From: an uncultured Cellvibrio sp.
Lineage (GTDB): Bacteria > Pseudomonadota > Gammaproteobacteria > Pseudomonadales > Cellvibrionaceae
Length of the DNA: 44,458 bases
NCBI GenBank assembly: GCA_946481095.1
Contig: CAMLML010000033.1
Span: forward strand, 1 to 44,458
Direction of reading: 5' to 3'
In this document: one piece after another, positions 1 to 44,458 of the stretch
Layout: every line of letters begins with the position of its first letter
Position numbering within the stretch: the stretch's first letter is position 1
Position numbers and translations under genes: made by a program
Notes under the pieces: generated by a model
Told to the model about the DNA's origin: nothing
Database searches by the model: none
What the model saw: the letters and a program-made list of their open reading frames with translations, nothing else

Positions 1-134
1 GCTCCTGCATTACTCTACTACATCACTTCCATGTGATTATTCGCAGGGATGACGATGTGCGATTGAATGAAATAACAAACTTGGAGTCAGAGTGTACAAA
101 TTAACAGGGGTTAAATCATTATTGGTTTCTAAGT

Positions 135-869
135 ATGATGTTTAGATATTTTATTCTCTCGGTCGTAATGGTTTTTTCGAGTGACTTAAAAGCACTGTCT
201 TGCTCGTCTGCAGAGGATCGAATTTTTGCAGAGTGTAGTAATGGCAGTTGCAATAATTTTTTTTATGTTCGCGAGTTGGTTTCTTATACCGACTGTTCAC
301 GTCGGCCGGTAATAGAAAAGCCACCGGAATGGACAAAAGAAGTTTTTGAATTTGAAATTCAAAAGAATGATTTAACTTCTGAAAGTGGTGTGTATGAATT
401 ATTGTTGGAAAGCAGGCCGTGGCCATCATCGTACATTTTTTCAAATGCTGAGGAATATCGACTATATTCTGAAAAATCAAAAAAAGATGATTCCTTATTA
501 GGGACACTGAGTCATAGCCAACACTCTATAGATGAATTGAAAACAGAGTGGTTGTTAAAAGAGAAGAAGGCATATCAGAAAATGCTTTTTTTCAATACAT
601 TGGATTGGCTCATCCTGTTGATAGCATCAGTGCTTCTCATTTATTCGATTATATGGTTTCATAAATGGCATAAATCGCTTTTATCAAGCAAATGGTTTTA
701 TTTGAGCGTAGGTGTACAGGCGCTTATTTTAATAATTTCCTTTGTAGGCATACAGGGTTGGTCGATGCCGTTAATTACAATTTTGTCTTTGTTCATTCCC
801 GGAGTGTGGTTGTATCAGATAGTCAGTGTTGTTAATTCATGGTGGTATAACAGGCGCGTAAAAATGTAG
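135..869 (+). CDS. Unknown exported or inner-membrane protein with three C-terminal membrane segments
   Basis: A 244-residue protein I do not recognise. It opens with a hydrophobic stretch (residues about 3-20, then ALSC) that looks like a signal peptide or membrane anchor. A polar region with several cysteines (in about the first 55 residues) and many acidic residues follows, probably extracytoplasmic. Three hydrophobic segments lie near the C-terminus (about 153-172, 187-207 and 211-230), ending in a short basic tail (YNRRVKM). ATG is at 135, with a second ATG immediately after it. The TAG stop lies inside the left arm of a large inverted repeat, so that repeat may have set the C-terminus. 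The gene stands alone, with no operon partner in the window. Function unknown; confidence is in its being a real gene. Confidence 0.6.
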   Translation: MMFRYFILSVVMVFSSDLKALSCSSAEDRIFAECSNGSCNNFFYVRELVSYTDCSRRPVIEKPPEWTKEVFEFEIQKNDLTSESGVYELLLESRPWPSSYIFSNAEEYRLYSEKSKKDDSLLGTLSHSQHSIDELKTEWLLKEKKAYQKMLFFNTLDWLILLIASVLLIYSIIWFHKWHKSLLSSKWFYLSVGVQALILIISFVGIQGWSMPLITILSLFIPGVWLYQIVSVVNSWWYNRRVKM

Positions 870-938
870 GTTGGGCAGTCATGCCCAACAAAAAATCTCA
901 ATGATAAAGAGAATGTTGGGCATTGCTGCCCAACCTAC
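866..938. repeat. Inverted repeat, GTAGGTTGGGC family
   Basis: Two 25-base arms (866-890 and 914-938) are near-perfect reverse complements (GTAGGTTGGGCAGTC... against ...GCTGCCCAACCTAC) around a 23-base spacer. It overlaps the stop codon of the preceding gene. Palindromes containing GTAGGTTGGG are common dispersed elements in proteobacterial genomes. It could also act as a bidirectional terminator hairpin. Confidence 0.7.
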
Positions 939-1004
939 GATTAAGCCGAACTTGGAGTTTGCCTGCGTAACTTTTGGAAATATCAAAATATTTTTTTAAA
1001 ATCA

Positions 1005-1049
1005 AAAATCCGTTTAAATTGGAGTGGCATTCCAATTTAAACGGATTTT
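1005..1049. repeat. AT-rich palindrome, copy 1
   Basis: Perfect 19-base arms (AAAATCCGTTTAAATTGGA at 1005-1023, its reverse complement at 1031-1049) around the 7-base loop GTGGCAT. The same element recurs at 1162-1196. Confidence 0.85.
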
Positions 1050-1114
1050 CAGGTGATTAACAAGCCGGATATTGCTGCCCAAACCCAGGGTTAAGACAAA
1101 TCGGAGCTTTTCGT

Positions 1115-1137
1115 CATTCCTGCGGAGGCAGGAATCC
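1115..1137. repeat. CATTCCTGC / GCAGGAAT short hairpin repeat
   Basis: CATTCCTGC, then GGAG, then GCAGGAATCC form a short hairpin of the widespread CGTCATTCCTGC...GCAGGAATCCAG type. A related copy lies at 12410-12437, and a half-copy (CGCAGGGATGACGA) at about 43-56. Confidence 0.6.
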
Positions 1138-1161
1138 AGCTCGATTTTTAAAATTAAAAAT

Positions 1162-1196
1162 CCGTTTAAATTGGAGTGGTATTCCAATTTAAACGG
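1162..1196. repeat. AT-rich palindrome, copy 2
   Basis: 14-base arms (CCGTTTAAATTGGA at 1162-1175 and its reverse complement at 1183-1196) around GTGGTAT. This is the copy-1 palindrome with one loop substitution and a shortened outer stem. It lies just downstream of the minus-strand HxlR gene, where it could also serve as a transcript-end hairpin. Confidence 0.8.
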
Positions 1197-1218
1197 TTGG
1201 CAATAATTGGTGGCGTAT

Positions 1219-1593
1219 TCAGTCGCTGGATAATTCGGTCAAACTCTCTTCGTTATATTTTACATTCCCCACAATCGTCTCATCTGGCACCGTATCGCCC
1301 CAGGTTTTCATTGACGCCAGTACATCACGCAAGCCTTCCCCCAGAGGAGTGAGTTCGTAAACAACTCGGGGCGGCGTTTCTGCGTACGCGGTTCGAGTAA
1401 CTATCCCGTGCGCCTCGAATCGTTTCAGTCTGTGAGTGAGGGTGTGCGCACTTATACCTGGTAGTGCATCTCGTATTTGTGTGAAACGCTGTGGACCAAG
1501 CAGCAGTTGCCGCACGATTAATGTTGCCCATGGCCCATCAAGAAGGACTAAAAACCTGGCGACTCCGCAGCAGGGAACTTTATTTTCATTCAT
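1219..1593 (-). CDS. HxlR-family winged-helix transcriptional regulator
   Basis: About 124 residues, the usual length for HxlR (PF01638) regulators. Recognisable features are an N-terminal cysteine pair (VPCCGVARFL), the LDGPWATLIVRQLLLGPQRF segment, and the recognition-helix region GISAHTLTHRLKRFEAHGIV. The family wing (PPRVVYELTPLGEGL) and a terminal amphipathic helix follow. I chose the ATG at 1593 over an upstream ATG at 1617 because GGAG sits 10 bases before 1593 and nothing resembles a ribosome site before 1617. Family members are often redox- or aldehyde-responsive and control a divergent oxidoreductase; here the divergent neighbour is an NmrA-like reductase, its likely target. Confidence 0.85.
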   Translation of the reverse strand: MNENKVPCCGVARFLVLLDGPWATLIVRQLLLGPQRFTQIRDALPGISAHTLTHRLKRFEAHGIVTRTAYAETPPRVVYELTPLGEGLRDVLASMKTWGDTVPDETIVGNVKYNEESLTELSSD

Positions 1594-1607
1594 GGTAAAA
1601 ATTCTCC

Positions 1608-1648
1608 AATAGTGCATTTGACGTAACCAATCTTATCATAGCACCATT
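1608..1648. promoter_or_regulatory. Candidate operator in the hxlR/NmrA divergent gap
   Basis: AATAGTGC (1608-1615) and GCACCATT (1641-1648) form an imperfect inverted repeat (7 of 8) in the 89-base divergent intergenic region. It is a plausible binding site for the HxlR protein and would control both genes. Weak evidence from symmetry and position only. Confidence 0.3.
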
Positions 1649-1682
1649 ATTACTCTGTTTAATAAACTATTGAGGAATATGT

Positions 1683-2525
1683 ATGACGTATGTAGTTCAC
1701 GGCGCAACAGGTGCGCAAGGGGCACCCTTGTTTAGAAAATTAGTGGCTGAAGGTAAAAATGTAGCCGCTGCTATTAGACATCCACAGAATCTCGGCGCAG
1801 GTTCAGCAGTGGCGGTTGATCTGACTTCTGTTCAATCTTTGGTTGCCGCTTACTTGGGAGCAGAGGGAGTTTTTATTCATTTGCCATTGGGACCTGAAAG
1901 TTTGCGCCTTCAATACGCACACAATATTGCAGAGGCGGTTGGGGTTGCGCGCCCAAAGCGGGTGGTAATTTCTACCAGCGGGTGGGCATTGGGTAATCCG
2001 GACGATAAAAGTGCTCTGCCTGAGTTGATTCGCGGAGTTGAACGCACGGGCGTTTCTACAGCGATAATTTCACCACGTTTATATCTTGAAAACTTGCTGT
2101 TGCCGATAGTGATTGATGCGGTGAAAACAGAGGGGATACTCCCTTATCCATTAGGTCCAGATTACCCGGTTTCCTGGTGCTCACATCTGGATGTTGCTGA
2201 TGTCGCAGCCGCACTCTTTGCGAACAGTTCAGTTACTGGAGTTGTTGAGATTGGCCAGTTACCACCTGTCACTGGCAATCAATTGGCCAAGTCATTCGCC
2301 AATCATTTGGGAAGAGAAGTAAGGTATAACAGTTTGACGCCGGAAGATTTTGGCAAACGCTTGGCTGTATTATTTGGTGAGGCAGTAGCGGCTGAGGTTG
2401 TTGCAGTATACAAGGCAAAAGCCCTAACCAAAGATTCTGCTGTCGATGTAAAAATAAGTGCGCAGAAACTGTTGGGCATTAATCCACGCACAGTTGAACA
2501 ATGGCTGGTTGATATTGGAATGTAA
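1683..2525 (+). CDS. NmrA-like NAD(P)-binding reductase (atypical SDR)
   Basis: A 280-residue Rossmann-fold protein. The N-terminus (YVVHGATGAQGAPLFRKL) carries the GxxGxxG dinucleotide motif typical of NmrA/HSCARG-type atypical short-chain dehydrogenases. KRVVISTSGW occupies the usual beta-strand position, without a classical YxxxK in the expected place. The C-terminal half resembles the substrate-binding region of quinone-reductase or NmrA-like proteins. The ATG at 1683 has a GAGGA ribosome site about 7 bases upstream. It is transcribed divergently from the HxlR regulator, a common pairing in which the regulator senses an electrophile or oxidant that the reductase handles. The exact substrate cannot be told from sequence. 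Confidence 0.8.
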   Translation: MTYVVHGATGAQGAPLFRKLVAEGKNVAAAIRHPQNLGAGSAVAVDLTSVQSLVAAYLGAEGVFIHLPLGPESLRLQYAHNIAEAVGVARPKRVVISTSGWALGNPDDKSALPELIRGVERTGVSTAIISPRLYLENLLLPIVIDAVKTEGILPYPLGPDYPVSWCSHLDVADVAAALFANSSVTGVVEIGQLPPVTGNQLAKSFANHLGREVRYNSLTPEDFGKRLAVLFGEAVAAEVVAVYKAKALTKDSAVDVKISAQKLLGINPRTVEQWLVDIGM

Positions 2526-2554
2526 AAAGTTGTCGTCGAAGGACAAGCGTTAAA

Positions 2555-2584
2555 AAAAATTGCCCTCAATTGAGGGCAATTTTT
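2555..2584. terminator. Bidirectional rho-independent terminator
   Basis: A perfect 15+15 base dyad (AAAAATTGCCCTCAA / TTGAGGGCAATTTTT) lies between the convergent NmrA-like gene and the haem-motif protein gene. A-runs on one side and T-runs on the other let it work in both directions. Confidence 0.9.
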
Positions 2585-2604
2585 ACTGCATTTAAAAAAC
2601 GAAC

Positions 2605-5046
2605 CTAATCTTTATCGCTTCTTTGTTTGTCGCGTTCTATACGTCTTACTTTTACTTTATAGCCGAACTTGCCTTTGCAGTCGCCGATGGATTGTGTAAC
2701 GGTGATGGTTTCATCAAAAACCAACGCGCGGTTTAATGCAATGACATTGCCGCTGCCATCGCCCAATTCAATATTGCTGGAATCAAAAACGTGAATTCTT
2801 GCTCCGGCAACGGCTTCTGTTACGACTACATAATTTTCACCTTCCAGTGGAATGCGTATTTTGGGCGCAGGAATATCTTCACACTCTTTTGCAGGCGGTG
2901 TTTCTGTTGGCGGGCTCTTATCGCACAAGGCTTGTTGTACGGTGAGATGTTGGCCGGGTGCAAGTGGGCCGCCGAGTGGCGTCGCAAAATCGTATTCGTT
3001 GTGCCAGGAAATGGGTGTGGAAAATTGACCAAAACCGCCCGCACTGGTTTCGCCAACTTCGAGCCAGCTGCCGTGCAGAATGTCAGTAATATTAATTAAT
3101 TGCTGACCCACATAAGTTTGCGCTGGAGAAAATTTGGGTGCGTTGACTGTGGGTGGTGCTGCAACGGCTGTTTCAATATCCGACAAGGGACTTGTATCAC
3201 TGCATAATTCGATACTCGCCGTAAATTTATCACCCAGATCAAACGGATATTTTCCGGGATAAATTCCACTCCACCCGGTGCTGGTGTTGCGCGAGCGCGG
3301 ATCTGTTCCATTGACGAAAACCGTTAGTTTTGCTCCAGCAACATGTTTAACGGCAATCGTATTTCCACATTGATAAATCAGTTTTGGATCAATATCGGGT
3401 TTCGGCAATCCAGCAGGAAAATCCACTTTATGATCGCGAACCGTTGCGGGGTCTGATGGATCGGACAGCACGCCGTTAAATTCCTGAGTCGCTGTTACCA
3501 CATCGCCGGGAACCAAAGCGGGCACATCGAATTCCAGCAAGCTTGGGCTGCGCGAAATTTTGGAATCGACAAAAGCACCGTTGATAAACACTGACACTTT
3601 TGCATCCAGCAGCGTACCTTTCACCGCTAACTGCGTAGCACAACCATACAGCGGTTCGATGATAATCGGTGGCGAAATATGTTTGTCGTCATCGGGAATT
3701 GGGTCAGTGTCTACCGACTTGCCGTAACACAAGGAGAGCAGGGCATCGATGTGATTGAAGTAATTCCATATAGGCCCGAGACCTTGCGGCATAGTGCGTT
3801 TGGGCCCACCAAAAACCGATTGCTCCAAAACAACAGAACAGTATTGCGCGATTGAGGGATCACCCACATCGGGGAAGCGTCCTGCACCCCCTTGTTGATG
3901 GCAGGAATCGCAGCGGCTTTGTGAATTTACTGTATCGAGAACCGAAGTTGGCCCGGGGTTTTGTGGCCAGCTTGGGTGAACCAACGGATCATGCCAATTG
4001 TCGGGCATTAATTTGGGCGTTAAGCCGGCAAAAGGTGCTTTGTCCGGATGCACAACAAAAGGGTTTTCACCGGCGTGACAAGCCGTACAGGTACCTTGAC
4101 CGTTGGTTGCCAAATCTGCACCGCCCACAAATTCTTCGATGCTGACCGGAACATCGCGAACAAATTTTTTGGAATTAGGATTGTCCCAAAAACAGGCTTT
4201 ACTGGTTTTTTTGCCGACACAAATCAAACCCAAAACGCCCGCTGTTTTTGCGCTTGCCGAACCATAACGTGGCAATGCGAGACAAGCACCTTCGGGATCG
4301 CGACTTTCATAAAACCAAAGGTCAGCAAAACTGCCTTCGTCGATAAACTCATTACTAAAAACACCGCGATTTTCCCAGGGGGCGGCATACATAGGGGGTG
4401 GAATCGGGACGCCAGCGTCTCTGCATTCTTTTATATATTCATCGCCGGAAGCGTTGGTTTTTAAAAATACGGTAACGCCCCCTTCTTCCAGTTTGCGTGC
4501 GATATCCGGATGAATTCCTTTGCTAAAAATGCCGGGCTCGTTACGGAAAGAGAGTTTGGTAAAACGTTCAATATAGTCGCGTCGCAAACCATCAAGCGTC
4601 CCCGCCAACACAACATCTTCTGTTTTTGTTGAAAGCTTGAGCAGTTCGTCCAGATACAACGCATTGGCAAGAATTTTGTCACCCACCGTTTCGTCAATAA
4701 GTGTCTTTTTCTTCTTCAGAATAGCGAGTGTCTTTCGATCTTTTTCCGGATCAAAATTGGATGTGATTTTAGTGAGGTAATAAGTCTGTACTTCGTATAC
4801 GGATTCCGGTGTTGGCTCGAAAGCCGCACCATCTTTACCAAAAAATCGTCCATGGCCAAAACCCGTAATGGGGTCGTTCGACTTACTGGGTGTCGATACT
4901 GCTTTAAGGTCGTTTGCAGTTAATGCAGGTTTTTCTTGAATGGCATTCACCATTTCCGTTTTGGCAACAGCGGAAATCGACAAAGTCATTAATAGAAAAA
5001 CGAATAAAAACAGAATTGGAGAGCGGTGAGCGAAAATATTCATCAT
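2605..5046 (-). CDS. Large exported protein with two CxxCH haem motifs and Ig-like C-terminal repeats
   Basis: 813 residues. An N-terminal signal peptide (about 1-28, ending SISAVAKT) directs export. The N-terminal half holds two c-type haem motifs, CTACH (about residue 320) and CDSCH (about 379), with histidines nearby that could be distal ligands. From about residue 470 there are four repeats of roughly 80-100 residues, each with a core like LDAKVSVFINGA or VAGAKLTVFVNGT, resembling bacterial Ig-like or adhesive beta-sandwich domains. Two ATGs (5046, 5043) share one purine-rich ribosome site (AGAGGGA). I do not recognise a named family; a secreted or surface electron-transfer or oxidoreductase protein is a reasonable reading, but the activity is unknown. 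Transcribed alone. Confidence 0.7.
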   Translation of the reverse strand: MMNIFAHRSPILFLFVFLLMTLSISAVAKTEMVNAIQEKPALTANDLKAVSTPSKSNDPITGFGHGRFFGKDGAAFEPTPESVYEVQTYYLTKITSNFDPEKDRKTLAILKKKKTLIDETVGDKILANALYLDELLKLSTKTEDVVLAGTLDGLRRDYIERFTKLSFRNEPGIFSKGIHPDIARKLEEGGVTVFLKTNASGDEYIKECRDAGVPIPPPMYAAPWENRGVFSNEFIDEGSFADLWFYESRDPEGACLALPRYGSASAKTAGVLGLICVGKKTSKACFWDNPNSKKFVRDVPVSIEEFVGGADLATNGQGTCTACHAGENPFVVHPDKAPFAGLTPKLMPDNWHDPLVHPSWPQNPGPTSVLDTVNSQSRCDSCHQQGGAGRFPDVGDPSIAQYCSVVLEQSVFGGPKRTMPQGLGPIWNYFNHIDALLSLCYGKSVDTDPIPDDDKHISPPIIIEPLYGCATQLAVKGTLLDAKVSVFINGAFVDSKISRSPSLLEFDVPALVPGDVVTATQEFNGVLSDPSDPATVRDHKVDFPAGLPKPDIDPKLIYQCGNTIAVKHVAGAKLTVFVNGTDPRSRNTSTGWSGIYPGKYPFDLGDKFTASIELCSDTSPLSDIETAVAAPPTVNAPKFSPAQTYVGQQLINITDILHGSWLEVGETSAGGFGQFSTPISWHNEYDFATPLGGPLAPGQHLTVQQALCDKSPPTETPPAKECEDIPAPKIRIPLEGENYVVVTEAVAGARIHVFDSSNIELGDGSGNVIALNRALVFDETITVTQSIGDCKGKFGYKVKVRRIERDKQRSDKD

Positions 5047-5272
5047 AGTATCCCTCTGGAGAATGTATTGTCGGAAAAGCTCGGAATGAGCGTCTTACGA
5101 TAATAGGTAGATTCTCTTCGGGACTCCGTAAAAAATAGCGCTTCAAGCCGGGTAATTTTTCACAGACAAGTGGTGTGCGGCTCAGTTCTGGTAATCCAGT
5201 GTCAGGCTGCACATAATTGGCGGCAGTGGACGATTAAATAGTATGAATATAGTGTCTCATTCAGATATAATC

Positions 5273-5296
5273 GTGACTAAATTACAATATGGTCAC
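5273..5296. promoter_or_regulatory. Candidate TetR operator, copy 1 (before tetR)
   Basis: GTGACTA, 10 bases, TGGTCAC: an inverted repeat 27 bases upstream of the TetR start codon. A sequence with the same half-sites and spacing lies upstream of the efflux genes (5944-5967). Two matching dyads at exactly these positions strongly suggest autoregulation and control of the pump. Confidence 0.65.
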
Positions 5297-5323
5297 AATT
5301 TTGCGGATTTTTAAGGGTTTGTA

Positions 5324-5932
5324 ATGAAAAATTCAGATGCTCCATCACGGGGGCCGGCCGAACATGAGGTGCGCGCCCAGATCGTTGCTGCGGCTACCGA
5401 GCACTTCAGTCGTTACGGCTATGGGAAAACTACTGTGTCGGATCTTGCCAAAACCATTGGTTTTTCCAAGGCTTACATTTATAAGTTTTTTGAGTCAAAA
5501 CAAGCGATTGGTGAAGTGATTTGCGGGCGTTGTTTGGGTGAGATAGAGAGCGACATTATTGCCGCCATCGAGAAGGCAGATACACCGCCGGAGAAGCTGC
5601 GGCGGTTGTTCAAAACCATGACAGAGTCTAGCTTGCGGCTGTTTTTTCAGGATCGAAAGCTGTATGAAATTGCGGCTTCGGCGGCCACTGAACGCTGGCA
5701 GCCGGTGCTGGCTTATGAGGAGCGAGTGCAAAAATTATTGCAGGATATATTGCAGGAAGGGCGTCAAACCGGAGACTTTGAGCGCAAGACACCGCTGGAC
5801 GAAACAGTCATCTCTATCTATTTGGTGATGCGCCCCTATATCAATCCTTTATTGCTCCAACACAGCTTTGATTACACAGAAGAAGCGCCTGCCCACCTGG
5901 CAAGTTTGATTCTGCGCAGTTTGTCCCCATAA
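5324..5932 (+). CDS. TetR/AcrR-family transcriptional repressor
   Basis: 202 residues, typical TetR length. The N-terminal DNA-binding domain (about 15-62) is clear: IVAAATEHFSRYGYGKTTV, then the helix-turn-helix DLAKTIGFSKAYIYKFFESK, followed by the usual long helices of the ligand-binding domain. It lies immediately upstream of, and in the same direction as, an RND efflux operon, and a shared inverted repeat (GTGACTA-N10-TGGTYAC) precedes both transcription units. The inferred role is ligand-released repression of the pump and of its own gene. The inducing compound is unknown. Confidence 0.9.
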   Translation: MKNSDAPSRGPAEHEVRAQIVAAATEHFSRYGYGKTTVSDLAKTIGFSKAYIYKFFESKQAIGEVICGRCLGEIESDIIAAIEKADTPPEKLRRLFKTMTESSLRLFFQDRKLYEIAASAATERWQPVLAYEERVQKLLQDILQEGRQTGDFERKTPLDETVISIYLVMRPYINPLLLQHSFDYTEEAPAHLASLILRSLSP

Positions 5933-5943
5933 TATTTCCTGTT

Positions 5944-5967
5944 GTGACTATTGACTGATTTGGTTAC
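5944..5967. promoter_or_regulatory. Candidate TetR operator, copy 2 (before efflux operon)
   Basis: GTGACTA, 10 bases, TGGTTAC, matching the 5273-5296 site in half-sites and spacing, with one changed base in the right arm. It ends 44 bases before the membrane-fusion-protein start codon, where it would overlap or flank the promoter. Confidence 0.65.
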
Positions 5968-6011
5968 TAGAATAATAATTAAGGCCTGTTCATATTTTGA
6001 AAGGGCCTTGT

Positions 6012-7121
6012 ATGTTATCTCCTACCCTCACCACCTTTAGCGCCATGCTGATGCTGACCTTTGTGTTGGTTGCATGTGATGGAAAAGCGCCCACTGACCC
6101 CCGCACCCATGCGCCTTTGGTTCGTACTGCTGTAGTTCAGAGTTCAGACTCATTCGAACGGGCGTTCACCGGAACTGTTGCTGCCAGAGTGGAAAGTAAC
6201 CTTGGTTTCCGTGTGTCAGGCAAGGTATTGGAGCGTTTGGTGGATGCCGGTCAAATGGTCAGACCTGGACAGGTGCTGATGCGGATCGACCCCGCAGACT
6301 TGGTATTGGCTGCTGCTGCCCAGGAGGAGGCGGTATCGGCTGCCCGGGCTCAGGCAATGCAAACTGCCGCAGACGAGGTACGGTATCGGGAGTTGCGCGG
6401 TACCGGAGCGATATCGGAGTCGGCCTATGACCAGGCCAAGGCCGCCGCCGATGCCGCCTCCGCCAGGCTAAAAGCAGCAAAAGCTGCCGCCGATGTAGCG
6501 CGCAATGCCAGTCGCTATGCGGTTCTGGTCGCGGATGGTGAGGGGGTTGTGATGGAGACCCTGGCTGAGCCGGGGCAAGTAGTCAGCGCGGGGCAGACAG
6601 TCGTACGCCTGGCCCATGCCGGGCCGCGTGAAGCGGTGGTGCAGTTGCCGGAAACTCTCCGTCCTGCAATGGGGGTTTCAGCGCAAGCCTCTGTGTTTGG
6701 TCACCAGGACAGTTCCGTCGCAAAACTCCGTCAACTTTCCAGTACTGCAAATCCCGTCACCCGTACCTTTGAGGCGCGGTTCACCCTGGAGGGTGAATTG
6801 GCGAATGCTTCCCTGGGAACAACAGTCACTATCCGGCTTGCTGGCACCAGGGCTACCCAAAACTTGCAGGTTCCCATGAGTGCCATAGTTGATACTGGCA
6901 AGGGAACGGGCGTTTGGGTGGTTAAGGGTGAACCTGCGAAGGTGTTATGGCGTGCGGTGACAATCCAGCATTTGGGGGATGAAGAGGTGCTGGTCTCTGG
7001 TGAACTCAATCAGGGCGACTTGATAGTTTCAGCAGGTGCACATTTGTTGCGTGAGCATGACCTTGTGCGGGTGAACGAACAGTCACTTGCCAACCTCAAT
7101 GCGGGAGTTAGCCATGAGTGA
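6012..7121 (+). CDS. RND efflux periplasmic adaptor (membrane fusion lipoprotein)
   Basis: About 369 residues. The signal peptide ends in a lipobox (LVAC), so it should be lipid-anchored in the periplasm. The order is that of the HlyD/AcrA family: a beta strand (FTGTVAARVESNLGFRVSG), a lipoyl half-motif (VDAGQMVRPGQVLMRIDP), an Ala-rich helical hairpin (about 90-165), the second lipoyl half (AEPGQVVSAGQTVVRL), then beta-barrel and membrane-proximal domains. I prefer ATG at 6012, with AAGGG 6 bases upstream, over an in-frame TTG at 5997. It overlaps the pump gene by 8 bases (ATGAGTGA), indicating translational coupling. It links the inner-membrane pump to an outer-membrane channel that is not encoded here. 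Confidence 0.92.
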   Translation: MLSPTLTTFSAMLMLTFVLVACDGKAPTDPRTHAPLVRTAVVQSSDSFERAFTGTVAARVESNLGFRVSGKVLERLVDAGQMVRPGQVLMRIDPADLVLAAAAQEEAVSAARAQAMQTAADEVRYRELRGTGAISESAYDQAKAAADAASARLKAAKAAADVARNASRYAVLVADGEGVVMETLAEPGQVVSAGQTVVRLAHAGPREAVVQLPETLRPAMGVSAQASVFGHQDSSVAKLRQLSSTANPVTRTFEARFTLEGELANASLGTTVTIRLAGTRATQNLQVPMSAIVDTGKGTGVWVVKGEPAKVLWRAVTIQHLGDEEVLVSGELNQGDLIVSAGAHLLREHDLVRVNEQSLANLNAGVSHE

Positions 7122-10100
7122 CAGCCGCTTCAACCTTTCCGCGCTGGCGGTGCGTGAGCGTTCCGTTACCTTGTTTTTGATTTGTCTGGTCTCCCTGGCA
7201 GGACTCGTCTCCTTTCTAAAATTGGGGCGCGCAGAAGACCCGGCGTTTACGGTGAAGGTGATGACCATCATCACTGCCTGGCCGGGCGCAACACCGCAGG
7301 AAATGCAGGATCAAGTCGCCGAAAAAATTGAAAAACGCCTGCAGGAATTACGTTGGTACGACCGTAGCGAAACCTATACCCGCCCGGGTTTGGCATTTAC
7401 TACCCTGACCCTGCGTGACAGCACACCGCCATCGGTTGTACAGGACGAGTTTTATCAAGCGCGAAAAAAAATTGGCGACGAGGCGATTAAGTTACCCGCT
7501 GGTGTGATTGGTCCCATGGTCAACGACGAATATGCCGATGTGACCTTTGCCCTGTTTGCCTTGAAAGCAAAAGATCAGGCCCATCGTTTGCTGGTGCGTG
7601 ATGCCGAAACCTTGCGGCAACGGTTATTGCATGTACCCGGGGTCAAGAAGGTCAATATTGTTGGCGAGCAGCCAGAACGTATCTACGTTGAATTTTCCCA
7701 CGAACGCCTGGCTACTCTGGGCGTTAGTCCACAAGATGTTTTTGCCGCACTTAACAGCCAGAACGCCCTGACACCTGCGGGTTCTATCGAAACAGGCGGG
7801 CCGGAAGTGTTTGTTCGACTGGATGGCGCTTTTGACGAATTACAAAAAATTCGTGACACGCCTGTGGTTGCGCAGGGTCGCACACTCAAACTTGCTGACA
7901 TAGCCACAGTAAAACGCGGCTATGAAGATCCAGCCACTTTTATGGTTCGCAACGGAGGCGAACCTGCACTCCTGTTGGGTGTGGTAATGCGCGATGGTTG
8001 GAACGGGCTGGATTTGGGCAAAGCACTGGATCGCGAAATGACGGCAATCAATGCCGAATTGCCCCTGGGCATTAGCCTGACCAAAGTGACTGACCAGGCC
8101 GTCAATATCAGTTCGTCAGTGGACGAATTCATGGTGAAGTTTTTTGTCGCATTGCTCGTGGTCATGCTGGTGAGTTTCCTGAGCATGGGTTGGCGAGTGG
8201 GGCTCGTGGTGGCTGCTGCCGTACCGCTGACACTGGCGGTCGTTTTTGTGGTGATGCTGGCGACGGGTAAAAACTTTGACCGCATCACTCTCGGGTCGCT
8301 GATTCTGGCGCTGGGGTTATTGGTGGATGACGCCATCATCGCCATTGAAATGATGGCGGTGAAAATGGAAGAAGGATTTAGCCGTGTCGCTGCTTCTGCC
8401 TATGCATGGAGCCATACCGCCGCGCCTATGCTGTCGGGTACGCTGGTAACAGCAGTCGGTTTTATGCCGAATGGTTTTGCCCGTTCTTCCGCTGGTGAAT
8501 ACACCAGCAATATGTTCTGGATTGTCGGCATAGCCTTGATTGCATCCTGGGTGGTTGCGGTGATTTTCACACCTTATCTCGGGGTAAAAATGCTGCCTGA
8601 AACCAAAAAAGTGGAGGGCGGTCACCAGGCCATTTACAACACGCCGCGCTACAACCGCTTTCGCTTTTTATTGGAACAGATTATTGCGCGCAAATGGCTG
8701 GTTGCCGGTTCTGTGATTGGCCTGTTTGTGCTGGCTGTACTGGGTATGGCTTTGGTGAAAAAACAATTCTTTCCGATATCGGATCGCCCCGAAGTATTGG
8801 TCGAAGTGCAAATGCCCTATGGCACAGCGATTAGCCAAACCAGCAAAGCAGTTGCCGAGGTCGAAGCCTGGTTATCCCGGCAGGAAGAGGCTCGGATAGT
8901 CACCGCCTATATCGGCCAGGGTGCTCCCCGGTTTTATTTTTCCATGGGACCTGAATTACCCGACCCATCCTTCGCCAAGATTGTGATCCGCACTGACAAT
9001 CAGGACGAGCGTGAAGCTTTGAAACATCGTTTACGACAAGCTATTGCTGATGGTCTTGCACCCGAAGCGCGTGTGCGGGTAACCCAACTGGTATTTGGTC
9101 CTTACTCTCCCTTCCCGGTTGCCTACAGGGTTAATGGGCCTGATGCAGGCAAGTTGCGCGAGATTGCCGCTGAAGTGGAGCGAATTATGTTGGCCAGCCC
9201 AATGATGCGCACTGTCAATAGCGATTGGGGAACGCGCGCACCAACCCTGCATTTCACCTTGAATCAGGATCGACTTCAGGCTCTGGGCTTGAGTTCGAAT
9301 GCCGTGTCACAGCAACTGCAATTTCTGTTGACGGGGGTCCCGATTACTTCAGTGCGTGAGGACATTCGCAGTGTGCAAATGGTGGCACGTGCAGCCGGTG
9401 ATATTCGCTTGGATCCGGCCCGGATCAGCGATTTCACTTTGGTGGGTAATCAGGGGCAACGAGTCCCTCTGTCACAGCTTGGCGCTGTTGAGGTGCGAAT
9501 GGAAGAGCCGATTATGCGTCGCCGCGACCGGGTGCCCACCATCACTGTTCGCGGCGATATTGCCGAAGGCTTGCAGCCGCCGGATGTGTCGGCAGCCATC
9601 ACCCGGCAGCTGCAACCACTGATTGAAAAACTGCCAGCGGGTTATCGCATTGATGAAGCCGGGTCGATTGAAGAATCGGGTAAGGCGACTGTCGCTATGC
9701 TGCCTATCTTTCCCATTATGTTGGCGGTGACCCTGCTGATTATTATTTTTCAGGTGCGTTCCATCGCCGCCATGGTGATGGTGTTTCTCACCAGTCCGTT
9801 GGGGTTGATTGGGGTTGTACCCATATTGCTGTTATTCCAGCAGCCATTCGGTATCAACGCATTGGTAGGCTTGATTGCCCTGTCAGGCATCCTGATGCGC
9901 AACACACTCATATTGATCGGGCAAATTGAACACAACAAAAACGCCGGGTTGGATTCATTTGCGTCTGTCGTGGAAGCAACGGTGCAGCGTGCTCGCCCGG
10001 TGATTCTGACTGCACTGGCAGCGATCCTCGCTTTTATCCCGCTCACTCATTCGGTGTTTTGGGGAACTCTGGCCTACACCCTGATCGGCGGCACCCTGGC

Positions 10101-10179
10101 GGGTACGCTGCTGACCTTGATGTTTTTGCCCGCGATGTATGCCATCTGGTTCAGGATCAGCCCCGCCGCTGGTCGCTGA
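7114..10179 (+). CDS. RND-family efflux pump inner-membrane permease (AcrB/MexB superfamily)
   Basis: About 1021 residues, full length for an RND permease. The first membrane helix (SVTLFLICLVSLAGLVSFL) is followed by a large periplasmic loop, a block of five or six membrane helices with the proton-relay pair DD in LGLLVDDAIIAIEMM, a second periplasmic loop, and a final membrane block (from about 870). The in-frame TTG at 7087 is rejected in favour of ATG at 7114, which has a GGGAG ribosome site and overlaps the adaptor stop. The pump would expel amphiphilic compounds using the proton gradient; the substrate is unknown. It is the second gene of an operon that continues into an SDR and a ketosynthase. 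Confidence 0.93.
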   Translation: MSDSRFNLSALAVRERSVTLFLICLVSLAGLVSFLKLGRAEDPAFTVKVMTIITAWPGATPQEMQDQVAEKIEKRLQELRWYDRSETYTRPGLAFTTLTLRDSTPPSVVQDEFYQARKKIGDEAIKLPAGVIGPMVNDEYADVTFALFALKAKDQAHRLLVRDAETLRQRLLHVPGVKKVNIVGEQPERIYVEFSHERLATLGVSPQDVFAALNSQNALTPAGSIETGGPEVFVRLDGAFDELQKIRDTPVVAQGRTLKLADIATVKRGYEDPATFMVRNGGEPALLLGVVMRDGWNGLDLGKALDREMTAINAELPLGISLTKVTDQAVNISSSVDEFMVKFFVALLVVMLVSFLSMGWRVGLVVAAAVPLTLAVVFVVMLATGKNFDRITLGSLILALGLLVDDAIIAIEMMAVKMEEGFSRVAASAYAWSHTAAPMLSGTLVTAVGFMPNGFARSSAGEYTSNMFWIVGIALIASWVVAVIFTPYLGVKMLPETKKVEGGHQAIYNTPRYNRFRFLLEQIIARKWLVAGSVIGLFVLAVLGMALVKKQFFPISDRPEVLVEVQMPYGTAISQTSKAVAEVEAWLSRQEEARIVTAYIGQGAPRFYFSMGPELPDPSFAKIVIRTDNQDEREALKHRLRQAIADGLAPEARVRVTQLVFGPYSPFPVAYRVNGPDAGKLREIAAEVERIMLASPMMRTVNSDWGTRAPTLHFTLNQDRLQALGLSSNAVSQQLQFLLTGVPITSVREDIRSVQMVARAAGDIRLDPARISDFTLVGNQGQRVPLSQLGAVEVRMEEPIMRRRDRVPTITVRGDIAEGLQPPDVSAAITRQLQPLIEKLPAGYRIDEAGSIEESGKATVAMLPIFPIMLAVTLLIIIFQVRSIAAMVMVFLTSPLGLIGVVPILLLFQQPFGINALVGLIALSGILMRNTLILIGQIEHNKNAGLDSFASVVEATVQRARPVILTALAAILAFIPLTHSVFWGTLAYTLIGGTLAGTLLTLMFLPAMYAIWFRISPAAGR

Positions 10180-10215
10180 TCTGCACATGTTTATCTATTT
10201 TTCGGAGGAATGTTT

Positions 10216-11022
10216 ATGTCGAAGTTAATTGTTGTATTCGTGACTGGTGTTTCGTCAGGTATTGGCCGCGCTACGGCGGAAAAGTTTGTGCTCCAGGGCT
10301 GCAGAGTGTTTGGCAGCGTGCGCAACTTGAAAAAAGTATTGCCAATTTCTGGCGTCGAGATGATTGAAATGGATGTCACTGATGATGAATCTGTACAGCA
10401 CGGTGTTGGGTTAGTAATTGAGCGTGCCAAACGGATTGATGTGCTGGTTAATAATGCCGGTGGAACCATGATTGGTGCGGTTGAAGAGACTTCGATTGCC
10501 GAGGCAGCGTCACTGTTCGATACCAATGTTTTCAGTATTTTGCGTACTGCCCAAGCGGTGCTACCGCACATGAGGGCACAGCGTGCAGGGAGAATTATCA
10601 ACATCAGTTCGGTGCTCGGTTTTCTTCCTGCACCTTACATGGGGATTTACTCAGCGACTAAACATGCGGTCGAGGGACTTTCAGAGACACTGGATCATGA
10701 GGTTCGCCAATTCGGTATTCGCGTGACACTGGTTGAGCCGTCTTTTACCAAAACCAATCTGGATATTAACGCGCCTCAAGCGGCTGGTTTAATTGTGGAT
10801 TACGACTCTGAGCGCAACCGTTCTACACAAGCAGTGGTCCATCAGGTAAAAGGGGCGCCCGAGCCTGACGATGTCGCCAATACCATTGTTGATGCTGCAC
10901 TCGGCGCCTGGCGTATGCGTCGCACACCCTCAGGCCAGGCATCCTTGTTGAGTAAGTTACGACGGTTTATGCCAGCAGGTCCTGTGGATGCAAGTTTACG
11001 TAAAACATTTGGCTTGGGTTGA
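10216..11022 (+). CDS. Short-chain dehydrogenase/reductase (SDR)
   Basis: About 268 residues of a classical SDR. Visible are the cofactor motif TGVSSGIG, the NNAGG motif, the catalytic serine region (IINISSVLG) and the YSATK catalytic tyrosine/lysine motif. ATG at 10216 is chosen because GGAGG (10204-10208) is 7 bases upstream; an ATG at 10210 would sit on top of it. It starts 36 bases after the pump stop, so it belongs to the efflux operon, and it precedes a FabF-like ketosynthase. The pairing suggests a reduction step on a ketone or acyl substrate related to whatever the pump exports, but this is inference. Confidence 0.88.
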   Translation: MSKLIVVFVTGVSSGIGRATAEKFVLQGCRVFGSVRNLKKVLPISGVEMIEMDVTDDESVQHGVGLVIERAKRIDVLVNNAGGTMIGAVEETSIAEAASLFDTNVFSILRTAQAVLPHMRAQRAGRIINISSVLGFLPAPYMGIYSATKHAVEGLSETLDHEVRQFGIRVTLVEPSFTKTNLDINAPQAAGLIVDYDSERNRSTQAVVHQVKGAPEPDDVANTIVDAALGAWRMRRTPSGQASLLSKLRRFMPAGPVDASLRKTFGLG

Positions 11023-11045
11023 GTCTCTCTTTTCAGGAGTTTGTT

Positions 11046-12338
11046 ATGAATACAGCAGGGGAATATCCGGTTCGAATAGTGGTAACAGGCACTGGTATTG
11101 TCGGGCCTTTGGGCTGCGGTACGGGGGTGGTTTGGTCGCGTTTATTGCGTGGCGACTCAGGTATTCGTCTTCTGCCTGCCGAACTGATGGAAGGCACAGG
11201 CACGGCGGTTGGCGGACAAGTACCAGGGATGGATCTTGACCCAATCGCAGGTTATGACCCTGAGCGGGTAATCGCGACCAAAGAACGCAAAAAAATGGAT
11301 CGCTTTATCGAGTTTGCGCTGGTTGCCGCGCAGGAGGCGCTCGCCCAGGCGGGTTGGAATCCGCAGGACGAAATGCAACAGCAGCGAACCGCCACTATTA
11401 TCGCCTCGGGTGTCGGTGGCTTTGGCGCCATAGCCGATGCGGTGCGCACTACCGATGAACGCGGCCCGCGACGTTTATCACCATTTACTGCGCCCTCGTT
11501 TCTGGCAAATATGGCCGCTGGAAATATCTCAATCGCCCATGGTTTTAAAGGGCCTATTGGTGCACCGGTAACCGCTTGTGCCGCCGGTGTACAAGCGATT
11601 GGGGATGCGGCGCGACTGATTCGTTCAGGCGAAGCGGATATTGCCATCTGTGGTGGCACCGAGGCCGCTATTCATCGCACAACACTCGGCTGTTTTGCCG
11701 CCGCGCGCGCATTATCCACCGGGTTTAACGATCAACCGGAAAAGGCCTCCCGCCCCTTTGATCAGGCGCGCGACGGTTTTGTGATGGCTGAGGGTGCAGG
11801 CCTGTTGGTGATCGAATCACTTGAGCACGCTCTGGCGCGCGGAGCCAAACCTTTGGCAGAACTCGTGGGTTATGGCACCAGTGCAGATGCCTATCACCTG
11901 ACAGCTGGCCCTGAAGATGGCGGTGGCGCGCGGCGAGCTATGCAGCAAGCACTTCGGCAAGCGCAAATTTCTCCCGCTGAAGTGCAGCATATCAATGCTC
12001 ACGCCACCTCAACACCTGTCGGCGACCGCGCTGAATTAGCCGCGATTCGCTCGTTATTTGGTGCGAACTCCGGTGTTGCCATCAGCGCGACCAAATCCAG
12101 TACCGGGCATTTGCTCGGCGCGGCCGGAGGAATAGAAGCGATATTCACTGTGCTGGCGTTACGTGACCAAATTGTGCCGCCCACACTCAATCTTGTTAAT
12201 CCGGATGGCTTGGCTCAGGGTCTGGATTTGGTTGGTCCGAACGCGCGCTTCATACCAATTAATTACGCTATGTCTAATGGATTCGGATTTGGTGGAGTCA
12301 ATGCCAGCATCTTATTTCGGCGTTGGGAGTCTGATTGA
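11046..12338 (+). CDS. Beta-ketoacyl-ACP synthase II-like protein (FabF/KAS family)
   Basis: About 430 residues, standard length for a KAS-II enzyme. The Cys-His-His triad is present: the cysteine in PVTACAAGVQAIGDAARLI, a histidine in INAHATSTPVGD, and a histidine in TKSSTGHLLGAAGG. The C-terminal NGFGFGGVNAS loop is also typical. I chose ATG at 11046 with AGGAG 6-10 bases upstream over an in-frame TTG at 11019. Such enzymes extend acyl chains by decarboxylative condensation with malonyl-ACP. Its place as last gene of an RND efflux operon, with an SDR and without ACP or FabG, suggests a specialised lipid or signal modification rather than housekeeping fatty acid synthesis. Confidence 0.88.
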   Translation: MNTAGEYPVRIVVTGTGIVGPLGCGTGVVWSRLLRGDSGIRLLPAELMEGTGTAVGGQVPGMDLDPIAGYDPERVIATKERKKMDRFIEFALVAAQEALAQAGWNPQDEMQQQRTATIIASGVGGFGAIADAVRTTDERGPRRLSPFTAPSFLANMAAGNISIAHGFKGPIGAPVTACAAGVQAIGDAARLIRSGEADIAICGGTEAAIHRTTLGCFAAARALSTGFNDQPEKASRPFDQARDGFVMAEGAGLLVIESLEHALARGAKPLAELVGYGTSADAYHLTAGPEDGGGARRAMQQALRQAQISPAEVQHINAHATSTPVGDRAELAAIRSLFGANSGVAISATKSSTGHLLGAAGGIEAIFTVLALRDQIVPPTLNLVNPDGLAQGLDLVGPNARFIPINYAMSNGFGFGGVNASILFRRWESD

Positions 12339-12348
12339 TAAACCCGCT

Positions 12349-12387
12349 ATTCGTGCGAAACTCTTTTAATGAGACCTTTGCACGAAT
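12349..12387 (+). terminator. Possible terminator hairpin of the efflux operon
   Basis: ATTCGTGC (12349-12356) and GCACGAAT (12380-12387) can pair around a 23-base loop and are followed by CCATTTTTG, eleven bases after the ketosynthase stop. The long loop makes it a weak candidate; it may instead be part of the repeat that starts here. Confidence 0.35.
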
Positions 12388-12469
12388 CCATTTTTGTTTA
12401 ATTTCACTTCGTCATCCCTGCTTTCGCAGGAATGACGATTAATGTTGATCGGTGCGAAACTCTTTTAAT
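12353..12469. repeat. 18-bp direct repeats enclosing a short palindrome
   Basis: GTGCGAAACTCTTTTAAT occurs identically at 12353-12370 and 12452-12469. Between the copies lies a CGTCATCCCTGC-TTTC-GCAGGAATGACG hairpin (12410-12437), related to the one at 1115-1137. The arrangement looks like a degenerate short mobile or dispersed repeat rather than a gene. Confidence 0.6.
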
Positions 12470-12487
12470 CTATTTTTAAATCAAAAA

Positions 12488-13588
12488 TCATTCAGCATCC
12501 CAATCGCCCAGAATTTTTTCTTGTGAATATTTTTTAATTTCATCGCTATTTAATTGACGACGTTTGTAATTAATTTGTGCGCCGGGGCCGTTGCTTTTGT
12601 ATTCAAAGAATCGGGCATCCTCGGGATAAAATGGAGTTTTGCTGCCGTCCCTTGCAGTACCATTCATGGAATACCAGCCATCGGCGGTGATGTGTTTGTC
12701 CATCCAATTATGAATGAAGACGGCTTTGCCGATTGCATTAGGATCCGCGTAACGGCCATCAGCAAATTGGGTGGTGGGATGCCAGGGGCGTCCAAGTGGA
12801 ACCGAATTATCGGGAACAGATGAATCGCGGGTTAAACGGCAATTGATAAAAGTTAATCCATACTCTTGTGAGATTTGTGTTGAAGGTGCAACCAGATAGC
12901 CGTGCGGAAAATTCAATTTGCCGCGAGTGAGTGTTTTAATTTCGGAGTCGGTGAACAGCGCATTGCCGTTACCGAAAATAAAATCCACATTGCCTGCAAT
13001 AAAAGTTTTATCAAACCAGCTGCGGCCACTGTTAACGAATAGTGTGTCCTGATATCCCAACAAATTCACATCACGCACCAAAACTTTATCGCTGGGAACA
13101 TCCAGAAATAATGCTACAGCCTGTGAATTGGCAATGCGTTTTGGATCTTCATTGGCCAACGCATCGTTAGTTAAAAAATCGAAAGTATTTTCTATAGTGA
13201 TTTTCTCGATTCTGATATCAGTTGCTTTAATCGTCAGGGTTGCTGATCCCGGCGTGCCCCAGGTTTTTCCTTCAGCATAAGTTTGGCCTGCATAAGCATC
13301 ATAATAAATACGGGTGTTATTTTTGTTGGCACCAATCAATTGCACATTGGATTTGGTGAGTGTCAGTTTTTCGTAATATTGTCCGGAACGAATAAAAATC
13401 CGATAGGATTTTTCTGAATTATCAGGGATTGCATCGATTGCTGCCTGAATGGTGTTGAAGGTGTTTTTTTTCGGCTGAATAGTTTTGCTGACAACCAGGT
13501 CAACAGTGGATTGGCTTTGGTGAAGGCAGCCTGTTATTGAAAATGACGCAAACATTAACAATAAAATAAAAAGACGTTTGGCGGGCAT
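12488..13588 (-). CDS. Pectinesterase lipoprotein (carbohydrate esterase family 8)
   Basis: 366 residues, with a lipoprotein signal (SITGC, Cys21), so probably anchored in the outer membrane. The family motifs are present: GYQDTLF with the proton-donor Asp181, GNVDFIFGNGNALF with nucleophile Asp202, and LGRPWH with Arg267 and Trp269. The fold is a parallel beta-helix. The enzyme removes methyl esters from homogalacturonan, preparing it for the GH28 enzyme encoded later in the region. The gene lies downstream of, and on the same strand as, the UxuB-type reductase, with a hairpin between them, so co-transcription may be partial. Confidence 0.92.
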   Translation of the reverse strand: MPAKRLFILLLMFASFSITGCLHQSQSTVDLVVSKTIQPKKNTFNTIQAAIDAIPDNSEKSYRIFIRSGQYYEKLTLTKSNVQLIGANKNNTRIYYDAYAGQTYAEGKTWGTPGSATLTIKATDIRIEKITIENTFDFLTNDALANEDPKRIANSQAVALFLDVPSDKVLVRDVNLLGYQDTLFVNSGRSWFDKTFIAGNVDFIFGNGNALFTDSEIKTLTRGKLNFPHGYLVAPSTQISQEYGLTFINCRLTRDSSVPDNSVPLGRPWHPTTQFADGRYADPNAIGKAVFIHNWMDKHITADGWYSMNGTARDGSKTPFYPEDARFFEYKSNGPGAQINYKRRQLNSDEIKKYSQEKILGDWDAE

Positions 13589-13654
13589 AGAATATTTCTC
13601 ATGTGATGATTCGTCATGTCGTTATTCAATAGGCCGCTATTTGATTAACCAGAA

Positions 13655-13687
13655 CTGTCGAAAACAGACGTTATCTGTTTTCGACAG
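13655..13687 (-). terminator. Hairpin after the UxuB-type gene
   Basis: Perfect 14-base arms (CTGTCGAAAACAGA / TCTGTTTTCGACAG) around CGTTA, just downstream of the reductase stop codon on the minus strand. There is no strong T-run afterwards, so it may be a partial terminator or mRNA-end stabiliser before the pectinesterase gene. Confidence 0.6.
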
Positions 13688-13704
13688 GAAAATCATTTTA
13701 TTGT

Positions 13705-15198
13705 TTAGCTGCCAAAAGACTCTTTGACGGTATTGAGTACGCCTTTAGTGTAGAAGCTTTCAAGCCACTTGCTAGTCGTTTCAATAAAACGTGATTCATT
13801 GATCAGGTCGTTACCGAAAACTTTTTGTATAGCGACTACGGCTTTCACCATGCCAGCAGGATTTCCCTGATTGGCATCGCAGGCTGCGCGTAATTCTTTT
13901 GCTAATGGATCGGATACTTCAATGGGTGCGCCTTTTTCGTCAACGCCGGAAACATAACGAATCCAGGCGGCAATCCCCAAGCATAAAATATCAATATGTC
14001 CATTACCGCTGAGTTGTTCACGAAGGGTTTCCAATAAGCGTTGCGGTAATTTTTGTGAACCATCCATTGCAATTTGCCAGGTGCGATGCTTCAAGGATTT
14101 ATTGGAAAAACGGTCGCGCAATTGTTGTTTGTAAGCTTCAATATCAAAACCGTCCGGCGCAAAAATAGTTTCGCCCGCTTCACGCGCCATGTAGGTTTTG
14201 ATGAGATTGACAAAAGCAGGTTGTTCCATCACTTCACTGATGTATTGAAGCCCTGATAAATAACCGCAATAAGCCATGGTTGAATGAGCGCCATTTAATA
14301 AGCGCAGTTTAATTTTTTCAAACAGGCGTACATCTTTAACCAACAGTACGCCCACTTTTTCCCATTGCGGGCGTCCGTCTGCAAATTTGTCTTCGATTAC
14401 CCATTGTGTGAAGGGTTCACAAACCACCATAGCTTCATCGCGTACGCCCAATCGTGATTCTATTTCACGGCGATCATCATCCGTAGTGGCCGGCACAATA
14501 CGGTCGATCATAGTGCAGGGGAAGGTGGCGTTTTGTTTAATCCATTGTGCAAAATCGGCAGAAATTTTTTGTGCAAATTGCAATATCACTTTTTCCAGGA
14601 CTTCACCATTATTGGGAAGGTTATCGCAACTTAAAACAGTGAATCCTTTTTGTTTTTGTTCATAACGTTTTTTGAGTGCTGCGATCAAATAGCCAATGGC
14701 TGAAACAGGTTTATCAAGATTCTGTAAATCATGTTGGATGTCAGGATGGTTTGGATTCAAATTGCCAGTGGCTGGATCATGGCAATAACCTTTTTCAGTC
14801 ACGGTCAATGAAATGATTTTGATTGAAGGTTGAACCATGCTGGCGATTAATGCCGCTGGATTTTCCGGGCCAACCAAGGTATCGACAACTGCACCAATAA
14901 TTTGCAGTTTTTCACCTTCGCTGGAGCGTTCTACCAATGTGTATAAACAATCCTGCGGCACCAATTGGTCGCGCACATTCGCCGAACGCAAACTGCTGCC
15001 AATAATTCCCCAGTCACCACCGAATTTATTGAGCACCGCTTCAGTATAAAAAGCTTGATGCGCACGATGGAAAGCGCCAATACCCAGATGCACAATACCG
15101 GGAACCAATTGGTCACGCGGATATTGCGGTAAAAGAATATCCTGTGCTTTTGCTAAAGAGGAATTGTTTGATAACAGCGATTTATTTAAGCGATTCAT
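13705..15198 (-). CDS. uxuB: Fructuronate reductase (UxuB-type, mannitol dehydrogenase family)
   Basis: 497 residues of the polyol-specific long-chain dehydrogenase family. The NAD-binding motif is GIVHLGIGAFHRAHQAF. Stretches typical of UxuB are present: SLTVTEKGYCHDP, SCDNLPNNG, FPCTMIDRIVPATT, CEPFTQWVIEDKF and HRTWQIAMDGSQKLPQRLL. The catalytic Lys297, Asn302 and His305 lie in KLRLLNGAHS. UxuB reduces D-fructuronate to D-mannonate with NADH. The locus, however, holds UxaA (altronate dehydratase) and no mannonate dehydratase, so this protein might instead act on tagaturonate, the galacturonate-pathway equivalent. Family assignment is firm; substrate is less so. Confidence 0.88.
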   Translation of the reverse strand: MNRLNKSLLSNNSSLAKAQDILLPQYPRDQLVPGIVHLGIGAFHRAHQAFYTEAVLNKFGGDWGIIGSSLRSANVRDQLVPQDCLYTLVERSSEGEKLQIIGAVVDTLVGPENPAALIASMVQPSIKIISLTVTEKGYCHDPATGNLNPNHPDIQHDLQNLDKPVSAIGYLIAALKKRYEQKQKGFTVLSCDNLPNNGEVLEKVILQFAQKISADFAQWIKQNATFPCTMIDRIVPATTDDDRREIESRLGVRDEAMVVCEPFTQWVIEDKFADGRPQWEKVGVLLVKDVRLFEKIKLRLLNGAHSTMAYCGYLSGLQYISEVMEQPAFVNLIKTYMAREAGETIFAPDGFDIEAYKQQLRDRFSNKSLKHRTWQIAMDGSQKLPQRLLETLREQLSGNGHIDILCLGIAAWIRYVSGVDEKGAPIEVSDPLAKELRAACDANQGNPAGMVKAVVAIQKVFGNDLINESRFIETTSKWLESFYTKGVLNTVKESFGS

Positions 15199-15321
15199 TC
15201 TACTAATCCAATTTAATTAATAACAACTTATAAAAAATTAAAAATAATTATGCAACAAAGTGAAATAAAAAATACTATTTATTGCGTCTTATTTTTTTAA
15301 CGATAAAATTCCAATGGCGAC

Positions 15322-15348
15322 ATAACTAGTGGTTAATGGTATAGTTGT
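15322..15348. promoter_or_regulatory. Possible operator in the uxuB/kdgK divergent gap
   Basis: ATAACTA (15322-15328) and TAGTTGT (15342-15348) form an imperfect dyad (6 of 7) in the roughly 200-base AT-rich divergent promoter region, 52 bases before the kinase start. Could be shared control of both directions. Weak. Confidence 0.25.
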
Positions 15349-15400
15349 GCAGTTTTCATTTCTATAACAATATTTCATTCAATATTTTGTGGATATTCAT

Positions 15401-16342
15401 ATGGCACACATAGCAGCAATTGGCGAAGTCATGGTAGAGCTTTCTCCATTTCCGACAGCCGAGAACAACGGTCGTGAAATCATGGCCTTATCTTTTGCAG
15501 GCGATACCTACAACACTTCCGTGTATATGGCACGTTTGGGTTTGCAAACAGATTATGTCACCCAGTTGGGACAAGACCCTTACAGCCAACAAATCATGCA
15601 ACGTATTGCCAATGAAAATATTGGCACTGGCATGATCAAACAATTACCGGGTCGCTCACCCGGTTTATACATTATTCGCAACACGCCTGATGGTGAACGC
15701 GAATTTTTCTACTGGCGAAAAGAAGCACCCGCACGTGAATTATTTAATTCACAAGAATCTGCAGATCAGCTCTGCCAAAAACTTATGCAATGTGACTGCA
15801 TTTATTTAAGTGGCATTACCCTCGCCATTATTGGTGAAAAATCCCGTGAATTTTTATTTCAGTCCTTGCAAAAATTACGCGCGCAGGGCGTTACCATTGC
15901 ATTCGACAGTAATTATCGCCCGCGTTTGTGGCAAGATAAAACCGAAGCACAAAAAGCCATGATGTCCATCATGCAATACACTGATATTGCACTGCTCACT
16001 CTGGATGACGAACAATTGCTTTGGGGCGATGACTCGGTGGCAGGCTGCAAACAACGTTACGCTCAATTCAAATTGCGCGAACTGGTTTTAAAACGCGGTG
16101 CTGACGATGCCATCATTATTACGCCCGATGCAGAAATTCGTATACCGGTTCCACCCGTTAAAGGTGTTGTTGATACTACCGGTGCAGGTGATACCTTTAA
16201 CGCCGGTTATCTGGCAGGACGACTGATGAATAAATCATTGGAAGATTCTGCCAGACAAGGTATTCGCTGCGCGGGAATTATCATTCGCCATCGCGGTGCC
16301 ATTATTGATAAATCTATTTTTGATAAAGAACTTGGCGCATAG
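15401..16342 (+). CDS. kdgK: 2-dehydro-3-deoxygluconokinase (PfkB-family sugar kinase)
   Basis: About 313 residues, normal for KdgK. The N-terminal motif IGEVMVELSPFP is characteristic, the body is a PfkB/ribokinase fold, and the C-terminal signature DTTGAGDTFNAGYLAG holds the catalytic aspartate and anion hole. It phosphorylates 2-keto-3-deoxy-D-gluconate to KDPG with ATP, the common end of the galacturonate, glucuronate and unsaturated-uronate branches in this region. ATG at 15401 is preferred over an in-frame GTG at 15389, although no strong ribosome site is visible for either. Divergent from the UxuB-type gene. Confidence 0.9.
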   Translation: MAHIAAIGEVMVELSPFPTAENNGREIMALSFAGDTYNTSVYMARLGLQTDYVTQLGQDPYSQQIMQRIANENIGTGMIKQLPGRSPGLYIIRNTPDGEREFFYWRKEAPARELFNSQESADQLCQKLMQCDCIYLSGITLAIIGEKSREFLFQSLQKLRAQGVTIAFDSNYRPRLWQDKTEAQKAMMSIMQYTDIALLTLDDEQLLWGDDSVAGCKQRYAQFKLRELVLKRGADDAIIITPDAEIRIPVPPVKGVVDTTGAGDTFNAGYLAGRLMNKSLEDSARQGIRCAGIIIRHRGAIIDKSIFDKELGA

Positions 16343-16370
16343 GCCCGTATAAAATTTAAATCAAAAAGAT

Positions 16371-16412
16371 CCCACCCTAACCCTCCCCTGGCAAGGGGGA
16401 GGTTAGGAGGGG
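16371..16412. repeat. GC-rich palindromic element, copy 1
   Basis: CCCACCCTAACCCTCCCC is followed after TGGCAA by GGGGGAGGTTAGGAGGGG, a near-palindrome. The right arm is identical over 18 bases to 16882-16899 on the other side of the VOC gene. The VOC stop codon (16403-16405) lies within the element. Confidence 0.75.
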
Positions 16413-16804
16413 GTCTGGCAGCGCAGCATTTTATTTCCGCGCTTGCACAATTGAATCGCCAATCCCCATGGGTCGCGCATCATCACCAGATGCGATCCAT
16501 CTTTTATATGCACTTCTTCAGCAAAACTGGCACCTGCTGTTTCCAACTCTGCGCGTTTTTGAACCGGATTTTCGCAAACAAATGCAAGGTGCAATAGCAA
16601 AGGATTCATATTGGCGTAATCAGGAACTTGATCCGGTGGGTTGTTATAAATTTCCAGCATCACATCACCTGAATCATCAGCGAGAAAATGTGTATTGGCT
16701 CCACCTTCCTGTTTGCGCACAACTTTCAAACCCATATGAGTGACATACCAGGCTGCCATTGCGATTGGATCGGCAACATTCACTGCAAAATGTTCTATTT
16801 TCAT
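16403..16804 (-). CDS. VOC-superfamily protein (glyoxalase/bleomycin-resistance fold)
   Basis: 133 residues with the vicinal-oxygen-chelate pattern: KIEHFAVNVADPIAMAAWYVTHMGLKV at the start, LLLHLAFVCENP at the second beta-alpha unit and MMRDPWGLAIQLCKR near the end. Potential metal ligands are His5, a histidine in LLLHLAF and acidic residues nearby. The substrate is unknown. Its last residues (CQTPS) and stop codon are read from a dispersed palindromic repeat, so the original C-terminus was probably altered when that element inserted. The gene is flanked by related repeats on both sides. Confidence 0.85.
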   Translation of the reverse strand: MKIEHFAVNVADPIAMAAWYVTHMGLKVVRKQEGGANTHFLADDSGDVMLEIYNNPPDQVPDYANMNPLLLHLAFVCENPVQKRAELETAGASFAEEVHIKDGSHLVMMRDPWGLAIQLCKRGNKMLRCQTPS

Positions 16805-16832
16805 CGGGCAACTCCATTAATTACATAAACAA

Positions 16833-16900
16833 AAGACCCCGCCTGAATCTCCCCTGCCACGGGTGGGATATAGTTTCTCCCGGGGGAGGTTAGGAGGGGT
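16833..16900. repeat. GC-rich palindromic element, copy 2
   Basis: Related to copy 1 at 16371-16412: a CCCC-rich left half, a diverged middle, and an identical 18-base right arm (16882-16899). It fills most of the gap between the VOC gene and pntB and ends five bases before the pntB stop. Confidence 0.7.
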
Positions 16901-16904
16901 CAAT

Positions 16905-18308
16905 TCACTCAATATTTTTAACAATAGTTTCAACCATTTTTTTCGCATCACCAAACAACATCATGGTGTTATCGCGATAAAACAATTCATTTTCAACACC
17001 GGAATAACCCGAGGCCATTGAGCGTTTAACAAATAAAACTGTACGTGCTTTTTCCACTTCCAAAATGGGCATACCAAAAATAGGACTTTGTGGATTTGTT
17101 TTTGCGGCAGGATTGGTAACGTCATTAGCACCAATTACAAAGGCAACATCAGCTGTTTGAAATTCATTGTTGATATCTTCCAGTTCATACACATCATCAT
17201 AAGGAACATTGGCTTCTGCCAGTAACACATTCATGTGCCCCGGCATGCGACCCGCAACGGGATGAATTGCGTAACTGACTTTCACACCAGCATGTTTCAA
17301 GGTGTCTGCCATTTCGCGCAAAGCATGTTGTGCTTGTGCAACGGCCATTCCGTATCCCGGAACTATAATCACTGAACCTGCATTTTTCATAATAAATGCA
17401 GCGTCTTCGGCACTGCCGCGTTTAACAGGTCTGTCTTCAACGGCAGCGTTATTGGTTGCTGATGTGTCAGCACCAAATCCGCCGAGAATGACATTAAAGA
17501 ATGAACGATTCATACCTTTACACATAATGTAAGACAGAATCGCACCTGATGATCCCACCAAGGCGCCGGTGACAATTAATGCATCGTTATGCAAGGTAAA
17601 ACCAATACCGGCAGCAGCCCAACCTGAATAGGAATTCAGCATGGAAACAACCACGGGCATGTCAGCACCACCGATAGGAATAATTAACAAAATGCCAATC
17701 ACAAACGCGAGTGCGGTCATTCCCCAAAAGATCCAGGGTGATTGATCAAAACAAAAATACACAATCAATCCGATAATGAATAAACCGATTAATGCATTGA
17801 TAAAATGTTGACCTGCAAATTGAATCGGCTTTCCGGAAACCAAGCCCTGCAATTTGGTAAACGCAATCACAGAGCCCGAAAAAGTAATAGCGCCTATCAC
17901 CACGCCTAATCCCATTTCAATTCGGCTCGCAATATAAATGTCACCGGATGAACTCACAATATTAAATGCTGCAGGATTGCTGAATGCGGCACCTGCTACC
18001 AATACTGCCGCCATACCCACCAAACTATGAAATGCGGCGACCAATTGCGGCATTGCGGTCATGGCAATTTTGCGTGCGATAAAAATCCCGATTACAGCAC
18101 CTATCGCAAGTGCGGATAAAATCCACCCGTAAGAGAATACCCCGGGACTTAACACAGTTGTGGTTATTGCAATTGCCATCCCCAAAATACCGAGGAAATT
18201 TCCACGGCGTGAAGATTCAGGGGAGGATAATCCGCGCAGCGCCAGAATAAATAAAACAGCGGCTACGAGATAAGCGAATGAAGTTAAACTTTCACTGAAT
18301 GATGTCAT
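16905..18308 (-). CDS. pntB: NAD(P) transhydrogenase beta subunit
   Basis: 467 residues, the normal PntB length. The N-terminal two thirds hold about nine hydrophobic segments (proton channel, domain II). The C-terminal domain III binds NADP(H): VIIVPGYGMAVAQAQHAL, then AIHPVAGRMPGHMNVLLAEA, VIGANDVTNPAAK and KRSMASGYSGVENELF. Together with the two alpha subunits encoded upstream it forms the proton-translocating transhydrogenase that exchanges hydride between NADH and NADP+. Third gene of a compact operon, 12 bases after pntAB. Confidence 0.97.
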   Translation of the reverse strand: MTSFSESLTSFAYLVAAVLFILALRGLSSPESSRRGNFLGILGMAIAITTTVLSPGVFSYGWILSALAIGAVIGIFIARKIAMTAMPQLVAAFHSLVGMAAVLVAGAAFSNPAAFNIVSSSGDIYIASRIEMGLGVVIGAITFSGSVIAFTKLQGLVSGKPIQFAGQHFINALIGLFIIGLIVYFCFDQSPWIFWGMTALAFVIGILLIIPIGGADMPVVVSMLNSYSGWAAAGIGFTLHNDALIVTGALVGSSGAILSYIMCKGMNRSFFNVILGGFGADTSATNNAAVEDRPVKRGSAEDAAFIMKNAGSVIIVPGYGMAVAQAQHALREMADTLKHAGVKVSYAIHPVAGRMPGHMNVLLAEANVPYDDVYELEDINNEFQTADVAFVIGANDVTNPAAKTNPQSPIFGMPILEVEKARTVLFVKRSMASGYSGVENELFYRDNTMMLFGDAKKMVETIVKNIE

Positions 18309-18320
18309 AACTGCTCCAAA

Positions 18321-18605
18321 TTATTTTTTCTTTTTGTACATGGCAAGCATGCGTTGAGTAACAGTAAAGCCGCCAAAAATATTAATGGCAGCCAACACCA
18401 TGGCGCAAAAGCCCAGTATTTTTGACAGGCTGGTATCGGCAGGCCCAACCGCAATAATGGCGCCGACAATAATAACGCTGGAAATTGCATTGGTAACCGC
18501 CATCAGCGGTGTGTGCAATGCGGGTGTCACACTCCAAACCACGTAATAACCAACAAATATTGCCAATACAAAAATTGATAATTGTGAAACAAAATTCGCT
18601 TCCAT
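18321..18605 (-). CDS. pntAB: NAD(P) transhydrogenase alpha-2 (membrane) subunit
   Basis: About 94 residues with three membrane helices (LSIFVLAIFVGYYVVW, AISSVIIVGAIIAVG, ILGFCAMVLAAINIFGG) and a lysine-rich tail, the hallmark of the small PntAB subunit found when PntA is split. An ATG further upstream (18680) would overlap pntAA; the start at 18605 is preferred because GAGAGG lies 9 bases before it. It supplies part of the proton-conducting membrane domain. Confidence 0.93.
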   Translation of the reverse strand: MEANFVSQLSIFVLAIFVGYYVVWSVTPALHTPLMAVTNAISSVIIVGAIIAVGPADTSLSKILGFCAMVLAAINIFGGFTVTQRMLAMYKKKK

Positions 18606-18618
18606 TTTATTTTTCCTC

Positions 18619-19788
18619 TCAAGCTGCTGTTGCAGGTTTAGCTGTTGATGAAAAATTGGGATGAACAATTTCACCGTCACGTGTTAATACTGTGGCAGCA
18701 ATTATGTCGTCTTGCCAATTCACTGAAAATTGTTTTTCGGCGCTGATCATGGGGGAAATAAAATTCAACACATTTTTTGCATAAAGTGCACTGGCATCAG
18801 CGGACAAACGACTGGGGATGTTAAGTAATCCAATAATTGAAACGCCATTTACTTCAACAATTTCACCGGGTTTCGTCAGGGTGCAGTTGCCACCTTGTTC
18901 TGCGGCGAGATCAACAATCACTGAACCCGGGCGCATGGAATACACCATTTCATCATTAATCAATGTGGGTGCTTTGCGTCCTGGAATTAATGCTGTGCAA
19001 ATAGCGATATCCTGTTTCTTTAAGGTTTCAGCAACCAATTCTGCTTGACGACGTTTGTAGTCATCACTCATTTCTTTGGCGTAACCACCAGCAGTTTCAG
19101 CGTTTTTCACTTCATCACTTTCCACCATGACAAATTTTCCGCCGAGACTTTCCACCTGTTCCTTTGATGCAGCGCGCACATCGGTTGCTGACACAATCGC
19201 ACCCAGACGTTTTGCGGTTGCAATCGCTTGCAAACCCGCAACACCTGCACCCAATACCATGACTCGTGCAGGTGCAACAGTTCCGGCTGCTGTCATCATC
19301 ATTGGCATAACGCGATCATAAATATTGATTGCCTCGATAACAGCACGATAGCCGGCAAGGTTGGATTGCGAACTTAAAACATCCATTGACTGCGCACGGG
19401 TAATACGCGGGACAAATTCGAGTGTCAGCGCAGTAATTCCTGCCTGTGCATAAAGTGAAACCGCTTTTGGATCTGCGTAAGGTGAGAGCATTCCCAATAA
19501 AATAGAACCGCGTTTCATCAGTGCCAACTCATCTATATCAGCTTCACCGGAAAGCAGCGGACGTTGTACTTTTAAAATAATATCGGCACTGCCTAGAATT
19601 CCGGCTGTATCAGCGGAGATTTTTGCGCCTGCTGCAATATATTCTGCATCGGAAAAGCGGCTGGCGACGCCGGCAGATTCTTCGACTGTTACTTCAAAAC
19701 CCAACGCGATAAATTTTTTAACTGTATCGGGCGTGGCAGCAACGCGTCGTTCATGTATACGTCTTTCTTTGGGGATGACAATTTTCAT
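18619..19788 (-). CDS. pntAA: NAD(P) transhydrogenase alpha-1 (NAD-binding) subunit
   Basis: About 389 residues, soluble domain I of the split (Rhodospirillum-type) transhydrogenase. It begins MKIVIPKERRIHERRVAATPD, as in alanine dehydrogenase/PntA proteins. The NAD-binding Rossmann motif is VMVLGAGVAGLQAIATAKRLGA, and VSATDVRAASKEQVESLGG follows. ATG at 19788 is the conserved family start; an in-frame ATG at 19839 adds a non-conserved extension. First gene of the pntAA-pntAB-pntB operon, preceded by a strong 13-bp dyad (19871-19907). Confidence 0.95.
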   Translation of the reverse strand: MKIVIPKERRIHERRVAATPDTVKKFIALGFEVTVEESAGVASRFSDAEYIAAGAKISADTAGILGSADIILKVQRPLLSGEADIDELALMKRGSILLGMLSPYADPKAVSLYAQAGITALTLEFVPRITRAQSMDVLSSQSNLAGYRAVIEAINIYDRVMPMMMTAAGTVAPARVMVLGAGVAGLQAIATAKRLGAIVSATDVRAASKEQVESLGGKFVMVESDEVKNAETAGGYAKEMSDDYKRRQAELVAETLKKQDIAICTALIPGRKAPTLINDEMVYSMRPGSVIVDLAAEQGGNCTLTKPGEIVEVNGVSIIGLLNIPSRLSADASALYAKNVLNFISPMISAEKQFSVNWQDDIIAATVLTRDGEIVHPNFSSTAKPATAA

Positions 19789-19870
19789 TGAATTCTTCTC
19801 TTCGCTTGCACTGGTTAAGTGAATACCCATCGATAACAATGAGACTAAGAATTGCCGTTGGTATACAGAT

Positions 19871-19907
19871 GGACAATTTGAATATAGCGCAAGGATTCAA
19901 ATTGTCC
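19871..19907. repeat. Perfect 13-bp inverted repeat upstream of pntAA
   Basis: GGACAATTTGAAT (19871-19883) and its exact reverse complement (19895-19907) flank 11 bases. It lies 83-119 bases before the pntAA start and 64 bases beyond the uxaA stop. No T-run follows on either strand, so an operator or a 5'-leader hairpin fits better than a classical terminator. Confidence 0.6.
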
Positions 19908-19920
19908 TGACAGTCCGATA

Positions 19921-19950
19921 ACCGGAGTTTTATGAAGGATCAACTCTGGT
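19921..19950 (-). terminator. Weak hairpin downstream of uxaA
   Basis: ACCGGAGTT (19921-19929) and AACTCTGGT (19942-19950) pair with one mismatch around a 12-base loop, about 20 bases beyond the uxaA stop. No T-run follows. Confidence 0.3.
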
Positions 19951-19970
19951 GGTTAATCTCAAATATTGAT

Positions 19971-21491
19971 TTAAACGACAGCGCCAATTTTCCAGGGGAT
20001 AAATTCATTATCGCCATAGCCCAGCAATTCACTTTTCGTTCTTTTGCCAGATGCAACAGCAAGGATTTCTTCGAATATTTCCTGTCCGGATTCTTCCAGA
20101 GTTAATTCACCATCAATAACCTTGCCGCAATTCAAATCCATATCATCCTGCATATGAGCGTAAATTTTACTGTTGGTGGCGAGTTTGATGCTGGGTGCCG
20201 GTTTACAACCAAACGCAGAGCCGCGACCCGTGGTGAAACATAAGATCTGCGCGCCTGATGCAACTTGCCCGGTGGCTGAAACCGGGTCATAACCGGGGCT
20301 ATCCATAAACACAAAACCTTTTCGGGTAATGTCTTCTGCATAGAGGAAGACATCAGTAAGGTTTGTAGAGCCACTTTTTGCTTGTGCTCCCAGGGATTTT
20401 TCGATAATTGTGGTCAATCCGCCAGCTTTGTTGCCAGGAGATGGATTGTTATTTAATTCAAAATCATTGCGTGCGGTGTAGTCTTGCCACCAGTCGATAC
20501 GATCCAATAATTTTTTGGCAATTTCCGGCGATTCAGCCCGACGTGTTAACAAATGCTCGGCACCAAAAATTTCCGGAGTTTCCGAAAGAATAACAGTACC
20601 ACCGTGGCGGACTAATATATCGCCCGCAATACCCAGGGCAGGATTTGCTGTTACACCGGAAAGAGCATCGGAACCACCGCACTGCAGACCAATAATCAGC
20701 TCACTGGCAGAAACGGTTTCGCGCTGGCATTGGTTGACCAGTGGCAACATGCTGCGCAGTTGTTCAATGCCTTTTTCTATTGCCAGACGTGTGCCTCCCA
20801 CATCCTGAATAGTGAAAGCGGTAAAAGTTTTGGAGTCTGCCAAACCGCATTCTTCCATCACACGCTTGATTTGCATGGTTTCACAGCCGAGACCAACCAT
20901 CATCACACCGCCAAAATTGGGGTGACGGGCATAACCATTAAAGGTACGGCGCAGGGTTTCATAACCTTCACCATCCGAACGCATACCGCATCCGCTATCG
21001 TGCGTCATGGCCACTACGCCATCTATATTGGGGTACTGATTCAGTTCGCCGGAAAACGTAAAGTGTTGGGCAATTGCCTTGGCAACAGTTGCCGAACAAT
21101 TCACTGTGGTCAAAATACCCAGATAGTTTCGTGTACCTGTCTTTCCATTAATGCGTTTGTATCCTTCAAACGTCGCGCGTTTGGCTTCAGGAATGAAAGC
21201 AGTCGGTTTGGCTTCCTTACAAAAGCCATAATCCTTTTCGAGTTCTCCCATTACACAGTTGTGGACGTGCACATGCTCACCGGCTTTGATAGGTTGATTC
21301 GCAAAACCAATGGTTTGTCCATATTTCATAATAGCTTCGCCGGATTCTATGTTCCGGATAGCGACTTTATGCATGGCGGGGATATCGGCTAGCAGGGTGA
21401 CATCTTTTTCAGGAAAAAGAACGCCAGCGGGTAAGGCGACTTTGCATATGCCAACGTTATCGTTGTCATGTAAAACAATAATACTGCTCAC
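19971..21491 (-). CDS. uxaA: Altronate dehydratase
   Basis: 506 residues. An N-terminal SAF-type domain (about 1-95, with GEHVHVHN) is followed by the altronate/galactarate dehydratase domain: GKTGTRNYLGILTTVNCSA, AMTHDSGCGMRSDGEGY, GLGCETMQ, GLQCGGSDALSGVTANPALG and FTTGRGSAFGCKPAPSIK. The conserved cysteines and histidines are the presumed iron ligands. It dehydrates D-altronate to 2-keto-3-deoxygluconate, the substrate of the KdgK encoded at 15401-16342. It lies alone on the minus strand, divergent from the GH28 gene, with operator-like palindromes in the 663-base gap. Confidence 0.95.
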   Translation of the reverse strand: MSSIIVLHDNDNVGICKVALPAGVLFPEKDVTLLADIPAMHKVAIRNIESGEAIMKYGQTIGFANQPIKAGEHVHVHNCVMGELEKDYGFCKEAKPTAFIPEAKRATFEGYKRINGKTGTRNYLGILTTVNCSATVAKAIAQHFTFSGELNQYPNIDGVVAMTHDSGCGMRSDGEGYETLRRTFNGYARHPNFGGVMMVGLGCETMQIKRVMEECGLADSKTFTAFTIQDVGGTRLAIEKGIEQLRSMLPLVNQCQRETVSASELIIGLQCGGSDALSGVTANPALGIAGDILVRHGGTVILSETPEIFGAEHLLTRRAESPEIAKKLLDRIDWWQDYTARNDFELNNNPSPGNKAGGLTTIIEKSLGAQAKSGSTNLTDVFLYAEDITRKGFVFMDSPGYDPVSATGQVASGAQILCFTTGRGSAFGCKPAPSIKLATNSKIYAHMQDDMDLNCGKVIDGELTLEESGQEIFEEILAVASGKRTKSELLGYGDNEFIPWKIGAVV

Positions 21492-21570
21492 GCTAGTTCT
21501 CTCTATGTGGTAGATCGGTATATCCAGTTTATGCCGATTTCAGTATTTAGCCGATTTTTTTTCAGGCTAA

Positions 21571-21596
21571 AAAAATGGGCGCCTACTAAGGCGCCC
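21571..21596 (-). terminator. Terminator-like hairpin in the uxaA leader
   Basis: GGGCGCC (21577-21583) and GGCGCCC (21590-21596) form a GC-rich stem followed, on the minus strand, by a T-run. It sits 86-105 bases before the uxaA start codon, and no minus-strand gene lies to its right. It therefore either attenuates uxaA transcripts or ends an unseen small RNA. Confidence 0.55.
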
Positions 21597-21690
21597 TAAA
21601 AATCGGCAATGGTATTCGGTCAATACCGGGATCAAATCTACAGGCTGAAAAATTGATTAACAATAGGTTGTCGGAGCGTGAAATATTGCG

Positions 21691-21702
21691 GTAACCGGTT
21701 AC
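21691..21702. promoter_or_regulatory. LacI-family-type operator palindrome
   Basis: GTAACCGGTTAC is a perfect 12-base palindrome with the central CG typical of LacI/GalR-family operators. It is 200 bases upstream of uxaA and 453 bases upstream of the GH28 start. No LacI-type regulator is in the window. Confidence 0.5.
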
Positions 21703-21846
21703 ATTTTTATGTCGAAAATTTACATCCCAGAAAGACTTTTATTTGCATTCATAAAATTAAAACATCCTAAATTTCTACATTTTTTTATTAAATTAATTCT
21801 AAAGTCATCATTTTTATTTGTATTAAATATATTTATTGATTTTTTG

Positions 21847-21862
21847 TTGTATACGTATACAA
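21847..21862. promoter_or_regulatory. GTATAC-type operator palindrome
   Basis: TTGTATACGTATACAA is a perfect 16-base palindrome containing two GTATAC units. Sites with a TTGTATACAA-like core are known for GntR-family uronate regulators (UxuR/ExuR type). No matching regulator gene is in the window. Confidence 0.5.
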
Positions 21863-22154
21863 AACTATAAATTAATCGTTTGTAATCGTATTCATTTAAA
21901 AAAAACAAAAAATAATGCGGATATGAGTTTGTTTTAAGAACTTATTGATCTAAATCGAAGAAAATAATTGGGGTGACAGCAGGATTTGTTTTTGTTTATT
22001 ATGAGGATGATCATCTTTTATAAACACTTTTCAAATTAAGTATATTTAACGGCCCAAGTTGATAATTTTGTTATATAACCTAGACTCGGTCTAACCAGTA
22101 GAGGCTAATGATCGAAATCTACTGTGCCTATCAGAAAAAATCAGGAATAAACAA

Positions 22155-23603
22155 TTGATAAATGATAGACAATCAGCATCAGTTGCTCATATGGGTCGGC
22201 GCATCTTCGTTGCGCGAAGTGTCAGCAGTTTAGTTGGGCTGCCCTTATTAACCGGGTTGTCGGCCTGCGTAACAAGCAAGTCTATGGCGGACTGGTCCCA
22301 GGCGGATGAAATTCGCAAGCGTGTGATCCCACCAAAATTCCCGGATAGAGTTTTTGACATTCGCAAGTATGGTGCACTGACCAGTAGTCAGGACAACACG
22401 GCTGCCATATCTGCAGCTATATCGGATTGCCATAAGTCCGGTGGAGGAAAGGTGGTAGTGGCTGGTGGCCGTTATCTATCTGGTCCGGTTCATTTGCTGT
22501 CCAATGTGAATTTGCATATTGATGATGGCTCAACAATTGCCTTTCTGACTGACCCCAAAGCTTATCTTCCTGCCGTTCATACCCGATGGGAGGGTATGGA
22601 GATTATGGGTTACTCCCCTCTCGTTTATGCCTATGGGCAAACCAACATAGCAATTACAGGTAAGGGCACACTCGATGGGCAGGCTAATAAAACGACCTGG
22701 TGGCCATGGAAAGGGAGCAATTTCAGCAGTGTTGATTGGGGTATCCCCGGTGTTCCCACTCAGGCGGCTGCACGTACAAAATTAATGCAGGACATGGAAA
22801 ATAATTTGCCTGTTGCCGAGCGTGTTTATGCAGAAGGCTCTTATTTGCGCCCAACATTTGTTCAGCCTTATAAATGTACAAATGTGTTGATTGAGGGCGT
22901 AACTATTACCAATGCACCTTTCTGGTTATTGAATCCGGTGTTGTGTGAGAACGTCACAATAGATGGAGTAACGTTATCAAGTCATGGCCCAAATTCAGAT
23001 GGTTGCGATCCTGAATCTTGCAAAGATGTTGTGATCAAAAATTGTTTGTTTGATACAGGTGATGACTGTATTGCAATTAAATCTGGTCGTAATGCTGATG
23101 GTCGTCGTATCAATATTCCTTCCGAAAATATCGTAATCAGCCATTGTCAAATGCGTAATGGTCATGGCGGTGTGGTCATAGGCAGTGAAATTTCCGGTGG
23201 CGTGCGCAATGTATTTGTTGAACATTGTGTAATGAGTAGCCCGGAACTTGAGCGTGGCATTCGCATAAAAACTAATTCAATACGCGGTGGAATAATTGAA
23301 AATTTCTTTATTCGCGACATCAAAATAGGTGAGGTAAAAACCGCTATAGTGATCGACTTTCACTATGAGGAAGGTGATTCAGGGAAATTTACGCCAACAG
23401 TTCGCAATGTAGAAATTCGCGACTTATCTTGTGACAAAGCACTGAAAGTTTTTCAAGTAAGAGGTTATGCCCGCTCACCAATTGAAAATTTAAAAATGCA
23501 CAACTGTAGTTTTAAATCTGTAAAAGAAATTGGTGTGCTTGAAGAATTGCGGGGTTTTACGTCAGAAAATGTAATGATCGAAGGTACAGCTTTTAGTGTG
23601 TGA
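22155..23603 (+). CDS. Polygalacturonase-type glycoside hydrolase family 28 lipoprotein
   Basis: 482 residues. The N-terminus has a twin-arginine motif (GRRIFVARS) and a lipobox (LSAC, Cys38), suggesting a Tat-exported lipoprotein. The GH28 beta-helix follows with its catalytic set: NSDG (Asp282), GDDC (Asp303/304), GHGG (His337) and RIK (370-372). It hydrolyses alpha-1,4-galacturonosyl bonds in de-esterified pectin; endo or exo action cannot be decided. The start is a TTG with AGGA 8 bases upstream; an ATG at 22191 would begin directly before the Arg pair but lacks a ribosome site. It precedes two TonB receptors on the same strand. Confidence 0.9.
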   Translation: MINDRQSASVAHMGRRIFVARSVSSLVGLPLLTGLSACVTSKSMADWSQADEIRKRVIPPKFPDRVFDIRKYGALTSSQDNTAAISAAISDCHKSGGGKVVVAGGRYLSGPVHLLSNVNLHIDDGSTIAFLTDPKAYLPAVHTRWEGMEIMGYSPLVYAYGQTNIAITGKGTLDGQANKTTWWPWKGSNFSSVDWGIPGVPTQAAARTKLMQDMENNLPVAERVYAEGSYLRPTFVQPYKCTNVLIEGVTITNAPFWLLNPVLCENVTIDGVTLSSHGPNSDGCDPESCKDVVIKNCLFDTGDDCIAIKSGRNADGRRINIPSENIVISHCQMRNGHGGVVIGSEISGGVRNVFVEHCVMSSPELERGIRIKTNSIRGGIIENFFIRDIKIGEVKTAIVIDFHYEEGDSGKFTPTVRNVEIRDLSCDKALKVFQVRGYARSPIENLKMHNCSFKSVKEIGVLEELRGFTSENVMIEGTAFSV

Positions 23604-23779
23604 TATGTTTGTTGTATTGTTCGTGTGAGCAAATTGATTTAATAATTTGTTCTGTAATGATTTGCAATTATTGCGGGCCTTGAGTTTGTTCGTAGTTTTG
23701 TAAACTGTGTTTCGGTATTACACTGGAATGCGGGCTTTGTTAGAACCAACGTTTAACAAAATAATTATGGGGAGTTGTT

Positions 23780-26587
23780 ATGAAGAAATTTACTATCAAG
23801 CCACTGGTGTTAGCTATGTCTGTTGCAGCATTGCCTTTCACTGTGTATGCGCAAGATACGCAAGAAGAAAGCGTTGAAGAAGTAATTGTCACGGGAAGTT
23901 TCCGTGAAAGTTTGGCTAACGCAGTGAATATCAAGAAAAACCAATCCGGTTTTGTTGACGCCATTGTTGCATCGGATATTGCCGAATTTCCTGACAACAA
24001 CCTGGCTGAGTCTTTACAGCGCATACCGGGTGTCGCCATTTCGCGTTCAGGTGGTGAAGGGCGTCAGATTACTGTGCGTGGTTTGGGTCCAACTTTTACG
24101 ACCGTTCGATTGAATGGGATGGAGACTATTTCTACCACTGGTGGTACAGACGCTGTCGGTGGTAACAACCGTGGTCGTGGCTTCGACTTTAACACCTTCT
24201 CTTCTGATCTATTCAGTTCATTAATTGTTCGCAAGACAAACTCGGCTGAAGTTCAAGAGGGTTCATTGGGCGCTACAGTAGATCTGAAAGCGGCACAGCC
24301 ATTTGATTATGATGGTTTTGTGATGACAGCTGCAGGTTCTCTTGGCTACAACGATCTTTCAGAAGAAAACGATCCGGGTGCGTCATTCCTGATCAGCAAT
24401 ACCTTTGCTGACGAAACTTTTGGTGCTTTGCTTTCATTGTCTTTGTCTGAAAGAAACGTACAGGATGAGGGTTCCAGTACTGTTCGATGGAGTGCTGCCG
24501 CTGCTAACCAGGTTGGCAACATTAATGGGCAGACTTCCCGTACAGGTGGAACAGCAGGTTATGTAACCCAACCTACCACGCTGACTGATTTTGAAACAGT
24601 CAATGGATGGTGTCAGGATGTTGATAACAACCCTGCTACAGCCTGTGTTGTCACTGGTCGCGCATTCTTGCCACGTATCCCGCGTTATGACTCCTATCAG
24701 CATGAAATGGAGCGTGTAGGTGCGAGTCTTTCTTTGCAGTGGCGCCCAACTGATACTACAGAATTAAGTTTGGATCACTTGTATGCACAGTTTGATGCTA
24801 CTCGTCAGGAAATTTTCTTACAGGCCTCATTGAACCCAGGAACAAACTCTGCCGCGTCCATCACAGATTATGTGAAGCGAGGTGATACTTTGGTTTATGC
24901 GGAGATGACAGGTGTGCGTTTGCTGTCAGAAAACCGTTATGACGAAATGACAACGGATTTTTCGCAAACAACCTTGACTCTTAAACAAGAATTTACCGAG
25001 CAATTACGTTTGAATGCAATGGTGGGGACTACCAAGTCTGAATATGACAACCCAATTCAGAATACCTTGTTGATGCAAGCAGGTAACCAGGCCTTTACCT
25101 TTGACTACACGGGTTATGACAATGCCGATTTAACTTTCGGACCAGGTGCGTATCAGAAAGCATCCTGGACAGCTACCGGTGTTCGTCAACGTCCACAAAC
25201 TACTGTGAACGAAAACGATTCAATAAGCTTGAATGTCGAGTTTGACCTGAACGACAACATCACGTTTAAAGTTGGTGCTGATATGAAAGATTTTTCATTC
25301 AACACAGACCAATTTGCCTATGCTTCAGAAGGTGCTAACGGTGTTGATATCCAGTCAAACCCTGACTTTATTACCACATACGATTCAGGTTTAGGTGATG
25401 GCACTCCATGGTTAATTCCTAATCGCGGATTAATTATGGATTCCTACAACTTGTTTGATCTGGCATTGGTTCCCAACTATGGCAGCACTTATGAGGTTGG
25501 TGAGGAAACTGCCGGTTTCTTTGCGCAAGTGAACTTCAATTTCGAGATTGGTTCAATGCCAGTGGGCGGTGATATAGGTGTGCGTCAATTTGATACTGAC
25601 CAAACCAGCAGTGGTTGGTTGAACGGTACTTCTGCAAGCCGTTCGTATGTCACTGTTGAGCATGATTACTCCGATACTCTACCTGCACTCAATATCCACA
25701 TTGAACCTATTGAAGATGTAATGGTTCGTGCAGCTTATTCTGAAGGTATTTCGAGAGCTGGTCTTGGGCAGATAGTTCCTGCTGTTAACGTCAGCGTTGC
25801 AGGTACCAATCGTTCAGTGACAGGTGCCAACCCTTATCTGGAGCCAACCAAGGCAAAAAGCTATGACCTTGGCGTGGAGTGGTATTTCTCCGAAGGTGGT
25901 TTGGTTTCTTTGACATTGTTCAAGAAAGAGATTGAAAGTCATGTGCAAACATTAAGATCTTCAGTCATCTATTCAGAGACAGATCTGCCAACAGAAGCCG
26001 CAGTTAATGCGTGTACAACCCAAGGAGCTGCATTGGGTGGGTACGGTCCAAACTGTAACGAAAACATTGCATGGGACTTCTCTGTTCCTGCGAATGGTCC
26101 TGGCGGTGACTTGGATGGTTATGAATTGAGCTATCAACAACCATTCACTTTCCTGCCTGGATTCTGGAGCAACTTTGGTTTCATCGGTTCTTACACTCAT
26201 GTGGAATCAGACTTGGATTATTTGAATACCGCAGGGGAAGTTCAGGCGACCAAACCATTGGTTAATCTCTCTGACGAAACAACCAGTGCGACTATCTACT
26301 GGGAAAACGATGTGTTTAACGCTCGCGTTTCCATGGCTAGCCGTAGTGGTTACCTGACAACACCAATTGGTCGTGATGGTAATGTCGAAGAGGGAACCAA
26401 TGAAACTGTTAACGTTGATGCTGCATTTGGTTATCAATTCAATGACAACTTGAAGTTTACTCTTGAGGCATTGAATTTGACTGACGAAGTGGATGATCAA
26501 TGGGTGGGCTCAGAAAGTGAAAAACGCCTGTCTTATTATCACTCCACAGGTCGTCAATTTAATCTGGGTGTGCAGTACAAGTACTAA
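23780..26587 (+). CDS. TonB-dependent outer-membrane receptor, probably for pectin oligosaccharides (1)
   Basis: 935 residues. Signal peptide 1-25 (ending VYAQD), a TonB-box-like EEVIVTGSF (about 33-41), a plug domain with ESLQRIPGVAI and ITVRGLGPTFTTVRLNGM, and a C-terminal 22-strand barrel ending in the aromatic QFNLGVQYKY. The layout matches the Xanthomonas/Caulobacter-type receptors used for plant glycans. The substrate is inferred from the flanking GH28, GH105 and CE8 genes. ATG at 23780 has GGGGAG upstream. A strong terminator follows, so the next receptor is at least partly independent. Confidence 0.92.
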   Translation: MKKFTIKPLVLAMSVAALPFTVYAQDTQEESVEEVIVTGSFRESLANAVNIKKNQSGFVDAIVASDIAEFPDNNLAESLQRIPGVAISRSGGEGRQITVRGLGPTFTTVRLNGMETISTTGGTDAVGGNNRGRGFDFNTFSSDLFSSLIVRKTNSAEVQEGSLGATVDLKAAQPFDYDGFVMTAAGSLGYNDLSEENDPGASFLISNTFADETFGALLSLSLSERNVQDEGSSTVRWSAAAANQVGNINGQTSRTGGTAGYVTQPTTLTDFETVNGWCQDVDNNPATACVVTGRAFLPRIPRYDSYQHEMERVGASLSLQWRPTDTTELSLDHLYAQFDATRQEIFLQASLNPGTNSAASITDYVKRGDTLVYAEMTGVRLLSENRYDEMTTDFSQTTLTLKQEFTEQLRLNAMVGTTKSEYDNPIQNTLLMQAGNQAFTFDYTGYDNADLTFGPGAYQKASWTATGVRQRPQTTVNENDSISLNVEFDLNDNITFKVGADMKDFSFNTDQFAYASEGANGVDIQSNPDFITTYDSGLGDGTPWLIPNRGLIMDSYNLFDLALVPNYGSTYEVGEETAGFFAQVNFNFEIGSMPVGGDIGVRQFDTDQTSSGWLNGTSASRSYVTVEHDYSDTLPALNIHIEPIEDVMVRAAYSEGISRAGLGQIVPAVNVSVAGTNRSVTGANPYLEPTKAKSYDLGVEWYFSEGGLVSLTLFKKEIESHVQTLRSSVIYSETDLPTEAAVNACTTQGAALGGYGPNCNENIAWDFSVPANGPGGDLDGYELSYQQPFTFLPGFWSNFGFIGSYTHVESDLDYLNTAGEVQATKPLVNLSDETTSATIYWENDVFNARVSMASRSGYLTTPIGRDGNVEEGTNETVNVDAAFGYQFNDNLKFTLEALNLTDEVDDQWVGSESEKRLSYYHSTGRQFNLGVQYKY

Positions 26588-26611
26588 GTTTGCTTTTTTG
26601 TGTTAAAAACC

Positions 26612-26647
26612 AACAAAGAGGATGCCAGCGATGGCATCCTCTTTGTT
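26612..26647 (+). terminator. Terminator after TonB receptor 1
   Basis: Perfect 16-base arms (AACAAAGAGGATGCCA and its reverse complement) around GCGA, shortly after the receptor stop. The central GATGCCA/TGGCATC stem is shared with the terminator after receptor 2. Confidence 0.85.
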
Positions 26648-26690
26648 AATTATAAAATCAAACAATAAATAAAATTAATGAGACTAAAAA

Positions 26691-29444
26691 ATGAAAAAAT
26701 TGACCATAAAACCCCTGTGTTTAGCAATTACTCTCGTGACTTTTCCTGTTGCTTATGCACAAGATTCCGATGATGTAGAAGAGGTAATTATTTCTGGCAG
26801 TTATGCACAAAGTTTGAAAAATGCGCTTAATGTAAAACGCGAATCAACCGGAATGGTCGATTCGATTTTTGCGGAAGATGTTGGTAAGTTTCCTGATCAA
26901 AACTTAAGTGAGTCGCTTGGTCGTATTCCGGGTGTTGCCATTGCACAAGATGATGGTGAAGGTCGTACCATTACCGTGCGTGGTTTGGGGGATGCCTACT
27001 CAATGGTGACGGTTAATGGTTTACAAGGCCAATCCTTGGCAGCCGGTTCAAATGGCGTCAGAACCAGTCGTGCATTTGATTTCAACGTATTCGCGTCAGA
27101 ATTGTTTAGCCGTTTGGATGTTGCAAAAACCACTTCCGCTGAGCAAGAGGATGGTTCATTAGGTGCAACAGTGAGTCTGCGTACTGGTCGTCCTTTTGAT
27201 TACGATAGTTTTACTGCGGTAGCGAATGCCGAGGCGGGTTATTACGATGGCTCTGGTAGTGTGTTGCCACGCGTGTCAGGCTTAGTAAGTTTTAACAACG
27301 ATACAGTGGGTTTTTTGACGTCAGTTGCCTATTCACAAAAAGAGTCTCCATTGACTGGGGGTGAAACTGGTCGTTGGAACCAGCAAACTACGAACGCGAC
27401 AAATGTGAATAATTCAAATAGATTTAGATGTACCACCGAAGTATGTGGTGCTGATTTAGCTCTAGTTCAGTCCTCTTGGCATCCACGCTTTCCTCGTTAT
27501 GCTGATAAAGTGAACGATCAGGATCGTTTGGGTGTTACCTCAAGTTTCCAATGGCAAATCGCTGATGCAACCTTGCTATCAGTGGATGGCCTCTATTCAA
27601 AAATTGACGTTACTCGTGATGAGCCATATATGGAAGCAATATCCTTGGCTCGTAATGACGCAAACGGCATCCGTCAAATGAGTGTTCTTGACTACACTGT
27701 GGACGAGAATATGACGTTGGTTCAGGCAACAATTCAAGATGCCGATTTCCGCTCTGAAGCTTTCCGTGCTGATTGGGCGTCTGAGTTTACGCAAATTTCA
27801 GTTGATTTTTCGCATGAGTTTTCAGATAACTTCCGCATGAAGGCATTTGTGGGTATGACGGAATCTGTGTTGGATAACCGTGAAGTTACTGTTATTTATG
27901 AGCACTTTAGTAGCAACGATACTCGCAAAGAGCTTACTTCTCCATACGCTGATCCTAGCGATACGGTGTCATGGGATTTCACCAATATGAAATCACCCGT
28001 TGTTTCTTATAGTTTTGATACAGCCAATCCTGCTAACTGGGAGTTATCTGAATATCGTGACCGTGATTACGATGCAACGTCTGACTCTGATATGGCTCGT
28101 ATTGATTTCGAGTATGATCTTGCCGATGGTATTACCGCCAAAGCGGGCGTGACACAAAAGTCTTATGGATATGATATTACCGAGTTGCGTGCCGATAGAA
28201 CCTTCACCGCAGCGGATGTTGCTGTGGTTAATGGCGTGGCTGGCGCCAACGATGGAAATGCCTGCGGTATATCGCCTATAGTGACTGCCAATGATGGATT
28301 TGTAAAAACTGCTGGCGGACAAACATTCTTCTATCCTGACTTTAGTCGTCGTAGTGAGTTTTTGGCATCAGGTTGTTGGGGTTACACACCACAACCCGGT
28401 AATACCCGCGAAGTTGAAGAAGAGGTTCTTGGCTATTTTGCTCAAGTCGGTGTTGACACTGAACTGTTCGGTAATCGCTTTCGTGGAAATTTGGGGATTC
28501 GTGAAGCACAAACAGACTTGACTGCTACTGGTGTTACTATTCTTGATAATGTTGCCACTCCAGTGGTAGTCAAGCATGACTACAGCGATACACTACCATC
28601 ACTGAATATGGTGTATAACTTAACCGAAGAGTTGGTTATCCGTGCTGCTGCAGCAAAAGTATTAGCTAGACCGGAATTGACTGATTTGAATCCAGGTGGA
28701 TCAGTTTCCACTTTCACCACGCCAGGAAGAGTTACTTACGGTAATCCACTGATTGAACCTTTCCGTGCGGATGCCTACGACTTAGGTGTAGAGTGGTATT
28801 ACGATGACGATGCCTTGGTTGGTCTGACACTATTTAGAAAAGATGTCGAATCTTTCCCTGCATCGGAAACGACAGATGTGCCTTGGGTGGAGCTTGGCTT
28901 GCCAGACAGTCTGCTTGGTGGTCAAGTTGACACTTTACGAGGTACAGACTTTGAGGTAACCCGAAGAGTAAATGGTGGTGGTGCATTGATTGAAGGTGCC
29001 GAGCTTGCATGGCAACAACAATTGTCATTTTTGCCAGGCCCAGACTGGGTTCGTGGTTTTGGTGTTCAAGCCAACTACACCTATGTTGATGCAGAAAGAG
29101 ACAATGGGAGCCCAATGGAAAACGTGTCTCAAGACTCATATAACTTCACGCTGTACTGGGAGGGTGAAAAGTTCCAGGCGCGAATCAGCAACGCTTATCG
29201 CGGTGAGTACTACAGTAACTTGGTCTCTGGTACGAGTGCTTGGCAAACACGTGTAATAGATGACACCAATTTCGTCGGTGTATCGGCTAGTTACGATTTT
29301 ACCGATCAACTGAAATTCACCCTCAAAGGCGTCAATATTTTTGATGAGCCTGTTCATGAGTATGAAACAGAAGGTGTTGCCAGAATGGTTCGCAATCATT
29401 CTGCCGGGGCCAGCTATTTTGTGGGTGCAACCTACAAATTTTAA
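26691..29444 (+). CDS. TonB-dependent outer-membrane receptor, probably for pectin oligosaccharides (2)
   Basis: 917 residues, a paralogue of the preceding receptor. The opening (MKKLTIKPLCLAITLV) is clearly related, then AYAQDSDDVEEVIISGSY (TonB box), plug motifs ESLGRIPGVAIAQDDGEGRT and TVRGLGDAYSMVTVNGL, and a barrel ending SYFVGATYKF. The barrel loops differ strongly from receptor 1, suggesting a different oligosaccharide. It lies 103 bases downstream of receptor 1, beyond its terminator, and 84 bases upstream of the DUF4861-GH105 enzyme. A product of GH105-type substrates is a plausible ligand (inference). Confidence 0.92.
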   Translation: MKKLTIKPLCLAITLVTFPVAYAQDSDDVEEVIISGSYAQSLKNALNVKRESTGMVDSIFAEDVGKFPDQNLSESLGRIPGVAIAQDDGEGRTITVRGLGDAYSMVTVNGLQGQSLAAGSNGVRTSRAFDFNVFASELFSRLDVAKTTSAEQEDGSLGATVSLRTGRPFDYDSFTAVANAEAGYYDGSGSVLPRVSGLVSFNNDTVGFLTSVAYSQKESPLTGGETGRWNQQTTNATNVNNSNRFRCTTEVCGADLALVQSSWHPRFPRYADKVNDQDRLGVTSSFQWQIADATLLSVDGLYSKIDVTRDEPYMEAISLARNDANGIRQMSVLDYTVDENMTLVQATIQDADFRSEAFRADWASEFTQISVDFSHEFSDNFRMKAFVGMTESVLDNREVTVIYEHFSSNDTRKELTSPYADPSDTVSWDFTNMKSPVVSYSFDTANPANWELSEYRDRDYDATSDSDMARIDFEYDLADGITAKAGVTQKSYGYDITELRADRTFTAADVAVVNGVAGANDGNACGISPIVTANDGFVKTAGGQTFFYPDFSRRSEFLASGCWGYTPQPGNTREVEEEVLGYFAQVGVDTELFGNRFRGNLGIREAQTDLTATGVTILDNVATPVVVKHDYSDTLPSLNMVYNLTEELVIRAAAAKVLARPELTDLNPGGSVSTFTTPGRVTYGNPLIEPFRADAYDLGVEWYYDDDALVGLTLFRKDVESFPASETTDVPWVELGLPDSLLGGQVDTLRGTDFEVTRRVNGGGALIEGAELAWQQQLSFLPGPDWVRGFGVQANYTYVDAERDNGSPMENVSQDSYNFTLYWEGEKFQARISNAYRGEYYSNLVSGTSAWQTRVIDDTNFVGVSASYDFTDQLKFTLKGVNIFDEPVHEYETEGVARMVRNHSAGASYFVGATYKF

Positions 29445-29456
29445 TTGGGTTGCTAA

Positions 29457-29492
29457 AAAAACTGTGATGCCAAAAATGGCATCACAGTTTTT
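29457..29492 (+). terminator. Terminator after TonB receptor 2
   Basis: Perfect 16-base arms (AAAAACTGTGATGCCA and reverse complement) around AAAA, ending in a T-run. Lies 13 bases after the receptor stop. Confidence 0.9.
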
Positions 29493-29528
29493 CTGTTTTT
29501 GTGAAATTGATTGTTTAATGGTGAATAA

Positions 29529-32009
29529 ATGAAACTTCTAAAGAAATATTCTGCGGTGTTGATAAGTCTGTTAGCAATTTCAGCCTGTTCCCCGGAAACA
29601 AAAAACCAAAGTGATGTTGATGCAAAGGTCAGTAATTCTGTTTTAGCTACAGCGGAAATTACCAATGCCAACAATTTCACATTAATTCAAGAGCCGGTTT
29701 ATTTCTCTTTTTATGAACTTGGCATAGATGATCAATCTGTATTGATCAAAGATCTGGTCATCACCGCAAATAAAAAAGTACAGCCTTCACAAGTTATTGA
29801 TCGTGATGGTGACGGAAAAAAAGACGGTATTTTGTTATCAGCGGACTTTGCACCTGCAGAAATTAAATCGTTTACTATTTCTGCTGATTCCTCTATTCAA
29901 AAACCGGCACTCAAGAAACAAACACAAGCCGAAATTTCTATTAAAGAAGGCGGTGAGTGGAAAGGTAAAGAATATATTGGCGGCACATTTAAAAATGTGG
30001 ATAGAGTGTTGCCTCCACCGCAGTATACAGATCATTCCTACTGGATTCGCTATGAAGGTCCCGGTATTGAATCAGACAAAGTGGCTTATCGTGTTTATCT
30101 GGATTGGCGAAATGGTTTTGATATTTTCGGTAAAAAAGTGAATGACGTTGTATTGCAAAATGTTGGTCAGGATGGTTACGACTCTTATCACACAAATGCT
30201 GATTGGGGTGTTGATGTATTAAAAGTGGGCAAATCTCTCGGCATGGGTGGTTTTGGTTTTTGGAATGGAAAAAGTGTTGATCTCGTTTCACAAGTTGATA
30301 CACGTGAGGCGATTATTACCAACAACGGCGATTTGTTTTCAAGTTTTAAAATCAACTACAACGGATGGCAAGTTAACAAGCAAAAAGCGGATTTAGCTGC
30401 GCACTTTTCCATGAATGCGGCCAGTCGTTTGGTCAAAGTGGATATTAAATTAGATAAACAGTTGCCCAATCTGGCAATTGGATTGGTAAAACATCCTGGA
30501 ACAAAACTCTTTGAAGGTAACCAAAATATCAGTGGTTATGCATGGACTTATGTTGCCAGTTGGGGCAAGCAGAGTTTGAGTGGCGTTGATGATCATTTGG
30601 GGATGGCAGTTATTTTCCGACGCGATGATCGTTCCAAGCAAACACAGGATGAGACCTCTTATGTTTCTGTCATGAAAGATAAAGGTGCTGAACTGGAATA
30701 TTATTTTGTTGCTGTTTGGGAACATGAACTTAATGGCATTAAAACCGAAGCAGAGTTCAAAGCTTATCTTGATCAGGAAGTAGAACGTTTAACAAAAGAA
30801 CCCAGAGTGCGTTTTGAATCCACTCTGAGTAAAAATGCCAAACAAGTTCCGTTGACAGCAGAAGTTGCGCTTGATTGGTCGAAGCGATTGGCTGATTCCG
30901 AATTGCAACGGAAAACGTTGAAATATCACTATCAAGGCTGGGATGAATATCGTAAGCGTCCTGGAAAATTTGAATACGATGTAGTGGGTATGCAAATTCA
31001 CGCACTACAAGAGCTTGATTCTGTTGCGCCTAACCCCGCGTATCGAAATGCGTTGGAATCAGTAACCGGTAGTTATATTGCGGATGATGGTCACATTCAT
31101 ACATTTGATCCGGATTTATACAGTATTGATTTGACCAAGCCCGGTGACATGGTGATTCTGCTGGAGCAAAGAACCGGAGAGAAAAAATATCGTAAAGCGG
31201 TAGATTTTTTACGTGAGCGATTAAAAACTCACCCGCGTACAACGGAAGGGGCATTTTGGCATCGTATAACTTATCCCAGTCAGTTGTGGATGGACGGTGT
31301 TTATATGGGCATGCCATTTTTAGCACGTTACGCCGCAACTTATGAAACGGGTAAACAACAGCATGAAAGTTTTAAAGAAGCGGTGCATGAATTTGTGATT
31401 GCGCGTGATCGTTTGCGTGATCCAAAAACCGGTTTGTATTACCACGCATGGGATGAATCGAAAAAAGCGGAATGGGCCGATAAGCAAACTGGCCGTGCTC
31501 CACAATTCTGGTCTCGCGGTATTGGTTGGTATGCAATGGCATTGGTTGATGTGTTGGATTATTTGCCTGAATCAGAAACTGAATTGCGAAAAACCATGCT
31601 GGACATAACCACGGAACTGGCAGCAGATTTGCTTCGCTATCAAGATGCAGAAACAAAAACCTGGTGGCAAATTACCAATAAGCCCAATGGCATTGCCAAT
31701 TATCGCGAATCAACGGCGACTGCAATGTTCACTTATTTTTATACCAAAGCAGTTAACAAAGGTTATTTACCTGAATCTTATCGCGATGTCGCGATAAAAA
31801 GTTATCAAGGCATGATCAATGAATTTGTGACGCTGCATAAAGATGGGCGTATCAGTATGGATGATCAGTGTCTGGTTGCAGGATTGGGTTTTGGTCGCGA
31901 TGGTAGTTACAACTACTACATGACAGAAAGAATTGTGTCCAACGATCCCAAAGGTAATACGCCGTTTATTTTGGCGGGCGTTGAAATTTATAAAATGCTT
32001 AAAAAATAA
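29529..32009 (+). CDS. DUF4861 - GH105 fusion lipoprotein (unsaturated galacturonyl/rhamnogalacturonyl hydrolase)
   Basis: 826 residues. A lipoprotein signal (ISAC, Cys about 20) precedes a DUF4861-type domain (about 45-430; landmarks GGEWKGKEYIGGTFKN, YRVYLDWRNGFDIFGKK, SGYAWTYVASWGKQSLSG). The C-terminal part (about 455-826) is a GH105 alpha/alpha barrel: YHYQGWDEYRKRP, LWMDGVYMGMPFLARYA, GLYYHAWDES and SRGIGWYAMALVDVLDYLP. GH105 enzymes remove unsaturated galacturonic acid from oligosaccharides produced by pectin or rhamnogalacturonan lyases. Having both domains in one polypeptide is notable. Its product feeds KduI and KduD, whose genes follow immediately. Confidence 0.88.
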   Translation: MKLLKKYSAVLISLLAISACSPETKNQSDVDAKVSNSVLATAEITNANNFTLIQEPVYFSFYELGIDDQSVLIKDLVITANKKVQPSQVIDRDGDGKKDGILLSADFAPAEIKSFTISADSSIQKPALKKQTQAEISIKEGGEWKGKEYIGGTFKNVDRVLPPPQYTDHSYWIRYEGPGIESDKVAYRVYLDWRNGFDIFGKKVNDVVLQNVGQDGYDSYHTNADWGVDVLKVGKSLGMGGFGFWNGKSVDLVSQVDTREAIITNNGDLFSSFKINYNGWQVNKQKADLAAHFSMNAASRLVKVDIKLDKQLPNLAIGLVKHPGTKLFEGNQNISGYAWTYVASWGKQSLSGVDDHLGMAVIFRRDDRSKQTQDETSYVSVMKDKGAELEYYFVAVWEHELNGIKTEAEFKAYLDQEVERLTKEPRVRFESTLSKNAKQVPLTAEVALDWSKRLADSELQRKTLKYHYQGWDEYRKRPGKFEYDVVGMQIHALQELDSVAPNPAYRNALESVTGSYIADDGHIHTFDPDLYSIDLTKPGDMVILLEQRTGEKKYRKAVDFLRERLKTHPRTTEGAFWHRITYPSQLWMDGVYMGMPFLARYAATYETGKQQHESFKEAVHEFVIARDRLRDPKTGLYYHAWDESKKAEWADKQTGRAPQFWSRGIGWYAMALVDVLDYLPESETELRKTMLDITTELAADLLRYQDAETKTWWQITNKPNGIANYRESTATAMFTYFYTKAVNKGYLPESYRDVAIKSYQGMINEFVTLHKDGRISMDDQCLVAGLGFGRDGSYNYYMTERIVSNDPKGNTPFILAGVEIYKMLKK

Positions 32010-32063
32010 AATACTTTTGTGCAATGGTCTCATTAAATTATTGATTGTTAAAAAGGTTAAATT

Positions 32064-32903
32064 ATGAAAGTCCTTGAAGAACGTTTTGCAGTCCATTTGG
32101 ATGATTACAAACATTACGATACTGAAAAATTACGTAAGCATTTTTTAATTGAGAAAATTTTTACTGCGGATCAGGTTGAATTTACTTATACCCATTACGA
32201 GCGTCTGATGGTGGGCGGTGTCATGCCAGTTAAACAAGCAGTTAAACTGGAAACTTATGATCAGTTGAAATCAGAATTTTTTCTACAACGTCGTGAATTG
32301 GGCGCAATCAATATTGGTGGCAATGGCAAGATAGTCGTTGATGGCCAGACTTATCAAATTAATACCAAAGAGGCACTTTATATTGGTCGCGGTGCGAAGG
32401 AAGTCGTTTTCTCCAGTGACGACGCAGGCAATCCTGCCAAGTTTTATTTGAACTCAACACCTGCGCATCATTCATATCCAACCAAAAAAGTGGATAAAGA
32501 AAATGGCAAAGTGTTACACATGGGCGCAGGCGATACTTGTAACGAGCGCGATATTTATCAGTTGATGATCAACACAGTTCTCGACACTTGCCAACTGCAA
32601 ATGGGCATGACTGAATTAAAACCGGGCAGCATTTGGAATACCATGCCAATGCATACACACAGCCGTCGAATGGAAGCTTATTTTTATTTTAATATTCCGC
32701 AAGATCATGCAGTGTGCCATTTCATGGGGCCAGCAGAAGAGACTCGTCATATTTGGATGGGTAACGAGCAAGCTGTAGTTTCTCCACCATGGTCAATGCA
32801 TTCCGGTGTGGGCACAGCCAATTACACTTTTATTTGGGGAATGGCAGGTGAGAATCTTGATTACACCGATATGGATTTCCACAAACCCAGTACATTGAAA
32901 TAA
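32064..32903 (+). CDS. kduI: 5-keto-4-deoxyuronate isomerase
   Basis: 279 residues, the same size as E. coli KduI. The cupin zinc site is complete: His197 and His199 in MPMHTHSRRMEAYFYF, Glu204 in the same stretch, and His246 in SPPWSMHSGVG. It converts 5-keto-4-deoxyuronate, which forms spontaneously from unsaturated galacturonate, to 2,5-diketo-3-deoxygluconate. AAGG lies before the ATG at 32064. It is 54 bases behind the GH105 gene and 14 bases ahead of kduD, so the three form an operon. Confidence 0.97.
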   Translation: MKVLEERFAVHLDDYKHYDTEKLRKHFLIEKIFTADQVEFTYTHYERLMVGGVMPVKQAVKLETYDQLKSEFFLQRRELGAINIGGNGKIVVDGQTYQINTKEALYIGRGAKEVVFSSDDAGNPAKFYLNSTPAHHSYPTKKVDKENGKVLHMGAGDTCNERDIYQLMINTVLDTCQLQMGMTELKPGSIWNTMPMHTHSRRMEAYFYFNIPQDHAVCHFMGPAEETRHIWMGNEQAVVSPPWSMHSGVGTANYTFIWGMAGENLDYTDMDFHKPSTLK

Positions 32904-32917
32904 GTTTGGAAAAAATT

Positions 32918-33712
32918 ATGAATCACCCTTTATTTGATTTAACCGGAAAAGTTGCGCTGGTGACCGGTGCAACCCACGGCTTGGGTATGGCAATGGCATC
33001 GGGTCTTGCCAGCGCCGGTGCGATTTTGATTATCAATGGAAATTCATCACAAGAAAAAATTGATAAAGCCGTAAATGAATATCGATCAAAAGGTTTTAAA
33101 GCCTTCGGTTACAAATTTAATGTGACTGATGAAGATCAGGTTGCCGCTGCTGTCGAGCAAATCGAAAAAGATCACGGCCCGATTGATATTTTGGTTAACA
33201 ACGCTGGAATCATTAAGCGTATTCCGTTGTTGGATATGCCCCTCGCTGATTTTGAAGAAGTGATTAAAACCGATTTAACCGGCGTGTTCACTATGACGCG
33301 TCCAGTTGCACGCAAAATGGTAGAACGTCGTCGCGGAAAAATTATTAATATTTGTTCAATGATGAGTGAGCTCGGTAGAAATTCTGTTGGCGCTTATGCT
33401 GCAGCAAAAGGCGGCTTGAAAATGCTCACCAAAAATATGGCAACAGAATGGGCCAAATATAATGTGCAAGTGAACGGAATTGGCCCCGGCTATTTCGCAA
33501 CAAGCCAAACCGAACCCATTCGTGTTGACGGTCATCCGTTCAATGATTTCATCATCAACAGAACCCCCGCTGCCAAATGGGGCGACCCGGATGATTTGCA
33601 GGGTGCCACTATTTTCCTCGCATCCAAAGCTAGTGACTTTGTAACAGGGCAAATTGTTTATGTGGATGGCGGGATTTTAGCGACTATTGGGAAACCGAGT
33701 AACGAAGCGTAA
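32918..33712 (+). CDS. kduD: 2-deoxy-D-gluconate / 2-keto-3-deoxygluconate dehydrogenase (SDR)
   Basis: 264 residues, a classical SDR with TGATHGLGMAMA (cofactor), NNAGI, an active-site serine in NICSMMSELG and the catalytic YAAAK. It reduces 2,5-diketo-3-deoxygluconate to 2-keto-3-deoxygluconate. ATG at 32918 with GGA 7 bases upstream is preferred to an in-frame TTG at 32906. Last gene of the GH105-kduI-kduD group and followed by a strong terminator. Its product joins the uxaA branch at KdgK. Confidence 0.94.
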   Translation: MNHPLFDLTGKVALVTGATHGLGMAMASGLASAGAILIINGNSSQEKIDKAVNEYRSKGFKAFGYKFNVTDEDQVAAAVEQIEKDHGPIDILVNNAGIIKRIPLLDMPLADFEEVIKTDLTGVFTMTRPVARKMVERRRGKIINICSMMSELGRNSVGAYAAAKGGLKMLTKNMATEWAKYNVQVNGIGPGYFATSQTEPIRVDGHPFNDFIINRTPAAKWGDPDDLQGATIFLASKASDFVTGQIVYVDGGILATIGKPSNEA

Positions 33713-33725
33713 GTTGATTTAATGA

Positions 33726-33752
33726 AAAGGCGCCATCAGGCGCCTTTTTTTT
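33726..33752 (+). terminator. Rho-independent terminator after kduD
   Basis: AAAGGCGCC, loop ATCA, GGCGCCTTT followed by further Ts; 14 bases after the kduD stop. Closes the pectin region. Confidence 0.93.
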
Positions 33753-33898
33753 CACATATTTTTTCTTTTAAAAAAACAAGCATCACATACAGCGAAAAAA
33801 GTACAAGTCAAAGGAAAAAATAACAAGAATCAATTTAGTATATCCGTATTAACGTGGAAGAAGAGTTCACAAAAAATAACGAAAGGTAGCTGCACAAA

Positions 33899-36016
33899 TC
33901 AAATCGAATACCTCAAACCCAACCGAATAGTCCGCGAATTACCCGGTTGAGTCCAGAGAGCAGAATAGGAATTCACGAAATATTCCTGATTAAATAAATT
34001 ATCGATAGACAGATTTAATTGAAATTTATTGGTGATATCCATTGCGCTGAATAATCGTACACTGGTGTAACTTGGCAATATGTAATCGGGTGCTCTGGTT
34101 TCTCCCAATCGATCTCCTACATAAATAATTGCAAAACCTGTATTGCTGTTGCGTTTTAAAATATTCAAGTCGTTGCGAAATGTGAGAATAGCTTTGTGTC
34201 TGGGGATATTAATCAATCGGCTGCCTTTGGGTATATCTACGCCCCAATCCGGATTTGTCATATCGTTAGATGTTTGTGCGTCAACGAATGCGTAAGCAAA
34301 AGAAACTTGGGTGCTGTTATTTAACGCAGCATCAACATTAAATTCTATTCCTTGGCTTTCTGCTTCACCTAGTGTGGATGAATAACCGGCGTGTAGGGGA
34401 TCTGCTGTTAAAATATTGGATTTCTTTGCCTGGAAAAATGTGAATGAGCTGTTAATTGTATTATTGCGAGAGCTAAGATGGCCGCCAATTTCATAGGATC
34501 GGCTGTTCTCGGGATCAAATGCATCTCCTGACCAATCTGCACCCGAATTGGGGCGAAAACCTTCAGAATAATTAACATAAATAGAAGAAAATTTTGATAC
34601 TTCGTATAACACGCCCAAACGGGGAGACGTTTTATTGTGTGATTGATGTGTTGAAGAATTGCCGAGAAAATTATCAACATTGCGACTGAGTTGGTCGTAT
34701 CGAAATCCTGCCAACAGTTTCCAATCCTCATCAATATCAATCAAATCTTGCAGATATACACCTGTCGAACGTTGTTGTTCTTGCCGGTTCCAAAATGGTT
34801 GTAATTCCGGAGGGGTTTGACCGTAGATGGGTGCTTGAAAGTTTACAGAGTAAGTTGTGTCACCAGGAGTGACGCGCCAAATGTTTTGGATCTGGGAGAG
34901 TTCATAATCGTAATTATCTACACCCAGTAGCAAATGATTTACTAATCCACCCAGCTGAAATTCACCACTTAATTCAAGTCGTGCAGATAAATCAGTAGCA
35001 TCGAAATCGCGATAGCGGCGCTGGCGATTTAATGTTACGCCATCTGTAAAAAATAATTGTCGGCTAGCGGATAATTCCGGCTCTGTTGAATAACCTTCAA
35101 GAGAAGAATCCCGATAGCCAAAACCGGTTAATAAATTCCATTGTGATCCAAGGTTCTGCTCATAGGTCAACTGATGTCCAATTGCCGCAATTTCTATGGG
35201 GCCATCATTTGGCTCACCATAAAAACGATTAATTGAAACGGATGTAAAATTATTATCAGCAACGACAATGCCGCGATCAAAAGGTAGTTTCTGATCCAGA
35301 ATTTCCATTTCATAAGTTAAATGTGATTGCTCTGAAAATCGCAATAAGAAGGATGGATTCAAGCTAAGCTTTTCGGTTTCTATAGTGTTGCGAAAACTAT
35401 CGCCTTCTTCATAAGCGCCATTTATGCGCAGCGCGAGACTGGTTGTGGCGGCGGACGTGTAATCACCTTCCAGTCGAAAAGTATCTTCACTGGCCATAGA
35501 CGTTTGCAGGTATCCATCTGCTACAAACTTTGGTTTTTTGGTGACGATATTGATAGTGCCGCCTGGCTCACTACGGCCATAAAATGCAGCTCCGGCGCCT
35601 TTTAATACTTCAATCTCCTGAATGTTGGATGTGTCGCGCAAGCCACTGAATCCACGCCCGGCACTGAAACCATTAACGAAATATCCGCCAGGTAAATTTT
35701 CGTCACCCGCAAATCCACGGATGGCAAAACTGTTCCATGTGTTGCCAAAACTATTCTGCCGCACAACATTACCAGCAAAATCCAGTGCATCCTGAAAAGT
35801 AGAAATACCCAAATCCTGTACAAAACTGTCCGTTAAAATTTCTACTGTTTGTGGAAGCGATTCCAGAGGCACATCACCTCTATAGGGTTGTCGTGAATTA
35901 ACCTCCAATTGCAACAATTCTTCCAGTGGCAGCGAAAGTAAATCCTGAGCAGATGCGGCACCGCAACCTGCAACGAAAGTAAGTGCTAAAAATCTAAATT
36001 GTGTGGACTTATTCAT
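33899..36016 (-). CDS. TonB-dependent siderophore receptor
   Basis: 705 residues, typical of ferric-siderophore receptors. Signal peptide ends ASAQD; the plug domain shows ESLPQTVEILTDSFVQDLG, NSFAIRGFAGDENLPGGYFVNG, IEVLKGAGAAFYGRSEPGGTINIVTKKP. The barrel contains the family stretch IYVNYSEGFRPNSGADW and ends TIRLGLRYSI. The substrate, presumably a ferric siderophore made by another organism, cannot be named. No biosynthesis genes are present. A PchR-like AraC regulator gene, now frameshifted, is divergent from it and is its probable activator. Confidence 0.9.
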   Translation of the reverse strand: MNKSTQFRFLALTFVAGCGAASAQDLLSLPLEELLQLEVNSRQPYRGDVPLESLPQTVEILTDSFVQDLGISTFQDALDFAGNVVRQNSFGNTWNSFAIRGFAGDENLPGGYFVNGFSAGRGFSGLRDTSNIQEIEVLKGAGAAFYGRSEPGGTINIVTKKPKFVADGYLQTSMASEDTFRLEGDYTSAATTSLALRINGAYEEGDSFRNTIETEKLSLNPSFLLRFSEQSHLTYEMEILDQKLPFDRGIVVADNNFTSVSINRFYGEPNDGPIEIAAIGHQLTYEQNLGSQWNLLTGFGYRDSSLEGYSTEPELSASRQLFFTDGVTLNRQRRYRDFDATDLSARLELSGEFQLGGLVNHLLLGVDNYDYELSQIQNIWRVTPGDTTYSVNFQAPIYGQTPPELQPFWNRQEQQRSTGVYLQDLIDIDEDWKLLAGFRYDQLSRNVDNFLGNSSTHQSHNKTSPRLGVLYEVSKFSSIYVNYSEGFRPNSGADWSGDAFDPENSRSYEIGGHLSSRNNTINSSFTFFQAKKSNILTADPLHAGYSSTLGEAESQGIEFNVDAALNNSTQVSFAYAFVDAQTSNDMTNPDWGVDIPKGSRLINIPRHKAILTFRNDLNILKRNSNTGFAIIYVGDRLGETRAPDYILPSYTSVRLFSAMDITNKFQLNLSIDNLFNQEYFVNSYSALWTQPGNSRTIRLGLRYSI

Positions 36017-36410
36017 ATATGAGGTATAGCAGAGATTGTCATCTATGAGATGTTTTGATTATCAGGCAGTCATTTTGGCGCATTAATCGCTCGGTCGCAT
36101 GGCAAAACAAAAATGGATTCGTACAGAGATCTCTTATAAAATCAAACGACATAATAAAAGATGTGCGTGGCATTAAATTCTTCTGGCTGATAGCAGTCGT
36201 TGATGATTTTACAATAATTATATAGTTAATAAGTCACTGCCAAATTTGTTCTTATAGTTAAAAATCTATTCCCTTATTTTAAATTCAGAAGGTTAATTTC
36301 TGAGTTTTCAAGCACATGGTGAAAATTACATGAGCTGAGTGTGAATTCATTGGAATGAATATTTCAAACAGGAGTTTTTTAACTAAATGTAAATCCATCA
36401 GGAGCAAAAT
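36017..36410. other. Divergent intergenic region, siderophore receptor / AraC-type gene
   Basis: 394 AT-rich bases. I see a short palindrome AGAGATCTCT (36125-36134) and no convincing 19-base Fur box. The receptor promoter must lie here on the minus strand. No gene supported. Confidence 0.5.
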
Positions 36411-37165
36411 ATGAGTAGTTATGTAGTCTATATAGGTAACAACATAAGCCATCATAAGGAATTGGCTTTATATTGTGGATTTTGTGGCTGGAAGGTGTTG
36501 AGTGTTGCAGAACCGGAGATTGATTTTGCAAACTACAAAAGGCAATCGCTATAGTCGTAGACTGTACCAGCGTTGAAATCACTGTAACACGACAACATTC
36601 TGTGCTAAGTCAATTTAACGTCCCTTTCTTTGCATTAATAAATCATAATCAACATTCACTGGACATAGTTTATAAAAATTATTTTGATGAGTACCTCTAT
36701 TATCCTATCTTAGAAAAACAATTTAATTTCAGATTTTTGGTATCACTTCGGTATCAAGTTTCGTTAAAAAATAATTTTTCAAAAGTTAAAGAAATAGAAA
36801 CACTAAAACAAAATTCACGTCACATTAAGTTAGCTGAAAACTGCGCCAGCTATTTGCTTCAGCATATAGGTGAGAATCATACACTAACCGATCTGGCTAG
36901 AAAATTAGGCACTAATCGTAATAGTTTGGCGATTGCATTCAAAAGTGTTTATCAATGCGGTGTGTTTGCCTGGCTTAAACAACAAAGGTTGGATTTGGCG
37001 CGTAAACACATAGCATCCAGTGCAGTCAATATTCAAACAATTGCCTATCAATTAGGATTTAGTGACCCCGCAAATTTTTCACGTGTATATAAACAAGAGT
37101 TTGGCGTTAGTCCGCGTTGTGCAAGAGATGGATTGGATATTGAGCCCGATAGAAAAAGTACCTGA
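36411..37165 (+). pseudogene. Receiver-like / AraC-type regulator interrupted by a frameshift
   Basis: A good ribosome site (AGGAG) and ATG at 36411 start a frame (SSYVVYIGNN...WKVLSVAEPEIDFANYK) that stops at 36552. The next frame (minus one) is open from 36524 and continues AIAIVVDCTSVEI...NVPFFALINHNQ...FDEYLYYPI, then runs without a break through an AraC helix-turn-helix domain to 37165. Joined at the AAAA run 36537-36540, the two give about 251 residues resembling a degenerate response-regulator receiver plus HTH. The HTH (TLTDLARKLGTNRNSLAIAF, VFAWLKQQRLDLARKHI, IQTIAYQLGFSDPANFSRVYKQEFGVSP) is of the PchR siderophore-regulator kind. The ORF from 36602 alone would be an N-truncated 187-residue protein. 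A lost function, a sequencing error or a recoding event are all possible. Confidence 0.7.
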
Positions 37166-37545
37166 TATTAATTTATCGAGCCTTAAGCTTATGAGTAGGC
37201 ACACACCCTGTGACCTACTTGTAAGTATCGGAGTGTTTCGGGCGTTTGATTATCGCGTGTGGACAGAAATGACCGTTTCTAAAAAATAAAAATACTAATT
37301 GATCCAGATTTTATTTAAATGATCTACGCATTTTATTTTCTGAATTTACTGTCAAGAGCATTATTACGGTATTTCATTAAATTACCATCGATGCGGACTC
37401 ATTTTGTATTGTGAGAATATGCTTTGAATCGTAGCTGGTACAGCTTTTGCCCTCTGTGAATGCCCATGCAAGTTAAATTTTATTTTTAATGATTAATAAC
37501 CTTGATATTTGATTGCCTTAACGGGCTTAACAATTGGAGAAATTA
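37166..37545. other. Intergenic region before the alpha/beta hydrolase
   Basis: 380 AT-rich bases with no supported gene; a 75-codon frame running through 37062-37289 overlaps the AraC gene and has no ribosome site. No clear repeat or terminator is seen. Confidence 0.5.
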
Positions 37546-38973
37546 ATGAGCACATTCACAATATGTTATTCAGGCACGGATTGTTATTTGGATCAATCTT
37601 TGGTGATGCGAAAACCGGAAGAGATGTATTCTTATAATGCAGTGTCGGGATATATTCCCAGCAAAATAAATAAACTGATTGCCAACGCAAATCCCGCTCA
37701 AACATCCAGTGTCACTATGAATGGTTGCGGTGGTCCTTATGCAATCGATAGCCAATCACTTCCTGTGAGATTGTGGTCTATTGAACAGGATCCTGATCTG
37801 GAAAGTACCGATACCTGGGTGCGATGCAGTTTGCCTCCCAAATTCTGGACTGATTCGATAAGTGGATCTTCTTTGGAAATTATCACCATTGCAGGTTTGG
37901 CCCGTATGTTGGGCGTGACTTTGCATTTGGTTAAAACGGGAAATTTGGAAGAGTTGTTGGCAGATAATTGGTATCCACAATATTTAATGGGCTACACAAA
38001 AGAGAGTATCGCTTATCCTTTGGGTGATGACGGCATGTGGAATAATTGTCTGCAAGCAACGGCGGGAAATTATTGTTTGCGTTGGAGCAAATCGGATGAT
38101 GAGATGATTAAAAAATTTCAGGAAGAATTTAAAAAAGTTGTGCTGCTTGGGCATAGTCGCGGTGGTGTTTCTTGCATTATTGCAGCCAATTATTTGGCAG
38201 AATGGTTTGGTAACCTGGAAATAAAAGTGTGTACATTGGATCCTGTGCCCGGTACAGGTGAATGGTGGCCTGTGTTAACAAACTTGCCTGGAAAAAAAAC
38301 GCTGGAATATGTTGGTATTTATGCAATTGATGAAACATCGGGTGGATTTAATGGTGTTGTGCCCAGAGTGAAGTTGCTTGTGAATGAGGGTCTTGAAGCG
38401 TGGGATCCATTATCAACACACAATGGCAATATTTCGGCGGCGGATTGGAAAACCACAAGCTATGAACTTTTATACACTCGGGGTCGTCATGCCACTGTGC
38501 CAGGCTCACGCAGTGCGCAAGGTAATGGCGAAACTGATCCTGTTGATAATAATGTGGGGGCCAGTGGTAATTTGGCTAATGCCTATGTTGTTTCCAAGTT
38601 AATTGGTTGGGGCGTAACTTTAAAAGCTATAGAGAAAAGTGACATATCACTTTGGATCACCATGATGAATAGTCATTCGGCACATTTTGCAAAAATGCGT
38701 GATAGTAATTATGGCCCCGTTAAAATTCTTGGAAAGATGAATGGCTGGTGGTACTACAACGCACGAGGAATTTCCTCGGCCAGTGGTGCAAATCCCTACA
38801 GTTGGATGTATCTGGAAGCTTTTATAAAAATTGCGGAAGGCAGCAATACCGAGGAAATTAATACCCGTCGAGGATTAATTAATATGGGTGTCAGGGAAAA
38901 GTATTATCAAAAATATGCGGGTACAGGAAAAGTGCATAACTGGGTGTATTTGGGAGAGGCCTTTTCGCAATAA
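37546..38973 (+). CDS. Lipase-like alpha/beta hydrolase, possible effector
   Basis: 475 residues with no signal peptide. The nucleophile elbow is VVLLGHSRGGVSCIIAANYLA (Ser204 in GHSRG). A likely acid lies in TLDPVPG (Asp232) and a likely histidine in TRGRHATVPG (His315), giving a Ser-Asp-His triad in the expected order. HSRG followed by an LDPV strand recalls the lipase class to which some secreted phospholipase effectors (DUF2235/Tle-like) belong, but I cannot assign a specific family. ATG at 37546 with GGAGA 5 bases upstream is preferred to an in-frame TTG at 37534. It is convergent with a small exported protein gene and lies next to the R-body locus. Confidence 0.7.
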   Translation: MSTFTICYSGTDCYLDQSLVMRKPEEMYSYNAVSGYIPSKINKLIANANPAQTSSVTMNGCGGPYAIDSQSLPVRLWSIEQDPDLESTDTWVRCSLPPKFWTDSISGSSLEIITIAGLARMLGVTLHLVKTGNLEELLADNWYPQYLMGYTKESIAYPLGDDGMWNNCLQATAGNYCLRWSKSDDEMIKKFQEEFKKVVLLGHSRGGVSCIIAANYLAEWFGNLEIKVCTLDPVPGTGEWWPVLTNLPGKKTLEYVGIYAIDETSGGFNGVVPRVKLLVNEGLEAWDPLSTHNGNISAADWKTTSYELLYTRGRHATVPGSRSAQGNGETDPVDNNVGASGNLANAYVVSKLIGWGVTLKAIEKSDISLWITMMNSHSAHFAKMRDSNYGPVKILGKMNGWWYYNARGISSASGANPYSWMYLEAFIKIAEGSNTEEINTRRGLINMGVREKYYQKYAGTGKVHNWVYLGEAFSQ

Positions 38974-38985
38974 TTTTTTGTGAAC

Positions 38986-39010
38986 CGGAGTCTGTCGATG
39001 ACAGGCTCCG
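38986..39010. terminator. Hairpin between convergent hydrolase and exported-protein genes
   Basis: CGGAGTCTGTC and GACAGGCTCCG pair (one G-T position) around a 3-base loop, midway between the two convergent stops. No strong T-run on either side, so termination strength is uncertain. Confidence 0.5.
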
Positions 39011-39026
39011 AAGTTGAAGTGCATGT

Positions 39027-39470
39027 TTATTTGCATTGTTGTTTTGTCATGGAAACTTTGTGTAATTTGCTTACGATATCATCGTAGTCGGGTACGTTGG
39101 GGTCACCGGCAATAGTCATTGCATTGATCAGATTATCAACCGCCATCAAGTGACCTTCCTCGCTGCTGATAAATCGTTGTTGGGCTGATTTTGTTGCTCC
39201 CCATATTCCATTGCACACATACGCTTTCCTGAAAATAGTTAATACAGCAATTCGTGCTTTAAGTGTTTTGGCTCGTTCGTTCCGGTTGGCTGGTGCATGG
39301 TTGATTTTTGCATATTCAGTTGCGCATTTCTTTCCGAGAATAGGATAAGCATCCTGAATCCCTTCGCATGATGCAATCGTGGCCGGTGGTGCAGCCAGTG
39401 CAGTTGTTGGTAGCAGAAGAATTGCCAGTAGGAAATAAATTGATAGAGTGATGTGTTTTGGCATAATCAT
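39027..39470 (-). CDS. Small exported protein with four cysteines
   Basis: 147 residues. A clear signal peptide (ITLSIYFLLAILLLPTTALA, cleavage before APPAT) leaves a mature protein of about 120 residues with four cysteines (in ASCEG, KKCAT, YVCNG and the C-terminal QQCK), probably two disulfides. The rest is helical and basic. ATG at 39470 follows AAAGGA by 7 bases. I recognise no family. It faces a lipase-like hydrolase gene. A cognate periplasmic inhibitor is one possibility, though such pairs are normally co-directional, so this is weak. Confidence 0.65.
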   Translation of the reverse strand: MIMPKHITLSIYFLLAILLLPTTALAAPPATIASCEGIQDAYPILGKKCATEYAKINHAPANRNERAKTLKARIAVLTIFRKAYVCNGIWGATKSAQQRFISSEEGHLMAVDNLINAMTIAGDPNVPDYDDIVSKLHKVSMTKQQCK

Positions 39471-39740
39471 AATTTTATCCTTTGGATAGTTAATTGAATA
39501 ATGGGTGTATTTTTTAATGCAGTGTCAATCTTTATATCGGATATCAATTATTCAGATTGACAGATTGTTGATTGCAATCGATGTACCAATAAGATAATTT
39601 TTGTTTTGCAATTTAATTAACTGATTTCGTTAATTATTTTTTAAAATAATTTTGGTTTTATATCTTTGGTGGACAAATTATTCCGAATCTATTTCGGGTG
39701 TGGATAATAATGTCCTATTAAAAATCTGTAGAGAATGATG

Positions 39741-39983
39741 ATGAAAATAAGTGCGCACAATTACCAATCAATTAACGCCAAAATTGATCCAGCCAAGTGG
39801 GTGATGTTTGATTGGTACAATGGTGTTTTAAATGCGGATGCAAAAATTATTACCCACAACCTTAATGTGGCGACATCCTTGAATAATCAACAGGAAAAAC
39901 TTTCTGGTCTAAGTGATTCTAATAAAACAGCTCAATTGGGGATGGCGGAAGAGTTGAAGCGTATTATGGGAGCGCTGAATTAA
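39741..39983 (+). CDS. Small helical protein beside the R-body locus
   Basis: About 80 residues (MKISAHNYQSINAKIDPAKW... KTAQLGMAEELKRIMGALN), with no signal peptide and no recognised family. The second half is Asn/Gln/Ala-rich and probably helical, in keeping with neighbouring reb-type genes. Three in-frame ATGs (39735, 39738, 39741) follow GTAGAGA; the last has the best spacing. It runs against the direction of the other cluster genes and its stop overlaps the acetyltransferase stop by 4 bases. An AATGTCCTAT motif shared with the reb promoter region lies about 25 bases upstream. Confidence 0.5.
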   Translation: MKISAHNYQSINAKIDPAKWVMFDWYNGVLNADAKIITHNLNVATSLNNQQEKLSGLSDSNKTAQLGMAEELKRIMGALN

Positions 39984-40501
39984 ATCGTCAGCGCCAGATA
40001 ATATTGCATCTGGTCGTTATGCAACAAGGTTTTGTCATCACAACAAAATCCCAAGCTTTCAAGTAAGTATTCAGAGCGGGTGTTGCCTGGATATATCTCG
40101 GCAGTAACACGCTGCACATTGATTTTTTTCAGTTTTTGTAACAATAGTTGAATCGCTTGCCTGGCGTAGCCCTGATTTTGATATCGTTTTGCTATCCAAT
40201 AGCCAATAACAACATCAAGTTGTTTTCCCTTGATTACGCCAAAACTGACAACGCCAATAAAACCAAATGCTCGATGTGTGATGGCATAGCGCACAGGTTG
40301 AGTACTGTTGTAGTCGTAAACATATTGAATTGCCTGAGATAAATTTTGGCAGGGTTCGCGTCCAAGATACTGACAGATATCCTGATCCATCAGTTGCAAA
40401 ATTTTATTGGCGTGAAAATGTTGCAGAGTTTCCAGATCGATTAATAACGATGGTTTTTTATGATGTGCACCGCGGGTATTCAGCGTTATAGAGTTATGCA
40501 T
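39980..40501 (-). CDS. GNAT-family N-acetyltransferase in the R-body cluster
   Basis: 173 residues of the RimJ/RimL-like GNAT type: IGYWIAKRYQNQGYARQAIQLLLQKLKKI contains the acetyl-CoA pyrophosphate-binding motif (Q/RxxGxA), and AEIYPGNTRSEYLLESLGF is the usual following strand-helix. It starts 15 bases after the preceding small gene of the cluster and so is probably its last co-transcribed member. The substrate is unknown; N-terminal or lysine acetylation of one of the small Reb-like proteins is a testable idea. Confidence 0.85.
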   Translation of the reverse strand: MHNSITLNTRGAHHKKPSLLIDLETLQHFHANKILQLMDQDICQYLGREPCQNLSQAIQYVYDYNSTQPVRYAITHRAFGFIGVVSFGVIKGKQLDVVIGYWIAKRYQNQGYARQAIQLLLQKLKKINVQRVTAEIYPGNTRSEYLLESLGFCCDDKTLLHNDQMQYYLALTI

Positions 40502-40516
40502 TTGTAGCGCTCATAT

Positions 40517-40840
40517 TTATTTATTTTTATCGGGATCGGTTGGAGTAAAAAGCATTTCAAGAAACCTGCCATATTTATTGAAAACCATTTGATCCTGATT
40601 GTCAGAATTGATTGCATTAATAAGAGGCAAATAAAATTGTTCACCTACCTGTGGGTTTGCTAGCCATTTTGCATAGGCATTGCCTACAGCAGTGTTTCTG
40701 ATAATGCCCTGGTTTCTTTGTTCTTCAATAACATTGAGTGCTTCAAAACTGACAGATTGCGCTACCCCCGCAGTGGCAGCGCTAAAATAAGTAAGTGCAT
40801 CAGAATTATCATCGGAATTTTTTTTATCGGACTGACTCAT
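40517..40840 (-). CDS. R-body-locus small protein with G-x-A-x-AKW motif (1)
   Basis: 107 residues (SDDNSDALTYFSAATAGVAQ...). It has a Ser/Asp-rich N-terminus, then an Ala-rich helical region with GNAYAKWLANP. The same pattern, G-x-A-x-A-K-W-[LV]-A-x-P, occurs as GVASAKWVAQP in the gene at 43721-44008, so the two are paralogues. Overall size and small-residue-rich helices resemble RebB relatives without matching them. GAGG precedes the ATG. Function unknown; structural or assembly role in R-bodies is inferred from position. Confidence 0.6.
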   Translation of the reverse strand: MSQSDKKNSDDNSDALTYFSAATAGVAQSVSFEALNVIEEQRNQGIIRNTAVGNAYAKWLANPQVGEQFYLPLINAINSDNQDQMVFNKYGRFLEMLFTPTDPDKNK

Positions 40841-40862
40841 ATTATCGCCTCAATACCAAGGG

Positions 40863-41147
40863 TTATTTTTTACTGCTGGAATTACTTTGCATTTTAACGA
40901 TAGAAAACCAATTGATGAGTGATTCTATGTCGTCAATAGAAATTGTGGCTTGCAGGCTTTGACTGGAATTATCAACCAGCATCGGAGGGATGCCTACTTG
41001 AATTGAAAAATTGACCTGGTTTTGAGTTTGGTTGTATTCAAAAGACCAGGTATTTTTTACATTTGCTGGCATACCGTTTATTGGATCAAAACTGCCAACA
41101 ATGGCATTGGATAAACTGGCTGCTGTAGTGGTTGTTGTGGTACCCAT
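40863..41147 (-). CDS. Unrecognised small protein of the R-body cluster
   Basis: 94 residues with a Thr-rich start (GTTTTTTAASLSNAIVGSF), a beta-rich middle (NTWSFEYNQTQNQVNFSIQVGIPPML) and a C-terminal helix (IDDIESLINWFSIVKM). No family recognised. GGAG lies 7 bases before the ATG. It is evenly spaced between other small genes of the same strand, suggesting one transcript. Similar beta-rich small proteins may line or cap helical polymers, but that is speculation. Confidence 0.6.
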   Translation of the reverse strand: MGTTTTTTAASLSNAIVGSFDPINGMPANVKNTWSFEYNQTQNQVNFSIQVGIPPMLVDNSSQSLQATISIDDIESLINWFSIVKMQSNSSSKK

Positions 41148-41182
41148 AACAAGACTCCAAATAATGAATTAATTTTTACAGA

Positions 41183-41392
41183 TTAACTGCGTAGTATTTT
41201 GTCACAGGTTGCAACCATGGCTGCGTTGGCCAGTGCCTGTGATGCGTATTGGTTTTGCGTGTTGTTCAACAGGGTGAGTGATTGTGCATTCACCAGACCA
41301 CCGAGAGAAAGTGTATGCAATGTGGTGTTGCTTTGTTGTTGAACTTCATCATTAATATTTTTTGCTGTTTTGATATAGTCATCAGGCGACAT
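41183..41392 (-). CDS. Small reb-like helical protein
   Basis: 69 residues. After a short charged start, the stretch LSLGGLVNAQSLTLLNNTQNQYASQALANAAMVATCDKIL is rich in Ala, Asn, Gln and small residues. It follows the pattern of the RebB core (two helices with an NQQ-like turn), although identity is low. GGAG precedes the ATG by 6 bases. A diverged RebB-related protein or an accessory protein is likely from context. Confidence 0.55.
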   Translation of the reverse strand: MSPDDYIKTAKNINDEVQQQSNTTLHTLSLGGLVNAQSLTLLNNTQNQYASQALANAAMVATCDKILRS

Positions 41393-41472
41393 ATTTTCTC
41401 CTCAATCTAATTAAAATTGCGATCGCACAAGCATAAAGAGCACCGACACATAACGCATCGGTACTCATTATG

Positions 41473-41703
41473 TTACTTATTGGCTTCAAACATTTTGGTG
41501 ATGCCAAGAGTTGTTGCAGCCTGATAAGTGACGTTGGCCTGTTGCTGTGCATAAACGGCGTTGGCAGCGGCCATGGCAACCGAGTTGCCGATAGTTTGAT
41601 ACAGACTGCCCATTGCCATGGCGGGTGCTTCTGCAAGAACTTTGGTGTTGGCGACAGTAATCGCATCAATTATCGCGCCATTTACAACTTGTGGTTGGCT
41701 CAT
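41473..41703 (-). CDS. rebB: RebB-family R-body protein, tandem copy 4 (transcript order)
   Basis: 76 residues: INDAITVANTK-type start, then EAPAMAMGSLYQTIGNSVAM, AANAVYAQQQANV and a C-terminal TLGITKMFEANK. This is the RebB / 'killing trait' core (PF11747 type) known from Caedibacter R-bodies and related loci. R-bodies are coiled protein ribbons in the cytoplasm that can extend abruptly and rupture membranes. GGAG precedes the ATG by 6 bases. It differs from its three upstream paralogues mainly at both ends. Confidence 0.85.
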   Translation of the reverse strand: MSQPQVVNGAIIDAITVANTKVLAEAPAMAMGSLYQTIGNSVAMAAANAVYAQQQANVTYQAATTLGITKMFEANK

Positions 41704-41736
41704 AGTTTTCTCCGATCATCAATTTAAAAAACTAAA

Positions 41737-41994
41737 TTAATTATTTTGTGAAAATAATTTCGTAATACCCAGCGTACTTGCTGCTTGATAGGTTACGTTG
41801 GCTTGTTGTTGCGCATAAACGGCGTTTGCAGCAGCCATAGCAACGGAGTTGCCGATGGTTTGATACAAACTACCCATTGCCATAGCAGGCGCTTCAGCCA
41901 GAACTTTGGTGTTGGTAGCTGTAATCGAATCAATGATTGCTGCATTTACAGTTTGCGGTTGGCTTGATTGATTTTTACTTGATGGTTGGCTCAT
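41737..41994 (-). CDS. rebB: RebB-family R-body protein, tandem copy 3
   Basis: 85 residues, with a nine-residue longer N-terminus (SSKNQSSQPQTVN) than the other copies and then the shared core AIIDSITATNTK, EAPAMAMGSLYQTIGNSVAM, AQQQANVTYQAASTLGITKLFSQNN. The coding DNA is identical to copy 2 over 77 bases (41813-41889 against 42103-42179), evidence of recent duplication or gene conversion. GGAG precedes the ATG. Confidence 0.88.
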   Translation of the reverse strand: MSQPSSKNQSSQPQTVNAAIIDSITATNTKVLAEAPAMAMGSLYQTIGNSVAMAAANAVYAQQQANVTYQAASTLGITKLFSQNN

Positions 41995-42026
41995 AAGTTA
42001 CTCCGATTAAAATAATGTAAAAATAA

Positions 42027-42257
42027 TTAATTGTTTTGTGAAAACATTTTTGTGATGCCGAGCGTACTTGCGGCTTGATAAGTCACATTGGCTTGTTGTT
42101 GTGCATAAACGGCGTTTGCAGCAGCCATAGCAACGGAGTTGCCGATGGTTTGATACAAACTACCCATTGCCATAGCAGGTGCTTCAGCCAGAACTTTGGT
42201 ATTGGTCGCTGTAATAGCATCAATGACTGCACCATTTACGCCTGTAGGTTGTGACAT
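42027..42257 (-). CDS. rebB: RebB-family R-body protein, tandem copy 2
   Basis: 76 residues: SQPTGVNGAVIDAITATNTK, EAPAMAMGSLYQTIGNSVAM, AQQQANVTYQAASTLGITKMFSQNN. Closest to copy 3, with which it shares a 77-base identical stretch. GGAG before the ATG. As with the other copies, there is no signal peptide, so the product is cytoplasmic, where R-bodies assemble. Confidence 0.88.
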   Translation of the reverse strand: MSQPTGVNGAVIDAITATNTKVLAEAPAMAMGSLYQTIGNSVAMAAANAVYAQQQANVTYQAASTLGITKMFSQNN

Positions 42258-42299
42258 GATAATTCTCCTCTAGAAATTAATTATGAATTGGCTGAGTGA

Positions 42300-42530
42300 T
42301 TATTGATTGCTGGAAAACAGTTTGGTGACACCCAGTGTGCTGGCAGCCTGGAATGACACGTTGGCTTGTTGTTGTGCGTAGACGGCGTTGGCAGCGGCCA
42401 TAGCAACAGAATTACCTACGGTTTGATACAAACTACCCATAGCCATGGCGGGCGCTTCAGCCAGAACTTTGGTATTGGTTGCGGTGATTGCATCGATTAC
42501 TGCGCCATTTACAACTGTTGGTTGTGACAT
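42300..42530 (-). CDS. rebB: RebB-family R-body protein, tandem copy 1 (first of block)
   Basis: 76 residues: VVNGAVIDAITATNTK, EAPAMAMGSLYQTVGNSVAM, AQQQANVSFQAASTLGVTKLFSSNQ. It is first in the tandem block, preceded by GGAG and a 260-base AT-rich gap that is the likely promoter. It differs from the others by several conservative changes (IGN to VGN, TY to SF), suggesting subunits with slightly different polymer contacts. Confidence 0.88.
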   Translation of the reverse strand: MSQPTVVNGAVIDAITATNTKVLAEAPAMAMGSLYQTVGNSVAMAAANAVYAQQQANVSFQAASTLGVTKLFSSNQ

Positions 42531-42790
42531 AAAATTACTCCAATTAAATTTAATGAATAACAGATCAGGATTTAAATCAGTTTTATCGTAATCTGTGTTT
42601 TAGCTTTGCCAAAATAATATTGATATTTTGGTTGCCCAAATCCATGTTTGCATCACTTATGCCAAGCTGGTATTAACTTAATTAACATATTGTTTTTAAT
42701 GAAAATTAAATTTAATTAATTTTTTATTTACAAAATGCTATGGGATACAAATGTCCTTTTGTGTTTTCGTATAGGACATTTTCATCCAAC
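42531..42790 (-). promoter_or_regulatory. Probable promoter region of the rebB block
   Basis: 260 AT-rich bases upstream of the first rebB. Two dyads are visible: CCAAAATA (42609-42616) with TATTTTGG (42624-42631), and AAATGTCCT (42749-42757) with AGGACATTT (42773-42781). The second may instead end the upstream 201-codon gene, but on the minus strand it lacks a T-run. The base of its right arm reads AATGTCCTAT on the minus strand, also present at 39708-39717 before the + strand small gene. Confidence 0.45.
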
Positions 42791-43393
42791 TCATGTGTGA
42801 TTAATCAATCGAATCATGTCGAATTGGTCGAATCCTTTAATAATGGTATTTTCATTTCCCTGATTGTTTATTAAAGAATAGTCTGCTTTTAAGAAAAAAT
42901 TGGCGAGTGCCGGATTTAACAGGGTTGCAGATATTTTTTGAGCGCCATGTCGCTTTGCAAATTGATTAACTTTGTTAAGCGTACGCATGATGCAGATTTC
43001 GTATTTTCTTTGAAAATGCTGAAACCAATCGTTTTTAAATGCGCCAATGGTTGGTTTGGCAGGCAATAATTGAAGGTATAAGAGTTCAAGGTTATGTTGG
43101 TACAAAGAAAATATTGCCTGAGAAAATGTTTTATTTTCAAATTTGAGGCGTTGTTGCATCAGGTAATAGTGATTTGGTATTACAGAACCGGGTTGTGGTT
43201 GATGCCAATATATCTCTATGTCTTTTGGTAGTTGCCAAAAGATAGCTGGAAAGTTCTGTCTTATCTCATCAGAATCCACCTTGATGTCACTGATTAACTC
43301 TATGCCAAAAAAACACTGCAAGAATTTTTTTGGCAATATTAATTCAGTATTGCCAATATCAGATGTTATGGGTGGTGTTGGATGAGTTGTCAT
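42791..43393 (-). CDS. Unrecognised protein of the R-body cluster, C-terminus acetyltransferase-like
   Basis: About 200 residues from the ATG at 43393; longer starts (43429, 43459) would overlap the preceding gene by 71-101 bases, this one by 35. No start has a clear ribosome site, so coupling to the upstream gene is likely. The middle is rich in aromatic residues (IFWQLPKDIEIYWHQPQPGS, HNLELLYLQLLPAKP). The end (VNQFAKRHGAQKISATLLNPALANFFLKADYSLI) resembles the last strand-helix-strand of a GNAT acetyltransferase, but no acetyl-CoA motif is visible. Function unknown. Confidence 0.55.
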   Translation of the reverse strand: MTTHPTPPITSDIGNTELILPKKFLQCFFGIELISDIKVDSDEIRQNFPAIFWQLPKDIEIYWHQPQPGSVIPNHYYLMQQRLKFENKTFSQAIFSLYQHNLELLYLQLLPAKPTIGAFKNDWFQHFQRKYEICIMRTLNKVNQFAKRHGAQKISATLLNPALANFFLKADYSLINNQGNENTIIKGFDQFDMIRLINHT

Positions 43394-43676
43394 CAGACGT
43401 TGAATTGTCAGGGAAAACAGCCTGTTCATTTGACTTAAGCATGGTTTCCTGTGCGGCATAGAGCTGATTGATGTTTTTCCATATCTGCTCCTGGGACGTG
43501 TAATCCTGCGGCATGGATTCTCCGGTAATTTCCATTGGAATATTCAAGGCAACGCCATGAAAATTTTCCATTTGGCAGGATGCCATGACTTCTTCCAATA
43601 TCTTTTTGGATAAATCCAAAAAAGCCTGGGAATTAGCCGCCATTGTTTCATTTGCGTCGTCGGTCATATTTTGCAC
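43359..43676 (-). CDS. Unrecognised acidic small protein of the R-body cluster
   Basis: 105 residues: TDDANETMAANSQAFLDLSKKILEEVMASCQ, then a Pro/Gly segment (GVALNIPMEITGESMPQDY), a helix (IWKNINQLYAAQETMLKSNEQAV) and a disordered Asp/Ser/Asn-rich tail. Acidic and probably mostly helical. AGGTG precedes the ATG at 43676. Its 3' end overlaps the start of the next gene. No family recognised. Confidence 0.6.
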   Translation of the reverse strand: MQNMTDDANETMAANSQAFLDLSKKILEEVMASCQMENFHGVALNIPMEITGESMPQDYTSQEQIWKNINQLYAAQETMLKSNEQAVFPDNSTSDDNSSNTTHNI

Positions 43677-43720
43677 CTGCTTAATCTGATTGTTTTGTTG
43701 CTAAAGTATTTTTCAACTAT

Positions 43721-44008
43721 TTAAGTTTGAAATTGTTTAAGTACTTTGGCAGCCGTTTCACCTACATTGGCCAGGTTGGTTACCGCAAAAGTTATATTTT
43801 TTTGTGCATTTTCAATAATTGTCTCGTAGACCACCAATTCAGGTTGAGCAACCCATTTTGCTGAAGCAACACCTATAACGGTTGTTTCTATAGTGCTGAT
43901 GTTTCGTAGTGTGTCTACAGCATCCTGCACTGCTTGTGCCATGGACTGCGCAATGCTGGCTTGTATGATATCGGCGGCACTTTGGCTGCTCTGATCACTC
44001 ATGATCAT
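43721..44008 (-). CDS. R-body-locus small protein with G-x-A-x-AKW motif (2)
   Basis: 95 residues: Ala/Gln-rich helix (SAADIIQASIAQSMAQAVQDAV), then TVIGVASAKWVAQPELVVYETII and a final helix (NITFAVTNLANVGETAAKVLKQF). Shares the G-x-A-x-AKW-x-A-x-P pattern with the gene at 40517-40840. Two ATGs (44008, 44002) are possible; the ribosome site is weak. Perhaps a structural or assembly protein; a distant relative of RebB cannot be excluded. Confidence 0.6.
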   Translation of the reverse strand: MIMSDQSSQSAADIIQASIAQSMAQAVQDAVDTLRNISTIETTVIGVASAKWVAQPELVVYETIIENAQKNITFAVTNLANVGETAAKVLKQFQT

Positions 44009-44023
44009 CTAGTCTCTTATGGG

Positions 44024-44392
44024 TTATGGCACTTTTATGTTCTGTTTTATATGAGCTTCCAAATATGTGACTAGCAATTCAAGTCGCTCATCCGATGTTT
44101 TTGCTTCAATAAAGATAATGTCACTGAGCTTTTCAATATAGTCCTGATTTTGTAAGAGTATTGAAAGCATATCCAGGAGGGTTGAATTTTCATTAATAGG
44201 TATGTTGCTGATTACCCCATCGGAAAAATTTTTTAATATTTGCTCTATAATATTTTCGTCGTCATTTTTATACCCCGACGCTGATTTTTTCAGTATCACT
44301 GATTGGTTAATATAATTCTCAAATTTTTGTAGATCTTGTTTTTGTGCTATTTGAGTTTTTTTTATCAGGTCTGATAATTCCAGTTTATTCAT
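44024..44392 (-). CDS. Unrecognised helical small protein at the start of the visible R-body cluster
   Basis: 122 residues (MNKLELSDLIKKTQIAQKQDLQKFENYINQ ... SDERLELLVTYLEAHIKQNIKVP), acidic and almost entirely helical by composition, with no signal peptide and no recognised family. It lies 15 bases upstream of the next gene, so they probably share a transcript. Upstream of it only 66 bases of AT-rich sequence remain before the window ends; further cluster genes, such as a sigma factor or regulator, may lie beyond. Confidence 0.6.
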   Translation of the reverse strand: MNKLELSDLIKKTQIAQKQDLQKFENYINQSVILKKSASGYKNDDENIIEQILKNFSDGVISNIPINENSTLLDMLSILLQNQDYIEKLSDIIFIEAKTSDERLELLVTYLEAHIKQNIKVP

Positions 44393-44458
44393 ATATCAAT
44401 CGGGCTAATCAAAATTTCAATTTGTTTAATATCATATTTTGTATATCAATCATTTCCT

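Follow-up and report, generated by a model that had tools for sequence, protein, structure and literature searches.

A probable sigma-54-controlled class of R-body (reb) loci represented in an uncultured Cellvibrio sp.

Some bacteria are armed against hosts and microscopic predators with R-bodies, protein ribbons that are coiled and act as springs; both their cargo and the timing of their production are open questions in the field. A preliminary description of a contig from an uncultured Cellvibrio sp. (CAMLML010000033.1, 44,458 nucleotides, the whole of which is hereafter called the window) had claimed four adjacent minus-strand RebB genes embedded among at least five unrecognised small partners at 40517-44392, and had seen in them the best candidate for a new variant of the R-body system. 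This raises the question of what, if anything, distinguishes the locus from reb clusters already known. With a probability of roughly three in four, the window holds an R-body locus of a distinct class under sigma-54 control, operating by the mechanism proposed below, and this class seems to have been undescribed so far.

RebB genes and their small partners

The profile search against the RebB family (PF11747, 'killing trait') that the preliminary description had proposed as a check places all four genes far above the gathering score of 24 (79-85 bits; E 3e-22 to 5e-24). These are, all on the minus strand, rebB1 (42300-42530, 76 aa, E 2.8e-22), rebB2 (42027-42257, 76 aa, E 1.1e-22), rebB3 (41737-41994, 85 aa, E 2.7e-23) and rebB4 (41473-41703, 76 aa, E 5.2e-24), the latter three being 89, 86 and 83% identical to the first. 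A phage origin finds no backing, as rebB1 has no match among 50,697 phage records. A Shine-Dalgarno-like stretch is seen by eye within 20 bases upstream of 8 of the 11 genes of the set (not clearly for g1, g2 and g4), and the reb gene set continues past the window end at 44458, leaving the locus incomplete.

The available text of a 2026 survey (PMC13430693) gives as primary Reb signatures KxxxD/E with a following proline, NAV and the QQQ of domain 3, and as a further characteristic signature QITD flanked by two prolines. The former are present in all four proteins (the first as KVLAEAP), while QITD is missing from all four, its site reading DAITATN, DSITATN or DAITVAN without the preceding proline. 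The missing QITD could mean that these proteins form no coiled ribbon and serve another role, for instance as some other membrane-active or storage polymer, but the retention of KxxxE with its proline, NAV and QQQ in four intact copies, together with HP1.2-like and short Reb-like partners, makes this improbable. The locus is predicted to form a ribbon.

Seven small partners are counted, which exceeds the minimum of five first claimed, and none of them reaches any Pfam or NCBIfam cut-off. To this extent they are indeed unrecognised, a term which is nevertheless too strong for g2, g11 and g9. The partners were compared with 75 fetched reb loci. These come from a search with two peptide patterns, of whose 105 confirmed stretches the best 80 were taken, and are hence not a census. 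The HP1.2-like g2 (43721-44008, minus strand, 95 aa), a distant Reb relative to judge by an iterated search in which drift is possible, finds phmmer matches in 34 of the 75 loci and iterated profile matches in 42, and is 52-59% identical to its counterparts in seven aligned related loci. It also matches a 116-aa HP1.2-like protein encoded next to rebB in locus L103, on a plasmid of Azospirillum brasilense, and this match is the second tie of g2 to Reb; among 72,556 plasmid records 11 hold relatives, none spanning 80% of g2. By sequence comparison g2 and g11 (40517-40840, minus strand, 107 aa) are related (blastp 3e-8; profile-profile probability 98.9, E 2.9e-17). The short g9 (41183-41392, minus strand, 69 aa) is matched by phmmer in 10 of the 75 loci, placed after the rebB array, and is probably a short distant Reb homologue, joining the family by iterated profile only, where drift is again possible. 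Direct profile-profile comparison of g9 and g2 with Reb gave no significant match.

The other four partners belong to families for which no name was found. The profile of g3 (43359-43667, minus strand, 102 aa), when iterated, reaches 10 of the 75 loci, in all of which its match lies directly before g4, and that of g4 (42791-43393, minus strand, 200 aa from its likely start at 43393) reaches nine. The predicted structure of g4 points to a probable GNAT fold, nearly all listed fold matches being acetyltransferases, at modest model confidence and low TM-scores. In GNAT proteins the acetyl-CoA loop reads (Q/R)xxGx(G/A) and precedes a long helix; no such motif occurs in g4 between the strand at 104-111 and the helix at 124-151. 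Matches to g10 (40863-41147, minus strand, 94 aa) are found in 10 of the 75 loci by phmmer and iterated profile, and its model consists of four strands and a helix (pLDDT 74); a named fold could not be assigned at E <= 0.001, the best candidate being a Whirly protein (E 0.078). The first operon gene in the window, g1 (44024-44392, minus strand, 122 aa), has no phmmer match in the 75 loci. Related loci carry a gene of about 120 aa at the same place, and an alignment with that gene from nine of them (15-23% identity, six invariant columns) gives weak support to homology.

Gene order across reb loci and known R-body systems

Six of the seven partners (g2, g3, g4, g9, g10 and g11) recur with rebB elsewhere, so that the set is not a product of chance. 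The preliminary description had named conserved synteny of the companions with rebB in other genomes as a check and their absence from all other rebB neighbourhoods as a refutation; the companions do occur there, g2, g3, g4 and g10 by iterated profiles, so that this refutation does not apply. By sequence search the six occur with rebB in 10 of the 75 loci (L001-L010), among them four Shewanella and two Rheinheimera. They lie in order in six (L001 and L006-L010) and are split over two sets in the four Shewanella. Simple gene calling gives the order in these six as a sigma-54 activator, two small genes and then g1-g2-g3-g4-rebB-g9-g10-g11. The window has the same order from g1 to g11, a trait proposed as defining for the gamma-proteobacterial members only.

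Raymann et al. 2013 (PMC3583457) already included partners of the g2 and g9 types among their hypothetical proteins, and their available text describes a Group 1 synteny with HP1.1, HP1.2, HP1.3 and HP1.4 around reb, and a Group 2 synteny in which a sigma-factor gene and a cyclic-nucleotide regulator accompany HP2.1 and HP2.2; it leaves undecided whether such conserved hypothetical proteins act in regulation or as the toxin. In that naming g2 would be HP1.2-like and g9 HP1.4-like. The locus might be an ordinary cluster of Group 1 synteny with lineage-specific fillers and incidental sigma-54 sites. A. brasilense is a Group 1 taxon (PMC3583457), its RebB array at L103 is followed by the HP1.2-sized relative of g2, a resemblance exists between g9 and short Reb proteins of the HP1.4 kind, and sigma-54-like sites alone are common. 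However, one would hardly expect fillers to turn up again in ten loci from several families and in order in six of them, and the HP1.1-like protein of about 357 aa at L103 has no relative in the 75 loci or among the proteins of the window, which is cut at 44458. No sigma-54 activator is found among the annotated genes surrounding L103, and none is mentioned for Group 1 in the available text (PMC3583457). The ordinary cluster is accordingly a rather unlikely account.

Other known systems share parts of this arrangement. The cluster of Pseudomonas aeruginosa PA14 (RebP1, RebP2, RebD, RapA) likewise combines several RebB-family subunits with small partners, and R-bodies have been shown for PA14; its description mentions, in the available text, no GNAT and no relatives of g3, g4 or g10 (PMC8322103). 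In Azorhizobium caulinodans, too, the reb genes number four and form a single, tightly controlled operon (Matsuoka et al. 2017, PMC5527310). The rebABCD genes of Caedibacter taeniospiralis likewise encode RebB-type structural proteins, but are four genes on a plasmid, and the partners seen in the window are not mentioned in the available accounts (PMC13430693, PMC8322103); according to Raymann et al., proteins of the Caedibacter plasmid are without relatives in other reb taxa (PMC3583457).

Sigma-54-type promoters and a shared palindrome

This R-body variant stands out mainly by what appears to be control through sigma-54, together with an upstream element common to the promoters. The preliminary description did not contain this feature, which lies partly outside the interval it covered. 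A sigma-54-type promoter (TTGGCATAAGTGATGCA; 42649-42665, minus strand) stands before rebB1 with a score of 22.0 out of 25.5, on weights taken from the general consensus, and a palindrome of TGG-N10-CCA type lies upstream of it at 42773-42788 (11.2 bits, the fourth best position in the window). Such a pair before reb is one feature proposed to define the class, another being a reb-linked sigma-54 activator no more than a few kb away. As sigma-54 sites alone are common (42 score at least 20 in the window, two of them above that of rebB1), composites of site and palindrome were ranked among the 47 window ORFs that have a candidate site. When the training excluded the window, the composites of g15 (17.0), rebB1 (16.6) and g14 (15.0) rank first to third, the next ORF reaching 8.7. 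Training of the palindrome motif used 14 promoters, of reb and GNAT genes, from L001 and L006-L010, and the decision for a palindrome of 16 bases followed an inspection of regions including that of the window, so that only the training was blind to it. A de novo search with the window held out gave a palindrome likelihood of 58, the highest of 15 shuffles reaching 29.

The activator gene itself is absent from the window and, since it opens the gene set of related loci, would lie beyond the edge at 44458. Activators of two scanned loci match PF00158 (E 1.1e-64 and 7.7e-65). Nine activator-linked genomes hold one activator each at 486-543 bits, scores partly due to construction since these nine are rows of the search model, and all other matches in 21 genomes stay at or below 330. 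The activators have in common a helix-turn-helix stretch, GVHRKVxERR, and appear to possess a Fis-type DNA-binding end, in most gamma-proteobacterial loci without a sensor domain, to judge by length. The TGG-N10-CCA palindrome is a candidate binding site for this protein.

Promoter and palindrome are tied to the activator across the 75 loci. In 15 of them a relative of the activator is encoded no more than 2.5 kb from reb, L011 and L012 being counted as without a linked activator (7.9 kb away in both). A sigma-54 site with the palindrome is found at a reb or reb-like gene in 11 of these 15 and in none of the 60 others, which is hard to reconcile with incidental sites in an ordinary cluster. 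The composites are 19.1-24.8 in the 11 and at most 15.3 in the 60, with a cut-off of 17 fixed after the scores were seen, just above the 16.6 of rebB1 in the window. The training loci are not independent; among the nine activator loci outside training five pass, namely two Desulfoluna, one Planctomycetota-labelled, one Nannocystaceae and one Deltaproteobacteria-labelled genome; the record labels of the class span these and Gammaproteobacteria. A stricter rule, which allows no more than 250 bases between the site and a start, retains 8 of 15 at 19.5 or more against 14.7 for the best of the 60; it misses L021, owing to the start codon tried, as well as L029 and L034, where about 0.7 kb separates the site from the first reb gene. 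The wider rule was applied to all 75. In L001 and L009 the best site precedes a reb-like gene, the main rebB array scoring lower. The four Shewanella loci have the activator without such a promoter at reb (composite 1.3-8.7), the pair being confined there to the upstream regions of an AAA gene (L004, L005) and of a GNAT gene (L092). Composites of 17-19 also occur at a few apparently meaningless places, such as 8885 inside the activator gene of L021 (18.7) and 19022-19543 in L018 (17.3).

A dedicated transcriptional switch within the cluster, as predicted for the window locus, is also known from PA14 (Wang et al. 2021, PMC8322103). There, rebP1 expression requires the sigma factor FecI2 and RcgA, and sigma-54 is not mentioned in the available text (PMC8322103); reb control in A. 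caulinodans is ascribed to PraR and RebR, the word 'sigma' having no occurrence in the text seen (PMC5527310). Among the literature matches listed none links R-bodies to sigma-54, and a 2025 survey of sigma-54 regulons has no occurrence of R-body, RebB, killing trait or PF11747. Papers on Rhodospirillum centenum and Pseudomonas fluorescens Pf-5, considered as prior art for sigma-54 control, do not link it to reb in their available parts.

It is proposed that the dedicated activator, encoded just past the window edge, binds the palindrome and fires the sigma-54 promoters before the rebB genes, whose four products would be the ribbon subunits, with g9, g2 and g11 as minor or assembly parts. The probable GNAT g4 and the canonical GNAT g12 may bind or modify RebB subunits, and any role of g1, g3, g4, g10 and g12 is putative. 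The same activator would turn on g14 and g15 as candidate R-body cargo. Such a class would add four partner families without a name found (g1, g3, g4 and g10), one with a probable GNAT fold, and its sequence-readable regulon would offer a short list of suspect co-regulated genes in each genome.

Downstream genes and candidate payload

Two of the three best sigma-54/palindrome promoters in the window stand before g14 and g15, which makes these genes candidates for a payload. The promoter of g14 (TTGGTACATCGATTGCA; 39573-39589, minus strand, 21.5 out of 25.5) has palindromes at 39701-39716 (10.3 bits, ninth best position) and 39670-39685 (9.3 bits, thirteenth), and that of g15 (CTGGTACAGCTTTTGCC; 37435-37451, plus strand, 21.5 out of 25.5) has one at 37260-37275 (TGGACAGAAATGACCG; 12.3 bits, third best). 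The former gene (39027-39470, minus strand, 147 aa) encodes a protein with an apparent signal peptide by eye and no Pfam match. Seven of its 39 related proteins bear an organism name (Ralstonia, Chitinolyticbacter, Burkholderiaceae, Massilia, Duganella), and among the 39 no tie to reb is seen. The latter (37546-38973, plus strand, 475 aa) is alpha/beta-hydrolase-like, below the Abhydrolase_6 cut-off (E 0.018), and belongs to a family of 36 listed proteins, its own sequence included, with GHSRGG, D232 and GRHAT invariant in ten aligned proteins.

The reb genes, g14 and g15 could form one sigma-54 regulon in which the latter two are functionally unrelated to the ribbon, or another activator could read the palindrome. 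The activator gene is absent from the window, the relatives of g14 show no reb tie, and g15 does not qualify as a conserved reb partner, with matches in 3 of 28 reb-holding genomes, all distant, and, within a single order, in 3 of 390 genomes. Against this, the palindrome was learned at activator-linked reb and GNAT promoters and recurs at reb in five further genomes; this alternative is less probable than not but has to be taken seriously. It leaves the sigma-54 control of reb itself intact.

Starting from the preferred class of sigma-54-controlled loci, a further and speculative step, which we regard as doubtful, would make its R-bodies the delivery spring of a sigma-54-switched weapon, the activator raising the ribbon, GNATs whose task would be to acetylate or cap RebB for assembly, and a payload that differs from genome to genome. 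In the window this would be the secreted g14 together with the hydrolase g15, and elsewhere perhaps a protein of about 640 aa with a small partner (L007, L009). If this were true, the TGG-N10-CCA regulon in each genome would reveal the long-sought R-body toxin.

The gene g13 (39735-39983, plus strand) has no relative among any frames of the 75 loci, which include the convergent genes that follow reb operons elsewhere; its best match there has an E of 6.8. Directly after the reb operon, on its strand and outside the interval first described, lies g12 (39980-40501, minus strand, 173 aa; Acetyltransf_3, E 2.7e-17), which shares 31% identity across 151 residues with a GNAT of 344 aa that is encoded upstream of the reb operon in L007. 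The protein of about 640 aa and its small partner are common to L007 and L009, where they stand behind sigma-54-like sites.

The reb operon and its companion genes

The reb operon of the window consists of eleven short genes on the minus strand (44392 to 40517). The four tandem RebB genes claimed in the preliminary description are borne out by profile search, as all match PF11747 (E 2.8e-22, 1.1e-22, 2.7e-23 and 5.2e-24), and rebB2, rebB3 and rebB4 are 89, 86 and 83% identical to rebB1. The small companions, earlier said to match no family, do fall below every Pfam and NCBIfam cut-off in the case of all seven (g1-g4 and g9-g11). A GNAT acetyltransferase gene (g12, E 2.7e-17) lies 3' of the operon on the same strand. 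The window stops at 44458, 66 bases upstream of g1, the upstream portion of the reb locus lying outside it. The remaining genes of the window resemble pectin-degradation genes, as judged from translations and not by family search, which agrees with the description of the organism as a plant-polymer degrader.

Comparative analyses were performed on 75 reb-bearing loci, obtained by scanning genome contigs with a RebB alignment and using the best 80 of 105 confirmed stretches. Searches with single sequences recover g2 in 34 of these loci, g11 in 13, g9 and g10 each in ten, g3 in five and g4 in three. With iterated profiles the synteny of the partners with rebB in other genomes, which the preliminary description had proposed to check, is found for g3 and g10 (ten loci each) and g4 (nine loci, to which that of L010 was added through position and alignment), while g2 and g11 reach 42 and 34 loci with profiles that, like those of g9 and RebB, partly overlap one another. 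Judged by this recurrence in sequence searches, g2, g3, g4, g9, g10 and g11 are real reb companions. A g4 with 99% identity to that of the window occurs in one contig cluster (P0037), whose longest contig has 74,677 bases, and Rheinheimera sp. and Idiomarina xiamenensis are examples of culturable relatives carrying the locus. Single-sequence searches with g1 match none of the 75 loci; its counterparts in nine loci (15-23% identity) are supported by position and weak alignment. In six loci (L001 and L006-L010) the gene order, which rests on simple gene calling, begins with a sigma-54 activator, followed by genes of about 150, 110 and 122 aa (the last in the place of g1), g2, g3, g4 (mostly with a Reb-like gene between g2 and g3), an array of two to four rebB copies, g9, g10 and g11. 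The same genes are distributed across two consecutive sets in four Shewanella loci.

Apparent sigma-54 control of reb loci

The activator opening the set in L001 is a protein of 325 aa with a Fis-type HTH (PF00158, E 1.1e-64). Fifteen of the 75 loci have a relative no more than 2.5 kb from reb, namely L001-L010, two Desulfoluna loci and, as labelled in the records, one each from a Planctomycetota-labelled, a Nannocystaceae and a Deltaproteobacteria-labelled MAG; eleven aligned activators of the 15 have the HTH stretch GVHRKVxERR in common. The activator model was run on 21 whole genomes that carry reb loci. In nine of them an activator is linked to reb, and each of the nine holds one member, scoring 486-543 bits, partly by construction as these nine are rows of the search model itself, and all other matches to the model score at most 330 bits.

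In L001 and L006-L010, good sigma-54 sites precede reb genes as well as a GNAT gene. A palindrome upstream of such sites was first spotted by eye, the window regions being among those viewed, and a de novo motif search of 14 regions of these six loci, with the window excluded, yields TGG-N10-CCA (log-likelihood 58 versus at most 29 in 15 shuffles). When one scoring rule, combining site and palindrome at a reb or reb-like gene, is applied to all 75 loci, the composite is 19.1-24.8 in 11 of the 15 loci with a linked activator, and none of the remaining 60 exceeds 15.3. Nine loci with the activator were outside the training set; the five non-Shewanella loci among them pass and the four from Shewanella fail (1.3-8.7). 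In Shewanella, site and palindrome are found instead ahead of an AAA gene in L004 and L005 and ahead of a GNAT gene in a single genome (L092). The AAA gene encodes an ATPase of 473 aa (L004 18263-19684, composite 20.2; L005 16555-17976, composite 22.1) and is separated by some 6-8 kb from the reb set of these Shewanella loci. For L029 and L034, site and first reb gene are about 0.7 kb apart, the site being upstream.

The window was kept out of palindrome training. Its palindromes at 37260, 42773, 39701 and 39670 rank third, fourth, ninth and 13th in the 44 kb. Sigma-54 sites alone could not reveal shared control, because 42 of them score at least 20 in the window. Among 47 ORFs with a candidate site, the three highest composites are those of g15 (17.0), rebB1 (16.6) and g14 (15.0), the fourth being 8.7, and of 3000 starts drawn at random from the window, true promoters included, 0.2% reach 14.9. 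With these three heading the ranking, the reb operon, the secreted-looking 147-aa protein g14 and the alpha/beta-hydrolase-like g15 (475 aa) appear to be under a common switch.

Published R-body regulators, in the portions of the sources consulted, are FecI2 and RcgA (PMC8322103) and PraR and RebR (PMC5527310), and a sigma factor and a regulator belong to the Group 2 reb synteny (PMC3583457). The available text of a 2026 survey leaves non-Reb neighbours aside and contains no occurrence of Shewanella, Cellvibrio, promoter or acetyltransferase (PMC13430693). No link between R-bodies and sigma-54 is present among the matches listed from the open-licence literature, which suggests that, relative to the published regulators and among these matches, the proposed sigma-54 control of a reb locus would be new.

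Proposed mechanism and payload candidates

Computation covers the arrangement of the genes, their homology, a likely fold and the promoter layer; the remainder of the mechanism is inferred. On some signal the activator would open the sigma-54 promoters, and the RebB subunits would assemble the ribbon together with g9, g2 and g11, g4 and the GNAT protein acting on the RebB subunits. As the RebB proteins of the window begin with MSQP and the best NCBIfam matches of g12, below cut-off, are ribosomal-protein N-terminal acetyltransferases, a fair guess is that this action may be N-terminal acetylation. The co-expressed hydrolase (g15) and the secreted protein (g14) would be freed when the ribbon springs. 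The g15 family numbers 36 proteins, its own sequence counted, and GHSRGG, an aspartate and GRHAT are invariant in the ten aligned. In the genomes searched, g15 does not accompany reb regularly. For g14, 39 related proteins were found, seven of which carry an organism name, each belonging to a genus or family of the beta-proteobacteria.

Genes preceded by site and palindrome elsewhere, and the neighbours of the Shewanella reb sets, point towards the R-body payload as leads, not proof. The putative regulon was taken from the best nine composites of at least 13.5 per locus, a listing which also contains apparently meaningless frames with composites up to 18.7. The pair precedes a GNAT gene of about 340 aa in L001, L006, L007 and L008 (22.3-25.2; all four are training items), convergent genes 3' of the operon in L010 (23.1), L007 (22.9), L006 (19.1) and L009 (15.5), a 298-aa frame adjoining the activator in L008 (20.7) and L006 (18.4), a 204-aa frame in L010 (21.8), and a 162-aa gene (18.3) and the activator itself (16.3) in L001. 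The convergent set comprises two to three small genes directly after the reb operon (L001 12396-13441, L006 11727-12967, L007 12001-13113), with site and palindrome upstream in L006 and L007. An 82-aa frame of the window (39735-39983, plus strand), convergent with the reb-GNAT operon, is similarly placed and has no sequence relative among the frames of the 75 loci.

Proteins of about 640 aa in the two distant reb loci L007 (3564-5480, 638 aa) and L009 (13733-15601) are close relatives (3.9e-155) without a Pfam match. Sigma-54-like sites scoring 20 lie upstream of both genes, the palindrome being weak in L007 (composite 13.6) and absent from the best nine listed for L009, and a relative of the L001 162-aa protein (4815-5303) adjoins the gene in both loci.

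Directly 3' of the Shewanella reb set in L002 (10934-11365) is a gene for a protein with an eCIS_core domain (PF13699, E 2.4e-13), a position occupied in L003-L005 by genes that look alike. A class 3 lipase (E 6.4e-26) in L005 and phage-lysozyme-like proteins in L002 and L005, all encoded near Shewanella reb sets (L005 14433-15503 and 15648-16193; L002 2468-3049), are candidates for payload or release.
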